This document shows, piece after piece, positions 1 through 64,000 of a stretch of DNA of 64,000 nt. Location of the stretch: assembly GCF_018860365.1 (NCBI RefSeq), contig NZ_JAHKPO010000003.1, positions 434,001-498,000 of the forward strand, in the 5' to 3' direction. Within the stretch, counting starts at the first letter, position 1. Each line of letters begins with the position of its first letter. The notes beneath the pieces were generated by a model. It saw nothing but the letters and a program-made list of their open reading frames with translations. It made no database searches and had not been told where the DNA came from. A program made the position numbers and the translations under genes. Origin of the DNA: Arenibacter algicola. Lineage in GTDB: Bacteria; Bacteroidota; Bacteroidia; Flavobacteriales; Flavobacteriaceae.

Positions 1-38
1 AATGACAAGTCCAGCTCTGCAATTGTAGCCTTACCCAT
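1..38 (-). CDS. N-terminal fragment of an unidentified gene leaving the left edge
   Basis: Reading leftwards, an ATG at 38-36 opens a frame that stays open to the window edge and gives MGKATIAELDLS. Only 12 residues are visible, so no family can be named. The gene would be divergent from the lipoprotein gene that starts at 113. The call rests on an open frame and a plausible promoter gap only. Confidence 0.25.
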   Translation of the reverse strand, partial: MGKATIAELDLS

Positions 39-112
39 TTTATGACATATCTAAATTGAACAAATTGCCCAAAACCTTTTTATCCTTTAACATTTTCAAA
101 AACAAAATTATT

Positions 113-589
113 ATGAAAAAAAATATTATAATTCTCTTATTTTCAATACTCGTTATGAGTTGTAATTCGGATGACAATCAGTTTGATATTGTTGATGTTG
201 AAACCACCTTGATTGCTAAGGACAATTTATACGGAGATGGCGCCGAGGGGATAATTGAACAGAATATAGTTATATCTGATCAATCTACTTGGAATGATTT
301 ATTAACTAAACTTAATTCAATAAATAATGTTTCTGATAATTTTACGGAAACAGAAATAGACTTTTCAGAATACAGGATTATAGCAGTATTTGATGGGGTT
401 AAGGAAACTGGAGGGTACAGCTTGGAATTAAAATTAATGTCAGATTCCGAAAATATCAGAGTAAATATAACAAAGCTAATTCCTGAGGAAAATGCTTCGT
501 CAGTTATTACTCAACCTTTCCATATTGTGAAAATTCGAAAGTCCGATTTACCATTAATATTTGAACTAAAACCCAGCTTAGAAGAATGA
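113..589 (+). CDS. PrcB-C-domain-like lipoprotein
   Basis: 158-residue secreted protein. The start is the ATG at 113 rather than the upstream TTG at 56, because it places a short signal peptide (MKKNIIILLF...) directly before a lipobox ending in Cys17 (VMSC). The mature part carries a block with GGYSLELK, then a P..N...T.P.HIVKI pattern, as in the C-terminal domain of PrcB, a subunit of the Treponema PrtP protease complex. Many Bacteroidota have single-domain lipoproteins of this type with no known partner. No protease gene lies nearby. Outer-membrane or periplasmic anchoring is inferred from the lipobox; the function is unknown. Confidence 0.7.
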   Translation: MKKNIIILLFSILVMSCNSDDNQFDIVDVETTLIAKDNLYGDGAEGIIEQNIVISDQSTWNDLLTKLNSINNVSDNFTETEIDFSEYRIIAVFDGVKETGGYSLELKLMSDSENIRVNITKLIPEENASSVITQPFHIVKIRKSDLPLIFELKPSLEE

Positions 590-618
590 TATTTGTAATT
601 GCTTGTACCGGCCTGCTT

Positions 619-642
619 CTGAAAATTCTTGATAATTTTCAG
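619..642 (+). terminator. Weak hairpin after the PrcB-like gene
   Basis: A 9-bp perfect stem (CTGAAAATT / AATTTTCAG) with a 6-nt loop lies 30 bp after the stop codon. The following T-run is poor (TTAGTTGT), so termination is only a possibility. Confidence 0.3.
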
Positions 643-738
643 TTAGTTGTAGACTTACTTAGTTAAGAGATATTCTAAATATATTGATAATCAATAATTT
701 AACTATTTACTTTGTTGTAAATCCTCAATAAGTAGGAA

Positions 739-1698
739 ATGAAATCGAATAAATCAATAGCTATTTCTTTAGGCATTTTATCCGCTCTATTTTTTGCGGT
801 AGCCTTTGTGTTAAATAGATCAATGTCTGTTGAAGGCGGACATTGGATATGGAGTTCTTCGCTTCGTTTCTTTTGGATGGTACCATTTTTATTGATCTTG
901 GTGCTCTCAAGAAAAGAACTAAAACCACTGATAAAGGAAATGAAACAGGAACCTTGGCAATGGATACTGTGGAGTACCATAGGTTTTGGGATTTTTTATG
1001 GATTATTGACCTTCGCTGCTTCATATGGCCCCTCCTGGCTTGTAGCAAGCACATGGCAAGTAACAATTGTGGCTGGAATGCTAATAGCGCCGATAATAAA
1101 TAAAACCAATTTTAAAAAAGCCATATCGTTTCAAGCCCTTGTGTTTTCTATTGTTATAGTATGGGGCGTATTTTTTATTCAATTAAGTCAGGCCAAGTCT
1201 ATTTCAATTAATGAACTTTTGGTAGGCAGTATTCCTGTTATAGTTGCAGCTTTTGCTTATCCATTAGGAAATCGAAAAATGATGCAAGTTTCGAATGGCA
1301 AACTCAATGCACTACAAAGAACATTAGGAATGACAATAGCTAGTTTGCCATTTTGGATTTTATTATCAATCTATGGTGTTTCCATTAATGAATTACCGAA
1401 TGAATCTCAAATATATCAAACCTTAGTAGTTGCGGTATGCTCGGGTGTGATAGCAACCATTTTGTTTTTCACGGCCACAGACAAGGTTCAAAAAAATGAA
1501 AGGGCTTTAGCTTCAGTAGAGGCCACTCAAGCTGCCGAAGTAATTTTCGCTCTGATCGGCGAAATACTGATTTTGAAAATTCATTTGCCGGACATTTATT
1601 CCATTGTGGGAATATTTTTGGTAATAATGGGCATGCTGTTGCACAGTTTGAAGAAGGAAAAGGTAGTGGTCAATAAAGTACAAACACAGACCCATTGA
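739..1698 (+). CDS. EmrE-type multidrug resistance efflux transporter (DMT superfamily)
   Basis: 319-residue integral membrane protein with about ten hydrophobic segments. It resembles the 'multidrug resistance efflux transporter' Pfam family (EmrE, about 300 residues), a two-repeat member of the drug/metabolite transporter superfamily. Typical features are an N-terminal LGILSALFFAVAFVLNRSM helix, the WQVTIVAGML segment, and a C-terminal repeat with VEATQAAEVIFALIGEI. Such proteins are predicted inner-membrane exporters of small lipophilic or cationic compounds; the substrate is unknown. The gene is monocistronic, with no regulator beside it. The ATG at 739 starts the first helix directly, so no shorter start is needed. 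Confidence 0.8.
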   Translation: MKSNKSIAISLGILSALFFAVAFVLNRSMSVEGGHWIWSSSLRFFWMVPFLLILVLSRKELKPLIKEMKQEPWQWILWSTIGFGIFYGLLTFAASYGPSWLVASTWQVTIVAGMLIAPIINKTNFKKAISFQALVFSIVIVWGVFFIQLSQAKSISINELLVGSIPVIVAAFAYPLGNRKMMQVSNGKLNALQRTLGMTIASLPFWILLSIYGVSINELPNESQIYQTLVVAVCSGVIATILFFTATDKVQKNERALASVEATQAAEVIFALIGEILILKIHLPDIYSIVGIFLVIMGMLLHSLKKEKVVVNKVQTQTH

Positions 1699-1715
1699 TT
1701 AGTAGGCTAATGGGT
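1690..1715 (+). terminator. Possible intrinsic terminator of the EmrE-type gene
   Basis: Inverted repeat ACCCATT / AATGGGT with a 12-nt loop, overlapping the stop codon of the transporter and followed by TATGTTCCGTTTTTA. The stem is short and the T-run is delayed. Confidence 0.35.
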
Positions 1716-1836
1716 TATGTTCCGTTTTTATTTATACACGACTTGACAGAAGTGCAGCCAGTGACAGATAAAATTATTATAAGATTCCTAATAGGATATT
1801 TAGAAAGTCAACAAAAGAAAAAAACCCTCAGAAAGG

Positions 1837-2391
1837 ATGCAAGACTTTATTGACCAAGCCAGGAAAAATGGTGTGGCACTTCTTGACAAAGGAAAATGTC
1901 AATTTTGCGGTGCTGACTACCAAAATGGGGTTTTTGATTGTATGGACCATTATAACAAGGGACTTGAATTGCTAGACCTTAATAATTCGGAATATCATAT
2001 GACAAGATTTTTAAGTGTTGACGCACACGCCTTACAACATCCTGAAATTCACGGACGGTGGAGCAACCATTTTCATTTGACTAGACTCAATTTAATACTT
2101 GATAAGAAGGTACAATGGGATTACCAAAAATCACCACTACTTAGTAACTACTTGAATAAGTATAAACTAAGTAGGCCACATGAAATTCTTGAACTTCCAA
2201 AGCCTTTGGAAAGAGGAAAAATAACAGCAAAAGACTTGAACAAGGCCACTTCGGAGGATGATTGCGTAGAACTAATAAAAAATTGGGCAAACGAAGTTTA
2301 TTTTGCTTGGAGTTTCAATCATTCATTGGTTGCACAAATTGCAAACCGGTTTTTACAATTAAAAGGTAATAGTAAAAGGACGAAAAATTAA
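1837..2391 (+). CDS. DUF5946-like protein with a two-cysteine motif
   Basis: 184-residue soluble protein without signal peptide. Near the N-terminus CQFCGA (residues 21-26) forms a CxxC pair that could bind metal, and a third Cys follows in VFDCMDH. A later segment reads SVDAHALQHPEIHGRWSNHFHLTRL, whose D.hALQHP core is characteristic of the DUF5946 family as I recall it. That family has no assigned biochemical function. The gene stands alone between an exporter and an acetyltransferase, in a stretch of unlinked accessory genes. Identification comes from motif recall rather than a search. Confidence 0.6.
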   Translation: MQDFIDQARKNGVALLDKGKCQFCGADYQNGVFDCMDHYNKGLELLDLNNSEYHMTRFLSVDAHALQHPEIHGRWSNHFHLTRLNLILDKKVQWDYQKSPLLSNYLNKYKLSRPHEILELPKPLERGKITAKDLNKATSEDDCVELIKNWANEVYFAWSFNHSLVAQIANRFLQLKGNSKRTKN

Positions 2392-2628
2392 TAATACATA
2401 TCCTAAAATGGTGGGAGCAACTATTGCAAACGTTTGATTTTCAAACAATCAATGGCATATATGTTTTTGTTAGGTGCTGTAGGCCCCCTTTTGGCGGCGA
2501 AAACATCGGATTGCGTAAAAATCGATCCTTTTTCATTGTAGATAAATTAAGAATTTTATAATTTAAAGTATTGTTTACCAATATTGTAGCATTCCCTAAA
2601 AACGTGGAAGTAGAATGTATTTACACAT

Positions 2629-3147
2629 ATGACACCGCACATAATGAGACTTCCGCCTTACGACAACTTTCCAACTATTTATGACGAAAAATTAACATTA
2701 CGACAAATTCAGTATTCTGACTTAAAAGACATTATTGAAATTTCATTTTATGATTCTGTTCAGGCTAAAACTATGATACAAGTAACAGAAATGCAAAACA
2801 AAATACATCAAGATTACCTTTACGGCAGTTCCATACATTGGGGCATTGCAGATAAATTAACCGGCAAAATAATTGGGACTTGCGGTTATTACCGTGGACT
2901 TTGCAATGGGGAAGGGGAACTGGGTTGCATTTTGTTGCCTCAATATCGTGGTCAAGGTTTTATGACGTCTGCGCTGTCATTAGCAATTGAATTTGGAATA
3001 AATAATATGGGACTAAAACGTATTTGGGCAAGTACTACCAAACAAAATAATAATGCAATAAAACTTCTTGAGAGACTTGGCTTTGTTAAGATGGTGGATT
3101 TAGATTTTAATGAAGTAGAATATGAATTAAGGCAGAGTATATATTGA
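2629..3147 (+). CDS. GNAT-family N-acetyltransferase (RimJ/RimL-like)
   Basis: 172-residue acetyltransferase of the GNAT fold. Residues about 15-75 contain LTLRQIQYSDLKDI; motif A appears as GELGCILLPQYRGQGFMTSAL (acetyl-CoA pyrophosphate loop, Q/R-G-Q-G). The C-terminal part has LKRIWASTTKQNNNAIKLLERLGFVKM, the usual N-A-I-x-L-L-E-x-L-G-F motif B. Members acetylate ribosomal proteins, other protein N-termini or small amines; the acceptor here is not predictable. A second in-frame ATG at 2644 (MRLPPYDNF) is an equally good start. It is the last gene before the tRNA-end scar at 3456. Confidence 0.85.
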   Translation: MTPHIMRLPPYDNFPTIYDEKLTLRQIQYSDLKDIIEISFYDSVQAKTMIQVTEMQNKIHQDYLYGSSIHWGIADKLTGKIIGTCGYYRGLCNGEGELGCILLPQYRGQGFMTSALSLAIEFGINNMGLKRIWASTTKQNNNAIKLLERLGFVKMVDLDFNEVEYELRQSIY

Positions 3148-3379
3148 TGTAGAATAGGAAATAATTCACGGCTGCTAATGTAAGATTCCATTGATCAGAA
3201 GTGCTCAATTGCCCAATTTTTTCAATTAATCTTGGTGGGTTTGTTTTTGGTAATTGTTGTCCCGTTCCACTTTGAAAATGCTATATTTTATCATGAACAT
3301 TGGGAAATTAATATTATTTGTACCTTTAGTACACTAAAGAACAGTAAATAATATCTTTAGAGTTCTGGCTTGGTTTTGA

Positions 3380-3400
3380 GTGTGCAAACAGGTGTGCAAA
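3380..3400. repeat. Tandem GTGTGCAAA direct repeat, possible recombinase arm sites
   Basis: GTGTGCAAA occurs at 3380-3388 and again at 3392-3400, a 12-bp period, about 55 bp before a tRNA 3'-end fragment. Short direct repeats beside a tRNA end are common at attachment sites of tyrosine-recombinase elements. No integrase gene is present, so this is inference. Confidence 0.35.
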
Positions 3401-3455
3401 TCGAAAGAAAAACACATAAATAAATGTAATACAGTGTTTTGGTTGTTGGTAGTTA

Positions 3456-3473
3456 GGTCTGCCACCCCGACCA
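3456..3473 (+). pseudogene. tRNA 3'-end fragment (CCA end), tRNA-Pro-like
   Basis: The 18 bases read GGTCTG-CCACCCCG-A-CCA: a T-stem 3' half, a full acceptor 3' strand, a discriminator A and CCA. They are followed after three bases by an intrinsic terminator, the usual layout of a tRNA gene end. The 75 bases upstream show no D-arm, anticodon arm or matching CGGGGTG 5' strand, so the rest of the tRNA is missing. The acceptor sequence fits bacterial tRNA-Pro best. This looks like an attachment-site scar. Confidence 0.45.
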
Positions 3474-3475
3474 AG

Positions 3476-3507
3476 AAAATCCGATCACGAAAGTGATCGG
3501 ATTTTTT
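3476..3507 (+). terminator. Strong Rho-independent terminator after the tRNA fragment
   Basis: A 13-bp stem (AAAATCCGATCAC / GTGATCGGATTTT) with a GAAA tetraloop runs into T6. It is one of the strongest terminators in the window and has no intact gene to serve, supporting the idea of a displaced tRNA gene. Confidence 0.85.
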
Positions 3508-3639
3508 GTTTTCCGACGCGTAGTGCCACTGGGCACTTAAGCGTAGGAAAACAAAAAAGACGTACAGGCGCGAGCCTGTGTCGGATTATTTTGAGCACCG
3601 AACCCTAAAAAGGATCACCGAGCACAGCGAGGTAATCCT
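3508..3639. repeat. Dispersed three-hairpin repeat, copy 1 (full length)
   Basis: Three consecutive inverted repeats: (1) GTTTTCC..ACGC..AGTGCC / GGCACT..GCGT..GGAAAAC at 3508-3552, followed by an A-run; (2) ACAGGC-GCGA-GCCTGT at 3564-3579; (3) GGATTA...TAATCC at 3583-3638, enclosing GAGCACAGCGAGG. Related copies lie at 3676-3724 and 15648-15770. The pattern resembles REP/MITE-like elements or a structured RNA. No open frame spans it. Confidence 0.7.
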
Positions 3640-3675
3640 AGCTCGAACCAGCTAGTATTTATAGTTGGCATCTCT

Positions 3676-3724
3676 AGGCACTTAAGCGTAGGAAAACAAA
3701 AAATACGTACAGCCGCTAGGCTGC
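3676..3724. repeat. Dispersed hairpin repeat, copy 2 (partial)
   Basis: Contains the 3' half of hairpin 1 (GGCACTTAAGCGTAGGAAAAC and the A-run) and a complete hairpin 2 (CAGCC-GCTA-GGCTG), then the similarity stops. It lies 37 bp after copy 1 in the same orientation. Nothing else is recognisable between it and the GH97 gene end at 3885. Confidence 0.65.
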
Positions 3725-3884
3725 ATTCCTTTGTGTTATTCCTATCTGTCGTGATTATCCATTGGTTTATTATGTTATAACCTTTTTGATAGATTTTATA
3801 TCCAATATCTTCTTATTGTTCGTTGTGTATGTAATGATTTCTACTTTTAAAGTGAAGAATTAAAAAGTAGAAATCATTAATATT

Positions 3885-5834
3885 CTATTTTTTACTTAGT
3901 ATGGCAGCCCAGCCTCCACCTGGAGCCATTTGTACATTAACTTTTGAAGAGCGGGTAACTTCAATAGTTTCTTGTGAAAAATCGCTGGCATGTTTGTCTG
4001 CATTAATTCCGTCTTTCCATATTTTCATAGTATAAGTTCCGTCATCTAAAAAATCAAGATTTAAGGTAAGGGTTCTTGCATTCCAATCGGTCATTGCCCC
4101 CATAAACCAACTCTCTCCAGACCTTCGCGCAACAGCGATATAATCGCTTACTTTTGCCTCTAAAACTTTTGTGTCATCCCAAACTGATGGAACAGCAGAA
4201 AGGAATTCCATGCATTCTGGCTCACCATAGTAATTTGACGGATTGTCGGCCAACATCTGCAAAGGACTTTCAAAAATAGTGTACATTGCTAATTGATGAC
4301 AACGTGTTCCGAGACTCATTGGCTCTGTAAACACCATACGGAAGTTGTTTTTATTTTTATTAATCATTGCCCCCGGAGTAAAATCCATGCTTCCCGCAAC
4401 CATACGTATAAATGGCAAGGTTACGTTATGCTCAGGATCCGGTATCTTCGACCACTTTGAATTTTCCAGCCCCTTTACACCTTCGTAGGAAATAACATTC
4501 GGATAAGCACGGTCTAAACCACTAGGTTTGTATGCCCCGTGGTAGTCAACCAGTAATTTATGTCCGGCACATTCCGCTGCAATTTTTTCATAAAAATTCA
4601 CCATCCATTGGTCGTCACGCTGCATAAAGTCTATTTTTATACCCTTCGCACCCCAGGCCTGAAACTGGTCAAGCGCTTCATCCATCTTGTCATAAAAAGC
4701 CTTCCAGGCTACCCAAAGAATGACACCCACATTTTTCTCTTTTCCATAGTCGATAATTTCTTTTATATCAATATTCTTTTCAAGTTTCATAATATCGGAA
4801 AGAACATACCAGCCTTCATCAAGAATGACATACTCCAAACCATATTTTGATGCAAAATCGATGTAATATTTATAGGTTTGTGTATTTACTCCTGCTTCAA
4901 AATCAACCCCATAAATATTATTGGCATTCCACCAGTCCCAAGCCACTTTACCCGGCTTAATCCAATCTGTATTATCAATTTTGGTTTCAGGTGCCAATTT
5001 GTAAATTAATTCGCTTAGGACCAGATCGGCGTCATTCTCCGAAATTAGTATTGCCCTCCAAGGAAATTCTCGAGGACCATTGCATTCTGCAATATAATCT
5101 GCATATTTTGTGGGTTTAAGATCGCGGTCGCCAATTTCTTCTTCTTCCAAAACAACACCAGCGTATTTTCCAACAAGTGCATTCTGGTCTTTGTCACTAC
5201 CGCGTAAAAACATTCCTGGATAATCCATCAAATTCGATTCGGAAATATAGGTTTTCACACCATTTCCGCAGTCGATCAGTAAGCCTGTTGAAGCAAATCG
5301 ATCCGTTCCAATTTTTGACAAAGTTTCACGTAAATATTCGCGCTCCTGATGCGTATACATACTTTCTTCTTCGGGGAACCAAAGGTTATGGTCTGCCGGA
5401 AAGACAAATGAGGATATCTCGTTTTTTACCTTATATTCTCCCTTTTTGGCAGAAATCCAACGGTAGGCAATACCTTCGTCATATACCCTGAATTGTAAGG
5501 AGTATCCTTTAAATAGAAATGTTAATTGGGTATACTCATCCTTGATTTTAGCGTATTTACGCTGAACAACTGGCGATAGTTCTTTCGAGGAAGATATCAA
5601 TGTGGTTTTTCTTACTCTGGCATTTTTGCCAAATATGGTTCCATCGGTTAATTCCATCGCTATAATTGACGGGACTATAATTTCTGTCCCATTTAGGAAA
5701 ACGGAATATGTAATTGCTTTCTCAACAGAAACTTTTACTTTTATTCTTCCTGAAGGGGATTCAACAGTGTATTCCTGAGCCGAAAGGGTAAGAAACGCAC
5801 ATATCATCAATACTGTGAAATAAAATTTTTTCAT
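3885..5834 (-). CDS. GH97-family glycoside hydrolase (retaining type predicted)
   Basis: 649 residues, the normal GH97 length. A signal peptide ends near residue 19 (LTLSAQ), so the enzyme is exported, probably to the periplasm. Residues about 21-280 are the N-terminal beta-sandwich. The (beta/alpha)8 barrel follows, with KVAWDWWNANN (297-306), YVILDEGW (335-342) and GIKIDFMQRDDQW (398-410), and a C-terminal beta domain ends the protein. GH97 contains inverting alpha-glucosidases (SusB) and retaining alpha-galactosidases. Retaining members use an Asp nucleophile in the K-x-D-F segment, so Asp402 suggests the retaining group; this is a motif reading, not an alignment. It is the last gene of the SusC/SusD locus, 15 bp after the preceding gene. 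Confidence 0.9.
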   Translation of the reverse strand: MKKFYFTVLMICAFLTLSAQEYTVESPSGRIKVKVSVEKAITYSVFLNGTEIIVPSIIAMELTDGTIFGKNARVRKTTLISSSKELSPVVQRKYAKIKDEYTQLTFLFKGYSLQFRVYDEGIAYRWISAKKGEYKVKNEISSFVFPADHNLWFPEEESMYTHQEREYLRETLSKIGTDRFASTGLLIDCGNGVKTYISESNLMDYPGMFLRGSDKDQNALVGKYAGVVLEEEEIGDRDLKPTKYADYIAECNGPREFPWRAILISENDADLVLSELIYKLAPETKIDNTDWIKPGKVAWDWWNANNIYGVDFEAGVNTQTYKYYIDFASKYGLEYVILDEGWYVLSDIMKLEKNIDIKEIIDYGKEKNVGVILWVAWKAFYDKMDEALDQFQAWGAKGIKIDFMQRDDQWMVNFYEKIAAECAGHKLLVDYHGAYKPSGLDRAYPNVISYEGVKGLENSKWSKIPDPEHNVTLPFIRMVAGSMDFTPGAMINKNKNNFRMVFTEPMSLGTRCHQLAMYTIFESPLQMLADNPSNYYGEPECMEFLSAVPSVWDDTKVLEAKVSDYIAVARRSGESWFMGAMTDWNARTLTLNLDFLDDGTYTMKIWKDGINADKHASDFSQETIEVTRSSKVNVQMAPGGGWAAILSKK

Positions 5835-5849
5835 ATTAGTTAAGTAGTT

Positions 5850-7895
5850 TTAATTAAGTGTGAAGGCAATTTTATTATTTCCATCCCACATTTTTTTGTC
5901 AATAACCTTATCATTTGAAATTAAGGTTACTTCTAATTTATTTGCCTTGCGCCGAACCATTAGGTCAAAACTGGTTTGAAATGCTTTAATATTGCTGAGG
6001 GTCATATAATTCCATTCCTCTGGTAAAACAGGCTTACAGGTGAACGACTTTAAGCCGGTTGGTTCTATTCCAAACAAACCTTCAGTAATAACTCTGCAAT
6101 ACAAACCACTTTCTGCTGATAAATGGCGCTGGTCTCCTTCGGGAAATGCCTCTACCGCAAAAGGGACATGTTCACCTAGTAAGCGTTTTTGGGAATAGTA
6201 TTTAAAATACTTCATGGCCAAATCGGTTTCTCCGGCATACAGAATACCTTTAAAAGCATATAGGGTTGATCGATCCCAAAAGGTTTTGTTCCCTGCTTCA
6301 GTGTAAATACCATTTTTATTCCATAATTCGGGAGAAAATAGTGCTTTTAATGTTTCTTCTTTCCTGTCGAAAATGCCCATTGTTAACGGCAGACATATCC
6401 ATGACCTGAGTTTTTCATTTAGCTCAAAATATTTATATGTATAATAGCCCATTACATTACCTCCAAAATATTGGTCACAATTTTCTTGAAGTATTTTAGC
6501 TGTTTTTTCGTAGTCTTGTGAAAGTTCAGTTTCCATACCTAAGGCTTTAAGTAGTTTGGAAGCACTTTTAAAACCACCGTATGCCAACATATTGGTTGAT
6601 AAATTTGCTTTTCCGGAAGGGAAACGGCCTTCCAATTCATCGCTATCCGAAGCTATAATGCCATTGGACATCATTTTCCTTTTACAATATTCCAGGCACC
6701 ATTTAATTAATGGCAGAAGTTCTTTTGCCGTTTCTGTATCTCCGTAAGCCAGAGCGAAACGGGAAGCTCCATATGCTATCATAGCTGCATCACCACGATC
6801 TCCAGCGCCATCCCATATATCATTTCCCTCAGCTATAATAGATGAGGGAATGGGTTTATATTCATCGTTGATAAAACGGGCAAAGTGACGAAAACTGTTG
6901 ATAGCTGATTCGTTACCGTTTTCGTTTCCGACGAAAGGAAAGAAAGGATTAACATACTCTGGCTGGTCGTTTGCCCAAATTGCAGCGTAATAACGTCCAC
7001 CGCCTGGACCGTGCATAAGTCCACCTTTGGTATTATAGATACTTTCTGTTGCCCTTATCTTGGCAAAACGAAACATTTCATTGATAACCTTATCTGGAGT
7101 TTCTAGAATCAGGGAATTGGAAAGCGATGTCACAAAAGCTTCTCTTTTTTCTCTTTCTACATATCCGTCAACCATAAAATGCTGTCCTTGCTTCCTTGCC
7201 GAATAAAAAACAGGAACAGAAATTGTTTCTCCGGAATTTATGGTTTTTTCAATTCCTGTACATTTTGCCTCTATGTTATAACTGCCATAAACACCTTTGT
7301 CCTCAGGAGTAATAAACGAATAGTGTAACGGTTTAATTTCTGTCTTAACGGGAAGTTTTGATTTGTTGATAACTGTAATTAGCTCCACAAATACCGCTTC
7401 GGATGTGGATGGGAATATCTCACGTTTGATTTCAAGGCCATCACTACTATTTGATAAAACCGATAGCAAACCGTTGTACCTGAATTTTACTGGGCGCTCA
7501 TTTTGAGATGTTACCCCATTTAACAAAATTTCCGGTGTAATGTCCTTCGGAAAATCGTGTATAAGGCTTGCATGTGTGTCGTTTGGGATGGTGCGTAGCA
7601 TAGGCCAAACCACTTTTCTAGAAAGTACAATTTGCCTATTTTCATCCACACCATACGAAATAATTCCAGAAACTCCGAGACCGCTCATCTCAATATGATC
7701 GGTGTGCTTCTTAGGTGTAACATTCCATGTTATTTCCCCAGCATCCGTTATTTCCCAAATATCATTTAGGTCATCTATAGGAGCAAGATTTTCGTAAACT
7801 ATATTTTCTTTTCTATTTTCTGTCTTACAAGCGTGAAAAGTATACATCAATACAACACATATGAAACTTAAATACTTAATTCTTACTGCCTTCAT
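5850..7895 (-). CDS. Predicted (alpha/alpha)6-type glycoside hydrolase lipoprotein, family not assigned
   Basis: 681 residues with a signal peptide and a probable lipobox ending at Cys23 (FHAC). The N-terminal 280 residues are beta-rich (sandwich-like). From about residue 285 the helical repeats begin: ATESIYNTKGGLMHGPGGGRYYAAIWANDQPEY, then IIAEGNDIWDGAGDRGDAAMIAYGASRFALAYGD, typical of six-hairpin glycosidases. WANDQ, DGAGDRGD and FPEGDQRHLSAESGLYCRV hold candidate acid/base residues. The position between SusD and GH97 implies it acts on the same glycan. I cannot place it in a numbered GH family; GH15- or GH154-like folds are possibilities. A stem-loop at 8200 precedes it. Confidence 0.65.
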   Translation of the reverse strand: MKAVRIKYLSFICVVLMYTFHACKTENRKENIVYENLAPIDDLNDIWEITDAGEITWNVTPKKHTDHIEMSGLGVSGIISYGVDENRQIVLSRKVVWPMLRTIPNDTHASLIHDFPKDITPEILLNGVTSQNERPVKFRYNGLLSVLSNSSDGLEIKREIFPSTSEAVFVELITVINKSKLPVKTEIKPLHYSFITPEDKGVYGSYNIEAKCTGIEKTINSGETISVPVFYSARKQGQHFMVDGYVEREKREAFVTSLSNSLILETPDKVINEMFRFAKIRATESIYNTKGGLMHGPGGGRYYAAIWANDQPEYVNPFFPFVGNENGNESAINSFRHFARFINDEYKPIPSSIIAEGNDIWDGAGDRGDAAMIAYGASRFALAYGDTETAKELLPLIKWCLEYCKRKMMSNGIIASDSDELEGRFPSGKANLSTNMLAYGGFKSASKLLKALGMETELSQDYEKTAKILQENCDQYFGGNVMGYYTYKYFELNEKLRSWICLPLTMGIFDRKEETLKALFSPELWNKNGIYTEAGNKTFWDRSTLYAFKGILYAGETDLAMKYFKYYSQKRLLGEHVPFAVEAFPEGDQRHLSAESGLYCRVITEGLFGIEPTGLKSFTCKPVLPEEWNYMTLSNIKAFQTSFDLMVRRKANKLEVTLISNDKVIDKKMWDGNNKIAFTLN

Positions 7896-8199
7896 TTTAT
7901 ATATTATTAATTATAAAAATATCTCTGATAGTTAATATGCACGCATTTCTATGAACAACTTCTAATCTCAGAAAGCGTAAACATGTCCAGCTTAGTATAG
8001 GTCTAACTATTGGACTTCTTAAATGAAAACTTTTCAAGCAAGAAGCAAGGTAACTATAGCGGCTACTTTATCGGAGTCTAATTTTTTGCCTTAGTAAAAT
8101 AGTTCGTTTTAAGTATGATATATTAGAATAATTAATAGCAATTCGATAACAACTTAATAGCTATTTTGAAACAAACCTTAATTTAAGATTTCAATAGTA

Positions 8200-8233
8200 A
8201 CTTCCCTAGTTCCGGAGACAGAACTGGGGAAGT
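8200..8233. promoter_or_regulatory. Stem-loop between the SusD gene and downstream hydrolases
   Basis: A 13-bp stem (ACTTCCCTAGTTC / GAACTGGGGAAGT, one mismatch) with an 8-nt loop lies 57 bp after the SusD stop codon in minus-strand reading. It lacks a following T-run, so it fits an mRNA-stabilising or partial-termination element better than a full terminator. The rest of the 394-bp gap (7896-8289) shows no gene or recognisable promoter. Confidence 0.45.
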
Positions 8234-8289
8234 ATAAGTAGTTTACCAATTCTTATTATTAAAAATAATATACTTATAAACTAGGTCAA

Positions 8290-10062
8290 TTAATCGTAAC
8301 CAGGATTCTGCGTAAGATCTACCCTATTAAGCTCATATTGCGGTATAGGCTGGAGATAATATTGTTCGGGCCATGTGCGTTGGGCATGTTCATAAACATT
8401 ATATACTTTGGTATCTGAATTTTTATCTTTTACTACACGCATACCTTTTATGGGTTTACTAAACTCAATATGAGCAATTTTCCAGCGTCTTGCATCGAAA
8501 AAACGATGTGTTTCAAAACAAAGTTCAATGCGACGTTCGTGACGTATTTTTTCTCGCAGCTCATCTCCGGAGGCACTAATTGCAGGCATTGATACACGAT
8601 CACGTACCATATTCAGGTAAGTTAGGGCAGTACCTTCATCACCAGCTTCAAATGAAGCCTCAGCATAATTTAGAAGAATTTCGGCATACCTAATGATAAT
8701 CCATGGTGTACTACGTGGGTATTGTTCCTCAGCAATATTATATAATGGATCCATGGATTTTCGATAAATATAACTAATCTCCGGGGTATCATTTCCTAAT
8801 ACAGGATTACCAACACTATTATTACCGTAAACTGTTTGGTCAATTCTGAACCCTGGATCTTCTATAGAACCCATAAAATTATTGGATTCCTCGGTGACCC
8901 AAAACTCTACTTCAGCATTGTTGATCCAATATGTACCGTCAAATGTTACACTTGCATAGAATCTGGGATCTCTACTTTTTAATGGGTTACCTTCACTATC
9001 AATCTGCCCATTTACACCAATACCATAAGGGTCGGCTGCATCAACAGGGTTGTTCCAATCAAAAGCTGTACCATCATTCCATTCAAAAGCATCCACTAAA
9101 TCTTGATTTATCATGGTTGAGGACCACCCTGATGCATAGCCATTGCCATCAATACCCCCACCGAGGCCTTCAACAACCCCGAAATATGAAAAAAGACCAT
9201 CGTTGTTTATGGCATCATTACCTCTAGACAAAATGATTTCGTTGTTTTTATTGGTAAGAAAAACCTGTTTGAATTCCGGTTCAAGGTCATAATTATTTAG
9301 ATCGATTACGGCTTTCGCCGCATTTGCTGCAGTCTGCCATTTTTCCAGGTCTCCCGAAGGATTGAAAAGTGGTGATGCTGCATAAAGCAACATACGTGCT
9401 TTTATGGCCAAGGCCGCTCCTTTGGTAAACCTTCCCCAATTATTATCATCGGTATAATTTAAAGGCAAGAGATCGGTGGCAGTATCAAGATCATTAACAA
9501 CCTGGGCCAACACCTCATCAAAAGAGCTCCTTGAACGGGAAAAGTCATCGTCCAGGCCAAAAGGTTCTGTTACCAATACAACACCGCCATATCGTGCAGC
9601 CAAATCCATGTAACTCCATGCCCTTAACGCTAGGATTTCACCTGTCAACCGGTCTTTTTTCTCCTGATCTGCTGTTAATTCAGTAGGTACGTTTTCAATA
9701 TTTGCCAAAAATATATTACATCCCTGTATAAATTTGTAGTGATAACTCCAAACATCAATACCTGTGGTTATTGATGGAGACATGACACCTCCCCAGTAAT
9801 CATTAATGCCGTGGTAACCATATTTATGTGTTGCTTCGTCTGTAAATGAGCTCATATGATAGGCTCGTATCCAATCATACCAACCAAGTTTAGGTAGTAC
9901 CTTGTATTGATTGTTAACGTAGGTCTCAACTAGGTTAAGATCTTGCCAAACGGTGGTTTCAGAGAATTTATCAATGGGTTGTTTATCTAACAGATCTTTA
10001 CTACAAGAAATCTCTGTCAAAATTACCAATAAAGCCAATATATATTTAAATTGATTTTTCAT
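8290..10062 (-). CDS. SusD/RagB-family nutrient-binding lipoprotein
   Basis: 590 residues. The signal peptide ends at a lipobox (TEISC, Cys20), giving a surface lipoprotein. The mature N-terminus, DLLDKQPIDKFSETTVWQDLNLVETYVNNQY, is the classic SusD-like start. Tetratricopeptide-like helices follow (GEILALRAWSYMDLAARYGGVVLVTEPF), and the C-terminal RagB/SusD part has RYAEILLNYAEASFEAGDEGTALTYLNMVRDR, IRHERRIELCFETHRFFDARRW and a final LTQNPGYD. These proteins cap the SusC transporter and bind glycan. The gene follows SusC by 75 bp in the same direction, so the two form the usual pair. The bound glycan is not predictable. Confidence 0.95.
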   Translation of the reverse strand: MKNQFKYILALLVILTEISCSKDLLDKQPIDKFSETTVWQDLNLVETYVNNQYKVLPKLGWYDWIRAYHMSSFTDEATHKYGYHGINDYWGGVMSPSITTGIDVWSYHYKFIQGCNIFLANIENVPTELTADQEKKDRLTGEILALRAWSYMDLAARYGGVVLVTEPFGLDDDFSRSRSSFDEVLAQVVNDLDTATDLLPLNYTDDNNWGRFTKGAALAIKARMLLYAASPLFNPSGDLEKWQTAANAAKAVIDLNNYDLEPEFKQVFLTNKNNEIILSRGNDAINNDGLFSYFGVVEGLGGGIDGNGYASGWSSTMINQDLVDAFEWNDGTAFDWNNPVDAADPYGIGVNGQIDSEGNPLKSRDPRFYASVTFDGTYWINNAEVEFWVTEESNNFMGSIEDPGFRIDQTVYGNNSVGNPVLGNDTPEISYIYRKSMDPLYNIAEEQYPRSTPWIIIRYAEILLNYAEASFEAGDEGTALTYLNMVRDRVSMPAISASGDELREKIRHERRIELCFETHRFFDARRWKIAHIEFSKPIKGMRVVKDKNSDTKVYNVYEHAQRTWPEQYYLQPIPQYELNRVDLTQNPGYD

Positions 10063-10137
10063 CCTATAATATTTTTATTTTTCAAATTATGACTATACAA
10101 GTCAAGAACTTGTATAATAAATCATTGGATTGTGATT

Positions 10138-13100
10138 TTATAAGGTAAGTCTTACTCCGACGTTATACACTTTTGTGGATGGGTAAGATAATCCCAGGCT
10201 ATTCACGATTTCAGGATCGTAGTCCTTAATTTTGTCAAATAGCAATAGATTCATACCGCTAAGGGATATCCTGACATTTCGAATCGACAGTTTTGAGGTA
10301 ATGCTACTTGGCAAGTTGTATGCCAACTCAAGATTTTTTAACCTAAGGAAGGAAGCGTCTTTTAACCAGAAATCGGATTTAAGTGTATTATAAGTTTCCG
10401 ACCTGTGATAAAAAGCTCTTGGCATGGTGGCAGTCTCTGCATTATCGGCTGTCCAGCGATCATTATATAACCAAAGAGGAATATTGATATCACCATTTCT
10501 TTCCGTTGGATTAATATAGGTTTTTGCGTCTCCTTGTCCCTGCCACATCATACTTAATTCCAATCCTTTGTATTCCATTCCGAAATTTAAACCGAAAATA
10601 ACTTTAGGGATTGGCGAATCATACAAACGTACCATGTCCAGATCGTTAATATTTCCGTCCTCGTTTACGTCTAGGTATTTAATATCTCCAACCTTTGCTC
10701 CTGGGCGTTTAACAGTGGTAGCATCTAATTCTTGTTGAGTATTGAAAATACCATCGGTTTTGTACAAAAGATATGAATCAATGGGGTGTGCTTCTCTTTT
10801 TTGATAAACAGGTATGTTTTCCGATTCATCCATAAAAATTATCTCGTTCGAGGTATAGGTGAAGTTTCCGCTAATATTATATGAAAAATCGCCAATTTGT
10901 TTTTGATGTAATAACATCAATTCAATTCCCTGGTTTTGTGCTTTTCCTATGTTTTCAGATGGAAGACTCATGCCTGCATAGACAGGTACGGAAGCGTTTC
11001 TTGTTGCCAAAATGTTGCTTCTTTTTGAGTAAAAATACTCCAGTTGGAAACCTAATGCACCTCTGTTTATTGAACCTTCCAAGGCCACATTATATGAATT
11101 CGCCACTTCCCACGTAATATTGGGATTAGGAGTTCCTGAGAAATATAAAGTGGAAACAACGGCAGGATCTGCACCTAGTACATAGCTATTTCCGGTACTC
11201 TGCAATTGTGCTGTTGCTAGATATTGATAATCACCAACATTATCGCTGCCCATTTGTCCATATGAGGCACGCAATTTTAAATTGTCCAGTGTGGGTATTT
11301 TTTCCTTAACAAAAGGTTCTTCCGAAATCCTCCAACCTACTGATATACCAGGGAACCATCCAATTCTGTTATCTTCTGGGAACTTGAGTGATTCATCCCT
11401 TCGCATAGTAAAATCCAGCAAGTATTTTTGCTTGTAAGCGTATGCCAATCTACCAAAATAGTTGCGATATGCATATTCATAACCTGACCCATCATTCTTT
11501 TGTGTATTGACATCACCTGCAAACTGATATGGGATTTGAGTGGAAAGGAAACTACTTCTGGTTGCATTTATCCATTCATTGTTCATAGCATATTGTTCAT
11601 AAGCAATAAATGTATTGAAGGAATGGTCACCAAAGGTTTTTTCGTAGCCTAATTTCCCATTTAGGGTGTAACGGTAGGAGTTGTAATAATAATCATATAA
11701 GTACCTACTTAATACGGGTGTTGAATTTAAGTTGCTATAATCTCCTGTTGAAGCGTCATATGAATATAAATCGTAGTCTTTTGAGAATTGTTTCGTTCTC
11801 ATATTAGTAAAATCATAGGCAGCAGTTCCTTCAAGGAATAGCCCATCCGTAATAAATGGCAGGTCCCACCTTATGGTAGCCTGTGTATTAAGGGTAGTAG
11901 TTAGATCATCCGTTTCACCAGCACTACCCTTAATCTTTTCGGCTACATTTTCACCAAAAAGAGCAGAAGGTAATCCATTTTCGTAGTATAAGGGAACAGT
12001 TGGTCTATATGCCAATAGCTGATCAAAAAAACCTATTTCAGAATAGCCTATCGATGCATCATATCCCGAACCGGATCCGAAAGCCTTAATAACATCATCT
12101 CTTCTTCCGTTTATATCGGCCGACAATTTTAAATTATCTGTAACCTGAGCATCTAGGTTGGATCGGAAATTATAACTGTTAAAGTTATCAATACCATTTT
12201 TAAAGTAAGACTCCTGATAAAGATACCTTCCGGAAAAGTAATATTTAATGGCATCATTACCACCTCTTAAGGATAAGGTGTGTGTAGTTTGTGGTGCAAA
12301 ATCCTGAAGGAATGTATCAGTCACATCAAAATTCGGATACAGATTAGGGTCGGCCAATGTTTGAAACTTTTGGATTTCTTCATCGGTGTAAATAAAGCCA
12401 CTTCGTTGTGCTTCTGTGTAATAGGTCGCAAACTGCCAAGACCGTGTCATTTCTGGAACACGCGTAGGTTGAGTCAACCCAAAATCTCCCGTATATTCAA
12501 TGGTTGGTTTCCCGTCTTTGCCTCTTTTTGTTGTAATAAGGATAACACCGTCTGCCGCCCTGGATCCATAAATAGCAGCTGAAGCATCTTTCAAGACGGA
12601 TATACTTTCAATGTCATTTGGGTTGATTCTTTCAAATCCACTTCGGTTAGCTATACCGTCAATCACAATGAGCGGGCTCCCCCCTTGCCATGAATTTTTA
12701 CCCCTAATATTTATCTGGATATTTTCTGATCCGGGGCTTGAACCACGATTATTGACAATAACTCCGGTCATCTGACCTGCTAATGTTGCAGCGAGGTTTG
12801 TGGATGGTATTTTTGCGAGTTCATCTCCATCAACAGTCGCAACTGACCCCGTAAGTGTAGACTTTTTTTGTACACCATATCCTACTACGACAACTTCTTC
12901 TAGTCCCTGCGCACTTTCTTCCAATTGTACATTCAAGGTAGTTTGCCCACCTAGGGCAACTTCTTTGGTTGTAAAGCCGATATAGGAAATAACCAAAACA
13001 GCATTTTCATCTTTAACAGCAATTAAAAAATTTCCGTCAAAATCTGCCTGTGTTCCATTGGTCGTACCTTTTTCAAGAATATTAGCCCCGGTCAAGGGTT

Positions 13101-13548
13101 GATTATTGCCGTCAGTAATGGTGCCTGAAATTTCAAATTGAAATTCCTTATTTTGTAGGCTCTCTAGTGTGTCTTTAGGTTTTTTTTCACTTATAAGGAT
13201 GGCATTATTTCTCGTTACCTCAATGTTAAGATTTGCGTGCGATAGACTTTTCTTCAGCAAGGTATTGGTGCTTATCCGTCCTTTTTGCACTTGTACTTTA
13301 GGAAACCCCATAAATATACCTTCTTCATAAAAGAATGTATATTCAGTCTGCTCCATGATGAGGTCAAAAATCTCGTCAACAGTTAATGATTCGTTTGCTG
13401 CTATTTTTATTTTAGAATGTTGAGAAACAAGATTATTAGGTGATAAAGCAAAAACAGTTGTACAACATAAGAAAATGAATATTCTCATAAAAATAAATAA
13501 TAGGCGTTTTCTATATAGAAAATAGCCGTGGGTCAATTTAATTTCCAT
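10138..13548 (-). CDS. SusC/RagA-type TonB-dependent outer-membrane transporter with STN domain
   Basis: 1136 residues, the normal SusC length. The order is: signal segment (to about 45), STN domain (about 52-118, ANESLTVDEIFDLIMEQTEYTFFYE), carboxypeptidase-regulatory-like domain (about 135-210, GTITDGNNQPLTGANILEKGT), TonB-box-like EEVVVVGYG, plug (about 225-335, with NIQINIRGKNSW and KDASAAIYGSRAADGVILITTKRG) and a 22-strand barrel ending in VYNVGVRLTL. The STN domain is what FecR-type anti-sigma factors contact, and a FecR gene lies directly upstream, so ligand binding probably signals to the divergent ECF sigma factor. Confidence 0.95.
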   Translation of the reverse strand: MEIKLTHGYFLYRKRLLFIFMRIFIFLCCTTVFALSPNNLVSQHSKIKIAANESLTVDEIFDLIMEQTEYTFFYEEGIFMGFPKVQVQKGRISTNTLLKKSLSHANLNIEVTRNNAILISEKKPKDTLESLQNKEFQFEISGTITDGNNQPLTGANILEKGTTNGTQADFDGNFLIAVKDENAVLVISYIGFTTKEVALGGQTTLNVQLEESAQGLEEVVVVGYGVQKKSTLTGSVATVDGDELAKIPSTNLAATLAGQMTGVIVNNRGSSPGSENIQINIRGKNSWQGGSPLIVIDGIANRSGFERINPNDIESISVLKDASAAIYGSRAADGVILITTKRGKDGKPTIEYTGDFGLTQPTRVPEMTRSWQFATYYTEAQRSGFIYTDEEIQKFQTLADPNLYPNFDVTDTFLQDFAPQTTHTLSLRGGNDAIKYYFSGRYLYQESYFKNGIDNFNSYNFRSNLDAQVTDNLKLSADINGRRDDVIKAFGSGSGYDASIGYSEIGFFDQLLAYRPTVPLYYENGLPSALFGENVAEKIKGSAGETDDLTTTLNTQATIRWDLPFITDGLFLEGTAAYDFTNMRTKQFSKDYDLYSYDASTGDYSNLNSTPVLSRYLYDYYYNSYRYTLNGKLGYEKTFGDHSFNTFIAYEQYAMNNEWINATRSSFLSTQIPYQFAGDVNTQKNDGSGYEYAYRNYFGRLAYAYKQKYLLDFTMRRDESLKFPEDNRIGWFPGISVGWRISEEPFVKEKIPTLDNLKLRASYGQMGSDNVGDYQYLATAQLQSTGNSYVLGADPAVVSTLYFSGTPNPNITWEVANSYNVALEGSINRGALGFQLEYFYSKRSNILATRNASVPVYAGMSLPSENIGKAQNQGIELMLLHQKQIGDFSYNISGNFTYTSNEIIFMDESENIPVYQKREAHPIDSYLLYKTDGIFNTQQELDATTVKRPGAKVGDIKYLDVNEDGNINDLDMVRLYDSPIPKVIFGLNFGMEYKGLELSMMWQGQGDAKTYINPTERNGDINIPLWLYNDRWTADNAETATMPRAFYHRSETYNTLKSDFWLKDASFLRLKNLELAYNLPSSITSKLSIRNVRISLSGMNLLLFDKIKDYDPEIVNSLGLSYPSTKVYNVGVRLTL

Positions 13549-13743
13549 AAATTTGAATGTTATTGGTTGATTAAAATTTTAATTAATTGATAACTATACC
13601 AAGGGGGATTGAGCTATAAACTTTTGCGGGTTAAACTTTATCCTCCTTTTTTTTGTAATTGGAATTTATTTCATTGGCACATATTTTAATAGGTTAATAG
13701 TATCCGTTTTTTATTAGTATACCGTACTTGATAACAATCATTA

Positions 13744-14934
13744 TTATTTAATAATGATTGTTTTGTCCTTTATTTCGTAATTATTTATAGAATTAGATTT
13801 CATAATTGATAAAATTTCTTCAATTGCTTGATGTTTATTTAAAGTTCCTTTGAATTTTATAGATTCTAAATCTTTATTTTCAAAAATTATATCGACATCA
13901 TACCATCTGGATAATACTTTCATAATATCTTTTAACGGTTTTCCTTTAAAACTAAAAATGCCATTTATCCATGAGATTTCATTTTGAACATCTACTAACT
14001 CGACCGATATTTCGCTATTCAAAATGTTTAAATTCAATTGTTCATTTGGCTTCAATAATTGTTTTGCCTTTAAAGTATTTATCTGTACTTTACCTTCGAC
14101 CAAGGTCGTGTAGACGTTCGATTCGTCTTTATAGGCCTTTATATTGAATTGAGTCCCTAACACCTCAAGTTCCTGTGCTTTATTAATTACCTCAAATTTA
14201 GCTCCTAGGTGTTCTTTGCTAGGGGATACCTTAAAATAGGCTTCTCCATAAACAAGTTCTACTATTCGGGATTTATTATCCAAAAATTCAACCGGGTATT
14301 TCAATTGTGATTCGGAATTTAGCCAAACTTCTGTTCCATCTGATAATTTTAAATAGAATTGTCCACCTCTAGGTATATTCAATATATTATATACTATTTC
14401 TTTTGAACTTTGTCCTTGCGCTTCATATACAATTTGCTCTCCATTGCTACTTATGTTTTGTGTTTGGAATGATGAACCTTTTTCCAATGCTACTACAGAA
14501 CCATCTTCAAGTAACAAAGTTGCTTTATCCGTACCAGGTTTTATATTGCTATTTACAACTCCCGTAGAATTATTTGATCGGCTATTGAACAATACATCGC
14601 TATATATTAAGATAGTAGTCATTATTGCAGTGAAAATTGCAACTGCAGCGTATTTGGTTATATTTATTATTTTGAATTTCTTCCGAGAAATTCTTTTTTC
14701 CTTATTGATTCGGCTTACTATATTTGCTTTTGCTCCTTTCTTGTCATACTTGCCAATGCTTTTATTTATAAGAGCATTGGTCTTGATGTATTCATAAAAC
14801 AAATTTTCGTTTTTGGGATTACTGACCCACCTCTCTAATTGCTGGATTTCATTAATATCAGCCTCCTTTGCAAGAAACTTGATAATTAAATTTTCAATAT
14901 TTTTATCGGTGTCTTTCATAGCTTTTATATTCAT
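13744..14934 (-). CDS. FecR-family anti-sigma factor
   Basis: 396 residues. The cytoplasmic N-terminus binds sigma (DKNIENLIIKFLAKEADINEIQQLERWV), one membrane helix lies near residues 92-113 (YAAVAIFTAIMTTILIYS), and the periplasmic FecR domain contains IPRGGQFYLKLSDGTEVWLNSESQLKYPVEF, VYGEAYFKV and LGTQFNIKAY. The C-terminal part (KPLKDIMKVLSRWYDVDIIFEN) is the STN-like FecR C-domain that meets the SusC STN domain. An alternative start is the ATG at 14919 (MKDTDKN). It lies just upstream of SusC and is divergent from the sigma gene, with about 80 bp between starts; sigma and FecR are usually co-directional, so this layout is uncommon. Confidence 0.93.
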   Translation of the reverse strand: MNIKAMKDTDKNIENLIIKFLAKEADINEIQQLERWVSNPKNENLFYEYIKTNALINKSIGKYDKKGAKANIVSRINKEKRISRKKFKIINITKYAAVAIFTAIMTTILIYSDVLFNSRSNNSTGVVNSNIKPGTDKATLLLEDGSVVALEKGSSFQTQNISSNGEQIVYEAQGQSSKEIVYNILNIPRGGQFYLKLSDGTEVWLNSESQLKYPVEFLDNKSRIVELVYGEAYFKVSPSKEHLGAKFEVINKAQELEVLGTQFNIKAYKDESNVYTTLVEGKVQINTLKAKQLLKPNEQLNLNILNSEISVELVDVQNEISWINGIFSFKGKPLKDIMKVLSRWYDVDIIFENKDLESIKFKGTLNKHQAIEEILSIMKSNSINNYEIKDKTIIIK

Positions 14935-15014
14935 ATAACGAAGCTAAAATCGTGATACCACCATTTATTTGAAAAAAAAAAATACATTTGTTAATATTCA
15001 AATCCATTTCCCCT

Positions 15015-15614
15015 ATGGAAAAAAAATATTCCGACCAGAAAAAACTTATCAAGGATCTTAAAAATGGTAAAACAAAAGCGTATACTCATCTGGTGGAACT
15101 CCATTATGAAAAGCTCTGCATTTATGCAAGAAACTTAGCCAGAGATGACTATAAATCGGAAGATATAGTACAAAATGTTATTGTTAGAATGTGGCAACAA
15201 CGTGATAAATTAAATTCTAATATTTCTATAAAAAACTACCTTTTTAAATCCGTTTACAATGAATTTATTGATCAATATCGAAAAGATATTGCTATTACAA
15301 CATTGGAAAAAAAGTATATCATAGGTTTGGATTCTGTTTATGAAGAACAGGACGGGGATGAAACTGAACGACTTATGTCGCAAGTAATGATGATAATAGA
15401 GCAATTACCCGCTAAATGTAAAGAAACTTTTTTATTGAATAAAATAGAAGGGCTTACCTATATTGAAATTGCGGAATTTCAAAATGTTTCCGTTAATACA
15501 GTAGAAAAACAAATCGGAAAGGCTATTAGAATAGTTCGTGAAAAATTAAAAGATAAAATTTTGGCTGTATTATTTCTATTACTGCGGCAAAATTCGAATA
15601 AAGGGAATTTCTAA
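15015..15614 (+). CDS. ECF RNA polymerase sigma factor (Bacteroidota sigma-70 family)
   Basis: 199 residues from the ATG at 15015; an in-frame TTG at 14988 is less likely. Region 2 contains FKSVYNEFIDQYRK and LHYEKLCIYARNLARDDYKSEDIVQNVIVRMWQQRDKL. Region 4 reads QLPAKCKETFLLNKIEGLTYIEIAEFQNVSVNTVEKQIGKAIRIVREKL, a canonical ECF helix-turn-helix. The hydrophobic C-terminal tail (ILAVLFLLLRQ) is common in this Bacteroidota group. The likely targets are the SusC/SusD promoter and its own. It should be held inactive by the divergent FecR until SusC binds glycan. Confidence 0.92.
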   Translation: MEKKYSDQKKLIKDLKNGKTKAYTHLVELHYEKLCIYARNLARDDYKSEDIVQNVIVRMWQQRDKLNSNISIKNYLFKSVYNEFIDQYRKDIAITTLEKKYIIGLDSVYEEQDGDETERLMSQVMMIIEQLPAKCKETFLLNKIEGLTYIEIAEFQNVSVNTVEKQIGKAIRIVREKLKDKILAVLFLLLRQNSNKGNF

Positions 15615-15647
15615 AATAAATTTAGGATAATAATATTCGTTGATATA

Positions 15648-15770
15648 ACGTAGTGCCTTCAGGCCCTTAAACCAGAAAAAACAAAAAATCCGTACAGCCG
15701 CTAGGCTGCAGGGGATTATCTTGAGCGCCGAAACCCGAACAGGTTCACTGAGCACAGCGAGGTAATCCTT
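15648..15770. repeat. Dispersed hairpin repeat, copy 3
   Basis: Same orientation and element order as copy 1: a degenerated hairpin 1 (GTAGTGCC...GGCCCTTAA, A-run), hairpin 2 as CAGCC-GCTA-GGCTG (15695-15708), then GGATTA...GAGCACAGCGAGG-TAATCC (15713-15768). It lies 33 bp after the sigma factor stop codon, as copy 1 lies behind a terminator, so both flank the polysaccharide locus. Confidence 0.65.
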
Positions 15771-16082
15771 TATGGTTTCTAATATTGTTCCTTAACTTAT
15801 ACCACCAAGTGCTTAAGGGGTCAAGACCAATTGTATCGGCCCAATGGCAATAACCGTTTAGACTTCCATACAGTTTTTACTTTTAATAGATTATATATAC
15901 GCATAGGTATGTGTATTTTCTGGAAAACTATTTCTTGTTCAAAGTAGCAAGTGTTAGTAAACTATAGGTTGTAATGATAGTTGCCAAATTAGAAAGTAGT
16001 TAGCTCATTTCAATTGATAAATAACTCACTTTGTTATTTAATATTAATTCTTTAAATTAAATTCTTTCAAACTAAGTGTAAA
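15771..16082. other. Non-coding gap upstream of the Crp/Fnr gene
   Basis: No gene longer than 30 codons, no strong hairpin and no clear TAnnTTTG box were seen here. The stretch is AT-rich and probably holds the promoter of the downstream operon. Confidence 0.4.
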
Positions 16083-16676
16083 TTGAACTTTAAAGAATCA
16101 CATACTCTAATACTTAATAATGTCGCAAGGTTTATTGATTTAACCGAGCTTGAAAAACAGAAGTATATTTCTTTGCTTGCAGAAGTAAAAGTGAAAAAGA
16201 AAGCATATTTAATGCAAGCAGGTGAAATTGCTCAATATGAGTATTTTATAGCTAAAGGCTGCTTAAAAGTATATACCTTGGATGAAGATGGTGCACCTCA
16301 CATATCCATGTTTGCAATAGAGGATTATTGGACTGGTGATATGGCAAGTTTTATGACCAAGGAACCAACGCGTTATTTTATTAAGGCTACTGAAGACTCA
16401 GAATTATTAGGTATCTCTAGGTCTAATTATGGTTTGCTCTTTCAAGAAATACCAAAATTCGAAAGGTTTTATCGCATATTATATCAAAGGTCGCTCATAA
16501 GTTACATAAGGCGTTCCAATCATGGCATATCCTTAGACGCTGTGGAAAGATATATTGCCTTCAAAAAGAAATATCCAAAAGTTGTCAATAGAATTACCCA
16601 AAAAGACTTAGCGGCTTATATTGGCATTACGCCAGAATTTATGAGCAAAATTATTTCGAAGGTCAACAGAATGTAA
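16083..16676 (+). CDS. Crp/Fnr-family transcriptional regulator
   Basis: 197 residues from a TTG start (16083); no in-frame ATG lies upstream before a stop. An N-terminal cyclic-nucleotide-binding-like beta-roll covers about residues 20-125 (KKAYLMQAGEIAQYEYFIAKGCLKVYTLDEDG, FAIEDYWTGDMASFM). The short C-terminal helix-turn-helix reads RITQKDLAAYIGITPEFMSKIISKV. The Arg/Ser pair that binds cAMP in CRP is not evident, and no Cys cluster for Fe-S is present, so the effector is unknown. It heads a run of four same-strand genes (beta-barrel, DoxX, FMN reductase, tautomerase) and probably controls them, since such regulators often adjoin quinone-stress genes. Confidence 0.88.
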   Translation: MNFKESHTLILNNVARFIDLTELEKQKYISLLAEVKVKKKAYLMQAGEIAQYEYFIAKGCLKVYTLDEDGAPHISMFAIEDYWTGDMASFMTKEPTRYFIKATEDSELLGISRSNYGLLFQEIPKFERFYRILYQRSLISYIRRSNHGISLDAVERYIAFKKKYPKVVNRITQKDLAAYIGITPEFMSKIISKVNRM

Positions 16677-16729
16677 AAGTCTTAAACTAGTTCATTTTTT
16701 TTCATGTGTTCCTGTCGGAATTTTGAAGC

Positions 16730-17374
16730 ATGAAAAAAATAATAATCATTATATCTTTTTTAGCAATTGGATTTGAAAACTATTTGCAAGCACAATTTAC
16801 CCAAGTAGAACTGTTTTCTGGTTTTGATAAAACAGATTTTACCTTATACTCTAGTTATACTATTAATACGAGTGGGACGCTTAGTATTAATACACTGGCT
16901 TTCTTTCAGAAATTTAAAGATGAAGTAGCCCAAGGTTTTGATGAGATAGGTGTGCAGCCAACACTATTCTGGAATATTAATAAGAATATTGCAATAGGCC
17001 CGTCTTTATATTTCAACAGTGTTGCTGGGTATTCGGAACGTTTGTCGGCAAAGTTCACACTAAAAAAATCACGAGTATTATTTGTAATTATTCCTACAGT
17101 TGCCCATTATGAGCAAACGGGCGCTAGCTATGCCGAAGCCTTTGCTCAATTTCAGTTTAACACAGCAATAAATAAAAAAGTTTCTCTTTGGTTAAACGGA
17201 CAGTTTTTAACTGTATGGGATGCATTCGAGGAGCATTCAAGAAGTTTTCAGCAACTACGTGCGGGTGTGTCATACAACGGACATCAGTTTGGCATTGGTG
17301 TAGACTTTGACCAGTACGGGCAGAAACCAATAGAAAAATCATCTTTCGGTTTGTATTTCCGAAAAACTTTATAG
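16730..17374 (+). CDS. Secreted protein, predicted outer-membrane beta-barrel
   Basis: 214 residues with a signal peptide cleaved near QAQ (about residue 22). The mature part consists of alternating hydrophobic strands (LSINTLAFFQKF, NIAIGPSLYFNSVAGY, AEAFAQFQFNTAI, KVSLWLNGQFLTVWDAF), and the C-terminus SSFGLYFRKTL ends in an aromatic-rich strand, as in small outer-membrane barrels. The family was not recognised. It lies 53 bp after the Crp/Fnr gene and 22 bp before DoxX in the same direction, so it is probably co-transcribed. Confidence 0.65.
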   Translation: MKKIIIIISFLAIGFENYLQAQFTQVELFSGFDKTDFTLYSSYTINTSGTLSINTLAFFQKFKDEVAQGFDEIGVQPTLFWNINKNIAIGPSLYFNSVAGYSERLSAKFTLKKSRVLFVIIPTVAHYEQTGASYAEAFAQFQFNTAINKKVSLWLNGQFLTVWDAFEEHSRSFQQLRAGVSYNGHQFGIGVDFDQYGQKPIEKSSFGLYFRKTL

Positions 17375-17396
17375 ACAATTTTAAATCTTAAACATT

Positions 17397-17852
17397 ATGA
17401 AACATTTAGTACAAAAACTTTTAAGAACACATCCAAATATTGGATTTAGCATTGCACGATTAACCCTTGGTTTAGTAATATTTCCGCATGGCGCACAAAA
17501 ATTATTAGGACTCTTTGATGGTTATGGGTATGCAGCAACTATGGAATCATTTACAGGTCAAATGGGATTGCCAAGTATTGTACCCTTTTCAGTAATAATG
17601 ATTGAATTTTTTGGTTCTATTTGCCTAATTCTAGGACTCTTCAGTAGGTTTTGGGCACTATCACTTATAGGAATGTTTATGGGTATCATTTTTACTACGC
17701 AGTTAGAACATGGCTTTTTTATGAATTGGTTTGGTAATCAAGCAGGTGAAGGTTACGAATATTCACTTCTTGTTATCGGCCTAGCATTAACAATATTAGT
17801 TAATGGAAGTGGAAAATGGTCAATAGATCAACTAATCTCTAAAAAACAATAA
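17397..17852 (+). CDS. DoxX-family membrane protein
   Basis: 151 residues with four predicted membrane helices. The N-terminal GFSIARLTLGLVIFPHGAQKLLGLFDGYGYAATMESF, the second helix IEFFGSICLILGLFSRFWALSLIGMF and the C-terminal SLLVIGLALTILVNGSGKWSIDQLI match the DoxX/DoxD family (about 130-160 residues). Members act as inner-membrane subunits linked to quinone or thiol redox chemistry, but most are uncharacterised. Only 2 bp separate it from the FMN reductase gene, suggesting translational coupling and a shared redox role. Confidence 0.9.
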   Translation: MKHLVQKLLRTHPNIGFSIARLTLGLVIFPHGAQKLLGLFDGYGYAATMESFTGQMGLPSIVPFSVIMIEFFGSICLILGLFSRFWALSLIGMFMGIIFTTQLEHGFFMNWFGNQAGEGYEYSLLVIGLALTILVNGSGKWSIDQLISKKQ

Positions 17853-17854
17853 TC

Positions 17855-18388
17855 ATGAAAAAAATAATCACAATAGCAGGGAGCAATAGTCAAAAATCTA
17901 TCAATACAAGCTTAATAACCTATACCAATAATTTATTGGAAAATGTTGATATTATTTCAGTTGACTTAAACGATTATGTTTTGCCAATTTATGGTGCTGA
18001 TTTTGAAGCTGAAAATGGTATTCCGACTACAGTTAAAAGACTAGACGAGTTATTCAATACTGCGGATGGATTTATAGTATCTCTTGCCGAACATAATGGG
18101 TCTTATGCAGCTGTATTTAAAAATACTATAGACTGGTTATCTCGTGTAAATACTAAAATATGGAGAGAGAAGCCTATGCTGTTAATGGCAACCTCGCCAG
18201 GTGGTAGAGGCGGAGCAACTGTATTGCAATCAGCAAGTGCCTACTTCCCGTTTATGGGAGCCAACATCACGGATACTTTTTCATTACCATCATTCTATAA
18301 TAATTTCAAAAACGGAGAAATTAATGATGAATGTTTGAAAGAGGACATTCATTCCAAGGTAAATAATTTTCAAATAATAATTAATTAA
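17855..18388 (+). CDS. NADPH-dependent FMN reductase family oxidoreductase
   Basis: 177 residues of flavodoxin-like fold. The phosphate-binding loop near the N-terminus is AGSNSQKSINTSL, followed by DLNDYVLPIYGADFE. FIVSLAEHNGSYAAVFKNTIDWLSRV is the characteristic FMN isoalloxazine loop of this family (usually P-x-Y-N-G/H-S), with LAEHNGS replacing TPEYNGS. Members reduce FMN, quinones or azo and nitro compounds with NAD(P)H. It sits between DoxX and the tautomerase gene. Confidence 0.88.
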   Translation: MKKIITIAGSNSQKSINTSLITYTNNLLENVDIISVDLNDYVLPIYGADFEAENGIPTTVKRLDELFNTADGFIVSLAEHNGSYAAVFKNTIDWLSRVNTKIWREKPMLLMATSPGGRGGATVLQSASAYFPFMGANITDTFSLPSFYNNFKNGEINDECLKEDIHSKVNNFQIIIN

Positions 18389-18396
18389 ATACAATT

Positions 18397-18741
18397 ATGC
18401 CACATTTTATAATAGACTCTTCAAAACAAATTGTAGAAAAGAAGTTGCCAGAAAATATCATGCAAAAAGTGTATGATGCTGCAGAATCGACCAAATTATT
18501 TCAGCCAGAAGAAATAAAAGTACGCATTAATCCTTTTCAATATTACAATACAGGAAACACAAGCGATAACTTCATCCATGTTTTTGCTAATATAATGGAA
18601 GGAAGAAATACGGAACAAAAAGCTAATCTGTCAAAACAAATTATAACAGAACTAAAAGCAATGTTTCCAGAAGTTCCCATTATTTCTATAAACATTAGAG
18701 ATTTCGATAAAGCTACGTATTGTAACAGGGAAATGGATTAA
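18397..18741 (+). CDS. 5-carboxymethyl-2-hydroxymuconate isomerase-like tautomerase
   Basis: 114 residues. The sequence MPHFIIDSSKQIV gives a catalytic N-terminal Pro after Met removal, as in the tautomerase superfamily, and length and pattern (INPFQYYNTGN, FIHVFANIMEGRNTEQKANLSKQIITEL) match the CHMI family, whose E. coli member HpaF acts in homoprotocatechuate breakdown. No other gene of that pathway is in the window, so a general keto-enol tautomerase role tied to the FMN reductase is more likely. It is the last gene of the operon, 8 bp after the reductase. Confidence 0.85.
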   Translation: MPHFIIDSSKQIVEKKLPENIMQKVYDAAESTKLFQPEEIKVRINPFQYYNTGNTSDNFIHVFANIMEGRNTEQKANLSKQIITELKAMFPEVPIISINIRDFDKATYCNREMD

Positions 18742-18744
18742 AAC

Positions 18745-19065
18745 CTAGTTCAGTATTAATGAAAAAATAATATTCTTAGCTATTGTTGAACTACCATGTA
18801 ATCTGAACATATTAGCCCACGCCAGTACCATTGAAAATCTTATAGGAATTAAAAAAATGTTATTATGGAAGTGTTGCCAAAAACCGGAGTTGTATAGCAA
18901 CTGAAATGCAATATTGGCTTTAATGCCAGCCTCTATATCGGCGGTGACTACCTTTGGGATATTCTTGCTACTTTGTATTTTTTCATTTTCTTTCTGCTTT
19001 GTGTTTGAATTACAGGCCGAGATTAGAGCAAGCATTAACACATAAATAAGCCGAAAGACTTTCAT
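18745..19065 (-). pseudogene. Truncated lipoprotein remnant
   Basis: The frame begins with a convincing lipoprotein signal (MKVFRLIYVLMLALISAC) and a charged linker, then IPKVVTADIEAGIKANIA, which looks like the start of a conserved domain. From about residue 53 the sequence turns into low-quality hydrophobic text (FQLLYNSGFWQHFHNNIFLIPIRF) with no domain character, ending 3 bp from the convergent tautomerase stop. This fits a 3' deletion that fused the gene to unrelated DNA. It could still be an expressed 106-residue lipoprotein. Confidence 0.4.
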
Positions 19066-19094
19066 TTATATGATGGATTAATGGTTGTCTTTAT

Positions 19095-19360
19095 TTACAA
19101 TAATTCTTTCGTTCTCCCAACAGGAATATTGTATACGGTTGATGGTCCTATATCCGAAACCTCATAAATCCAACCTAAACCTTTTTTCCCGATGCGTATG
19201 GTAAAAACACTATGGCATTAAAAATATGGAAGCCGGAGAAGATTTTAGGCTTGATATTGATCTTTGTTTCCATTTTATTTGGATCTACAATTTGGAAAGG
19301 TGATCGGAGGTTATTCTTGGTTCTGTTTGAATGCCAACTTAACTGATTTTGGTTTTTCAT
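19095..19360 (-). pseudogene. Frameshifted fragment of an unidentified gene
   Basis: One minus-strand frame runs from 19360 to about 19200 and encodes FQIVDPNKMETKINIKPKIFSGFHIFNAIVF. After a single shift the next frame continues as TIRIGKKGLGWIYEVSDIGPSTVYNIPVGRTKELL and stops at 19095. Both parts look protein-like and the junction near 19200-19210 suggests a one-step frameshift. No start codon with a good upstream region is visible. The parent family was not recognised, and nothing was found in 19361-19579 apart from the probable promoter of the next gene. Confidence 0.3.
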
Positions 19361-19579
19361 GGACCAGTTATCATATGTGAAGATTATATATGACTTTTTT
19401 CAATATCTACACTATAGGGTGATTTAAGTAAACCTATAGGCCACATATGCTGCGGAAATCTAATGATCTATAAAATAAATGGAAATCACTGGGCTATAAT
19501 AATAAGTAAATCAGAGGTTTTTATACCTTAGCACTTTTAAGCCAATGAATATTGGCTTTGGCAAATCAACAACGCTATT

Positions 19580-20449
19580 TTGTTACCTATTAAATGGAGT
19601 AAATCTTCCGGATTGGATTTTAAAAAGGCGGTACTTTTTATGGTCATCAGCACCTTTTCATTTGCCTTGATGAATGTTTCCGTAAAATATTTGGCCCGTA
19701 TCCCAACATTCCAAATTGTATTTTTTAGATGTTTTGGTTCGTTCGTATTGGCTACCACTTTTATTTTGGTCAAAGGGATTCCTATATTTGGTAACAAACG
19801 AAGATTAATGTTGTTAAGGGCTGGGCTCGGCTTAACGGCTATGAGTCTGTTCTTTCTTTCTCTAAAATACTTAAATGTAGGTACAGCAGTTTCATTACGC
19901 TATATAGCCCCTATTTTTGCCGCTATTTTTGCGGTTTTCCTGTTAAGGGAAAAGTTGAAAAATATTCAGTGGGTTTTCTTTCTTACGGCCTTTGCAGGGG
20001 TATTGGTTTTAAAAGGATTTGACGGCAACATTAATACCACAGGACTAACTTTAATTTTAACTGCTTCTGTTTTTAGTGGAATGGTCTACGTGGTTATTAG
20101 AAAAATTGGAGTTTCAGATCATCCTGCAGTTGTAGTAAATTATTTTATGTTTGTAGGAACCGTTATAGGCGGACTTTTGGCTATTGCCGTTTGGGTACGG
20201 CCTATGGGTTACGAATGGGTATTTTTACTACTGTTGGGTGTCTTTGGTTTCATGGGGCAATTATATATGACCAAGGCATTTCAAATTGCAAAAACAAACC
20301 TTGTTGCCCCATTAAAATATATTGAAGTGATTTTTACAATTTCCATTGGTGTTTTATGGTTCAGTGAGGCGTATACTATTTATAGTTTCATAGGGCTATT
20401 TATGATCATTTCGGCTTTGGTGTTGAACACTTTGGTGAAGAAGGATTAA
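19580..20449 (+). CDS. EamA/DMT-superfamily transporter
   Basis: 289 residues with ten predicted helices in two EamA repeats (first: FSFALMNVSVKYLARIPTFQIVFFRCFGS; second: VVVNYFMFVGTVIGGLL...APLKYIEVIFTISIGVLWFSEAYT). It is typical of inner-membrane metabolite exporters; the substrate is unknown. No in-frame ATG precedes the first helix. The start is therefore TTG at 19580 or, perhaps better, TTG at 19613 (MDFKKAVLFMV). It precedes the TPP riboswitch by 150 bp but lies upstream of it, so it is not under its control. Confidence 0.85.
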   Translation: MLPIKWSKSSGLDFKKAVLFMVISTFSFALMNVSVKYLARIPTFQIVFFRCFGSFVLATTFILVKGIPIFGNKRRLMLLRAGLGLTAMSLFFLSLKYLNVGTAVSLRYIAPIFAAIFAVFLLREKLKNIQWVFFLTAFAGVLVLKGFDGNINTTGLTLILTASVFSGMVYVVIRKIGVSDHPAVVVNYFMFVGTVIGGLLAIAVWVRPMGYEWVFLLLLGVFGFMGQLYMTKAFQIAKTNLVAPLKYIEVIFTISIGVLWFSEAYTIYSFIGLFMIISALVLNTLVKKD

Positions 20450-20581
20450 ATATCCGCGTTTCGCAACCTTGATGATAGAAGTATATAGTTATAATTTCAC
20501 TTACAAATGGGATTATCTAGCTTATGAGTCTTCTTTTTTAAATACATATCTAAAAATAGACTACAAATCGCAAATAAGTTT

Positions 20582-20589
20582 TAGCTTTG
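20582..20589 (+). promoter_or_regulatory. -7 promoter box of the TPP-controlled operon
   Basis: TAGCTTTG is an exact match to the Bacteroidota -7 consensus TAnnTTTG, ending 11 bp before the riboswitch. No clear TTG at the -33 position was found. Transcription would begin just ahead of the aptamer. Confidence 0.55.
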
Positions 20590-20598
20590 TTTTTGAAA

Positions 20599-20686
20599 TG
20601 GGGTGCTTGCCATTAAGGGTGGGCTGAGATGATACCCAGGAGTTTTGGCTCCGAACCTGATCCGGATAATGCCGGCGTAGGGATTT
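20599..20686 (+). promoter_or_regulatory. TPP riboswitch (THI element)
   Basis: The conserved aptamer cores are all present in order: GGGGTGC at 20600, GGGCTGAGAT with the ACCC partner at 20632-20638, then GAACCTGATCCGGATAATGCC and GGCGTAGGGA ending near 20683. This is the canonical thiamine-pyrophosphate aptamer. The start codon of pnuT follows about 75 bp later, so control of translation or early termination is expected, with high TPP switching off thiamine import. No obvious T-tract terminator lies between, which favours translational control. Confidence 0.95.
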
Positions 20687-20759
20687 TAGTTCGATGTTGC
20701 ACCACTGCAAGTCGGTACTTTCTTCATCTTCCCATTTCATAAATAAAGTTAGGGAATCG

Positions 20760-21362
20760 ATGGAGAATTTTTTTACATACCTTACATGGTTGCAGGCATT
20801 GGGAACAGTCCTTGGAGTAGCGCAAGTGCTTTTGGCAAGGAATAATAATATCCACAACTATTTATTTGGAATTGTTTCCATACTAATTGGCATTTGGGTA
20901 CTATACCAAACTAAACTGTATGCGGATATCGTACTCCATCTATACTATTTGTTCATGAGTATTTACGGTTGGCTTTATTGGAAGTATGGTAGGCAAAAAG
21001 AAGAAACCCCTATTACTTACTCGGATAAAACAGAACAAATAAAGGCGGTTGGGATTGTGATTGCCTGTTTTGCTCTGATGGTCTATTGGTTAAGGTTTTA
21101 TACCAATTCGGATGTCCCTATCTGGGATGCGGCTGTAAGTGCCTTTGCCTGGGCCGGAATGTGGCTCATGGCAAAAAGAAAGATGGAGAACTGGATCTAC
21201 TTAAATATTAGTAATATTATTTCAATTCCCTTGCTCTTGTACAAAGACCTTTATATTTATGCGGGCTTGACCATTTTCTTGTTTATAGTGGGGACGTCGG
21301 GATATTTTAAATGGAGAAAATTAATTATAGATGACACAAGTGGACAACCTGCACAAGCTTAG
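20760..21362 (+). CDS. pnuT: PnuC-family transporter, probable thiamine transporter PnuT
   Basis: 200 residues starting at ATG 20760 (MENFFTYLTWLQALGTVLG). It has seven predicted helices and the PnuC signatures NNIHNYLFGIVSILIGIWVLYQTKLYADIVLHLYYLFMSIYGWLYW. The family imports vitamin precursors by facilitated diffusion, followed by intracellular phosphorylation: PnuC takes nicotinamide riboside and PnuT thiamine. The TPP riboswitch immediately upstream assigns it to thiamine. No thiamine kinase is adjacent. The last 32 bp overlap the next gene, so the two are translationally linked. Confidence 0.92.
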   Translation: MENFFTYLTWLQALGTVLGVAQVLLARNNNIHNYLFGIVSILIGIWVLYQTKLYADIVLHLYYLFMSIYGWLYWKYGRQKEETPITYSDKTEQIKAVGIVIACFALMVYWLRFYTNSDVPIWDAAVSAFAWAGMWLMAKRKMENWIYLNISNIISIPLLLYKDLYIYAGLTIFLFIVGTSGYFKWRKLIIDDTSGQPAQA

Positions 21363-22347
21363 AAGACTAAATTGGGGAGTTGATGTATTTCCACAAGATG
21401 TTTTGGATTGGATCAACAATGAAAACCTATGGAACATATGGGTTCCTAAAACTTATGGAGGTTTGGAACTATCCCTAACAGAGGGACTGTCCAGGATTAG
21501 GGCATTGGCCATGATTGATGCCAGCTTGGGATGGACCATCACCCTATGTAGCGGAGCCAATTATTTCATAGGCAACTTACAGCCGTCCAAGGCCCAGGAA
21601 ATTTTTATGAAGGCAGGAGTCTCCCCTTGTTTGGGAGGAAGCGGAGGGGTTTTTGGTACGGCTGAAATGGTTGATGACCAATACAGAATTTCTGGAAAAT
21701 GGCGCTATGCCACTGGCGCTCCCTACCTCACACATTTTACATTGAATGCGGAAATTTTGGAGAATGGTATGCAATTACGTAATGATGACGGGTCGCCAAG
21801 GGTACGGTCATTTGTGATTCCGAAAGATGCGGTGCAGATAATTGAAGACTGGAATACCATGGGCCTTCAAGCTACCGCCACCCATTCTTTTGCCGTTAAA
21901 GGTTATATGGCCCATAAGAGCTGTAGTTTTAGCTATAATGATCGCTATCTGCCTCACCCTATTTTTAAAATTCCCTTTGCTCTTTTTGCCGATTTAACAC
22001 TTTGGATAAATTATATTGGTATAGCCGAACATTTATTGGAAGAAGCCCGTGCCGATATAGATAAAGGGAAGTTGAATGTTTTGGAAAATATTATTCTAGA
22101 GTCCGATCGTAAAATATTCCTATACGCCAGTGAAATTGAGAAAAGGATTATTGAAAAAAGAGATTTTGAGGAGGGTTATTTGGAAGGCATACACAATGTG
22201 GCTGTAATATCCGTGAAAGGAATTTCTAGGAATATAATAGAAATCTTCCCAAGTTTGGGTGTGAAGGCGAGTACAAAGGGCCATAAGTTAAACCAAATTT
22301 TCTGTGATTATTTTACGGCCACCCAACACCACATTTTTACAAAGTAG
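21331..22347 (+). CDS. Acyl-CoA dehydrogenase-like flavoprotein (group D monooxygenase-like) in the TPP operon
   Basis: 338 residues, shorter than classical acyl-CoA dehydrogenases (about 380). The N-terminal half has WVPKTYGGLELSLTEGLSRIRALAMIDASLGWTITL, the middle strand domain ISGKWRYATGAPYLTHFTLNAEIL, and the C-terminus ends in CDYFTATQHHIFTK, reminiscent of the Acyl-CoA_dh_2 end (T-A-T-Q-H) of DszC/HsaA-like flavin monooxygenases. No catalytic Glu motif (YEGT) is seen. Its overlap with pnuT places it under the TPP riboswitch, so a role in salvage or oxidation of a thiamine-related compound is plausible but unproven. Confidence 0.75.
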   Translation: MTQVDNLHKLRRLNWGVDVFPQDVLDWINNENLWNIWVPKTYGGLELSLTEGLSRIRALAMIDASLGWTITLCSGANYFIGNLQPSKAQEIFMKAGVSPCLGGSGGVFGTAEMVDDQYRISGKWRYATGAPYLTHFTLNAEILENGMQLRNDDGSPRVRSFVIPKDAVQIIEDWNTMGLQATATHSFAVKGYMAHKSCSFSYNDRYLPHPIFKIPFALFADLTLWINYIGIAEHLLEEARADIDKGKLNVLENIILESDRKIFLYASEIEKRIIEKRDFEEGYLEGIHNVAVISVKGISRNIIEIFPSLGVKASTKGHKLNQIFCDYFTATQHHIFTK

Positions 22348-22443
22348 TTGAACTAGTTGTAACGAATATTCATGTTTCAAGGGTTTTGTGTGATTTTGAA
22401 TATTATTTTAGAACTAATCCCATTAGTAATATAAATGTTTTGC

Positions 22444-22614
22444 CTAATTCTTTTGTAGAGCCACGAGTTCCTCCAAGGTTTCCTGAGCTTCTACATATTT
22501 TTTGTCGCTTTCAGACCGGTTGATGCTGGAAAGTGTGTGCCACTCCTTCATAAGTCCGTTGTATTTTTCTTGAAGCTTTTCTTCCTTGGATTTGTTTTTG
22601 AATATTCCGAACAT
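22444..22614 (-). CDS. Lacal_2735-family small protein
   Basis: 56 residues, MFGIFKNKSKEEKLQEKYNGL.., a highly charged coiled-coil-like helix containing LMKEWHTLSSINRSESDKKYVEAQETLEEL. This matches the flavobacterial Lacal_2735 (DUF6435-type) family in length, MFG-x-FK start and S-x-x-(N)-R-x-x-SD-x-KY motif. Its function is unknown. The start lies 2 bp after the glutathione peroxidase stop, so it ends the stress operon and is translated from the same message. Confidence 0.8.
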   Translation of the reverse strand: MFGIFKNKSKEEKLQEKYNGLMKEWHTLSSINRSESDKKYVEAQETLEELVALQKN

Positions 22615-22616
22615 GA

Positions 22617-23159
22617 CTAATTTTTTAAGTGTTGAGTAATTTTAGAACTCATGGGGTTGGTGTTGGAAAAAAAATAATCCACCAAACTACCTCTTTCGTC
22701 CACGAGATATTTTTGAAAATTCCATTTTACAGAAGAATTTTTAAGGCCATTTACAGCTTTGTTTGTAAGCCAACTGTATAAAGGATGTTGGTTTTTTCCT
22801 TTAACATCGATTTTTTCGGTTATTAGGAATTTTACCCCATAATTTACTTCACAAAATGTCTCAATTTCGGCAGCGGTACCTGGTTCTTGGCCTCCAAATT
22901 GATTACAGGGCAATCCAATAACTACTAAATTGTTTTTATAAGAATCTTGTAGTTCCTGTAATTGCTTGTATTGGGGGGTAAAGCCACATTTTGAAGCCAC
23001 ATTTACAAATAGGATATGCATGCCCTCAAAGTCTTTCAAATAAATGGGGCTGCCACTTAAGCTATTTATTTTGATATCATATATAGATTGCAAATCCATC
23101 TTTTCCTTGGGTTTGGAACTAGTGAATAAGGTTGCGGCAAATGTTTTGAGAGGATTCAT
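22617..23159 (-). CDS. Glutathione peroxidase-family thiol peroxidase
   Basis: 180 residues. Peroxidatic Cys58 sits in NVASKCGFTPQY; the catalytic Gln is in LPCNQFGGQEPG (85-94) and Trp146 in WNF. Bacterial Cys-type GPx enzymes usually run on thioredoxin and reduce hydrogen peroxide and lipid peroxides. A hydrophobic N-terminus (MNPLKTFAATLF) is short for a signal peptide; M21 (MDLQSIYDI) is a possible alternative start giving the standard length. It lies 3 bp after the SDR gene and 2 bp before the Lacal_2735 gene. Confidence 0.92.
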   Translation of the reverse strand: MNPLKTFAATLFTSSKPKEKMDLQSIYDIKINSLSGSPIYLKDFEGMHILFVNVASKCGFTPQYKQLQELQDSYKNNLVVIGLPCNQFGGQEPGTAAEIETFCEVNYGVKFLITEKIDVKGKNQHPLYSWLTNKAVNGLKNSSVKWNFQKYLVDERGSLVDYFFSNTNPMSSKITQHLKN

Positions 23160-23162
23160 ACA

Positions 23163-23846
23163 TTATATTTTAAAAGTTACAATTCCATAGTCCATTTCAA
23201 ATATTTGACCTGAGATCGAAGATGCTTTTTCAGACAATAGAAATTCGGCCATTTCCGCTACTTCCTTGGGGTTTAGGAAATTCTTTAAGGGATGACGCTC
23301 TTTAATATTTTCGATCATCTTATCATTGCGCAGAAGTTTCGAAGCCAATTGGGTATCCGTAACAGTTGGTGCAATGGCATTAATACGTATGTTGGGTGCC
23401 AATTCCGCACCAAGGGATTTTACCAAACCTTCCACGCCGGATTTGGCTGCAGCAATACTGGCATGGTAGGGCATTCCTAATTTGGAGGCCACAGTGCTAA
23501 AAAGTAAAATAGAGGGGCGATCAGCCTTTTTGAGCACATCCAAATACTTTTGCATGGCCTTTACGGCCCCAATAACGTTGATTTCATAATCTTCCCTAAA
23601 GTCCTCTAAACTTAAACGTGCAAAAGGTTTTAAATTAATACTTCCGGGACAGTATACTAAGGCATCCATGGCCGTAATTTCCGGTAAATCGTCACTAAGA
23701 ATATCAACATTATAATGTGTTAGGTTGGCGTGGGTATATTCGGGCGCCGACCTACTAAGGTTGATTACTTTTTGGGAATCCACCATATTACCTACAATAG
23801 CCTTACCTATTCCTTTACTGCCTCCTACAATGACTATTGTCTTCAT
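23163..23846 (-). CDS. Short-chain dehydrogenase/reductase lacking the catalytic Tyr
   Basis: 227 residues, Rossmann fold. The cofactor loop is VGGSKGIGKA (6-15), then YNVDIL and ALVYCPGSINL in place of NNAG. The usual catalytic block Y-x3-K appears as PYHASIAAAKSGVEGL: Lys is kept but the Tyr position holds Ile. IRINAIAPTVTDTQLASKLL and a normal C-terminus follow. The enzyme may bind NAD(P) without standard SDR catalysis, or use the displaced Tyr. It sits in the folE/GPx operon beside a CarH-like regulator. Confidence 0.85.
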   Translation of the reverse strand: MKTIVIVGGSKGIGKAIVGNMVDSQKVINLSRSAPEYTHANLTHYNVDILSDDLPEITAMDALVYCPGSINLKPFARLSLEDFREDYEINVIGAVKAMQKYLDVLKKADRPSILLFSTVASKLGMPYHASIAAAKSGVEGLVKSLGAELAPNIRINAIAPTVTDTQLASKLLRNDKMIENIKERHPLKNFLNPKEVAEMAEFLLSEKASSISGQIFEMDYGIVTFKI

Positions 23847-23860
23847 TTTTTTTAATGGTC

Positions 23861-24091
23861 TTAGATATTGGTAACCAAATGTTTGCCCTTTAACCTTTTT
23901 TCTACTTTACGTTTTATAGCGGTTAAACGCTTCATGATATCCATAATCTTATCATCCTTCTTACTTTTATAAATTTCATTCAAGCCCAAGATCAGTTCTT
24001 TTGCCTTTCTTGAAATTTCAATTCTGTCGCTTGTTGAAAGTGATCTTAATTTCCTTTGCTCAAATTCCAATGCTTCGTTGATGAGGTCCAT
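23861..24091 (-). CDS. Small conserved-looking charged protein, function unknown
   Basis: 76 residues, all-helical and basic (MDLINEALEFEQRKLRSLSTSDRIEISRKAKELILGLNEIYKSKKDDKIMDIMKRLTAIKRKVEKRLKG). No signal peptide or known motif. It is kept as real because it fits between folE (5-bp gap) and the SDR gene (15-bp gap) in the same operon, and its amino-acid composition is normal for coding sequence. No family was recognised. Confidence 0.7.
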   Translation of the reverse strand: MDLINEALEFEQRKLRSLSTSDRIEISRKAKELILGLNEIYKSKKDDKIMDIMKRLTAIKRKVEKRLKGKHLVTNI

Positions 24092-24095
24092 AATT

Positions 24096-24794
24096 TTAGT
24101 GTTTAATGTAGTTTTGTAATTCTGCTATTTTTGATGGAGTATTAAATTTTCCTCCGTAATAGGAGGTTACGGTTGCGGATGTTTCATCTTTAATGCCCCT
24201 TGAAGACACACACAGGTGTTTGGCATCTATAATTACCGCAACGTCGTCAGTGCCCAAAATATCTTTCAAATCTTCTGCGATTTGATTGGTAAGGCGTTCC
24301 TGTACCTGTGGCCTTTTTGCGTAGTACTGTACAATTCTATTCAACTTGGACAAACCTATTACTTTTCCCGAGGAGATATAAGCTACATGGGCTTTCCCTA
24401 TTATCGGTACAAAATGATGTTCGCAGTTGGAATAGAAGGAAATATTCTTTTCCACCAACATTTGATTGTACTGATATTTATTGTCGAATAATGCTATTTT
24501 TGGCTTGTTTGCCGGATTTAATCCAGAGAAAATCTCATCGATGTACATCTTGGCAACTCGCTCTGGAGTACCTTTCAGGGAATCGTCTGTAAGATCCAAT
24601 CCCATTACGTCCATAATTTCCTCAAATAATAGGGCAATACGCTGCTTTTTCTCGGAGTCCGACAGTTTAAAGGCATCCGGTTTCATTGGGGTTTCCAAAC
24701 CTGTATATAGATGGTCGTCACCAATTTCCCCATGGCTAAATCCATTTAATTTATGGCCATTCTTATTATTAGTAGTTAAGGTTTCTATGTTCAT
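24096..24794 (-). CDS. folE: GTP cyclohydrolase I
   Basis: 232 residues. Zinc ligands are visible as Cys124 and His127 (NCEHHFVP) and Cys195 (HLCVSSRG). The family blocks GTPERVAKMYIDEIFSGL, GKVIGLSKLNRIVQYYAKRPQVQERLTNQI and SSRGIKDETSATVTSYYGG are complete. The enzyme converts GTP to 7,8-dihydroneopterin triphosphate, the first step of tetrahydrofolate and pterin synthesis. Its place beside TIGR03643, an SDR and a CarH-like regulator suggests an extra pterin supply, for instance for photolyase antenna or pterin-dependent hydroxylases; that link is inference. It may be a paralogue of a housekeeping copy elsewhere. Confidence 0.96.
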   Translation of the reverse strand: MNIETLTTNNKNGHKLNGFSHGEIGDDHLYTGLETPMKPDAFKLSDSEKKQRIALLFEEIMDVMGLDLTDDSLKGTPERVAKMYIDEIFSGLNPANKPKIALFDNKYQYNQMLVEKNISFYSNCEHHFVPIIGKAHVAYISSGKVIGLSKLNRIVQYYAKRPQVQERLTNQIAEDLKDILGTDDVAVIIDAKHLCVSSRGIKDETSATVTSYYGGKFNTPSKIAELQNYIKH

Positions 24795-24848
24795 AAAATC
24801 TTTTTTATGTGCTGTACTTATGTACTCATACTATAAGTCAAAGCAACG

Positions 24849-25121
24849 TTATCGTTTTGAAATTGAGTTATTTGAAATCTGTTTTTGTCGAGAACATTTA
24901 AAGCGCCCTTGTTCAAAAGTCCTTAATTTTTGGTGTTTGGTGGCACGTCCTTGTACACGTTGGCGCCACATTTTAAAACTACTTGGTCTCATTTCCCGGC
25001 GCATAAGCTTAATGACTTCTTGTTCGGGCATAGAGAACTGATAGGTAATGGCTTCAAATGGGGTTCTGTCTTCCCATGCCATTTCAATAATACGGTCAAT
25101 ATCTTTTTCGCCTAAATTCAT
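24849..25121 (-). CDS. TIGR03643-family protein
   Basis: 90 residues beginning MNLGEKDIDRIIEMAWEDRTPFEAITYQFSMPEQEVIKLMRREMRPSSFKMWRQRVQGRATKH, an almost textbook match to the TIGR03643 (DUF2805) family as I recall it. The E-x-x-V-I-x-L-M-R-x-x-M segment resembles a small helix-turn-helix. The family is typically encoded near cryptochrome/photolyase and DUF2256 genes. Its start overlaps the preceding gene by 4 bp (25118-25121). The C-terminal extension after about residue 70 is variable. Confidence 0.88.
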   Translation of the reverse strand: MNLGEKDIDRIIEMAWEDRTPFEAITYQFSMPEQEVIKLMRREMRPSSFKMWRQRVQGRATKHQKLRTFEQGRFKCSRQKQISNNSISKR

Positions 25122-25549
25122 TTAAAATTTAAAAAATCATATTTAGATTCATATCTCGCTTTTAGTTTTATCAACTTATGTAGAAAAGGTTTACTATTAT
25201 CAAAGCTTTCATCCTTTCTGAACCTGATAAATCGTCCTTGGGCATATAGACTGCTATAGTCACCTTTATATATTACCAATTGATAATATGGAATTACCCA
25301 AGTGAAATTGGTAAATCCTTTAATTATTCCCACTAGTATTCCCAGGGGGCGCAATTCTATATTGGCATAAGTAGCATCAAAAATACTGTTGAGATAATCT
25401 TTCATATTTTCACTGGATTCCTCTATGACCATTTTTTTAGAAACCGTACCTTTCATTTTAATGGTTTTTATAAAGCTGAAAGGTTTCCCAACCAGATCGT
25501 TTATAAGTAGGGAAGTATCGTTATTTCTATGTGTGGTATCTATAATCAT
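25118..25549 (-). CDS. Conserved hypothetical protein heading the folE operon
   Basis: 143 residues without signal peptide. It is beta-rich in the middle (GKPFSFIKTIKMKGTVSKKMVIEES, ANIELRPLGILVGIIKGFTNFTWVIPYYQLVIYKGDYSSLYAQGRFIRF). No family was recognised. It is translationally coupled to the TIGR03643 gene by a 4-bp overlap and stands first behind a strong candidate promoter with the 30-bp inverted repeat at 25582. It is therefore probably co-induced with folE and the oxidative-stress genes. Confidence 0.75.
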   Translation of the reverse strand: MIIDTTHRNNDTSLLINDLVGKPFSFIKTIKMKGTVSKKMVIEESSENMKDYLNSIFDATYANIELRPLGILVGIIKGFTNFTWVIPYYQLVIYKGDYSSLYAQGRFIRFRKDESFDNSKPFLHKLIKLKARYESKYDFLNFK

Positions 25550-25568
25550 CTTTCTTCTGAACTCTTCT

Positions 25569-25611
25569 CAAAGTTACATAATGTTTAAGAGTTTTTAAAA
25601 TAAGTTAAACA
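25569..25611 (-). promoter_or_regulatory. Promoter with TGTTTAA-N16-TTAAACA operator, folE operon
   Basis: In minus reading, TGTTTAA and TTAAACA (plus coordinates 25605-25611 and 25582-25588) form a perfect 7-bp inverted repeat with a 16-bp spacer, followed after 5 bp by TAACTTTG (25569-25576), an exact TAnnTTTG -7 box. The start codon at 25549 lies 20 bp further. The same arrangement, with the same distances, stands before the TetR gene. The bound factor is unknown; the CarH-like protein at 29394 is the first candidate. Confidence 0.65.
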
Positions 25612-25662
25612 GTTTTGGATTCTATTTTCCTATGATGGTATAGGCTATGGTTATAGAAAATA

Positions 25663-27087
25663 CTATTTGGAAACCAGTTTATTGATCAAGCCATTGAAAA
25701 TAATGCCATGGAAGGGATACACGCTGTACCAATATAAACGGCCAACGAGTCCCCTGGGCCTGAAGGTTGCTGTTTGTTTTAGAAGTCCTTTTTCAATTTT
25801 AAATTCGAGCCATGCCTCTCCCGGAAGTTTCATCTCGGCATATAACAAAAGTTTTTTTTCTTTTTTGTCACTGAAAATAACGCGCCAAAAGTCCAAGGCA
25901 TCACCGGCATCCAATTCGGAAACATGGGTTCTTCCCCTACGTAGTCCAATACCCCCTGCCAATTTATCTAGATATCCTCTTATTTTCCAGAGTGAATTTC
26001 CGTAGTACCATCCGGTTGTACCACCAATAGACCAGATTTTGTTGATAGTAGCTTGCTCATTGTTGACTTTACGTTCTTTATAATCTTTGAAGCATCCGTA
26101 TGTGGGAACATTGATGTATTTGTGCAGGTTATTCTTTAAGCGGCCGCTGCTAATCATGGAATCCTTCCAACTGGATACAATGCTGTTTTGCTCAATTTTT
26201 TCAAAAGCCAATTGCACGGCCTCTTTATAAGTTATAGGGTCTACATCCAGGAGTTGATTGATATTGCTGGGTTTCCCAACAATCTGGACGCCCATGCTAT
26301 CCACTAATGTTGTTGCCAACTTGTAGGAGGTCGAGGTTACAAAATACAGCCAATACGAAGAAAGTTTTGGTGTCATGACCGGTACAGTTAGAATATAACG
26401 CTTTAACCCCCTTATTTTCGCAAACTCCAAGAGCATTTGTTTATAGGTCAATATCTCCGGCCCAAAAATGTCAAATGAGGTGTTATAAAGCTCTTTCCTT
26501 CCCTTTGCCCGTGATAAAAAGGCCAATACATCCCTTACCGCCAAGGGCTGTGTTTTGGTGTTAAGCCATTTTGGCGCTACCATTACGGGGAGTTTTTCTA
26601 CCAGATCTCTAATAATCTCAAAGGAAGAACTTCCCGATCCAACAATGATACCTGCCTTAAAAACGGTAAGTCCATAGGAATCCGAGGCTAAAATTTCTTC
26701 CACATTTTTTCTGGACTGTAAATGTTTGGAAAGTTGCTCTTCGTTTGTAATGCCACTTAAATAGATAACCTGCTTTAGGTTGGTAGTGGAAAAATAGGCT
26801 TTGAAATTGGCTGCACAAGCTGCTTCCAAGCGCTCAAAATTGTTGGAAGAGTTAGACATGGAGTGTATTAGATAATACGCCACATCTATATCTTTAGGAA
26901 TGTATTTTAGGGTTTCTGGTTTTAAGAAATCGGCCTCTACAATACTAATATTTTCATCATCAAGGTAGTTTTTATCAGCTCTTAATGTGTCACGTACAGC
27001 ACAGACCACATGATGCCCTTCGTTGGTTAAAATAGGGATCAATCGTTTGCCGATATACCCTGTGGCGCCTGTTACGAGAATTTTCAT
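25663..27087 (-). CDS. NAD(P)H-binding atypical SDR with DUF2867 C-terminal domain
   Basis: 474 residues. The N-terminal extended-SDR-like domain (1-290) has the glycine motif VTGATGYIGKRLIP, then DVAYYLIHSMS and an FKAGIIVGSGSSSFEIIRDL region. The C-terminal part from about residue 310 matches DUF2867 (WSIGGTTGWYYGNSLWKIRGYLDKLAGGIGLRRGRTH, DALDFWRV). The fusion is common in flavobacteria and in light or oxidative clusters, but its reaction is unknown. It lies 43 bp after the ABC1 kinase gene in the same direction. Confidence 0.88.
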   Translation of the reverse strand: MKILVTGATGYIGKRLIPILTNEGHHVVCAVRDTLRADKNYLDDENISIVEADFLKPETLKYIPKDIDVAYYLIHSMSNSSNNFERLEAACAANFKAYFSTTNLKQVIYLSGITNEEQLSKHLQSRKNVEEILASDSYGLTVFKAGIIVGSGSSSFEIIRDLVEKLPVMVAPKWLNTKTQPLAVRDVLAFLSRAKGRKELYNTSFDIFGPEILTYKQMLLEFAKIRGLKRYILTVPVMTPKLSSYWLYFVTSTSYKLATTLVDSMGVQIVGKPSNINQLLDVDPITYKEAVQLAFEKIEQNSIVSSWKDSMISSGRLKNNLHKYINVPTYGCFKDYKERKVNNEQATINKIWSIGGTTGWYYGNSLWKIRGYLDKLAGGIGLRRGRTHVSELDAGDALDFWRVIFSDKKEKKLLLYAEMKLPGEAWLEFKIEKGLLKQTATFRPRGLVGRLYWYSVYPFHGIIFNGLINKLVSK

Positions 27088-27130
27088 TTGTTATATAGTT
27101 AAGGATAAGTTGTTCAACTTCACTGTAACA

Positions 27131-28441
27131 TTAAAATCCATTGAAGTTATTGATCTTAATGTTGTCGGCTTTTAAATCGAACATAAGATTATATAGGCCA
27201 AAAAAGGTCCTATTGATATAGATAAAATGTTTGGAACCTCTATTGCCGTTCATTTTGCGCAGTTCCGTACTCTTGGAGTAGCGCTGCCCCAGTTCCGTGA
27301 TTTTTCCGAAAAATTCACCATCCGAAAAGTCGAAGGTTTCCACCTGAAACGGCTGGGTGAAAAGGCTTAGCAATTCATGGAACATTTTCGTGAAGAATTC
27401 TGTTTCCTCTTTTGAATCGTCTTCACGTAAAATTTCCAGTTCGTATAATTTGGAGACAAAGAATTTCTGGTCCGTAATATTTTCTGGTTTGGCCAGTTCA
27501 AAATATGGAACATAGAATTCATTGGGAATTATTTTCATGCAGCCAAAATCCAGGGCAATCAATTTACCTTCCTTGGACACCAAGAAATTTCCGGGATGTG
27601 GGTCTGCATGTACCTTTCTCAGCTTATGCATTTGAAACATATAAAAATCCCATAATGCCTGCCCTAGCTCATTGGCTTTTTCTTGATCGGTATTGTAGGC
27701 CGTAAACTCCGAAAGGTGTTCGCCTTGCATATAGTCCATGGTAATAATTCGATCGGAGGACAATTCTTCGTAATATTGAGGAAACAAAAGGTTGGGAATG
27801 CATGAGCAGGCTTTGGCAATTTCCTTGCTCTGTTCCATTTCCAACACATAATTTGTTTCCTCTTTTAACTTTCCTTCAACTTCCTTAAAGTACTTGTCCG
27901 AATCTTTGCCTTTTATGTTAAACATTTTAATTGCAATGGGTTTAACAAGGGCAAGGTCGGAGGCTATACTCTCGGCAACTCCAGGATATTGGATTTTCAC
28001 AGCAAGTTTTTTCCCATATTTTGCTGCCTCATGGACCTGTCCAATACTGGCAGCGTTGACTGAAGTAGTGTTGAAGGAATCAAATAGTTCATTAGGCAGT
28101 TTGCCAAAATAATTTTTAAAGGTTTTAATGACCAATGGAGGCGATAATGGGGGAACGGAAAATTGGGCCAAAGAAAATTTTTCCACATATGCTTGGGGCA
28201 TTATGCTTTTTTCCATACTCAACATTTGAGCTACTTTTAGAGCACTTCCTTTAAGCTGTTTAAGACTGTCATATATGTCCTCGGCATTGTTCTCGTTGAG
28301 CCGTGATCTTGCCTCAAGCTCAGTTTTTGTAAGTTTATCTCCATAGTACTTGAGATAGTTAACGCCAACTCTGGCGCCCGTGGATACTAATTTTGAGGCA
28401 CGATGTATTTTTGAAACCGGTATATTGTCTATTGTTTTCAT
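27131..28441 (-). CDS. ABC1/UbiB-family atypical kinase
   Basis: 436 residues. ABC1 motifs are visible: KGSALKVAQMLSME (the KxGQ-like segment, here K-V-A-Q), SIGQVHEAAKYGKKLAVKIQYPGVAESI with the ATP-binding Lys, and HADPHPGNFLVSKEGKLIALDFGCM (catalytic loop and DFG). UbiB/ADCK proteins support quinone or lipid metabolism as ATPases with weak protein-kinase activity. There is no C-terminal membrane helix. It lies 9 bp after the TetR gene, in the light/stress operon. Confidence 0.93.
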   Translation of the reverse strand: MKTIDNIPVSKIHRASKLVSTGARVGVNYLKYYGDKLTKTELEARSRLNENNAEDIYDSLKQLKGSALKVAQMLSMEKSIMPQAYVEKFSLAQFSVPPLSPPLVIKTFKNYFGKLPNELFDSFNTTSVNAASIGQVHEAAKYGKKLAVKIQYPGVAESIASDLALVKPIAIKMFNIKGKDSDKYFKEVEGKLKEETNYVLEMEQSKEIAKACSCIPNLLFPQYYEELSSDRIITMDYMQGEHLSEFTAYNTDQEKANELGQALWDFYMFQMHKLRKVHADPHPGNFLVSKEGKLIALDFGCMKIIPNEFYVPYFELAKPENITDQKFFVSKLYELEILREDDSKEETEFFTKMFHELLSLFTQPFQVETFDFSDGEFFGKITELGQRYSKSTELRKMNGNRGSKHFIYINRTFFGLYNLMFDLKADNIKINNFNGF

Positions 28442-28450
28442 CCAATGTTT

Positions 28451-29107
28451 TTAATTCATGTTCATTTTTTCCTTGAAAATGAATTTTCCAAAGTCGAGCA
28501 CACTTTTAAGAGGCGCAATGCTTAAAACATCAAAACTAGTGTTTACCGCTTTCTCTATAAATATGTCGGTCTTTTCAAAGGCCGCCGATGTGTCCTCCAT
28601 CCAGAATTTCATGGTCAATAACAATTGTAACCAAGCCGATTCTTGTAACGCGCGCCTTTGAATTTTATCTATTTGCTCATGTTTTATGTCCAGGGTTTCT
28701 ATGTCTAAATCCTCAATGTAGGAGGTAAAGGACTTTTTAAGTTCTGAAAGGACTGTTAGTCCTTTGAGGCCGTTTTTGTAGCGATGCAGTGAGTATATTA
28801 CATAACTCCTATTGGCCGTTAAATTTTCAAAAAAGGTGAAGTAAAAACTTAACAGTTTATTGCGCGCATCAAAGGATTTATAATCTTCGCTTTTATCCAA
28901 AACGGAAAGGGTGTTCTTAAAAAAAGCTTCGAAAATATGTTTTTCTAGGGCTTCAAACGAACCAAAAAAATCATAGAATTTAGACTCTTCAAAATTGTTG
29001 CCTTTTGCAAAAGCGTAAACCGATTTGGGATTTTCATTATGTTCAAGGACATAATCCATATAAGATGAAATGATGTCGTTTTCTGTAATTGATTTCTTTT
29101 TTGCCAT
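28451..29107 (-). CDS. TetR-family regulator-like protein
   Basis: 218 residues. The N-terminus MAKKKSITENDIISSYMDYVLEHNENPKSVYAFAKGNNFEESKFYDFFGSFEALEKHIFEAFF has the TetR DNA-binding layout, with the recognition segment ESKFYDFFGSFEAL in the normal place. A helical ligand domain follows, typical of the 'TetR C-terminal' group found beside ABC1 kinases. It is first in the operon, directly behind the promoter with the 30-bp inverted repeat. It could act as an autoregulator or as an accessory protein to the kinase. Confidence 0.8.
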   Translation of the reverse strand: MAKKKSITENDIISSYMDYVLEHNENPKSVYAFAKGNNFEESKFYDFFGSFEALEKHIFEAFFKNTLSVLDKSEDYKSFDARNKLLSFYFTFFENLTANRSYVIYSLHRYKNGLKGLTVLSELKKSFTSYIEDLDIETLDIKHEQIDKIQRRALQESAWLQLLLTMKFWMEDTSAAFEKTDIFIEKAVNTSFDVLSIAPLKSVLDFGKFIFKEKMNMN

Positions 29108-29125
29108 GACTTTAAATTGTATGGT

Positions 29126-29168
29126 ACAAGATACAAAATGTTTAACGTTTTAGTTTATATATTAAACA
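29126..29168 (-). promoter_or_regulatory. Promoter with TGTTTAA-N16-TTAAACA operator, TetR-ABC1 operon
   Basis: The half-sites at 29139-29145 and 29162-29168 form a perfect 7-bp inverted repeat with a 16-bp spacer; after 5 bp comes TATCTTGT (29126-29133), a near match to the -7 box, and the TetR start at 29107. Geometry is identical to the element at 25569-25611. The remaining gap to 29393 holds no gene. Confidence 0.6.
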
Positions 29169-29393
29169 AAATTTAACTTGGATTTATGCTGTCCTTGCTT
29201 ACAAAGCCTATAACGGCATTATTATTTGCATATAATTTTAGAACTCAATAAAAGCGCTACTATTTAAGGGAGGTGGGTTTACAATCTTGGATGTAAGTAG
29301 GATTCGCTGGGATTTCTTCCCAAACCGGTTTACGGAGTACTGATGATACTCAGCTTGAAAAGAAGGTTCAAAAACTATTTAAGCCTTGGGTTG

Positions 29394-30293
29394 TCAAAGA
29401 TTTTGGACCAATTGATCTATCTGGGAAAAGGCAACAACATTTTTGGGCAAATTTTTTTGATTTATTTCCTGGAGCATTTTTCCCGATATCCAAAGCTCGG
29501 AAGTAGTATTTTTCAGCAGCAAGTCATGAAAATCCTTTAGATATGGCATAATGTTTTCCTTGTCCGGTTGTACTGTGAAATAGGAAACGAATACAATATT
29601 ATCATACAATCGTATTAAATCCTTCAAGCTAAATATAGGGATGCTTTGTCCAAGAAAAATGGCTTGATAGCCTTTGGACAGGATTTCATAATTAATGAAC
29701 ATTAAGCCCAACTCGTGAATTTCGTTATCCGGAAGATACAGTACAAATGTTTTGGAGTTATTGGTGGGTGTGCTGAATTGCAACTTTTCGGTATTTACCA
29801 AGATCTTTTGTTTGATCAAGGCGCAAATAAAATGTTCATGGGAGGGCTTTATGGTGTCAGTTTGCCAAAGCAGTCCTACTTCGTTTAAAAAAGGAATAAA
29901 GTCTTCATAGAAGATTTCCCTAAACGACTTTTCCTTTAAAAGGGCATTATACGTTTTAAAAAATAGTGCCTGATCAAAATTCATCATGGACATTTTAAAG
30001 GAATTTAAAACATGTCCGTTATCGCTTTGTTCTGAAACCAAATTTCTAACAACGCTCGGAATTTTATCTTCCCCTAGCTGCGAGATCTTGGAAATCTTAT
30101 AACCGTTATTGTACAGAAAAGTAACATTAAGAAGTTTTTGTAGGTTCTCAATATCATAACATCTTATGTTGGTGTCCGTTCTGTTAGGCTGAAAAAGATT
30201 GTAGCGCTTTTCCCATATTCTAATGGTATGGGCCTTTATACCAGAAAGATTCTCAAGGTCTTTAATGCTAAAGGTACTCTTAACGTTGTTCAT
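29394..30293 (-). CDS. CarH/LitR-type MerR-family light-sensing regulator (B12-dependent)
   Basis: 299 residues in three parts. A MerR helix-turn-helix (7-75: FSIKDLENLSGIKAHTIRIWEKRYNLF) is followed by a B12-binding helical bundle with the W-x9-E-H signature (Trp143, Glu153, His154) and a Rossmann-like B12 domain with E-x-H-x-x-G (Glu191, His193, Gly196), His193 being the expected lower cobalt ligand. All residues needed for adenosylcobalamin-based photoreception in CarH are visible. In the dark CarH represses; light releases DNA. It lies 286 bp downstream of the TetR operon promoter region on the same strand. Confidence 0.92.
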   Translation of the reverse strand: MNNVKSTFSIKDLENLSGIKAHTIRIWEKRYNLFQPNRTDTNIRCYDIENLQKLLNVTFLYNNGYKISKISQLGEDKIPSVVRNLVSEQSDNGHVLNSFKMSMMNFDQALFFKTYNALLKEKSFREIFYEDFIPFLNEVGLLWQTDTIKPSHEHFICALIKQKILVNTEKLQFSTPTNNSKTFVLYLPDNEIHELGLMFINYEILSKGYQAIFLGQSIPIFSLKDLIRLYDNIVFVSYFTVQPDKENIMPYLKDFHDLLLKNTTSELWISGKMLQEINQKNLPKNVVAFSQIDQLVQNL

Positions 30294-30479
30294 TAATTTT
30301 TAAAAAAGGTTAAACAAAAATATCATTTTTATAGTTTATTTCAAAGTTTCTACAGACGTTTAATTTACGGGGTGCGGGCTTGTGATTTAATCATGAGGGA
30401 GTTACTTTCCTAAGGAATATTTCCTAAAAACAGACTATTCCAATATTTGTCATAGCCATGGCAAATCGTATCTTTATGG

Positions 30480-32729
30480 TTGAACAATTATGTATTGAAA
30501 GCATACAGCCAAATCATTTTCAATAATTTTAGGGAACTGCTTCACTTCTTAAAAAGCACCAATTTCTCCAAGGCCATTCTGATTGCCATTGCAGTTACGG
30601 TACCTATTTTACTTTCCATTAGATGGGGACATTTAGAAATTGGACTTGCGCTTTGCTTTGGGGCCTTTTGGAGTTCGCCCAGTGATGTGAGCGGCAATTT
30701 TCGCCACAAAACGTTTGGGATCTTATTTTCTGCAATATTGGTAATGGTGGTAAGTTTTATTGGGGGGTATTTGAAGTTGGAAACTTGGCTGCTGGTTCCT
30801 TTTTTGGGGCTTCTAACTTTTGCAATCGCATTTATTTCGGTCTATGGGTTTCGGGCTTCCCTAATCAGTTTTTCTGGTTTGTTGGCCCTGGTATTGAGTT
30901 TTGCCCATGAATCGCAGGAACTAGAAATTTATGAATACGCACTTTTAATAGGTGCTGGTGGACTCTGGTATTTGCTCTTGGCAATACTTTGGTACCGAAT
31001 AAACCCCAAAGCGCAAACCGAAGAACTTTTTTGGGAGACGTATAGGCTTACTGCTGAATTTTTGGAAACACGGGGTAAATTGGTAGGTCCGAAGACGGAT
31101 CGATTGGAATTGCAATCCCATTTATATGAAATACAAAGTAAGTTAATTGAGCATCATGAAACCTTAAGGGAAATTTTACTTCTCTCAAGGAAGAGCTCTG
31201 GGAGATCCAGTTATCAGGCCAAGAGACTGTTGATTTTTGTTGAATTGATAGATATGCTTGAAACCGCTATCGCCAATCCGGTCAATTATGATAAAATGGA
31301 TGCTCTTTTTGGGGACCACCCCGAGTTTGTAGAGAGCTTTCAGAATCTAATATTCGAAATGGCCAGTCAATTAAGGATAATAGCCGAAGTGGGAACCGAC
31401 CATAGCAAATTTCCCAAAAATTCCAAATTGGGCATATGTTTTGAAAAGGTTGAACACGAAATATCCAATTTTAGGAAGGAGACGGACACTGAAGATTATG
31501 AGGGATTTCTCATGCTTCAAAACCTTTTGGAATATTTGGAAAAACAATTTGAAAAGCTCAAAAAGATAAAATGGCTCCTGGGGAATCCGGATATGGGTTC
31601 GGTGGATTTGGTAGACCAGGCTGCAGCCAAACGTTTTGTAGTTGCCCAAGATTATGATCCCAAGTTATTGCTGAGCAACTTTAGTTTTAAGTCTGCCATA
31701 TTTAAACATTCGTTAAGATTGGCAGTGACTGTAATGATAGGGTATGCCCTAGGTAACTTCTTCGATTTTCAAAATCCGTATTGGATACTCTTAACTATTA
31801 TTGTAATTATGCGGCCCAGTTACGGCCTTACCAAATCCCGTACAAAAGATAGAATTATAGGAACTCTTTTAGGAGGTGCTATTGCAACCGGTTTTGTTTT
31901 TTTAATACAGAACCCCTATGTGTTTGGGGTCTTGGGAGTGGTGTCTTTGGTTATTGCCTTTTCAATGGTCCAGAAAAATTATAGGGCAGGGGCAACATTC
32001 ATAACACTTACAGTAGTATTTGTCTATGCCATTATTCGTCCAGATGTGATAACCGTTATACAGTACAGAATACTGGATACATTGATTGGAGCAGGACTGT
32101 CCTTTGTGGCCATGTTGTGGATTTTGCCGGCTTGGGGATTTATGGAGATCAGGGAGCAAATAGAAAAAAGTGTCAAGGCCAATAGAGAGTTTCTTGCCCA
32201 AATTGCCAAATATTACGAACAAAAGGGAAAGGTGACTACGACCTATAAGGTGTCGCGTAAAGAGGCTTTTGTGGAAACGTCCAACCTTAGTTCGGCCTTT
32301 CAAAGAATGGCACAAGAACCTGTATCCAAGCAAAAAAATCTGGATAAAATATATGAACTGGTAGTGCTGAACCATACCTTCCTTTCGTCCTTGGCATCAT
32401 TTAGTACTTATATACAGAACAATCCTACCACAGAGGCTTCGTTAAAATTTAAAAATTTTATTTCTGAAATTGATGAAAATCTGGCGCAGGTACTTCTTGC
32501 TTTGGAGGGCTCTTATTCTGATAAGGCACCTATGGACCAACATGGCGATCAATTCCCCAAGGAACAGCTTCCCACCTTTGTACCGCAGAATATTGAGCTC
32601 TCCCCTAAGGTAGACTTAAAATTGGAGCGCGAACTTCAGGAAGCCCACTTGGTCACTGAACAATTGCACTGGCTGTTTTCCTTGAGTGGAAAAATGTTAA
32701 GGCTGGTCTCGAAAATTGAGTTTGAATAG
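30480..32729 (+). CDS. FUSC-family membrane protein (YccS/YhfK-like)
   Basis: 749 residues. Two FUSC membrane blocks of about six helices each are visible (residues about 30-175, WGHLEIGLALCFGAFWSSPSDVSGNFRHKTFG; and 405-550, NPYWILLTIIVIMRPSYGLTKSRTKDRIIGTLLGG), separated by a helical cytoplasmic domain, with a helical C-terminal domain. The family is related to aromatic-acid exporters (AaeB) and YccS; substrate unknown. The start is TTG at 30480; an ATG at 30476 is out of frame. Transcribed alone, divergent from the CarH-like gene. Confidence 0.9.
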   Translation: MNNYVLKAYSQIIFNNFRELLHFLKSTNFSKAILIAIAVTVPILLSIRWGHLEIGLALCFGAFWSSPSDVSGNFRHKTFGILFSAILVMVVSFIGGYLKLETWLLVPFLGLLTFAIAFISVYGFRASLISFSGLLALVLSFAHESQELEIYEYALLIGAGGLWYLLLAILWYRINPKAQTEELFWETYRLTAEFLETRGKLVGPKTDRLELQSHLYEIQSKLIEHHETLREILLLSRKSSGRSSYQAKRLLIFVELIDMLETAIANPVNYDKMDALFGDHPEFVESFQNLIFEMASQLRIIAEVGTDHSKFPKNSKLGICFEKVEHEISNFRKETDTEDYEGFLMLQNLLEYLEKQFEKLKKIKWLLGNPDMGSVDLVDQAAAKRFVVAQDYDPKLLLSNFSFKSAIFKHSLRLAVTVMIGYALGNFFDFQNPYWILLTIIVIMRPSYGLTKSRTKDRIIGTLLGGAIATGFVFLIQNPYVFGVLGVVSLVIAFSMVQKNYRAGATFITLTVVFVYAIIRPDVITVIQYRILDTLIGAGLSFVAMLWILPAWGFMEIREQIEKSVKANREFLAQIAKYYEQKGKVTTTYKVSRKEAFVETSNLSSAFQRMAQEPVSKQKNLDKIYELVVLNHTFLSSLASFSTYIQNNPTTEASLKFKNFISEIDENLAQVLLALEGSYSDKAPMDQHGDQFPKEQLPTFVPQNIELSPKVDLKLERELQEAHLVTEQLHWLFSLSGKMLRLVSKIEFE

Positions 32730-32899
32730 AGGATTCACAGTAGACTTTTGGCTGTTGTTTCTTGATTAAGAGGCGAAAATTGGTGACGAATAACTCCTTA
32801 CTTTATACTGATAGGCATCTGAAGGAATTGACCTTTAATCATTGAGGTTGCAACTTCCCTATTAAACAAAATCCATTAATAATTACTGGTTCTTGGCAG

Positions 32900-32928
32900 T
32901 TTGAAGCATTTGTGTATTTTTACATTTA
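32900..32928 (+). promoter_or_regulatory. Possible nhaA promoter
   Basis: TTTG at 32900-32903, a 17-bp spacer, then TACATTTA (32921-32928), one base off the TAnnTTTG consensus, about 30 bp before the nhaA start. Confidence 0.35.
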
Positions 32929-32959
32929 TGACATTTTTGTTCACTCACATTTAAATTAT

Positions 32960-34267
32960 ATGATCAAAAGAATTATTCTTACACCCTTTCAAAAATTCGT
33001 AAAAATTGAGAGTTTAAGTGGTATCCTTTTATTTAGTGCTACGCTAGTTGCCATGATCTGGGCAAATTCCGGGTTTAGTGAATCTTACAATTCCTTATGG
33101 CAATATAAAATAGGTTTTGGCTCTGAAACTTTCCAACTAACAAAACCGCTTATTCTATGGATCAACGACGGATTAATGGCTTTATTTTTCTTTCTGATCG
33201 GATTGGAAATAAAAAGGGAACTTCTGATCGGGGAACTCAACGGACTTCGAAAAGCAATGTTTCCACTCTTTGCAGCAATTGGGGGAATGATTTTTCCTTT
33301 GTTGTTGTTTCTTTTCTTAAATGATTCTCCACAAACGGCCCAGGGCTGGGGTATTCCCATGGCAACCGATATTGCCTTTTCCTTGGCAATCCTGAAACTA
33401 TTAGGGGATAGGGTTCCCCTAAGTTTAAAAATATTCCTTACTGCATTTGCCATAGTGGACGATTTGGGAGCCGTAATGGTCATTGCCATTTTTTATAGCG
33501 GCGGGGTGGATTGGCTATTAATTTTATATGCATTGATTCCTTTGTTGATACTCTCTTTTCTTGGGTTTAAGGGCATTTATTCCAAGTACTGGACAGTAAT
33601 TCTTGGAGTCATAATTTGGGTGCTTTTTTTAAAGTCGGGTATACATCCAACTATAGCGGGTGTACTTGTAGCCTTTACCGTGCCTATTCGGCAAAAGATC
33701 GATATGCATTATTTTAAGGAGAACTTATCCAAAATAATGACAGGTATTGCCCAATCCAATAACGAGAATGTTCCGGTGCTGTCCAATGAACAAATAGGGC
33801 ATATGGACGATCTGGAAGATTTGACCGATAAATTTACCTCGCCATTACAAAAATTGGAACATCGACTTCATGGTTGGGTAGCTTATTTTATTATGCCCAT
33901 TTTTGCCTTGGCCAATGCAGGAGTTGTCTTTGGTACTAATATGGAATTGAATACCTCATTAATGTTGAACATTGCTATAGCTTTGTTTTTTGGGAAATTG
34001 GCGGGTGTTACATTATTATCCTGGATAGGGGTTAAATTAAAGATTGCGGTATTGCCAGATGATATTAATTTCCTCCAGATTTCTGGAATAGCTATTTTGG
34101 CCGGCGTTGGCTTTACCATGTCCATTTTTATAGCCAACTTGGCATTTGCAAACAATTTAGTATTTATTGATTCGGCCAAGGTGGGTATCCTAATAGGGTC
34201 TGTTGTTTCAGGTTTGGTCGGATTTGTTGTATTGCGATGGAGTGGGAGAAAAGAAAAGGGCCAATAA
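32960..34267 (+). CDS. nhaA: Na+/H+ antiporter NhaA
   Basis: 435 residues from ATG 32960 (MIKRIILTPFQKFVKIESLSGILLFSATLVAMIWANS); a GTG at 32912 would add an unlikely extension. NhaA hallmarks are present: WINDGLMALFFFLIGLEIKRELLIGEL, GWGIPMATDIAFSLAILKLLGDRVPLSLKIFLTAFAIVDDLGAVMVIAIFYS with the essential Asp-Asp pair, and FIMPIFALANAGV. Electrogenic exchange of two protons for one sodium at the inner membrane maintains sodium and pH homeostasis, consistent with a marine lifestyle. An insertion around 265-300 (ENVPVLSNEQIGHMDDLEDL) is found in many non-enterobacterial NhaA proteins. Confidence 0.96.
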   Translation: MIKRIILTPFQKFVKIESLSGILLFSATLVAMIWANSGFSESYNSLWQYKIGFGSETFQLTKPLILWINDGLMALFFFLIGLEIKRELLIGELNGLRKAMFPLFAAIGGMIFPLLLFLFLNDSPQTAQGWGIPMATDIAFSLAILKLLGDRVPLSLKIFLTAFAIVDDLGAVMVIAIFYSGGVDWLLILYALIPLLILSFLGFKGIYSKYWTVILGVIIWVLFLKSGIHPTIAGVLVAFTVPIRQKIDMHYFKENLSKIMTGIAQSNNENVPVLSNEQIGHMDDLEDLTDKFTSPLQKLEHRLHGWVAYFIMPIFALANAGVVFGTNMELNTSLMLNIAIALFFGKLAGVTLLSWIGVKLKIAVLPDDINFLQISGIAILAGVGFTMSIFIANLAFANNLVFIDSAKVGILIGSVVSGLVGFVVLRWSGRKEKGQ

Positions 34268-34313
34268 AGGCCCTCTGTGTACGCCAATATGTTGAAACCT
34301 CAAGGAAATAGGT

Positions 34314-35468
34314 TTAAACAAATGCAGGTTGTTTTTTTTTCGACTTTTTTATTTTCAGTTTGTTGATCCAGATAAGGGTACCCGTAATAGGCAAACTTGT
34401 GGCGATAAGGCAGGCAATAAAATAAATTATTTTAGAAAAGTTGCCGTAAATGGTGCCCATATGTATAGGTTTGATCAAAGAGGCTATCTGAACGTTCAAT
34501 GGCTTATCGGCAAAAAGCTCTTTATGTAGCAGGGTGCCATCTCTGTCAAACACAAGCTTATCGGTTATGACAGGTGAAAATCTTGAATTGTTGTTTTTGG
34601 TTATGGTATAGACCTCTTTGTCCGTTGACGGGATAGTAATGGTGGTCTCGCCTTCATAATTCAGCTCCGTTGAAGCAATCTGTAGTATCTCCTCAAAGGT
34701 TTTCTCCGTTGTACCGGGCTTTAGTGCCGATTCAAATTTTGGCCCACCGCCGCGATTTCCAAAAACTTTGGTGCCCAATACCTTGCTCCCAGCGTCCCGA
34801 TACCATTCAAAGGACCAAAATAGCCCGGTAAGGGACATGATAACCAAAAAGATACAGGCATAAAATCCAAGGGTGTTGTGCAAATCGTGGTTGATCCGCT
34901 TCCAGTTTGCCTTAAGCTTAATTTTGAAGCCTGGTTTAAAATTCTTCCATTTCATTTTTTTTGGAAACCAAAGGATAATACCACTGATGGACAAGAACAG
35001 AAAGATTATGGTGGCAACACCTACAATAGGCCTTCCTATTTCCGTATCCAACAATAACCACCTGTGCATTTTGAACATGGTCATAAAGAATCCGTCGAAA
35101 CTGGATTTTTGAACTTTTTGGTATTCCCCGGAATACGGATCAACATAATAGGTTGTACCCCTTCTCTCTTTCGGGGAGGTTTTTACACTGAAATTTAGGG
35201 CTTTGTCCCTAACTGCCGGGATGGTGATGTTGCCAACGATGCCTTCCTTGGACAGAGATTCCGATAGTTCCTTCATGGAAAGGCGGCTTCCCGATGCAAT
35301 GGCAACTACAAATTCTTTGGCAAACAGGTCTTTTATTTCCTCTTCAAACGTTAATATGGTGCCACTTAAACAGACAAGGAATAAAATAATTCCACTGCCT
35401 ATCCCCAACCAAAGATGCACATCGTTGATGAATTTTCTTAACGTATATTTTTTATTCTTTTTGGACAT
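34314..35468 (-). CDS. PepSY-associated TM protein, probable siderophore-linked iron reductase
   Basis: 384 residues with four predicted membrane helices: LRKFINDVHLWLGIGSGIILFLVCLSGTILTFEEEIK, a helix near 145-170, NHDLHNTLGFYACIFLVIMSLTGLFWSFEWYRD and a C-terminal one (IIYFIACLIATSLPITGTLIWI). His residues in HLWLG, HRW, NHDLHN and IHMG are candidate heme ligands, and the periplasmic loops contain PepSY-like segments. Proteins of this type (PiuB/FoxB-like) release iron from ferric siderophores. The gene lies 21 bp after the siderophore receptor gene in the same direction, so the two form an iron-uptake operon. Confidence 0.88.
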   Translation of the reverse strand: MSKKNKKYTLRKFINDVHLWLGIGSGIILFLVCLSGTILTFEEEIKDLFAKEFVVAIASGSRLSMKELSESLSKEGIVGNITIPAVRDKALNFSVKTSPKERRGTTYYVDPYSGEYQKVQKSSFDGFFMTMFKMHRWLLLDTEIGRPIVGVATIIFLFLSISGIILWFPKKMKWKNFKPGFKIKLKANWKRINHDLHNTLGFYACIFLVIMSLTGLFWSFEWYRDAGSKVLGTKVFGNRGGGPKFESALKPGTTEKTFEEILQIASTELNYEGETTITIPSTDKEVYTITKNNNSRFSPVITDKLVFDRDGTLLHKELFADKPLNVQIASLIKPIHMGTIYGNFSKIIYFIACLIATSLPITGTLIWINKLKIKKSKKKQPAFV

Positions 35469-35489
35469 GTTTGGACTATTTGTGAGCTG

Positions 35490-37868
35490 TTAAAGAGTAT
35501 ATCTTAATATTCCTGCAAAGGATCTTGGATCGGTCTGGTTAATATAGCTGGTGCGATAGGCATTGTAACCAATTTGATCAAAGACATTGTTCACCATTAG
35601 CCGAACATCCCAATGATGGTTAAACTTAAATCCGGCCTGAAAATTGGTCAAGGTATAAGCTTCCACATTGAAAGGTTTTTCATTAGGGACTATACCTTCG
35701 TGGGTAACTGCGCCCGACGACCAATCGTTGATGGGTCTTTCACCGGTGTAGTATACGCCACCTCCCAATGAAAGTCCCTCGAGAGGACCTTGAAATTTAT
35801 AGTCCAGGTATACATTGGCCGTATGTTTGGGGGTGTTAAGAGGGGCAGAACCATAAACGTAAGAGGTGTGTTCCTTGTATTGAGCATCAATGTAGGAATA
35901 GCCGGCAACTGCGGTCAAGTTTTCCAGAATTCGACCGGTTAGCTCCACTTCAACTCCCTGTCTTTGGTCGTTACCACCTTTTTGGTAATATCCGGTGGCT
36001 ACCCAGTTTTCATCGTACACGGGTAGGTTAATGTTCTTATTGTTTATTTTAAAAAGGGTAAGGTTAAATCGTAGACGGTCGGCAAGCCAACTAGTTTTTA
36101 CTCCGGCTTCCAATTGATCAAATCTTTCATTTCCTAAGGCTTCGCCATTGACACCTAAGCGTGCAGCGGTTCTGGGATAAGCACTATTGGTGTAGGAAGC
36201 AAAAACGTTAATATTTTTAAAAGGATTAACTATAATGCCGCCGAGAGGACTAAAGGCATCACTTTTGTCATTTTCTACATCTGTAATGGTTTCCGTAGTA
36301 CTATATCTAATTCCCAAAAATGTCTTGAACCAGTCCGTCCAGGAAACCACGTCCTGTGCCACAAGGCCCAAGGATTTGCTTTCGGCACCTCCAGGATTCC
36401 CACTGCTGAGTGCCACATTGGGCAAAGTATTGGAATTGTTCTCAAAAACATTGATGGTGTCTATGGCGCTAAGGGATTGGCTGCTTGTAGCATATTTGGA
36501 AGTTTTGTAGTCGAACCCTACCTGAAATGTGTGTTTTATGTTTCCGGTTTTAAAATCATCGCCAATTAGATCAATCTGTAATACACCGTTATCATCGTTT
36601 CGGGTAGAGGTAGAGTAGCCTCTGGTACGCAGATTGAATTGTTCCACATCATCTATGGAAACCACGCTTCCAAGGCTTGCTCCTTTGTCGTCCAGTTTTA
36701 GATGTGATTTATAAAAAGCGGTTTTCAAAGTAAGTTTATCGTTCAGTTGTCTATCGAACCGCAGCGAATAGGTTGTGTTTTTAGTAAGTGAACGGTCGTT
36801 TTCGAACCCTAGAAACTGATCGGCAGGAAGATCGTAAATGGCACTTACATCATTGGAGGCCAGATTTACCGTACCGAGATCGGGGGTTCTGCTATCATCA
36901 AAATGATCAAACTCCAGGGTAATCTTCGTCCTGTCGTCTATTTTCCATTGTAGCGAAGGGTTAATGTAGATGCGCTCGGAACTGACACCGGTCCTAAAAC
37001 TATCGGCCCGTTCCAAGGCACCATTGATACGGAAGGCAATAGATTGATTGTCATCTAGAGGGCCATAAATATCGAAGGTGGGCCTTACCTGTCCAAAACT
37101 GCCGAAGCGTTGTGTAACCGCTCCTCCAAATTGGTAGATCGGGGTCTTGGTTACAATGTTAATAACCCCTCCCGGGCTTCCCAAATCTGTTGCAACCCCC
37201 TGAGTTATGGAAGCTGCGCCTTTAAGCACTTGTATGTTGTCCACTCCCTGCATATCCGTTAAAATACCAACACCCCTAAAATCGGAATGTACCCTTACCC
37301 CATTTTTTAGTATGGGTATCCCTCTAAAACCGCGGGAGGACATACTCTCACGTTTGTTGCCATAGGTAGCAAAAGTATATACCCCGGGAACATTTTTGGT
37401 AGCTTCTGAAATGGTAAGCGCACCTTGATTTGCTATTAATTTTTCGGAAATGACAGATATACTCTGAATTTGTTCGTAAGGCTCCAATGGAAGACGTGTA
37501 AGGGCTTCAATCTTGTCTGGGTGCGACATTCGTCTTCCGAATACCTCTACTTCGCTCAGGGCATTGTCCATATTCAGTTTAATAACCATATTGCTGATTT
37601 GTGGAGAGGACAGGTTCAAAGGAAATTTTATAGTTCTAAACCCAACCGAACTAACTTTAATCTGCCATTCGCCATAAGGTATTTCGGTTAGGGTATAATG
37701 GCCAAACTCATCGGCCATCCCACCTTTTTTTAGGTTTTCTATATAGATATTGGCGAATGGAACAGGACTGTTGTCACTATCCAGTATAGTTCCGCTAACG
37801 GTTCCATAATTTTGGGCAAATATGGAGGTGGTTATTAACAGATTAATAAATAACAATAAATTTCTCAT
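35490..37868 (-). CDS. TonB-dependent siderophore receptor
   Basis: 792 residues. Signal peptide to about residue 18, then a carboxypeptidase-regulatory-like domain (GTVSGTILDSDNSPVPFANIYIEN), plug (about 120-240, with SVISEKLIANQGALTISEATKNVPGVYTFATYGNKRESMSSRGF and VDNIQVLKGAASITQGVATDLGSPGGVINIVTK) and a barrel ending NQTDPRSFAGILRYTL. It resembles FhuA/FoxA-type ferric-siderophore receptors. It shares its operon with a PepSY reductase and is preceded by a Fur-like palindrome at 37938, which supports iron control. Confidence 0.93.
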   Translation of the reverse strand: MRNLLLFINLLITTSIFAQNYGTVSGTILDSDNSPVPFANIYIENLKKGGMADEFGHYTLTEIPYGEWQIKVSSVGFRTIKFPLNLSSPQISNMVIKLNMDNALSEVEVFGRRMSHPDKIEALTRLPLEPYEQIQSISVISEKLIANQGALTISEATKNVPGVYTFATYGNKRESMSSRGFRGIPILKNGVRVHSDFRGVGILTDMQGVDNIQVLKGAASITQGVATDLGSPGGVINIVTKTPIYQFGGAVTQRFGSFGQVRPTFDIYGPLDDNQSIAFRINGALERADSFRTGVSSERIYINPSLQWKIDDRTKITLEFDHFDDSRTPDLGTVNLASNDVSAIYDLPADQFLGFENDRSLTKNTTYSLRFDRQLNDKLTLKTAFYKSHLKLDDKGASLGSVVSIDDVEQFNLRTRGYSTSTRNDDNGVLQIDLIGDDFKTGNIKHTFQVGFDYKTSKYATSSQSLSAIDTINVFENNSNTLPNVALSSGNPGGAESKSLGLVAQDVVSWTDWFKTFLGIRYSTTETITDVENDKSDAFSPLGGIIVNPFKNINVFASYTNSAYPRTAARLGVNGEALGNERFDQLEAGVKTSWLADRLRFNLTLFKINNKNINLPVYDENWVATGYYQKGGNDQRQGVEVELTGRILENLTAVAGYSYIDAQYKEHTSYVYGSAPLNTPKHTANVYLDYKFQGPLEGLSLGGGVYYTGERPINDWSSGAVTHEGIVPNEKPFNVEAYTLTNFQAGFKFNHHWDVRLMVNNVFDQIGYNAYRTSYINQTDPRSFAGILRYTL

Positions 37869-37937
37869 CTTATTTTAAATTAGACTGGTTATAAATAAGG
37901 CGCTAAAATAGAATGGAAATTTTTATTGTCCAAAACT

Positions 37938-37956
37938 ATTTAGAATAATTTTAAAT
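37938..37956. promoter_or_regulatory. Putative Fur-type operator
   Basis: ATTTAGAAT-A-ATTTTAAAT is a 19-bp inverted repeat with one mismatch, about 70 bp upstream of the siderophore receptor start codon, and resembles AT-rich Fur boxes. The rest of the gap (37869-38211) shows no gene or terminator. Confidence 0.45.
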
Positions 37957-38211
37957 AAGAATGTAAAAATGATTGTTGAGTCCTCATTTTATGGGATTGG
38001 GCAAGCAATAGCTCTTATAAAGAAATTCCCAAATCCATCAAATTAAAATAATTTTATGAGCAAATGTAAATGGGTTTCCATAGTTAGAACCCTAGAAAAG
38101 GCACGGAAAAAAGGTATAATGGGCAGAACTTCAGGATTGATGTCTATTGTGTAATTATTGTTAAGACTCTGCAAAGGAGAATTTTACAAGCTCGGTAATT
38201 TGAAGCACGGC

Positions 38212-39054
38212 TTATAGTCCCCCAATATTAAAACTAATAAGGGGAATGGTAATACCCGATACCATTTTATTGATCATATCTGTTTGCAGGAATTTTTGCG
38301 AAAAGGAGTTGTCCTTTCTCTCCAACATTGCCAACAGGCTGGCATTGGACTTCTCCAAATACCTATTTAATCCTTCAAAAATGTCATCGTCCAAGATCAG
38401 ATCGAATTCCATTTTGTCATAGGTCACTTTTTGATTTAGCATTTCTTTAAACCATTCCATTTGCTGATCACCAGCATATTCCCGGCTGGTGGATATATGA
38501 ACGATACTTATTTTCGAGTTGAATTTCTTGGCAATTTCCACAAGTCTATTGATGGCAAAAATGTCGGCCTGTTCAAAATCAGTGGCATAAACCATGGTTT
38601 TGAAATTTTCGGGTGAGGACATGGCAGGAACTGCCAAAACAGCACAAGGCGCCTTTTTGATCAAAGCTGTGGTTGCACTTCCCATAAGAAATTCCTTGAT
38701 GGTACTAGTACCTTTGGTACCTACAACAATGAGATCAACTTCAAGTTTTGTAGCCTTCTCCAAGACGCCCTGAACTACCGAAACATCTTCTTCAACTAAA
38801 AAATTAATATTACCACCTTCCCAGGTATCCCCTAAATGTTCCGTGCAAAACTTTTTCAGCTTGGAGTGGTTTTCTATCATTAATCTTTTCTCCTTTTTTA
38901 TGTGGCTTATAGATACTGTGCTCAGGGTTACCGGAATATCAAAAACATGCATTACAAACAATTTTGCGTTAAATTTTTTCGTCATTAGGTGGGCCAACCG
39001 TAATGCCGCGACCGAATTTTGGGAATAGTCCGTTGCGTAGAGAATGGTTTTCAT
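38212..39054 (-). CDS. Tandem-domain universal stress protein
   Basis: 280 residues made of two Usp domains. Domain 1 (1-143) has ILYATDYSQNSVAALRLAHLMTKKFNAKLFVMHVF and the ATP loop VVGTKGTSTIKEFLMGSATTALIKKAPCAVLAVP (G-x2-G-x9-G-S/T). Domain 2 (150-280) starts MVYATDFEQADIFAINRLVEIAKKF but lacks a clear nucleotide loop (LLAMLERKDNSFSQKFLQTDMINKM). Usp proteins help survival under arrest or energy limitation. Divergent from the helical protein gene at 39213, so the two may share a regulatory region. Confidence 0.92.
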   Translation of the reverse strand: MKTILYATDYSQNSVAALRLAHLMTKKFNAKLFVMHVFDIPVTLSTVSISHIKKEKRLMIENHSKLKKFCTEHLGDTWEGGNINFLVEEDVSVVQGVLEKATKLEVDLIVVGTKGTSTIKEFLMGSATTALIKKAPCAVLAVPAMSSPENFKTMVYATDFEQADIFAINRLVEIAKKFNSKISIVHISTSREYAGDQQMEWFKEMLNQKVTYDKMEFDLILDDDIFEGLNRYLEKSNASLLAMLERKDNSFSQKFLQTDMINKMVSGITIPLISFNIGGL

Positions 39055-39212
39055 CTTTTGCTGATTTCGATTTCAGTTCCTAAACTACTGTATAAATTCT
39101 ATGTGCAAAATGACCGTTGTCATGCATCACTTATAGCTCACCTGATATATGTCATTTTCAAAGACCCGTGACTAGACTAATTTTAATGCTTTAACCTTTA
39201 ATATTTAATATC

Positions 39213-39662
39213 ATGGAACATACCAAAAACAACAAGGAACTTCAATTTGTTGAGGACGGACCATGGTCCGAATTGTATGTTTTAACGGAGCATTGGAAAT
39301 CTGATTTGGAGTTTTATAAGGACGACCTTCGCTTTTTACATCATTTAATAGATAAATACTTTATGTGGATTACCAAACCGGAAAATTTGGATATGGTAAA
39401 AGAGTTAAAAGTTGGATTGTTCGACTTAAAGAATAAATGCCAGGATTTATTGAAGAAAGTAGGAAGACATGGGACTCATTTGGGCCAAATGGTTGAGGAT
39501 TATAATAAGGCTGACGCCAGTATAATCAGGACAGAACATGAACATCTTGAAGAGGAGGTGGCAAATTTCGTAACGCTGTTTCGTAGCAATAGGAAAGAGG
39601 TCTTTGCAATAACAGAATTTATAATTGATAGTGAGTCCCTTGCAAATTTGATGGACAATTGA
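39213..39662 (+). CDS. Conserved-looking helical cytoplasmic protein, function unknown
   Basis: 149 residues, strongly helical, with long amphipathic heptad stretches (DLRFLHHLIDKYFMWITKPENLDMVKELKVGLFDLKNKCQDLL and RTEHEHLEEEVANFVTLFRSNRKEVFAITEFI). There is no signal peptide and no known motif. The gene is divergent from the universal stress protein gene by 158 bp, and the composition is that of real coding sequence. A stress-related role is a guess from position only. Confidence 0.7.
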   Translation: MEHTKNNKELQFVEDGPWSELYVLTEHWKSDLEFYKDDLRFLHHLIDKYFMWITKPENLDMVKELKVGLFDLKNKCQDLLKKVGRHGTHLGQMVEDYNKADASIIRTEHEHLEEEVANFVTLFRSNRKEVFAITEFIIDSESLANLMDN

Positions 39663-39866
39663 AATTAACAACTTTGCCGACCCTAGCTGCATTTTTGTGC
39701 AATATTATTAATAGTAATACTTTCCCTTGTAACATATAGGGACTGCAAATATTTTAGTGGCCAAGGATTTTGGGAGAAGAGCAAATTAGCAAATTTTTGG
39801 CAAATTCAACTAATTCCAATGAGTTATGAGTGGATTCATTGATTATTAATTTTAAAGGTGTAGAAC

Positions 39867-40958
39867 ATGCGCATTCTGTTAATGTCATTAATGATTCTAC
39901 ATGGCCTTATACATTTTATGGGTTTTGTCAAAGCTTTTCAATTTGGGGAGATGGCACAATTCACCAAAGAAATTTCAAGGCCAATGGGAATACTTTGGTT
40001 TTTGACTGCCGTACTCTTTATAGTGGCAGCAATCGGATTCTTTTTAAGTAAAAATTGGTGGCCATTACTTGGTATTGTATTGGTCGTTATTTCCCAAGGC
40101 CTGATTTTTACTGCCTGGGTGGATGCCAAATATGGAACAATTGCGAATGTCATTATTTTGGGCGCGGCTATCATAGGTCAATCCAACTTGATATTTGAAG
40201 GAAGTTTTAAAGAAGATGTTGCTTCTGCCATGAACACGGTTGCCACAACTCCGGAAGTTTTAAGTGAAGAGGATTTGGCTCCTTTGCCCATGTGCGTTCA
40301 AAAGTATCTAGGTTACGTAGGAGCTGTAGGAAAGCCCAAGGTTTACAATATGAAAATTGTGTTCAAAGGCGAAATGCGGGACAAGGGCAAAGATTGGTTC
40401 CATTTTACGTCGGAACAATACAATTTTATGGTTTCTCCAATGCGTTTGTTTTTTATGAAGGCCAAGGTAATGGGCCTGCCCACTTATGGTTATCATAAGT
40501 ATACCCCAGAAACGGCAAGTATGCAAATAAAACTCCTATCTCTTTTTTCTGTGGTGGACTTGAGGGAGCCGGAATTGTATCCTACGGAAACCGTCACCTT
40601 TTTTAATGATCTATGCCTATTTGCCCCAGCTGCCTTAATAGACGACAGAATTAGTTGGGAAACCTTGGATACCTTGAGCGCAAAAGCCACCTTTAATAAC
40701 AATGGAACCATTATATCTGCCATTTTATATTTTGATGAAAAGGGACAATTGGTGAATTTTGTTTCCAATGACCGCTATTCCGTTTCGGAAATGAAAGCAT
40801 ATCCCTTTTCAACTCCTGTAAGTAATTATAAAAATATAAACGGCTACCAATTGCCTTCCTATGGCGAAGCTACATGGCATTACCCTGATGGAGAATTTGT
40901 CTATGGAAAATTTGCGGTTGTTGATATCACCTATAATGTTGCCGATTCCAATAGGTAG
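39867..40958 (+). CDS. DUF6544-like membrane-anchored protein
   Basis: 363 residues. The N-terminal part (1-110) has three to four membrane helices (MRILLMSLMILHGLIHFMGFVKAF, ILWFLTAVLFIVAAIGFFL, WWPLLGIVLVVISQGLIFTAW). The C-terminal soluble part (125-363) contains LPMCVQKYLGYVGAVGKPKVYNMKIVFKGEMR, DRISWETLDTLSAKATFNNNGTIISAILYFDEKGQLVNF and GYQLPSYGEATWHYPDGEFVYGKFAVVDITYNV, which I recognise as the DUF6544 pattern. The function of that family is unknown. Monocistronic. Confidence 0.72.
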   Translation: MRILLMSLMILHGLIHFMGFVKAFQFGEMAQFTKEISRPMGILWFLTAVLFIVAAIGFFLSKNWWPLLGIVLVVISQGLIFTAWVDAKYGTIANVIILGAAIIGQSNLIFEGSFKEDVASAMNTVATTPEVLSEEDLAPLPMCVQKYLGYVGAVGKPKVYNMKIVFKGEMRDKGKDWFHFTSEQYNFMVSPMRLFFMKAKVMGLPTYGYHKYTPETASMQIKLLSLFSVVDLREPELYPTETVTFFNDLCLFAPAALIDDRISWETLDTLSAKATFNNNGTIISAILYFDEKGQLVNFVSNDRYSVSEMKAYPFSTPVSNYKNINGYQLPSYGEATWHYPDGEFVYGKFAVVDITYNVADSNR

Positions 40959-41163
40959 TTATTATATGTAATAAGAAAGGTTTAGGAATATCTATGACTG
41001 CCTTATAAAATTATATTCTAATTTTGACACCGTAATTTATGCTTGTTAGAAGTCCGTATAGGTCGGATTCTTAAAGGTAAAGGCCGTGGTTTTAATACAA
41101 ATCCATACGTCTTGGTTCTACCACAATTATTTAAATGGGCATACTATAAAACAGGGATTGAGT

Positions 41164-42153
41164 ATGAAATTTAGGATCGATGGGTTTGTCCTATCCATAA
41201 TGGCTGTCATTGGCATAGCTTATATTTTTCCACAATGGGGTAAGGCAGACAGTCGTGTTCCTATCGATACGATTAGTGCAATAGGAATTTCTTTAATCTT
41301 CTTTTTTTATGGATTAAAATTAAGTCCCTCCAAATTAAAGGCGGGACTTAAGAACTGGAAGTTACACTTATTGGTGCAGGCATCCACGTTTTTGATTTTT
41401 CCCCTAATTGTTTTGGCATTTTATCCGCTCATGCAAAATGCAGAACAGCAGACCTTATGGTTGGCCTTCTTCTTTTTGGCAGCCTTACCATCCACGGTAT
41501 CTTCATCCGTAGTAATGGTCTCAATGGCCAAGGGCAATATCCCGGCTGCAATTTTTAATGCCAGTATTTCTGGGATTATTGGCATCGCTATTACACCACT
41601 TTGGATGGGGCCCTTTGTGCAGGAAACAGGAACAGATTTTGACTTTACCGACATCTATACGAAACTCATCCTGCAAATTATTCTACCCGTAATACTCGGA
41701 TTGTTTTTACAGCGATTTCTTGGGGTATTGGCGCAAAAATATAATAGGTACTTAGCTCTTTTTGATAAGTCCATTATCCTACTTATCATCTATAAAAGTT
41801 TTGCCGGATCATTTGAAGAAAATATTTTTGGAGCGGTATCCTATTTGGATTTGTTGATACTATTTGTAGCTGTTTTGGCTTTGTTTTATACAGCTTTCTT
41901 TTTAACAGGTTTTGTAGCCAAAAAACTGAAATTCAATACGGCGGACCAAATTACGGCCCAGTTTTGCGGAACCAAAAAATCCTTAGTGCATGGGACCGTT
42001 TTCTCCAAAATTCTTTTTGGCAATATGGCGTCTATAGGCATAATTTTACTGCCCCTAATGATATTCCATGCTACCCAGATTTTAATTTTGAGCATAATTG
42101 CTGGAATACGGGCCAGTAGACCAGAGGAGCAGGAACCTATCGTAGAAGCATAG
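41164..42153 (+). CDS. SBF-like bile acid:sodium symporter family protein
   Basis: 329 residues from ATG 41164 (MKFRIDGFVLSIMAVIGIAYIFPQWG). Ten helices. Family features include ISAIGISLIFFFYGLKLSPSKLKAGLKNWKLHLLVQASTFLIFPLIVL, FFLAALPSTVSSSVVMVSMAKGNIPAAIFNASISGIIGIAITPLW and QITAQFCGTKKSLVHGTVFSKILFG. It belongs to the SBF-like branch (YfeH/RCH1-type), whose eukaryotic members influence calcium and whose bacterial substrates are mostly unknown. An upstream in-frame start at 41086 adds 26 residues without family character and is rejected. Confidence 0.9.
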   Translation: MKFRIDGFVLSIMAVIGIAYIFPQWGKADSRVPIDTISAIGISLIFFFYGLKLSPSKLKAGLKNWKLHLLVQASTFLIFPLIVLAFYPLMQNAEQQTLWLAFFFLAALPSTVSSSVVMVSMAKGNIPAAIFNASISGIIGIAITPLWMGPFVQETGTDFDFTDIYTKLILQIILPVILGLFLQRFLGVLAQKYNRYLALFDKSIILLIIYKSFAGSFEENIFGAVSYLDLLILFVAVLALFYTAFFLTGFVAKKLKFNTADQITAQFCGTKKSLVHGTVFSKILFGNMASIGIILLPLMIFHATQILILSIIAGIRASRPEEQEPIVEA

Positions 42154-42212
42154 TACTAAAATACAATGGACCAAGTATCCATTATAATTTAGGGCTGTTT
42201 TCTTATAATTAT

Positions 42213-43634
42213 TTATTCAATATCCACCAGTTGGTCTTTTCCTTTTACTAAATTGGACTGGTGCTCCTTGACCATAAGATCAATTTCGGCAAGAATTTCT
42301 GGGTGACTTGCCCCTAAATCAAAGTTTTCGGATGGGTCCACACTTAAATTGTATAGGATTGGTGGATTATGTACTTCCTTTTCGCCAAACTGGCCATAGG
42401 AACCCTCAGTAATATAATGCGCTTTGTAATCTCCAAGTCGGGCCGCATACAATTGTGTTCCCCTATAATAGAAAACACCCTTTCTTGGAGTTGGATCGCC
42501 TTTCAATAAGGTGCCACTTATGTCAAACCCATCCATAATTCTGTCCTTGGGCATTGGAACACCGGCTAAGGCACTAAAGGTTGAGAAAAGATCCATGGTT
42601 GTACCCAAATCGGATATCACTGCTGGCTTAATGTTGGTAGGTGACCAAAATATACAGGGTTCACGCATGCCACCTTCCCAGGTCATCCCTTTTCCGGCTT
42701 TTAATAAGCCTGCACTTCCGCCATTAACCCCATAGGAAAGCCAAGGGCCGTTATCCGAGGTAAATACCACAATGGTATTCTTGTCCAATCCTTCTTCTTT
42801 TAGGGCAGCAATAATTTGACCTATGCCATGATCAATTTCCTCCAATACATCACCATAAATTCCTCTTTTACTTTTACCCAAAAAGTCCTCTGAGGCAAAT
42901 AGGGGTATGTGGGGTAGGTTGTGGGCCAAGTAAACAAAGAAAGGATTGTCCTTATTTTTTTTGATGAAAGAAATGGTTTCCTCTGCGTATCTTTTGGTGA
43001 TGGTATTTTGATTGGCAGGCCTTTCTATAATTTCAGTATTCCTCATTAAGGGGACATTAAAATTTTCGGTGGGCAAATTTCCTCTGGCCTCCTTAAATTT
43101 TGTTCGGTCGCCCACAAAATCCATGTCGTTGGAGTAGGGGATGCCAAAATAATAATCAAAACCATTTTTGGTAGGCAGGTATTCTTCCTTATGGCCTAAA
43201 TGCCACTTGCCAACACATGCCGTACTATAGCCTACTTTTTTTAATTGTTCTGCCAAGGTTATTTCCGAGCTAGGTAAACCATATTTAGAGTTTGGGAACA
43301 ACACCCTTTTTGTATCACTTGCCATTCCGCTTCTTACGGGTAACCGGCCAGTTAATAAGGCCGCCCTACTAGGGGTACATACACTGGCCCCCACATAAAA
43401 ATTGGTCCATTTTTGACCCTCGGCCGCCATTTGATCCAAATGCGGTGTTTTAATGGTGGGGTGACCATAAATACCTAGATCGCCATAACCTAGATCGTCC
43501 GCAAAAATGATGATGAAATTAGGGGTTTTACCTAAATTTTCCTGGCTATAGCCAATGCTGCAATAAGAAGATAATAGTGCTAGAGTGAATAAGGTTTTAA
43601 AATTTATGCCTGTTTTAAGCCAATGTTTGATCAT
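42213..43634 (-). CDS. Secreted type I sulfatase (S1 family)
   Basis: 473 residues with a signal peptide ending near residue 31 (GYSQ). The alkaline-phosphatase-superfamily metal Asps are at FADDLGYGD (45-53), and the formylglycine signature Cys86-T-P-S-R is intact, so the enzyme needs conversion of Cys to formylglycine by a maturase not in this window. [17 protein letters not shown] and [42 protein letters not shown] match arylsulfatase-A-type enzymes. The probable role is desulfation of marine sulfated polysaccharides. It stands apart from the SusC/SusD locus. Confidence 0.95.
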
Positions 43635-43710
43635 TTTTTTTGGTTGTTGTTATTTCGGATTTGAAGATAACAAAAAATGGTAAAGTAAGATTTAAGAACA
43701 CACAAAAGGT

Positions 43711-44793
43711 TCAAAACAGATTGTCCAATCTTTTTTTTGCAATAGCCTGCTGTGCTATTTCCCCAAGTAGGTTTACTCCATCGATAAGTTTTGCAAAGCG
43801 CTTGTCCTTAGTGAAGCCTTTTTTATAGCGAAAGTATATTTGTTGGATGATTACTGCTATTTTGAAAAGGCCGTAGACATAATAAAATATAATATCGTTT
43901 ACTGCTTGCCCACTTTTTAGACTGTATTGATGCACCACTTCTTCCCTCGAAAGATTACCTGGTAGGTGGGTCGGGGTAAGGTTTAAGGCCTTCACAAAGT
44001 CCGGGTCATTGGGGTTTACCCAATATCCCAAGGTGGTTCCCAGATCCATCAACGGATTTCCTATGGTGGCCATTTCCCAATCCAGCACTGCATTTACATT
44101 GGTCCAATCCTGGGGATCCAGTACCAAATTGTCGTATTTAAAATCGTTATGGATCAGAGAATAGTTTTTGGGTTCCTTGGGCGTATTCTGTCCCAACCAT
44201 TTGGCCGCAGCCTCAATTCTTGGTATTTCATCGGTTTTGGATTTGAAATATCGTTTGGTCCAGCCTTCTATTTGACGTTGCATATATCCTTGGGGTTTAC
44301 CAAAATCATCCAAGCCAATATCCTTGACATTGAGTTGGTGCAGATCAACAAACGTATCTACAAAACTGTTGGATATGCCCGTCATCAGTTCTGTTGAGGG
44401 AATCATCCCAACAGGCATTTTTGCCCTTAAAATAACTCCTTCTACCCGTTCCATCAAGTAGAAGGGGCAGCCTAAAATGGTTTCGTCTTGGCAGTAAAGT
44501 ATTGGAGCCGGGACTTTACCGTAGTTAGGTTTTAAGGCCGTTAAAATGTCGTATTCGCGCTTCATATCGTGGCCGGATTTTATATTGGCCCCTATGGGCG
44601 GTCTTCGCAATACATATTCCATCTTTCCCAATTGAACCAAATAGGTCAGGTTGGAATAGCCACTTGGAAATTGGGTTACTTTTAAATCGCCCTGGTTGGC
44701 AAAGAATTGTTGCAAATAGGATTGCAAATTATACATTGGTAGTTCTTCCCCTTTTCGGATGGTCGTGGATTTATCGTTCCATGTGTCCAACAT
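43711..44793 (-). CDS. APH-family acyl-CoA kinase-like phosphotransferase (ACAD10/11 N-domain or LvaA type)
   Basis: 360 residues of the aminoglycoside-phosphotransferase/choline-kinase fold. N-lobe: FPSGYSNLTYLVQLGKMEYVLRRPP. Catalytic loop: SLIHNDFKYDNLVLDP (His215-Asn-Asp217), then the metal-binding Asp238 in VLDWEMATIGNPLMDLGTTLGYW. This subtype is the kinase half of human ACAD10/11, which phosphorylates the 4-hydroxyl of 4-hydroxyacyl-CoA before elimination, and is like LvaA of the Pseudomonas levulinate pathway. It starts 5 bp after the ACAD gene it would serve, so the two correspond to the two halves of ACAD11. Confidence 0.88.
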   Translation of the reverse strand: MLDTWNDKSTTIRKGEELPMYNLQSYLQQFFANQGDLKVTQFPSGYSNLTYLVQLGKMEYVLRRPPIGANIKSGHDMKREYDILTALKPNYGKVPAPILYCQDETILGCPFYLMERVEGVILRAKMPVGMIPSTELMTGISNSFVDTFVDLHQLNVKDIGLDDFGKPQGYMQRQIEGWTKRYFKSKTDEIPRIEAAAKWLGQNTPKEPKNYSLIHNDFKYDNLVLDPQDWTNVNAVLDWEMATIGNPLMDLGTTLGYWVNPNDPDFVKALNLTPTHLPGNLSREEVVHQYSLKSGQAVNDIIFYYVYGLFKIAVIIQQIYFRYKKGFTKDKRFAKLIDGVNLLGEIAQQAIAKKRLDNLF

Positions 44794-44798
44794 AGCTT

Positions 44799-45977
44799 TT
44801 AAATTTTGTATTCTTTTAAAATTTGTCTGGCCAGGCTGCTTTTGTGCACCTCGTCTGCCCCATCGTAAATTCGGGCAGCCCGCTCATGCCTGTAATAAAA
44901 AGCCAGAATGGTATCGTCCGTCAGGCCCAAGGCACCATGGACTTGTATGGCCCGGTCCACCACTTTTTGTAGGACGTTGGCACAGTAAAATTTAATAATG
45001 GAAATTTCCTTTCGGGTTTTATAGGCTCCCTGTGTGTCAATTTTATGGGCAGCATCCTGGATCAACAATCGGGCGGCATTAATTTCGGCCCGGGATTCGG
45101 CAATCCAGTTTTGAACAGTCTGTTTATCGGCCAATGTTTTTCCATATGCCAATTCCCTGGATATGGCGCGTTGGCACATTAGGTCAAAAGAGCGTTCGCA
45201 TATACCCATCCAGCGCATGCAATGGTGTATACGCCCTGGTCCCAAACGTTTTTGGGCAATGGTGAATCCTTCGCCATCACCCCCAAGGACATTGGTCAAT
45301 GGTACTTTTACATTGTGGAATTTAATTTCTGAATGACTCTCCCAGCCATTTCCGGCATGGCCCATAACGGGAATGTTTCTAATAAATTCCATGCCTGTGG
45401 CATTGGTGGGGACAATAACTTGACTTGCTTTTTTATGCGCTTCCGCTGCTTCTGGATTGGTTACCAACATTACAATGGCAAAGGCCGCCCCATCAAATCC
45501 TGTTGTAAACCATTTATGACCGTTTATTACATAGTTGCCATCTTTTTTAAAGGCCATTGTACCCATATTTACGGGATTGGAGCCCGCAAAATCGGGTTCG
45601 GTCATCGCGAAACAGCTTCTAATATCTCCCGCTAGAAGAGGGTAGAGGTATGCCTCTTTTTGTTCCTTGGTTCCGAATTCGATCAATATTTCCATGTTGC
45701 CGGCATCAGGGGCCTGACAATTGAAACAATAATGTCCGTAGGGACTGGTCCCTAAGATTTCGCTGATTTCCCCGTGCTCGGTATTGGTTAGCCCTAAACC
45801 CCCGTATTCCTTTGGAACCTGCGGTAACCAAAGACCTTCGTCTTTTACTTTTTGACGTAGTTCATTGAGTTTTGGCAGTTTTTCATCCCAGCTGCAATTT
45901 AATATCCAGGGTTCCAAAGGAAAAAGATTCTCCTGAACAAATGCTCTTATCCTACTTTTTATATCATCGAAATTCAT
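44799..45977 (-). CDS. Acyl-CoA dehydrogenase, ACAD10/11-like
   Basis: 392 residues with the full ACAD fold: LWLPQVPKEYGGLGLTNTEHGEISEIL, CFAMTEPDFAGSNPVNMGTMAFKKDGNYVINGHKWFTTGFDGA (FAD-contact strand domain), IHHCMRWMGICERSFDLMCQRA and a C-terminal IYDGADEVHKSSLARQIL. The segment D-G-x-D-E-V-H, with Asp372 where classical enzymes have the catalytic Glu of YEGT, is typical of the ACAD10/11 subgroup. With the adjacent kinase it would remove the phosphorylated 4-hydroxyl group and feed the product into beta-oxidation. It lies upstream of the kinase in the operon. Confidence 0.92.
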   Translation of the reverse strand: MNFDDIKSRIRAFVQENLFPLEPWILNCSWDEKLPKLNELRQKVKDEGLWLPQVPKEYGGLGLTNTEHGEISEILGTSPYGHYCFNCQAPDAGNMEILIEFGTKEQKEAYLYPLLAGDIRSCFAMTEPDFAGSNPVNMGTMAFKKDGNYVINGHKWFTTGFDGAAFAIVMLVTNPEAAEAHKKASQVIVPTNATGMEFIRNIPVMGHAGNGWESHSEIKFHNVKVPLTNVLGGDGEGFTIAQKRLGPGRIHHCMRWMGICERSFDLMCQRAISRELAYGKTLADKQTVQNWIAESRAEINAARLLIQDAAHKIDTQGAYKTRKEISIIKFYCANVLQKVVDRAIQVHGALGLTDDTILAFYYRHERAARIYDGADEVHKSSLARQILKEYKI

Positions 45978-46064
45978 TTGTTTTGTTTTTTGGAAGTTCT
46001 GATCTTCATTTGTAATCGGCTAGGGATATCTTTTGAATTCGGCGGCACTACATTCAATAAAGTA

Positions 46065-47399
46065 TTATTTGCCTATAAATTTAGCGGGACGCTTTTCCAA
46101 AAAGGCATTGACACCTTCTGCAAAATCGCGACTACCAAACGTGGCAACTTGCTTTTCCGCTTCATAAGCAATGGTGTCGTATAGATCATGTCCCATGGCA
46201 TAGAACATATCTTCTTTGGTAACACCAAAAGCTAGGGTTGGGCGTTTGGCCAATTCATGTGCCCAGGCTTTGGCGGTTTTAAGCAAATCGGAGTCGTCCT
46301 GTACCAACTTATTGGTGAGTCCAAGACCCAAACATTCCTTAGCCATTATTTTTTTACCTTCCACGGCTATTTGTAATGCTTTGCTATATCCAACTTGTCT
46401 TGCCAAAAGCCAACTACCACCCCCGTCGGGGCCTAATCCAATATTAATAAAGGCGTACAACAAAGCACTGCTTTCGGACATTACCCTAAAATCGCAGGCA
46501 AGGGCCAGGGAAGCACCTACTCCGGCCGCAGTTCCGTTAATTGCCCCGATAATGGGTTTGCGAAGTGTAAAGAGAGTGCGCATCAATGGTTGGTAAGTGC
46601 TGGTAATATATGCCCTGCCTTCTTCGGGTGTAATTTGGCCAAAGACAGCCATATCCGCACCTGCACAAAAACCTTTTCCAGCCCCTGTAATAACCACTGC
46701 GCGAATGTCATCATCCTTGCGGATTTTGTTTATGGCAATGGTAATTCCGTTCACCACATCGTCGGTAACCGCATTGTATCTTGAAGGCCTGTTCAGGGTA
46801 ATAATTCCGATATCGCCTTCCTTTTCAAAAAGTACGCTCTCATTATTGTTGTTTTCAATTTTACTTGGGGTGTCTTTTTTAGGTGAGGAAGTTGTTTTCT
46901 TACTATTGGGATTTGAATAGGCTTGGGCTATAAATTCGGCAACACATGCGGGTTTTTCTTCCCCTTTTAGTTCAAATACAAGCTTCAATTTGTATTTGGC
47001 CCCGCCTTCAAATGGGCTGAATTCCATTAAAGACACTCTAGCCCTTAACAAGGCGCCTACCGGAGTGGCATTCATGAACCGCACTTTATCCAATCCATAG
47101 TTTACCCCCATTGCAATATCCTTTATCTTGAGAGTTTCAAAGCAGAATTTTGAGGCGAGGGACAGGACTAGAAATCCATGTGCCACCGTTTTTTTATAGG
47201 GTGAATGTTTGGCAGATTTTTCAGGGTCTATATGAATCCATTGGTTATCGTCCGTTGTTCTGGCAAAGGTGTCGATCATATCCTGGGTTATTGTCATCCA
47301 ATTGGATATCCCCAATTCCTTGCCCTGATAATGGGTCAAATCCGACAGCTGTGGAATTTCTGTGGAATACGCCTTGTTGATTAGTTTTTCTTCTGCCAT
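46065..47399 (-). CDS. MaoC-like hydratase / PaaG-like crotonase fusion protein
   Basis: 444 residues. Residues 14-160 are a MaoC hot-dog domain: the R-hydratase motif D-x4-H is Asp51...His56 (DDNQWIHIDP), with HSPYKKTVAHGFLVLSLASKF after it. A Ser/Lys/Asn-rich linker (162-188) joins it to a crotonase domain (189-444) with the oxyanion-hole segments GKGFCAGADM and NGTAAGVGASLALACDFRV. Its active-site loop IGLGPDGGGSWLLARQVG resembles PaaG-type isomerases, with Asp325 in the catalytic place. Two consecutive acyl-CoA steps in one chain are implied. I know of no common fusion of this order, so sequencing or assembly error should be excluded; the frame is clean. Confidence 0.9.
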   Translation of the reverse strand: MAEEKLINKAYSTEIPQLSDLTHYQGKELGISNWMTITQDMIDTFARTTDDNQWIHIDPEKSAKHSPYKKTVAHGFLVLSLASKFCFETLKIKDIAMGVNYGLDKVRFMNATPVGALLRARVSLMEFSPFEGGAKYKLKLVFELKGEEKPACVAEFIAQAYSNPNSKKTTSSPKKDTPSKIENNNNESVLFEKEGDIGIITLNRPSRYNAVTDDVVNGITIAINKIRKDDDIRAVVITGAGKGFCAGADMAVFGQITPEEGRAYITSTYQPLMRTLFTLRKPIIGAINGTAAGVGASLALACDFRVMSESSALLYAFINIGLGPDGGGSWLLARQVGYSKALQIAVEGKKIMAKECLGLGLTNKLVQDDSDLLKTAKAWAHELAKRPTLAFGVTKEDMFYAMGHDLYDTIAYEAEKQVATFGSRDFAEGVNAFLEKRPAKFIGK

Positions 47400-47454
47400 T
47401 CGGTTCGTTTTTTTTCTTTTAAATTGTTTGGTATGTTCTAGCTTCGTTCAAATA

Positions 47455-48243
47455 CTAATTAAATCCGCCAGCAATCATGTGCCCTCCATCAGCTGTAAAA
47501 ACCGATCCGGTACAATAGCTGGACGCATCGGAGGCCAAAAAACAGGCTAGGCCGGCCATTTCGTCCGGAACGGCCATTCTTCCCGCCGGTAAATGCCGGG
47601 TTACCTGGTCCAATATTTTTTCGTTCTGCCAGAGGGCCGAACTGAATTTGGTCTTGATAAGTCCAGGGCAGATGGCGTTGGAACGGATACCAAACTTGCC
47701 CCATTCCACGGCCTGTGATTTTGTCAACATAATTAAAGCCGCCTTACTAACACTGTACAGCCCCAATCCAACACTTGGTTTCATTCCTTCTACCGAGGCA
47801 ATATTAATAATACTTCCGCCTCCCCTTTTTTTCATAATGGGATAACATAGATTGGCCAAAAGGAAAGGGGCCTTGGTATTTATATCCATTATTTTGTCAA
47901 ATAAAGCGTTTTCCATGGTGTCCAAGGGTCCATAAAACGGATTGGTAGCGGCATTGTTCACTAGGATATCCAAACCTCCAAAAGCATTTACCGTTTCCTC
48001 TACCAATTTTTTTAATTGATTTTCATCACCAACATGGCAGGCTATCCCCAAGGCATCGTATCCATTCGCTTTTAAATTGTTTGCAACTTGGTCAACTGCT
48101 TCTTGGCTACGGGAACTAATGACTACCTTGGCGCCGTATTCGGCAAGACCTCTTGCAATAGATTCTCCTATGCCTTTACTGGCACCAGTGACAATGGCCA
48201 CTTTGTTCTTTAAATCGAATTTTTGTTTTATCCTTGTTTGCAT
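47455..48243 (-). CDS. SDR-family oxidoreductase (DHRS4/FabG-like)
   Basis: 262 residues. Cofactor loop TGASKGIGESIARGLAEYGAKVVISSRS, NNAA at 91-94, catalytic Ser in NIASVEG and Tyr/Lys in LYSVSKAALIML. ICPGLIKTKFSSALWQNE and a C-terminal TADGGHMIAGGFN follow. NADP preference is suggested by SSRS after the second strand. The position between the MaoC-crotonase fusion and the second SDR suggests a 3-hydroxyacyl-CoA or 3-ketoacyl-CoA interconverting step, as with LvaD-like enzymes. Confidence 0.92.
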   Translation of the reverse strand: MQTRIKQKFDLKNKVAIVTGASKGIGESIARGLAEYGAKVVISSRSQEAVDQVANNLKANGYDALGIACHVGDENQLKKLVEETVNAFGGLDILVNNAATNPFYGPLDTMENALFDKIMDINTKAPFLLANLCYPIMKKRGGGSIINIASVEGMKPSVGLGLYSVSKAALIMLTKSQAVEWGKFGIRSNAICPGLIKTKFSSALWQNEKILDQVTRHLPAGRMAVPDEMAGLACFLASDASSYCTGSVFTADGGHMIAGGFN

Positions 48244-48302
48244 CCCGCTTATTTTATTAGAGTTATAGGTTCTAAATATTTCTTATGGGTATGAGGCTCA
48301 AA

Positions 48303-49046
48303 TTAAACCGGCATAGCACCTCCATTGGCATGCAAGGTGTGGCCACTTATAAATCCGGCTTCCTTGGAAGCCAGAAATAAATAGGCGTGTCCCATATCTT
48401 CCGGTGTGCCAATCCGGCCTACGGGAATCATCGAAATCCCTGCTTGGATAACATCCTCAGGCATTGAATCTGTCATTTCAGTTTTAATAAATCCCGGGGC
48501 AACAGCATTTACGGTAATATTGTATTTGCCAACTTCCCTGCAAAGGGAATGTGTAAAGCCTACTATAGCAGCTTTACTGGCGCTATAGTTGGTCTGCCCA
48601 AAGGCGCCTTGGAAGGCATTCACGGAAGAAGCGGAAATAATCCTGCCGTAATTGGCCATTTTCATATGTGGCACAATTGCCTTGGCGGTTATGTAAAGGG
48701 AGTCTAAATTTACCCGCATAACTTGGTCCCATTCCTCGCGACTCATTTTTAGGATAGATCGGTCACGAATTATTCCGGCGTTGTTAATGAGTACATCTAT
48801 CTTTCCATATTCGGAGATGACCTTTGCAACAGCCTTGTCAACAGAATCTTGGCTGGAAACATCCACATTCTGGTAAAATATTCTGCCGCCATCCTTGGCA
48901 ATTTTGTCCGCAGTTTTCTGGCCTTCTTCCAAAACATCCCATAGGGCTACAGTGGCGCCTTCATTGCAGAATACTTTACAGATTCCTTCACCTATACCTC
49001 TTGCTCCGCCGGTAATGATTACAACCTGACCCTCTAGTTTTTTCAT
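48303..49046 (-). CDS. SDR-family 3-oxoacyl-reductase-like protein (FabG/PhaB type)
   Basis: 247 residues. TGGARGIGEGICKVFCNEGATVALWDV (glycine motif, then Asp, suggesting NAD), NNAGIIRDRSILKMSREEWDQVMRVNLDSLY, ISASSVNAFQGAFGQTNYSASKAAIVGFT with Ser-Tyr-Lys, and VNAVAPGFIKTEMTDSMPEDV match FabG-like reductases. It is the first gene of the acyl-CoA operon (48303-43711, gaps 5-90 bp) and probably acts on 3-hydroxyacyl-CoA. Confidence 0.92.
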   Translation of the reverse strand: MKKLEGQVVIITGGARGIGEGICKVFCNEGATVALWDVLEEGQKTADKIAKDGGRIFYQNVDVSSQDSVDKAVAKVISEYGKIDVLINNAGIIRDRSILKMSREEWDQVMRVNLDSLYITAKAIVPHMKMANYGRIISASSVNAFQGAFGQTNYSASKAAIVGFTHSLCREVGKYNITVNAVAPGFIKTEMTDSMPEDVIQAGISMIPVGRIGTPEDMGHAYLFLASKEAGFISGHTLHANGGAMPV

Positions 49047-49224
49047 TTTTTTTTAATTATTTAACTGGTTTTAATTCAGTAATTTAAAAAACTTTGAAGA
49101 CAAACTCTAATGAAGTAACAAGTATTATTGGCAGAGGACAACTGTGGTAAGCCCTTATGGCAATCTGGGTAATTAAAAGTTTGAAATAATTTTTAGTTGG
49201 CCAAAAGCAACTATAGAATGAAAA

Positions 49225-49258
49225 TACCCTAGAAATCAAGGAAATTGATACTAGGGTA
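49225..49258 (-). terminator. Intrinsic terminator of the beta-barrel gene
   Basis: 8-bp perfect stem TACCCTAG / CTAGGGTA; in minus reading it is followed by TATTTTCATTC. It lies 41 bp after the stop codon at 49300. Confidence 0.5.
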
Positions 49259-49299
49259 ATTGGTGTTTATATTTTTAATCATTTCAAAACTGATACCTA

Positions 49300-49770
49300 T
49301 TAAAACTGATACCTAACACCTAATGCAATATCCAGATCCAGGTCATCGGAATAGTTATCATTGAAACCCAACTCGGGACGTATGTCCAAGGATAACAGAA
49401 GGGGGAAATCAAAATTACATTCTATACCTATATCTCCGGCAACTAAAGCAAAGGTACCATCTCCTCCCGGGGAATCGAAGGAGCCTAATCCTGCCCCTGC
49501 ACCTACATACCAGTTAAATAGTCCTTCTATTGGCATCACCCATTGATATAGTCCAACCAACTTAAAGGCATCAACATTTTTGGAATCGCGCCAACCTAGG
49601 TCAAATTCAAGCCTATTGTTATCCGATACCGCTCTTTGATAGGATACTTCCCCTCCAAATCCGTCATTGTCCCCAAGCCTTAGACCAATGGCGTTTTTGG
49701 AAATTGCTTGGGCATTGGCCGCCGCTATTGTCATTGTTATAACTGTTAAAGTACTCAGTATTTTTTTCAT
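49300..49770 (-). CDS. Small outer-membrane beta-barrel protein
   Basis: 156 residues with a signal peptide ending near NAQA (about residue 22). Mature strands read NAIGLRLGDNDGFGGEVSYQRAVSDNNRLEFDLGWRDS, FNWYVGAGAGLGSF, LVAGDIGIECNFDFPLLLSLDIRPELGF and LDIALGVRYQF, ending in Phe, as is typical for outer-membrane barrels of the OmpA/OmpW type. No peptidoglycan-binding domain. Function unknown. Monocistronic with its own terminator. Confidence 0.82.
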   Translation of the reverse strand: MKKILSTLTVITMTIAAANAQAISKNAIGLRLGDNDGFGGEVSYQRAVSDNNRLEFDLGWRDSKNVDAFKLVGLYQWVMPIEGLFNWYVGAGAGLGSFDSPGGDGTFALVAGDIGIECNFDFPLLLSLDIRPELGFNDNYSDDLDLDIALGVRYQF

Positions 49771-49966
49771 GATTATGATTGTTTTATTTTTTACAAGAAT
49801 AGATATTCTTTGGTTTCCCCATTGTCCCCATCAAAGCAAATTATAACTCCATTGGTACCCATAGGGATGAACTTTTGAAAAAGTCAATATTTAATTTTGT
49901 AGGGGCATTAATCAAAATTGTTTGCTCGTACTTTGTGGATAGTAGTTTTCAATCTTTAAACTGATT

Positions 49967-51538
49967 ATGGCCGACCGCAAACCGAAAAATAGAATATTTT
50001 GGATCATCGCTATTGCAATAGCCCTGATGCTACTTTTATTAGCCGTCCTGCAATTTAAGGCCAGAAGTTATATTGAAAATTTCTTGAGCCAAAAAATACC
50101 TGACCACATACATTTGACCTATAGCCAAATTCATGTAAACCTGATAAGTGGCTCCGTGGGATTAACAGACGTTGGGTTGGATTTTTTGGATGAGGACTCC
50201 AATCGTAGAAAAGCGGGGATGAGGTTGGATGCTATTGATATAAAGGGTGTAGGTTATTATCAGGCCTTATTTGGTAACACAATAAGTGTTAGAGAAATTC
50301 AATTGTTAAGGCCAAAGGGGGAATATTATCAAGGGGGGCATCAAGTTGAAAAAGATGGGATTTCGGCCTCTGACAGTGCCAAGGAAAGAACGTTGTCCAT
50401 AGCCCAATTGTCCGTTGTAGATGGCGAATTCAGGATATTTGGAAAGGATCCGGACACTTTGGTTTTTTCGATGGAAAACTTGAATTTGTCCCTTGAGAAT
50501 CTAAAAATGGACAAGGAAATTGTAGAACGTATAATTCCATTTGCCTATGGCGATTACGATTTGAGTACCGGAATGGTTTATGCGGATCTTGGACCATTTG
50601 AAGCGCTAACCCTAAGCGGTACAACTATCACGAACAAAGAATTACAACTTAGTAATTTATCCTTGAAGTCCAAGTATAACAAGATAACTCTTTCCAGAAA
50701 ATTGGACAAAGAGCATGATTACATTGATTTGGAAATACCCGAAGTTGTTATGACTAATATGGATTTTGGATTTAATGCTGAACGATTTTTCCTAAACACC
50801 AAATCGGTTGTTCTCCAATACCCAAAAATGGAAATCTATCGCGATAAGCTTGTTCAGGACGATTATGAACAAAAAAAACTATACAGCCGAATGTTACGCG
50901 AGTTGCCCATAGATTTAAATGTTTCAGAGATTAAAGTCAACGACGGATATATTTCGTATTCGGAATTGGTGAAAAGTGGGACAGTTCCGGGAGAGATTGT
51001 ATTTGCCGATCTTGGCGCTACAATAAGCAATGTTTCCAATACCCAGGAAAGCGGCGAAAAGACCGAGATTAAGGCTGTGGCCCAACTTATGGGGGAAGCC
51101 CCAATTGAGCTGACATGGAATTTTGATGTCCACAAGGAGAACGATGCATTTTTCGTATCTGGTGTTGTCACTAATTTTAAGTCCAAAAGCATTAATCAAT
51201 TCCTGAGATCCAATCTACGCACGGAGGCCGAAGGTGATGTGCAAGAGCTTTATTTTACTGTTAGTGGTGATGCAATTAGTTCTACTGGGGATATGAAAAT
51301 GAACTATGAGGATTTTCGTTTTACAGTGCTTAAAAAGGATAGGATGGGTGTAAATAAACTATTGACCTTTGTTGGCAATATTTTCACCAATGATGGCTCC
51401 AAAACGGACGAATCGGGCTACAGATATGGGGAAATATATTCAGAGAGGGATAATACCAAATCATTCTTTAATTATTTATGGCTCAATGTAATGGACGGCA
51501 TTGTCAATACACTTACCGGTGATGGCAAAAAGGAATAA
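49967..51538 (+). CDS. AsmA/DUF748-like membrane-anchored periplasmic protein
   Basis: 523 residues with one N-terminal membrane helix (residues about 10-30, FWIIAIAIALMLLLLAVLQF) and a long beta-rich periplasmic part with repeating 'ISVREIQLLRPKGEYYQ' and 'SIAQLSVVDGEFRIF'-type segments, as in AsmA/TamB/DUF748 proteins that form lipid-transport grooves. The C-terminal MKMNYEDFRFTVLKKDRMGVNKLLTFVGNIFTNDG is the conserved DUF748-type end. A role in envelope lipid homeostasis is inferred from the fold. Confidence 0.75.
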   Translation: MADRKPKNRIFWIIAIAIALMLLLLAVLQFKARSYIENFLSQKIPDHIHLTYSQIHVNLISGSVGLTDVGLDFLDEDSNRRKAGMRLDAIDIKGVGYYQALFGNTISVREIQLLRPKGEYYQGGHQVEKDGISASDSAKERTLSIAQLSVVDGEFRIFGKDPDTLVFSMENLNLSLENLKMDKEIVERIIPFAYGDYDLSTGMVYADLGPFEALTLSGTTITNKELQLSNLSLKSKYNKITLSRKLDKEHDYIDLEIPEVVMTNMDFGFNAERFFLNTKSVVLQYPKMEIYRDKLVQDDYEQKKLYSRMLRELPIDLNVSEIKVNDGYISYSELVKSGTVPGEIVFADLGATISNVSNTQESGEKTEIKAVAQLMGEAPIELTWNFDVHKENDAFFVSGVVTNFKSKSINQFLRSNLRTEAEGDVQELYFTVSGDAISSTGDMKMNYEDFRFTVLKKDRMGVNKLLTFVGNIFTNDGSKTDESGYRYGEIYSERDNTKSFFNYLWLNVMDGIVNTLTGDGKKE

Positions 51539-51917
51539 TTTTTTACCAGGATCAGATCAAGCTAAAAATAGGATGGGATATTCTGATTTAGGGGTTACTT
51601 TTTTGGCGCTGTATAGAATAGGGATATCCTTTTAAAGGACCAATCAAAATTGGCATTCATATAATCCGGGCAGAATACTTAAAAAGAGCTAAGCTTCTCC
51701 TAAACAAATATACACTTACATTGCTATACCTAAGGTAGGTTTAGCATCATTCAAAAAGTCTCACAACGGCTGTTTTTTAGTTTGTAAATAGCTGCTTAAA
51801 TGCATCTCTTTGAATCTTACTCAAATAGAGCAAAGCAAAAAATCGTTTGGATCAATGTTTCCGTACAAAGTGCCTTAACTTGTTGTTATTAACAAAAAAT
51901 AAAATCATTAATATATT
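51539..51917. other. Non-coding gap upstream of dps
   Basis: No gene, repeat or strong hairpin was found. The last 100 bp probably contain the dps promoter, but no exact TAnnTTTG box is visible. Confidence 0.4.
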
Positions 51918-52406
51918 ATGGAAACAACACAAGCAACTATCGGAATCAAAAAAGACAATAGAAAAGCCGTAGTGGCCATGCTGGGCAAACTTTTGGCGGA
52001 CGAGTATTTGCTGTACACCAAATTGAGAAATGCGCATTGGAATGTAGAGGGAATCGATTTCCATACCAAACACGTTTTTTTTGAGGAAGAATACAATAAG
52101 ATAGAGAAAATTGTAGATGAGGTTGCCGAGAGAATACGTATGCTAGGTTTTTATTCTCCGGGGACTTTGAACGAATTTTTAGAACTATCACATTTGAAGG
52201 ATGAAAGTCCAAAAAAGAACGATAGCTCCAGTTTTATGGAAGTTTTATTGGAAGACCACGAAACAATTATCAAGTTTATTAGAAAAAGTATCAGTGAAAA
52301 TGCAGAGGAGCACAATGACGAAGGTACGGCCGATTTCATAACAGGAATTATGCAATTGCATGAGCAGATGTCCTGGATGCTACGGGCTTCCTTAAAAACC
52401 TTTTAA
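51918..52406 (+). CDS. dps: Dps-family DNA-protection ferritin
   Basis: 162 residues. The inter-subunit ferroxidase residues keep exact Dps spacing: His40 (RNAHWNV), His52 (FHTKHVFFEE), Asp67 and Glu71 (IVDEVAERI). Dps dodecamers oxidise ferrous iron with hydrogen peroxide and bind DNA in starvation. The N-terminus has only a few basic residues (KKDNRK), so DNA binding may be weak. It opens a stretch of stress genes and is followed by a strong terminator. Confidence 0.95.
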   Translation: METTQATIGIKKDNRKAVVAMLGKLLADEYLLYTKLRNAHWNVEGIDFHTKHVFFEEEYNKIEKIVDEVAERIRMLGFYSPGTLNEFLELSHLKDESPKKNDSSSFMEVLLEDHETIIKFIRKSISENAEEHNDEGTADFITGIMQLHEQMSWMLRASLKTF

Positions 52407-52436
52407 TAAGCAATAGGACTTAGAAAGTTATTAGAC

Positions 52437-52467
52437 AACGGCAGGAAAAACTCCTGCCGTTTTTTTA
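52437..52467 (+). terminator. Intrinsic terminator of dps
   Basis: Stem AACGGCAGGA / TCCTGCCGTT with a 5-nt loop and T7 following, 31 bp after the dps stop. Confidence 0.9.
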
Positions 52468-52590
52468 TGAAGTAAGAGATTTTAAGGCCGGTCTGCAGCA
52501 TCCAGTAATTGGTATTTAGTATTCCTTGAAGGAGGGGTGAATGGGACATAGATGGGCCAATAGGGATGTAGGTCTATTGATCAAGCCTTT

Positions 52591-52621
52591 AAAAACAAAA
52601 AAACCAGTCTAAAGACTGGTT
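52591..52621 (-). terminator. Intrinsic terminator of the AraC gene
   Basis: Perfect 9-bp stem AACCAGTCT / AGACTGGTT with a 2-nt loop (probably opening to 4); in minus reading it runs into TTTTTTTGTTTTT. It lies 24 bp after the stop codon at 52645. Confidence 0.88.
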
Positions 52622-52644
52622 GTGTAAATAATCTCAACTATATA

Positions 52645-53676
52645 TTAGGCTGTAACAGCTACCAAATTTTGATGGTCCTGATAATGTTTAGGACTACAGT
52701 TGTATTTTTCCTTGAATATTTTGGAAAAATAGCTTCTGCTAGTTAGGCCTACACTATACACTATTTCCGAAATGTTGAGGTCGGTAGTCTTAATAAGGTG
52801 TTCTGCGGTCTCTACCCTAACGTTCCTAATGTAATCTGTGACCGTTCTGTCGAACAACAGTTTAAAACCTTCCTGTAATTTCGCCGGTGAAAGACCCGAT
52901 TTCTTGCTTAGGTATTTTAGGCTGTATTGAATTTCCGGATAATTTTTGATGAAGTTGGATAACTCTTTTATATCATCCATTTCATCTTTGGTCAAGGATC
53001 CGAAATTGTTTTTTGCATTTTTTCTATCTTCCTTATGTTGTTGAATTTCCATGGCCAAAATAACATGTACAATACCTTTTATCAAAAGATTTCTAACCAA
53101 TCCCTTTTGGGTAATAGCACCCAACTGTTGTATTTTTTCGGCAATCTTTAGGTTGTATGAACCGATATAGGCAAAAATGTTCTGTCCTAGTTTTGGCAAA
53201 AATGTTTTTAGTAACTGATTTCTTAGAAGGTCGGTATTTTCATCATCTTGATCAAGTTCATGTGTATCCACCATTATATTGGATAGTTTTACAACTTCAT
53301 TTTTCCTAAAGAACAAGGTGGTATCCTGACTGGGGTCACAGGAAAATATTCCTGTTTGGAATTGGTTAAGGAGTCTTTTTTCTCCTTTGATTCCGAAACT
53401 GTGACTGATTTTTCCTTTGGCACAATACATAAAGTGAATGGGGTTGGTAATCGGCATATTATTGATGAGAAGCATATCTTCCTTGAAGACAATGTCGTAT
53501 TCCATAAAAGATATATTATTCTTAAAGGAAACCCCGCTAATGACACCGCTTACCAAATTATTGTGCAGTTCTAGGTTATACTCCTGTGGTCGAATTTTTA
53601 ATTTTCCGCCCAAGTCTTGCTGTAACTGATTAAATATGTTGGCTATATTGTTCGTTTTAAGATATACAATTTTCAT
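52645..53676 (-). CDS. AraC-family transcriptional regulator
   Basis: 343 residues from ATG 53676 (MKIVYLKTNNIANIFNQLQQDL). The N-terminal 220 residues are a beta-rich sensor region without a recognised ligand domain. The C-terminal AraC pair of helix-turn-helices is clear: YSLKYLSKKSGLSPAKLQEGFKLLFDRTVTDYIRNVRVETAEHLI and LNISEIVYSVGLTSRSYFSKIFKEKYNCSPKHYQ. Small stress-type genes follow upstream on the same strand. The effector is unknown. Confidence 0.9.
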   Translation of the reverse strand: MKIVYLKTNNIANIFNQLQQDLGGKLKIRPQEYNLELHNNLVSGVISGVSFKNNISFMEYDIVFKEDMLLINNMPITNPIHFMYCAKGKISHSFGIKGEKRLLNQFQTGIFSCDPSQDTTLFFRKNEVVKLSNIMVDTHELDQDDENTDLLRNQLLKTFLPKLGQNIFAYIGSYNLKIAEKIQQLGAITQKGLVRNLLIKGIVHVILAMEIQQHKEDRKNAKNNFGSLTKDEMDDIKELSNFIKNYPEIQYSLKYLSKKSGLSPAKLQEGFKLLFDRTVTDYIRNVRVETAEHLIKTTDLNISEIVYSVGLTSRSYFSKIFKEKYNCSPKHYQDHQNLVAVTA

Positions 53677-53701
53677 GTTTCCGTATTTTAGAATTAGTAC
53701 T

Positions 53702-53863
53702 TCATTTATCTCTAATAACCCTGGTAATAAATAATACCACGGCAAGTAGTAGGAATAGATGTATTATTATGCCGACGTTGAATATAAAAAAGCCAATAGC
53801 CCATAGAAAGAGCATTATTATTGCTGCGATAATCAACATTTTTGGCATTTTCCTTTTTATCAT
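53702..53863 (-). CDS. lmo0937-like (DUF5670) small membrane protein
   Basis: 53 residues from ATG 53863: MIKRKMPKMLIIAAIIMLFLWAIGFFIFNVGIIIHLFLLLAVVLFITRVIRDK. Two hydrophobic helices with the turn WAIGFFIFNVGIIIHLFLLLAVV and the basic R-V-I-R end match the lmo0937/DUF5670 family of about 50 residues, common in stress-response neighbourhoods. The ATG at 53848 is an alternative. It lies 25 bp before the AraC start. Confidence 0.8.
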   Translation of the reverse strand: MIKRKMPKMLIIAAIIMLFLWAIGFFIFNVGIIIHLFLLLAVVLFITRVIRDK

Positions 53864-53907
53864 AATCAAAAGGCCACTTGGCCTTCGCAATTAATTAAGT
53901 CTTGGAC

Positions 53908-54048
53908 TTAGTTGGCTTCTGAATGGCTATTGGTCATGCCCATGATAAAATTATCAGGAAGATCATAATTTTTGTTGTCCTCGGAATCCAAGGTCCAACT
54001 TTTTCCAATTTTTGAATTCAGTTGATAGGGTTCTGTTGTCTTTTTCAT
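53908..54048 (-). CDS. 46-residue hypothetical protein
   Basis: MKKTTEPYQLNSKIGKSWTL..., acidic and hydrophilic, ending ..GMTNSHSEAN. It starts at ATG 54048, 45 bp before the lmo0937-like gene on the same strand. Composition is protein-like and an imperfect -7 box (GAACTTTG) lies about 30 bp upstream, but no family was recognised. The gap behind it (54049-54445) holds nothing else recognisable. Confidence 0.45.
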   Translation of the reverse strand: MKKTTEPYQLNSKIGKSWTLDSEDNKNYDLPDNFIMGMTNSHSEAN

Positions 54049-54445
54049 GTTGGCTGTCTTTATATTGCTTATTGTGTTCCACAAAGTTCGTTACAGAGGG
54101 TGCCTTTTATGTTATACAATTTTTATATTCTGTTATATAATTCCACGAAATGACCCCTATTTTATTAAAAAGAGCAAGATTTTAATGGACAGAATCAATG
54201 ATTAACAAGAATTTAAGTAGCTGTTTTATTGGGATTTTTGGTTGTGTTAGAGTATCTTTTGCTAGGTATTTTTCTTGATAAAAGGAAGTTATTGGTTGTA
54301 CCCAATCTTAGGGTAATATTTAATTTAAAGTGATTTTGTTATAATTAAGAGGAGAGGATTCAACTACTAAAGAGCATGTTTAATGCGGTAGTTTTTGAGA
54401 TTGATGCCCGCTTAGAAGAAGATATTTCTGGGGTATATGTCTTAT

Positions 54446-57025
54446 TTAGACAGGCAAATAGATGTAAAAGGTAGCTCCTTTGTTTACTTGGCCATAAGCC
54501 ACGATATGTCCTTTGTGTTTTTCCACGATCTTTTTGCAAATAGCCAATCCTATTCCCGTGCCGGAATATTCGTTTTTTTGATGAAGGCGTTGGAATAGTT
54601 CAAATATTTTATGGGCATTGGCCTGCTCAAAACCAATACCGTTATCCTTAACGGAAATACAGTAATATTCCTTGGCTTTTTTATGAAAATCATCAGGAAT
54701 TGAAGTGCGCTGCATTTTTTTGCAAGCGATTTCTATTTTTGGAGTATCAAGAATACTGTGATATTTGATGGAATTGGAAATCAGGTTGCTGAATAGTTGC
54801 TCTAACTGAAAGGGGACACCTTTTACCTCAGGAAGGTCGCCAAGTACGAATTCTACCCCCGACTCCCTAATTGGGGCCTCCAGATCTTCCTGTACTTTTT
54901 CCATAACAAGATTCAGGTCTACTTGCAGGAAGTCCTTTTTCTTTTTGCTAAGTCTGGAATAGGATAGTAGGTATTTTATAAGGGTCTGCATCCGGTTGGC
55001 AGAGGATTTTACTTTGTCAATGTATTGCGCTTGTTGTTCCGTAAAATTTGAGGAATTGGAATCCATTATCCTCGAAATGAACATTTGAATTTTCCTTAAA
55101 GGCTCCTGAAGGTCATGACTGGCAACACGGTTAAAAGATTCCAATTCACTATTGGTGCGTTTTAGTTCCAGGTTTTTATCCTTTAGTTTTTGTTCATTTT
55201 TTAGTTCTTTGGTGATATCTTTGACTACCCCGATAAATTCGGTCTTTAAAAAATGGCCTGTATTCTGAAGGTGTTTTACCTTCCCTTTTTTGGTTATAAT
55301 GCGATAGGTGAAATTGGTGATTATTTTTTTCTCCAAGGCCAGGTTTAGTTTTTCGTCATAAACCATAAGGTCTTTTGGATGCACAAAGGGCCTGTAATTT
55401 TCAGGTGCTGGCTTAAACTCGTTGGGTTCGCAATCCAATAACCTGAAAAAATTATCGGACATGGTGGCCTCTTGGGTTTCAATATTCCAACGGTAGCTAC
55501 CAATTTTGGCAACCGCCTCCGCATCATTTAAAATAGAATTCTGTATCGTTAATTGTTCGTTAAGCTCCAATAAACGTTGTTTGGTATTAATTACCTGAGT
55601 GCTGTCATAGGAAGTAAGGGTAATACCATCGTTTAGTTTATTTATGGTAGTATGGACCCAAACGCGCTTTTCTTTTAATGGATATTCGGTTTCATGTGTT
55701 TCAATGGTGCCATTGTTGGCACATTTTACCATCAAGTCATATAATCCCGTTTCATGTACAAAGGGGTAGATTTTGGAGATGGATTTTCCTATCACTTCAT
55801 CGACCTGTTTTCCGGTAAGGTTCTCACTTTCGGTGTTGGTGAATAAATATTTGAAATCTATTATTTTACCATTCGAATCTCTCTCGGTAATAAGATGACT
55901 AACAGTATTACTGGTGCTTTCAAGAATATTGTTCAAAAAAGACTTGGTTTCTATCAAATTGTGGTTCTGCTTTTCCAGCTGTTGGTTCAAATCCTTTAAA
56001 TTCCGTGTAAATTCCCTTTCGGAGGTCGTATCGATGGAAGTGGTTAAAACCCCGTCCTCCATTTTTACAGCAGTGGTCCTGAACCAAAACTCATGGCCAT
56101 TGTATTGAAAATGTTTTTCGAATTTACGGGTGCCCCCCTCTGCAATAACCTTCGATAATTCGTCAAAAATGCCATTCTCAAAGTTAACGGGAACTAGTTC
56201 GGACATTTTACGTTGCTCTATTTGGTCGGATTTTCTCCCTAGAACCGATTCAATTTTTTCATTGGTAAATACGATGGTAAAGTCTTTTATTTCACCGCTT
56301 GTATTGTAAATGGGCAAGAAGTAACTTATAATATTGTCTGTACTACTTAAAATATTTTGAAGGAATTTCTCTGCGGTGACTGTTTTTTTTCGCTGCGAGT
56401 TTATCTGTAGAAATGAGATAATGAAGATAAATAAGGCAAACATACCCAAGAGTAAAGTCATTAGGGGCGTAAATAATATTTGCGATCTATATTCTTCCTT
56501 GCGCTTTGCAAGTTGAATCTGCTTTTCTTGATACATTTGGTTTCTAAGCAGATTCAACTGGGTAATGGACTTTGAAACCTTGGTTATTTTTTTCCTATCA
56601 CTGGAAGAGTAATTTGTTTTTTGGAAGGGAATATTTGCTATAATCTTTAAGGAATTATAAAGGCTGTCCTGCCAGGATTGTACCGAAAGTAGAATTTTCT
56701 GATGTACAGAATTATCTTGGGTTAGCTTCCTAAGTTTTTGGAAGGACTCCTGTACTTGCGGTTTGTAGTTTTCATAGGAAGAAATACCCAATGTGTCCTG
56801 GGAAAGCAGATTTTTAAGCTCCGTAGACTGCATTTGGGCATAATAGGAAAAAAGTTGATTTATTTCCATGTCCACCTCCAAGGTATGGGAAACCATATCT
56901 GCCGATTGTCCAAGCTGTACGATCTGCTTGTAACTGATGCTCCCAAGAAACATAAGTAGGGCAATGGCCAAAATAAGCGAGACGGCAAGTACTTTTGGAG
57001 AGGATGTTATTTTTCTTATCGGCAT
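54446..57025 (-). CDS. Membrane sensor histidine kinase with CHASE3-like and PAS domains
   Basis: 859 residues. TM1 at 12-31, a periplasmic helical CHASE3-like segment (about 35-180), TM2 at 184-207, then three PAS-type domains (about 220-340, 362-480 and 495-605). The HisKA box has His637 (RVASHDLQEPLRKIQMFI) and the ATPase has N (NLISNSIKYH, 747-756), G1 (DNGIGF, 794-799) and G2 (GTGIGL, 822-827). It lacks a receiver domain; the Rcp1-like regulator 13 bp upstream is the likely partner. The signal is unknown. Confidence 0.94.
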   Translation of the reverse strand: MPIRKITSSPKVLAVSLILAIALLMFLGSISYKQIVQLGQSADMVSHTLEVDMEINQLFSYYAQMQSTELKNLLSQDTLGISSYENYKPQVQESFQKLRKLTQDNSVHQKILLSVQSWQDSLYNSLKIIANIPFQKTNYSSSDRKKITKVSKSITQLNLLRNQMYQEKQIQLAKRKEEYRSQILFTPLMTLLLGMFALFIFIISFLQINSQRKKTVTAEKFLQNILSSTDNIISYFLPIYNTSGEIKDFTIVFTNEKIESVLGRKSDQIEQRKMSELVPVNFENGIFDELSKVIAEGGTRKFEKHFQYNGHEFWFRTTAVKMEDGVLTTSIDTTSEREFTRNLKDLNQQLEKQNHNLIETKSFLNNILESTSNTVSHLITERDSNGKIIDFKYLFTNTESENLTGKQVDEVIGKSISKIYPFVHETGLYDLMVKCANNGTIETHETEYPLKEKRVWVHTTINKLNDGITLTSYDSTQVINTKQRLLELNEQLTIQNSILNDAEAVAKIGSYRWNIETQEATMSDNFFRLLDCEPNEFKPAPENYRPFVHPKDLMVYDEKLNLALEKKIITNFTYRIITKKGKVKHLQNTGHFLKTEFIGVVKDITKELKNEQKLKDKNLELKRTNSELESFNRVASHDLQEPLRKIQMFISRIMDSNSSNFTEQQAQYIDKVKSSANRMQTLIKYLLSYSRLSKKKKDFLQVDLNLVMEKVQEDLEAPIRESGVEFVLGDLPEVKGVPFQLEQLFSNLISNSIKYHSILDTPKIEIACKKMQRTSIPDDFHKKAKEYYCISVKDNGIGFEQANAHKIFELFQRLHQKNEYSGTGIGLAICKKIVEKHKGHIVAYGQVNKGATFYIYLPV

Positions 57026-57038
57026 GCCTTAACTCCCT

Positions 57039-57485
57039 TTAGATCCTTAATAAAAAATTATCCTTGTTCAAGGCCGAGGTATGGTATTGCCAATTGAGCT
57101 GTAAAACCTTTTCAATTGCCTGTTTTAGGGCCCCAAAGCTATTGGGTTTATTAATGTAAATATTGGCGCCGTTTACAAAGGTTTCTTCAATATCGGCTTC
57201 GGAAGAAGATGTTGAATATATGGCAACCAGTAGGTCCTGAAGTCTAGGGTGGTTTCTTATTTCATTGAGGCACTGCATTCCATTCTTGACGGGCATGTTT
57301 AAATCCAGAAATACTATTTCCGGTAAGATCACATTGGGCAGGACCAAGTAATCCATTAACTCTTTTCCATTATTGAAAAGAGATAATTTAGTCTTAATTT
57401 TAATTTCATTCATGGCTTCCTTGAACAATGTTCTGTCATCTTCATCATCATCGGCCAAGGCTATGTTTAGCGTATGTAAGGGCAT
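57039..57485 (-). CDS. Single-domain response regulator (Rcp1/CheY-like)
   Basis: 148 residues containing only a receiver domain: acidic pocket ADDDEDD (11-17), phosphoacceptor Asp61 (FLDLNMP), Thr/Ser in IYSTSSSEADIEE and Lys in INKPNS. Length and LNIALADDDEDDRTLFKEAM match the cyanobacterial Rcp1-like group, which pairs with PAS or phytochrome kinases. No output domain is present, so it probably relays phosphate to another protein. It lies between the kinase and an AraC gene, all on one strand. Confidence 0.93.
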   Translation of the reverse strand: MPLHTLNIALADDDEDDRTLFKEAMNEIKIKTKLSLFNNGKELMDYLVLPNVILPEIVFLDLNMPVKNGMQCLNEIRNHPRLQDLLVAIYSTSSSEADIEETFVNGANIYINKPNSFGALKQAIEKVLQLNWQYHTSALNKDNFLLRI

Positions 57486-57497
57486 ATTTTGGTCTGG

Positions 57498-58070
57498 TTA
57501 TTTTTGGGTTAAGGCTCTTTCTTTCCGTTTAAGGATTATTTTCTGAAAGGCGGAAGGAGTAAGTCCGGTCGTTTTTTTGAATTGGGCCGATAAATGTGAT
57601 ACGCTGCTATAGTTAAGCTTATAAGCTATTTCGGTTAAAGTTAGTTCATTTTGAAGGATTAAACTTTTGGCTATATCTATTTTTTTTAAAATTACAAAGT
57701 TCTCAATTGAAGAGTAGGTCGCTTCAGAGAATACTGAGGACAAATAGGTATATGAATAGTCCAGTTTTTCAGAAAGATAGGTGGAGAAATTGTAAAGTTT
57801 AGGGTTCTCTTCATCATTGATCCATTCTGTAACGGAATCTTTAATACGTTGCACCAATGCCATTTGTTGGTCATCCATAATTTCTATACCATATTTTCCC
57901 AAAAGAGATGCCATTTCCTGTTCTTCCCCAGCTGTAGGCCTTCTTTCAAATTCAATTTCCCCTACACCGTGAATGGTGTATTTCATTCCTAAGGCGTCCA
58001 ATTGTTCCTGTAGAACAGCTTTACAGATAAGGTTAAAATCAAATTTTAAATAGATTCTCATTAATTGCAT
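57498..58070 (-). CDS. AraC-family regulator with HMA-like N-domain
   Basis: 190 residues from ATG 58070 (MQLMRIYLKFDFNLICKAVLQEQL); an upstream start at 58133 adds a hydrophobic text that is probably untranslated. The N-terminal 60 residues follow the fold of the flavobacterial 'AraC with HMA-like domain' group, but the usual Cys-x-x-Cys pair is reduced to one Cys (NLICK). The AraC C-domain is complete: FSTYLSEKLDYSYTYLSSVFSEATYSSIENFVILKKIDIAKSLI and LTEIAYKLNYSSVSHLSAQFKKTTGLTPSAFQ. It is adjacent to the response regulator by 12 bp, so it may be an output of that system. Confidence 0.85.
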   Translation of the reverse strand: MQLMRIYLKFDFNLICKAVLQEQLDALGMKYTIHGVGEIEFERRPTAGEEQEMASLLGKYGIEIMDDQQMALVQRIKDSVTEWINDEENPKLYNFSTYLSEKLDYSYTYLSSVFSEATYSSIENFVILKKIDIAKSLILQNELTLTEIAYKLNYSSVSHLSAQFKKTTGLTPSAFQKIILKRKERALTQK

Positions 58071-58311
58071 ATAATATGGGCCTGTTACATGGATTCCCGT
58101 AAACAGGGAAAACAATTTAGGCGTTATACACAAAGATGATGATTTTTTAATTTCAATTAAACTGCTCAGTGAATTTTTTATCCATTGTACACCTAATTGA
58201 TACCGTAGCTAATATTTGCTACTATCTATATGTGCAGCCTTACTCGCATTCTAGGAAGTGGTTATAATGCCTTGTGCATGCTGTGGTAGCTTTATTAGCG
58301 ATTAAATGGTT

Positions 58312-58638
58312 TTAGTTTGTTATGTAGTTTTCTTCGGGAATTTCCTTAAAAAATTCTGCTGTTTCAATATTGCTCGATGGGCTATAATTGGCCAATACTG
58401 TTCCCTTGCTGCCGTCGTTTGTTTCCAAAATATATAAAATGGACATGTCGGACGGATTGCTCATACCTTCGAAGCGATATTCCTTTAAAATAGTAACATT
58501 TTCAGGCGAATATTCAATTTTCGTCTTCAAGTCGATCAATTTCATGTTTTCCACCCGGTAGTTGCCATTAAAGCCTTTTTTTTGATATTTATCTATAATT
58601 TCTTTTTCGTTCTTGGCAAATTCATTCTTCATTTTCAT
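58312..58638 (-). CDS. Small protein of the flavobacterial 'YRFEG-SNP' family, unknown function
   Basis: 108 residues: EKEIIDKYQKKGFNGNYRVENMKLIDLKTKIEYSPENVTILKEYRFEGMSNPSDMSILYILETNDGSKGTVLANYSP. The block YRFEG-x-SNPxD...Y-x-ETNDGxKGT-L is shared with small Bacteroidota proteins that databases often label phosphoribosylpyrophosphate synthetase; that label is not supported by the 108-residue size and lack of PRPP motifs. Function unknown; it lies among stress genes. Confidence 0.7.
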   Translation of the reverse strand: MKMKNEFAKNEKEIIDKYQKKGFNGNYRVENMKLIDLKTKIEYSPENVTILKEYRFEGMSNPSDMSILYILETNDGSKGTVLANYSPSSNIETAEFFKEIPEENYITN

Positions 58639-58773
58639 ATTTTTTAAATTTATATCGGATTATATTTTTAATTGAATCTTTGGAAAAAGGTTCCTTTGTT
58701 TTTTGTAACCAAAAATCATTGGTTATACTATTGGGTATGAGGTCTGGGCATTGTCATGTATTTCCTGGGCGAA

Positions 58774-58811
58774 ATAAAAACGGACAAAATCCGCAAAGGA
58801 AAATGTCCGTT
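58774..58811 (-). terminator. Terminator of the acidic lipoprotein gene
   Basis: Stem ACGGACA / TGTCCGT; in minus reading the right arm is followed by TTTTTATTTC. It lies 34 bp after the stop at 58845. Confidence 0.6.
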
Positions 58812-58844
58812 CATAACAAAATCTAACCAACCAAAGAGAATCTT

Positions 58845-59036
58845 TTAATTGTCGTCCGTGGCGTCATCTATTTCATCACCAATTTCTTCCACACCTTCCT
58901 CAATATCGTCACCTACCTGTTCTATTCCGTCCTCAATCTTCTCACCTGTAGTTTTTTCTTCCCTGCAACTGGTAAAGGTGGATAAAGAAATAGTAAATAG
59001 TAGAGCGAATAAAAAGTATATTATCGATTTTTTCAT
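58845..59036 (-). CDS. Small acidic lipoprotein
   Basis: 63 residues: a signal peptide with a lipobox ending in Cys24 (TFTSC), then REEKTTGEKIEDGIEQVGDDIEEGVEEIGDEIDDATDDN, a low-complexity acidic segment with 3-4 residue I/V spacing (amphipathic helix). Similar lipoproteins of this size occur widely in Flavobacteriaceae with no known role. It probably stays at the inner or outer membrane. The 3' end has its own terminator at 58774. Confidence 0.8.
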   Translation of the reverse strand: MKKSIIYFLFALLFTISLSTFTSCREEKTTGEKIEDGIEQVGDDIEEGVEEIGDEIDDATDDN

Positions 59037-59107
59037 TTTTATAGTTTTAGGATTACGTACTTGTGTACTTAATGTTGTTAATGATAATTATTACAAAGCT
59101 GTCTTAT

Positions 59108-59269
59108 TTAGACCTTACTTCTGCCTGTAAATAATGATATTACAAAGAGAATCAAGAAAATAAAAAATAAGATTTTGGCAATACTGGCAGCTCCTGCTGC
59201 TATTCCCCCGAATCCGAAAATTGCGGCGATTATTGCTAATATTACAAATGTTACTGTCCATCGTAGCAT
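59108..59269 (-). CDS. DUF1328 (YtjA-type) small membrane protein
   Basis: 53 residues: [53 protein letters not shown]. Start at ATG 59269, stop at 59108. Two hydrophobic helices around the [17 protein letters not shown] turn, the diagnostic DUF1328 block, are complete. Members are envelope-stress-associated, but the biochemical role is unknown. It is too short for standard gene finding. It lies 71 bp before the acidic lipoprotein on the same strand. Confidence 0.9.
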
Positions 59270-59409
59270 GATATATGTGTTTTTTAGGTTAATACTATAA
59301 ATTGTTCTTTAAACAATCTCTGAAACAAATCTCGGGATATTAAATCACTTTGATTAACGTTATCACATTAATGGTTAACACAGATGGTTTTAGTGTAACT
59401 TGTTTTAAT

Positions 59410-60294
59410 TCAGTTGTTTGTAGGGTTGGTGAATTTGATGTTTTCCGGAATGTCCAATGTTCGTATAGGGAAGGGGATATTAATGTTGTTATCGTCAAAA
59501 GCTTTCTTTATGGCTATCATGGCGATAGTTTTGGCTTTTAAGACCTCTAGAGAGGAGGTGGATTGAATCCAAAATCGAGTTTCAAAATTTATGGAGCTAT
59601 CGCCAAATTCGGTATAAAGAAAAATTACTTCCTTGGCATTTTCTACGTTGTCAAAATGGGAGGCAATGGTCTTACATACCAAGTCGCGCACAAATTCCAA
59701 ATTGGACGAATAGGCAACACCGCACTTAAGGATTACACGGGATTGTGCTGTTGTTGAGAAATTTCTTATTGGGTTCTCCAAAACCAATTTATTGGGAATG
59801 TAAACCAAATTATTGTCCGATTGTTTTATGGTTACTGCCCTTAGGTCTATATCGATCACCTCACCTTCATAATCATTGCTCTCTATCCAATCCCCAAATT
59901 TTATATGCTTTATATAGGAAAGTACTATACCGGAATAGGTGTTGGCCAGGGCGCCCTGCAATGCCAGACCTACAGCCAGACCTGCTACCCCTGCACCCGC
60001 TAAAATTGTATTTAGCGTTTTGCTTAGGTCCAAGATTCCCAGCACTAGAAATAACCCGGTTAGAATTACCAAAACAGAAATTAATTTGGTAATTAAATTC
60101 TTCATGGATTTTTGTAGACTGCTTTTCTCCAATAGTTTCCACGTAAGTTTGGTGAAATATTTGGAAAGTAGAATTACGATGGTGAATACGAACAGAGCTA
60201 AAATAATATTGGGTAAATTCACTATTAAACTGTCTACCCAAGACGTTAGTCTATTGATCATTTCCTCCCAGGCCTCGTCTATATCTAAATCCAT
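59410..60294 (-). CDS. MscS-family mechanosensitive ion channel
   Basis: 294 residues from ATG 60294 (MDLDIDEAWEEMINRL); an ORF start at 60426 lies inside a terminator hairpin and is not the true start. Three membrane helices, with the pore helix ILAGAGVAGLAVGLALQGALANTYSGIVL (Gly/Ala ridge), then the cytoplasmic beta domain GDWIESNDYEGEVIDIDLRAVTIKQSDNNLVYIPNKLV. It opens under membrane tension to release solutes in hypo-osmotic shock. A leader RNA with an intrinsic terminator lies upstream (60388-60575). Confidence 0.94.
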   Translation of the reverse strand: MDLDIDEAWEEMINRLTSWVDSLIVNLPNIILALFVFTIVILLSKYFTKLTWKLLEKSSLQKSMKNLITKLISVLVILTGLFLVLGILDLSKTLNTILAGAGVAGLAVGLALQGALANTYSGIVLSYIKHIKFGDWIESNDYEGEVIDIDLRAVTIKQSDNNLVYIPNKLVLENPIRNFSTTAQSRVILKCGVAYSSNLEFVRDLVCKTIASHFDNVENAKEVIFLYTEFGDSSINFETRFWIQSTSSLEVLKAKTIAMIAIKKAFDDNNINIPFPIRTLDIPENIKFTNPTNN

Positions 60295-60387
60295 AACCGT
60301 ACTTTTAGTTGTTGTTTTAAAAGTTAAGAAGATTTTCAGGAATAACCCCATGATTCTTAAATATACGTTTATAATAAACGCTGATCC

Positions 60388-60575
60388 AATAAAAATGGTT
60401 CCGATATTTAAGTATATCGGAACCATTAATTAACAACCAACCTAACCATCTTAATCGAATTACTCTTGTAGTTTACAGTAATTCAAAGAAGAATACATTT
60501 AAACCCAAATGTCCCCCCGAAATTATGGGTTTACCTGATTGCCAAAACGTAAATGGCAATATTCTTTTTCTAATA
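60388..60575 (-). ncRNA. Predicted structured leader RNA or sRNA upstream of mscS
   Basis: Three perfect hairpins lie in series on the minus strand: ATTGCCA/TGGCAAT (60538-60560, 9-nt loop), TAAACCCA/TGGGTTTA (60500-60533, loop containing G6) and a 14-bp AATGGTTCCGATAT/ATATCGGAACCATT (60394-60427, 6-nt loop) followed by TTTTATT, an intrinsic terminator. An exact -7 box TAATTTTG (60579-60586, minus) stands 19 bp ahead of the first hairpin. The terminator lies 94 bp upstream of the mscS start codon, so the element may be a leader/attenuator or a separate sRNA of about 185 nt. It matches no RNA class I recognise. Confidence 0.6.
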
Positions 60576-60578
60576 AAC

Positions 60579-60586
60579 CAAAATTA
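60579..60586 (-). promoter_or_regulatory. -7 box of the predicted leader RNA
   Basis: TAATTTTG in minus reading is an exact TAnnTTTG. No TTG at -33 was found. The stretch 60587-60778 has no other recognisable feature except the probable promoter of the DUF2254 gene on the plus strand. Confidence 0.5.
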
Positions 60587-60778
60587 TCAAAGGCGTTCAA
60601 TATATGTGTGCTGTAATATCAATAAGATTGACTCTTTTGCTAATCTATAAAGTAGATGACATGGGTTGATTTGTTCAATTCATTCAATTTCAATGGTATG
60701 TGATACAATTTATTGGTATTGGGTTAGTGCAGTAAAAGGGATTAACTACCTTTAATCAACTTGTTAATTGGTTGCGAC

Positions 60779-62062
60779 ATGTTTAAATCTGCTATTAAAA
60801 TAGTCAAGGTATTATATCGTAGAGTGCTATTGAGCATTGCATTTTACCCTGTGCTCATTTCATTCGGCTATTGTCTATTGGCATTTATAATACTGGAACT
60901 GGAAAGTTTGGAATTGGCCAAAAGGTTTAAAGAACAGATTCCTTACCTCTTTATAGAGGATTATGAAACGGCTAGGGCCATATTAACAACTTTAATTGGT
61001 GGCATTCTTTCTTTAACGGTATTTAGTTTTACCATGGTCATGGTGGTACTCAGCCAGGCTTCTTCCAATTTCTCTCCAAGATTATTGCCAAGTCTGGTCT
61101 CCAATAAAAGACATCAATTAATTTTAGGGGTTTATATAGGTACACTGTTGTATTGTATTATAATTCTCATTGTTCTTGGAGCCAATGATATTGAAACCCA
61201 TTCGGTGGGGTTCTCAGCCATGTTGGCCGCAATTTCAGGAGTATTTTGTACAGGATTGTTTGTATATTTTATCCATAGCATTTCAGTCTCTATTCAAATT
61301 CAAAATATAATAGATAATATATTTCGATCCAGTTCAAAATATTTGGATAAGGACTTTGAGGATTCTAGTAGCCTAAAGGTTGGGTTGCGAGAATTTAAGA
61401 TGGATGATTTTGAAACCATTAACTCGGATAAGTCGGGCTATTATAGAGGGTTTGATGACTCTTTGTTAAGCGATTCCTTAGTTGGGAATTGCCATCAATT
61501 TGAAATACTGCCATTCGTTGGATGTCATTTATGGGAAGGAATGCCATTGATAAGAGCCCAGAATTCGCTTTCGGATGAGGATTTGAAAAACTTAATGTTG
61601 TGTATAAATATTTCCAGTAATAGAAGTGATCAAAACGAGGGAATAGACGGATTTATTAAATTGATGGAAATAGCGGTCAAAGCCATGTCACCGGGGATTA
61701 ACGATCCTGGAACTGCCATTGATGCCATTAATAAATTGGCACCATTATTTGTGAAGATTTTGAGATTTCCGCCTAAGACTTCCAACTCCTTAAGGGACGG
61801 CAAGATTATCATAGTCAGAAATAACGTTATGGCCAGGGAATTACTTCAGACAATTATTCAGCCTATCAGGTTGTATGCAAAAAAGGATAGTTCAGTTGTT
61901 ATTGCCTTGCTTGGGGCCTTAAAATTTATAGCGCGTGATGCAAAGGTTTCCAAGGAAAATAAGGAAGATGTGAAAAAGGAATTGGAAGCTTTAAAAATAG
62001 ATGTGGAGGGAAATATTGAGAATAAATTTGATCGCGAAAAAGTTTTGGCAATGTTTGAATAG
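60779..62062 (+). CDS. DUF2254 family membrane protein
   Basis: 427 residues from ATG 60779 (MFKSAIKIVKVLYRRVLLSIAF); TTG 60761 adds six residues. Four N-terminal helices (about 20-180), including ILTTLIGGILSLTVFSFTMVMVVLSQASSNFSPRLLPSLVSNKRHQLILGVYIGTLLYCIIIL, followed by a cytoplasmic domain with MEIAVKAMSPGINDPGTAIDAINKL, the DUF2254 hallmark. Function unknown. It is divergent from mscS, which hints at an envelope role. Confidence 0.92.
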   Translation: MFKSAIKIVKVLYRRVLLSIAFYPVLISFGYCLLAFIILELESLELAKRFKEQIPYLFIEDYETARAILTTLIGGILSLTVFSFTMVMVVLSQASSNFSPRLLPSLVSNKRHQLILGVYIGTLLYCIIILIVLGANDIETHSVGFSAMLAAISGVFCTGLFVYFIHSISVSIQIQNIIDNIFRSSSKYLDKDFEDSSSLKVGLREFKMDDFETINSDKSGYYRGFDDSLLSDSLVGNCHQFEILPFVGCHLWEGMPLIRAQNSLSDEDLKNLMLCINISSNRSDQNEGIDGFIKLMEIAVKAMSPGINDPGTAIDAINKLAPLFVKILRFPPKTSNSLRDGKIIIVRNNVMARELLQTIIQPIRLYAKKDSSVVIALLGALKFIARDAKVSKENKEDVKKELEALKIDVEGNIENKFDREKVLAMFE

Positions 62063-62167
62063 AAAAATTATTAAGGAGCAATTCTGTAACTGGTTTGTTG
62101 TATTGAGTTATACCATTTATACAAACCTTTTATCTTGCATTTTGTAACAATATAAAAATTAAAACAC

Positions 62168-63529
62168 ATGGAATATATAGAGTCAGTAAACTCATATAAC
62201 GGAAAGCCTTTGGAAAAGTATAGAATGTTTTCTGATAGTGATATAAAGAGGGTATTGGAAAAGGCCGAACTTGCCTTTGAAAGTTGGAAAATTGAAAGCG
62301 TGGAACATAGGTCGGGACTGTTGAAAAAACTGGCCAAGGCATTGTTGAAAAATAAAAAATCCTATGCCCAGTTAATGTCCAAGGAAATGGGAAAGCCTAT
62401 AAATCAAGGTATTGCCGAAATTGAAAAATGCGCATGGGCCTGCGATTTTTATGCCAAGAATGCCGTTAGGTTTCTTGCAGATGATCTTATAGAAACCGAG
62501 GCTGACGAAAGTTTTATAAGTTACGACCCCATTGGTTGTGTATTGGCTATTATGCCCTGGAATTTTCCCTTTTGGCAGGTTGTCCGCTTCGCGGCACCTA
62601 CGCTCACTGCCGGTAATACTGTAATATTAAAGCATGCCAGTAATGTTCCCGGTTGTGCCATGGCACTTCAGGAACTATTTCTTTCGGCAGGCTATCCAGA
62701 GGGAAGCTTTCAGTCTATTATTGCGGACCATCAACAGCTTGAGTCTATCATTGGAAATTCCATTGTACAAGGTGTTACCCTGACGGGAAGTGAGAAGGCA
62801 GGTAGGGCTATTGCGGCCCAGGCAGGAAAGCATTTAAAAAAATGTGTTTTGGAACTAGGGGGCAATAATGCCTGTATAGTTTGGGAAGATGCCGATTTGG
62901 ACAAACATTTGGACACCATGGTAATGGCCAGAATGCAGAATACCGGACAGAGTTGTATAGCGGCAAAAAGATTCATAGTAGTCGAGGCTATATATGAGGA
63001 GTTTCTAATGAAATTTTCCAATAGAATCCAAACTCTTAAATCTGGAGATCCGTTGGATAAACACACAGATATCGGTGTAATGGCCAGGGAGGACTTGGCC
63101 AAAACATTGGCGCAACAAGTAAATGATTCCTTGGACAAGGGGGCTCAGGTTAAGCTTGGAAATAAACGGGACGGTGCCTATTATGAGCCTACAGTACTTA
63201 CTGGTGTAGTTCCTGGTATGCCCGCCTTTGATGAGGAACTTTTTGGCCCAGTGGCAGCTGTGGTCAAGGCAAAAGATAGAATGGAAGCCATTGAGATGGC
63301 CGCAAATTCTAAATTTGGTCTAGGATCCATGCTATTCACAGAGGATATAAAATCTGCACGGAAAATAATAGGGAATATACCGGATGGGGCATTTTTTATC
63401 AATGAAATGGTAAAATCCGATCCAAGATTACCTTTTGGAGGTACAAAAGCGTCGGGATTTGGTCGTGAGCTTTCCATGGAAGGTATATTGGAGTTTGTGA
63501 ACAAAAAGACGGTTTATATAAGGAAATAG
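62168..63529 (+). CDS. NAD(P)-dependent succinate-semialdehyde-type aldehyde dehydrogenase
   Basis: 453 residues, full ALDH length. MPWNFPFWQVVRFAAPTLTAGNTVILKHASNVPGCA (129-163), general base Glu229 (LELGGNN), catalytic Cys263 (NTGQSCIAAKRF) and LPFGGTKASGFGRELSMEGILEFVNKKTVYI at the end are all present. KHASN in place of KPA/S suggests NADP or NAD use typical of the succinate-semialdehyde group. It is like GabD/YneI, but the substrate is not certain. Monocistronic; convergent with the nitroreductase. Confidence 0.9.
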   Translation: MEYIESVNSYNGKPLEKYRMFSDSDIKRVLEKAELAFESWKIESVEHRSGLLKKLAKALLKNKKSYAQLMSKEMGKPINQGIAEIEKCAWACDFYAKNAVRFLADDLIETEADESFISYDPIGCVLAIMPWNFPFWQVVRFAAPTLTAGNTVILKHASNVPGCAMALQELFLSAGYPEGSFQSIIADHQQLESIIGNSIVQGVTLTGSEKAGRAIAAQAGKHLKKCVLELGGNNACIVWEDADLDKHLDTMVMARMQNTGQSCIAAKRFIVVEAIYEEFLMKFSNRIQTLKSGDPLDKHTDIGVMAREDLAKTLAQQVNDSLDKGAQVKLGNKRDGAYYEPTVLTGVVPGMPAFDEELFGPVAAVVKAKDRMEAIEMAANSKFGLGSMLFTEDIKSARKIIGNIPDGAFFINEMVKSDPRLPFGGTKASGFGRELSMEGILEFVNKKTVYIRK

Positions 63530-63553
63530 AATTTTAATGGGAATTTGCTATTG

Positions 63554-64000
63554 CTATATATTTTGGTCTGTACCCCAACTATTCCTAAAAGCGAATTGAT
63601 TTTGGGGCATACGTTGCCGTTCACTTATTTCTTTTTTCTGAAGCTTTTGGGGCAGATCATCCAGTTCCCCGCCATAGTAGCCTAGGGCAATTGCCGTAAC
63701 AATATGGAATTCTTCTGGGACATTGAAGATGTGTTGGGCCTTTTTGTAGTCTAAACCGGCCATATGGTGCATGGCTATCCCCATGTACTGTGCCTGTACG
63801 GTCATTGCACCCAATCCCATGCCCAAGTCGTGAAGGGCATGGAAATTTTCTTTTCCGTTTTTGCTTTCTTTCTTATATGCTGTAAGCATTAAAAGAGGGG
63901 CATTTTTTGCCCAAATCTTATTGGAATCTGTTAGGTTGTCTATGATTTTTCCATAAGCCTTTGAACCTTTTTCTGCATATAGGAATCGCCAAGGTTGTTC
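63554..64000 (-). CDS. Nitroreductase-family protein, truncated at the right edge
   Basis: 148 residues of the C-terminal part are visible; the start lies beyond the window. QPWRFLYAEKGSKAYGKIIDNLTDSNKIWAKNAPLLMLTAYK and ALHDLGMGLGAMTVQAQYMGIAMHHMAGLDYKKAQHIFNVPEEFHIVTAIALGYYG match NAD(P)H-dependent FMN nitroreductases. GYYGGELDDLPQKLQKKEISERQRMPQNQFAFR is the usual C-terminus. A role in reducing nitro compounds or quinones is inferred. Confidence 0.9.
   Translation of the reverse strand, partial: EQPWRFLYAEKGSKAYGKIIDNLTDSNKIWAKNAPLLMLTAYKKESKNGKENFHALHDLGMGLGAMTVQAQYMGIAMHHMAGLDYKKAQHIFNVPEEFHIVTAIALGYYGGELDDLPQKLQKKEISERQRMPQNQFAFRNSWGTDQNI

Follow-up and report, generated by a model that had tools for sequence, protein, structure and literature searches.

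The 64,000-nucleotide stretch of Arenibacter algicola DNA analysed here, which we call the window, carries the inverted repeat TGTTTAA-N16-TTAAACA twice, and the question raised by the locus is which protein reads it. An original prediction held that the repeat is an operator shared by two promoters and that the factor is plausibly CarH, a B12-dependent type of regulator for which a gene lies in the same region (Table 1). Our analysis supports this view. The comparison of sites and proteins across related genomes indicates that the palindrome very probably serves as operator for the MerR regulator of CarH/LitR type whose gene lies in the window.

Table 1. Features of the window that are relevant to the two palindromes.
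Feature	Position	Strand	Description
Operator 1 (putative)	25582..25611	no strand	TGTTTAA-N16-TTAAACA, exact; precedes 143-aa DUF, DUF2805, folE, SDR and GPx genes
Operator 2 (putative)	29139..29168	no strand	TGTTTAA-N16-TTAAACA, exact; precedes TetR, ABC1 and NmrA-DUF2867 genes
-7 box TAACTTTG	25569..25576	-	Exact TAnnTTTG; 5 bp after operator 1
-7-like box TATCTTGT	29126..29133	-	Imperfect TAnnTTTG; 5 bp after operator 2
Probable carH auto-operator	30287..30316	-	TGTTTAA-N16-ATGAACA, 2 mismatches; right arm holds the carH start codon
carH-like gene, 299 aa	29394..30293	-	MerR DNA-binding domain, B12-binding_2, Wx9EH, ExHxxG
TetR_C_23 regulator	28451..29107	-	Pfam; heads the operator 2 operon
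ABC1 atypical kinase	27131..28441	-	Pfam
NmrA/DUF2867 'epimerase'	25663..27087	-	Pfam
143-aa protein	25118..25549	-	No Pfam match; heads the genes that follow operator 1
DUF2805 protein	24849..25121	-	Pfam; TIGR03643 in the original prediction
folE, GTP cyclohydrolase I	24096..24794	-	Pfam
Short-chain dehydrogenase (SDR)	23163..23846	-	Pfam
Glutathione peroxidase (GPx)	22617..23159	-	Pfam

The two copies are identical in their arms, as had been claimed, and they are the only exact matches in the 5.75 Mb genome; the reversed control gives none. Under a first-order Markov model, 64 kb should hold 0.003 exact matches and the whole genome 0.26. Of all spacings between 0 and 60, the window has the arm pair at N16 alone. 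When up to two mismatches are allowed, the genome holds 84 matches against 97 for the reversed control. Degenerate matches are thus not enriched, and the case stands on the exact sites and on the relatives. Six one-mismatch places occur in the genome beyond the window, none of them at a photoprotection gene.

The original prediction had staked itself on relatives keeping the motif in front of these operons, and they do so with at most one mismatch. In Arenibacter the site of operator 1 is kept at 10 of 10 loci (eight exact, two with one mismatch) and that of operator 2 is exact at nine of ten, the tenth having one mismatch. An exact palindrome lies within 200 bp upstream at 29 of 30 TetR loci, and all 30 have one with no more than one mismatch. 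A set of 82 sites was excluded from the evidence on spacer length as circular, having been collected via the N16 pattern itself. In two sets collected by protein, with some genomes common to both, exact arm pairs stand at N16 in 20/23 and 40/46 cases. Arm pairs at N3 in the Arenibacter TetR sites represent an extra half-site within the operator.

The promoter geometry was also described correctly: both palindromes end 5 bp before their box, one box is exact and the other only near, and the start codon follows on the minus strand 19 bp (operator 1) or 18 bp (operator 2) further on, close to the 20 bp proposed. The same 5 bp gap to TAnnTTTG is found at all 11 distinct folE-type sites, with an exact box in this position at just 3 of 15 TetR-type sites. 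In a second register TAnnTTTG begins 15 bp before the palindrome end, as in crtI (10/10), Porph_ging (6/7) and fasciclin (8/18) sites. The promoters thus adopt two fixed registers relative to the palindrome. The fixed-spacing TTAAACA inverted repeat lies across or just upstream of the -7 region of recurring genes, and also in the carH promoter.

To identify these recurring genes, 81 sites in 21 genomes were read in their gene context. Six gene types account for 64 of them, including fasciclin (18 sites), the TetR operon (15), the folE operon (11), crtI (10) and Porph_ging (7); the other 17 lie elsewhere, two of them within long open reading frames. In the crtI type the gene begins 1–5 bp downstream of the site and adjoins carH, with the site between the two. 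Relatives such as L126 have a TetR operon that includes three photolyase/cryptochrome genes, two of PF00875 and one of DPRP. The gathering of sites before folE, crt and photolyase genes, about which the original prediction asked, is seen in relatives. This is not the situation in the genome of the window, where no TTAAACA-type site (up to one mismatch) precedes crtI, the only PF00875 photolyase gene or the second CarH gene. What the original prediction called the folE operon is led by the gene of the 143-residue protein; DUF2805, folE, SDR and GPx come after it in that order.

The link to CarH is drawn from a survey of 299 Flavobacteriaceae genomes, in which the exact motif was compared with its reversed control. 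There are 854 exact sites in 235 of the genomes, and 36 matches to the control. Of the 220 genomes that encode a close CarH ortholog, 217 carry the motif and three have no site; among the other 79 genomes, 18 carry it. The Fisher P of 3e-43 for this association is overstated because the genomes are not independent. Of the 18 exceptions, eight have a divergent type of CarH and ten have no CarH or a trace of it; eight of these ten genomes are less than 90% complete. These counts, together with the sites that in relatives adjoin carH and stand in front of crtI and of operons containing photolyases, and the appearance of TTAGACA arms where the only CarH is divergent, bear out the proposal of a shared operator with CarH as its factor. 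Both the presence of the site and its exact sequence track the type of CarH in a genome.

We considered whether the repeats might simply be chance or a general feature of AT-rich promoters. The DNA is AT-rich and, as noted, the degenerate matches in this genome do not exceed the control; nevertheless, the excess of exact matches over the control in the survey, the low expectation in a single genome and the conserved positions and registers make this exceedingly improbable. A more serious candidate is the adjacent TetR protein, which might bind the palindrome and repress both its own and the neighbouring operon. Operator 2 directly precedes the TetR gene, and a 30 bp inverted repeat is suitable for proteins of this family. 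Moreover, where a close CarH is missing (79 genomes), the motif occurs in 9 of 22 genomes with TetR compared with 9 of 57 without (P 0.03). Against this, the motif is found in 173 of 175 close-CarH genomes with TetR and in 44 of 45 with no TetR match; given CarH, the presence of TetR makes no difference. Five CarH-less genomes were examined, and none showed a palindrome of the A or the G type (up to one mismatch) upstream of TetR; in four of seven divergent-CarH genomes the operator before TetR becomes TTAGACA. The site is kept without TetR in Arenibacter catalasegens L207, and in G168 it precedes ABC1 with no TetR gene between. On the basis of this co-occurrence and of the sites lacking TetR we rejected TetR as the binder, and regard the idea as very unlikely.

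The CarH of the window matches MerR_1 (1.2e-12) and B12-binding_2 (4.6e-8) in Pfam and, distantly, a CarH of known structure (PDB 5c8d_A, E 7.2e-13). Its gene probably carries its own operator, the site that overlaps the carH start being kept in relatives: the left arm is exact at -23, and the start codon lies in the variant right arm, at 76 of the 80 named carH loci.

That the site belongs to CarH does not by itself make light the signal. B12 status or another cue could serve, or some orthologs might no longer bind B12. In support of this we note that no ExHxxG was detected in four of the 21 CarHs checked next, which are divergent or exceptional (the other 17 have both motifs), and that CarA_Mx is described as functioning without B12 (PMC8156234). 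However, the upper-face motif Wx9EH and the lower-ligand motif [DE]xHxxG are retained in all 113 CarHs first checked (the window protein and 112 others), and the gene set is one of pigment and photolyase genes; a signal other than light is unlikely. Control by light and B12 would operate as follows. In the dark, two DNA-binding domains of an AdoCbl-bound CarH oligomer would grip both arms and block RNA polymerase from the promoter. Light would cleave the cobalt–carbon bond and release CarH, so that genes for pigment, photolyase/cryptochrome, pterin, peroxide defence and the cell surface would switch on together with carH. The move of carH away from crtI, with loss of the crtI site, would have reduced the exact-site regulon of Arenibacter to the TetR operon, the folE operon and carH.

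In genomes with the divergent type of CarH only, TGTCTAA-N15-17-TTAGACA occurs in 12 of 22, compared with 16 of 277 other genomes, and 17 of the 18 TTAGACA-type sites of divergent-CarH genomes adjoin regulon-type genes. Before TetR, the seven divergent-CarH genomes have the TTAGACA type (four), mixed arms (one) or no operator (two). The recognition-helix stretch reads RKWE in the divergent clade and RIWE in the other. We lean slightly towards the view that in flavobacteria CarH recognises a spaced inverted repeat rather than tandem repeats and has split into two specificity classes, RIWE pairing with TTAAACA (N16) and RKWE with TTAGACA (N16/17), that exchange of class would alter every operator of the light regulon at matching positions, one base in each arm, and that half of the auto-operator of RIWE-class carH is its start codon, which would make protein start and operator constrain each other. 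This pair of classes, each with its own version of the operator, would represent a natural experiment in which a MerR-type photoreceptor changes DNA specificity and keeps its targets.

With such an assignment many Flavobacteriaceae, which are major bacteria of the sunlit ocean, would have a regulator and its operator as well as a candidate light regulon, and their response to light could be tested directly. Optogenetics, which employs B12 photoreceptors, would also gain a second operator geometry for them. In the open-access literature searched we found no description of such a spaced inverted-repeat CarH operator.

The protein resembles CarH of Thermus thermophilus and Bacillus megaterium, AdoCbl photoreceptor-repressors, in its MerR and B12-binding regions, Wx9EH and ExHxxG. 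It shares with them the carotenoid-gene link, seen here in relatives (carH beside crtI, photolyases in a target operon) and not at the window organism's own crtI, and the TnnACA half-site core (PMC9304148), which is present in all three arms, TTAAACA, TTAGACA and ATGAACA. The operators differ. The literature assigns three or four tandem 11 bp direct repeats per operator to CarH of T. thermophilus and of B. megaterium (PMC9304148, PMC8156234), and tandem 11 bp direct repeats to CarH of Myxococcus xanthus as well (PMC9304148); here there is one inverted repeat with 7 bp arms and a 16 bp spacer. Among 162 oriented sites a further TnnACA lies at offset -11 in one and at +11 in none; the tandem type was not found. 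For CarA_Mx, inverted repeats were assumed at first and later judged to be direct repeats (PMC9304148). The M. xanthus CarA/CarH pair is likewise a repressor system at a carotenoid promoter with the TnnACA core, but is described as having a direct-repeat operator of about 55 bp and the antirepressor CarS (PMC8156234, PMC9304148). MliR of Bizionia argentinensis is also a MerR-like regulator in a flavobacterium, but is reported to lack an effector domain and to act in iron homeostasis (PMC9478572), and was set aside as a different type of protein. Class II LitR of Pseudomonas (PplR1, PmlR2) offers another comparison, since its site, given as TGTACA-N12-TGTACA (PMC9758184), is also a palindrome with TGT...ACA ends. 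That site spans 24 bp rather than 30 bp and has different arms, and TGTnnA-N12-TnnACA is absent from the three own or sister stretches scanned. The Pseudomonas proteins pair with a LOV receptor, and crtI is a recurrent target of the present sites. The Pseudomonas regulon of photolyase, folE, cryB and SDR genes resembles the present gene set (PMC9758184).

Comparative evidence strongly favours the palindrome TGTTTAA-N16-TTAAACA as the operator of CarH, the factor originally predicted for the two copies in the window. We surveyed 299 Flavobacteriaceae genomes, our own included, for the exact pattern, which occurs at 854 sites in 235 genomes; a reversed control gave 36 sites in 35 genomes. The CarH protein query found a match in 245 of the 299. 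The best E-values separate into two groups, none falling between 2.8e-67 and 4.5e-50, and the cut-off for a close CarH (1e-60) was chosen after this break was seen. In per-genome tables compiled by hand, in which related genomes are non-independent, the motif is present in 217 of 220 close-CarH genomes, in 8/22 with a divergent CarH only and in 10/57 with a trace or no CarH match; eight of these ten are <90% complete. A TetR gene has no effect among close-CarH genomes (motif in 173/175 with TetR versus 44/45 without) and has one among genomes without a close CarH (9/22 versus 9/57). The motif was found in 74 of 246 genomes in an order-wide search. Counted by eye, one family (f5) gave 0/38 and another (f7) 28/39, with a control of 2; the 28 positive f7 genomes carry about one exact motif each.

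A pattern search of the whole A. algicola genome returned only two exact copies, both in the window, where a first-order Markov model predicts about 0.26 per genome. Both palindromes stop 5 bp short of a -7-like box. Allowing as many as two mismatches gives no excess in this genome (84 matches versus 97 for the reversed control). Among ten Arenibacter species the TetR-operon palindrome is exact in nine and the folE-operon palindrome in eight, the others having one mismatch, while the spacers vary. A. catalasegens, in which TetR and ABC1 are missing, retains the site before the epimerase gene. An additional TTAAACA half-site, with a spacer of 3 from the left arm, lies inside some of the Arenibacter TetR sites.

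Coordinates of putative operator sites and related loci (G000, own genome; L numbers, fetched DNA stretches)
Feature	Coordinates	Source
Palindrome, folE operon	25582-25611	window
Palindrome, TetR operon	29139-29168	window
carH-promoter site, TGTTTAA-N16-ATGAACA type	30287-30316	window
Second CarH gene	G000:C9:98552-99262	L310
crtI-crtB-hydroxylase set	G000:C15:20127; 2810-4128	L312
crtI site, example	4001-4030	L110
Tandem operators	4001-4072	L129
Inner half-sites	5464; 11119; 11123	L143; L199; L203

Spacer counts were restricted to loci fetched by protein, in two sets with genomes in common: the spacer is 16 in 20/23 exact arm pairs (80 named loci) and in 40/46 (60 TetR/CarH loci). TGTTTAA begins precisely 23 bp upstream of the carH start codon in 76 of the 80 named loci; 16 bp past it stands ATGAACA, the start codon plus an Asn codon, which retains the TnnACA core.

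Gene context was taken from 81 distinct sites in 21 genomes, incompletely for G034 (7/10), G154 (7/8) and G130 (2/3). Six recurring gene types follow 64 of these sites: fasciclin (18), TetR (15), the 143-aa DUF of the folE operon (11), crtI (10), Porph_ging (7) and the NmrA 'epimerase' (3). The remaining 17 include sites at genes for an SDR, a polyketide-cyclase-like protein, TspO, a GHMP kinase adjoining a UbiA gene and a fatty-acid-desaturase-family protein, at a guess crtW-like; two lie inside ORFs and three have no called gene nearby. In one stretch (L126) the genes of the TetR operon are, in order, TetR, ABC1, flavin reductase, epimerase, PF00875 photolyase, DPRP and a second photolyase, followed by a second palindrome, DUF, DUF2805, folE, two small genes, SDR, GPx and TspO. 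Elsewhere two operators stand in tandem, 42 bp start to start, ahead of a fasciclin gene that diverges from one resembling mnmA.

The TAnnTTTG box occupies two registers 20 bp, or about two helical turns, apart. It starts 15 bp before the palindrome end at crtI (10/10), Porph_ging (6/7) and fasciclin (8/18) sites, and 5 bp after it at folE-type (11/11) and TetR (3/15 exact) sites. The crtI palindromes enclose the -7 box and end 1-5 bp upstream of the start codon, so that the leader would be almost nil, which suggests a nearly leaderless mRNA.

The crtI locus of our genome has the neighbours of carH-crtI in G143 (S4 protein, methyltransferase, phosphoribosyltransferase, aroK) and neither carH nor the palindrome; carH therefore seems to have moved away from crtI in Arenibacter. 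At the relatives' carH position lies 1.3 kb without a called gene.

The same genome encodes a second CarH, 32% identical, whose gene has as neighbours a fasciclin gene, a hydroxylase-like gene and the genome's only PF00875 photolyase gene; a TGTC/TTAGACA-like sequence separates this second carH from the fasciclin gene. In the 299 genomes TGTCTAA-N15-18-TTAGACA has 36 sites in 28 genomes, no family-wide excess over the reversed control (62 sites in 54 genomes, counted by eye). It occurs in 12/22 divergent-CarH genomes versus 16/277 others (Fisher P 1.4e-8, related genomes being non-independent), the 22 holding 18 sites versus 4 for the control. Seventeen of these 18 adjoin CarH_B/crtI/fasciclin, TetR or ABC1, folE, Porph_ging, epimerase or the SDR operon. 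Upstream of TetR, four of seven divergent-CarH genomes have an exact TTAGACA site, one has a mixed site and two have none; several carH_B promoters have mixed arms, TGT(T/A)TAA-N17-TTAGACA.

The recognition-helix stretch reads TIRIWEKRY in 110/110 close CarHs. Of the divergent CarHs in the tree, 19 have RKWE in place of RIWE and sit together on one side of a branch of modest support (87/61). The divergent lineages G007/G241 and G025/G253 have RIWE and 2-4 exact TTAAACA sites per genome; their TetR genes have the site in G025 and G241 and lack it in G253 and G007. Four RKWE genomes (G028, G168, G245, G255) hold one exact TTAAACA site each, and G135, with both a close CarH and a divergent paralog, has TTAGACA sites only. 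The pairing of I or K in CarH with A or G in the operator arm is a correlation and not proof, because it reflects one single evolutionary change. The CarHs of G020, G040, G261 and G262 have Wx9EH, the [DE]xHxxG B12-ligand motif was not found in them, and they may be B12-independent.

Our search of the open-access literature found no description of this operator. From family knowledge, AdoCbl-CarH would repress in the dark and light would release it. In Chryseobacterium lacus, crtB, crtI, cyclase and crtZ go up in response to light (PMC7064467), and marine Flavobacteriia have been noted to carry a photolyase gene cluster (PMC5932025).
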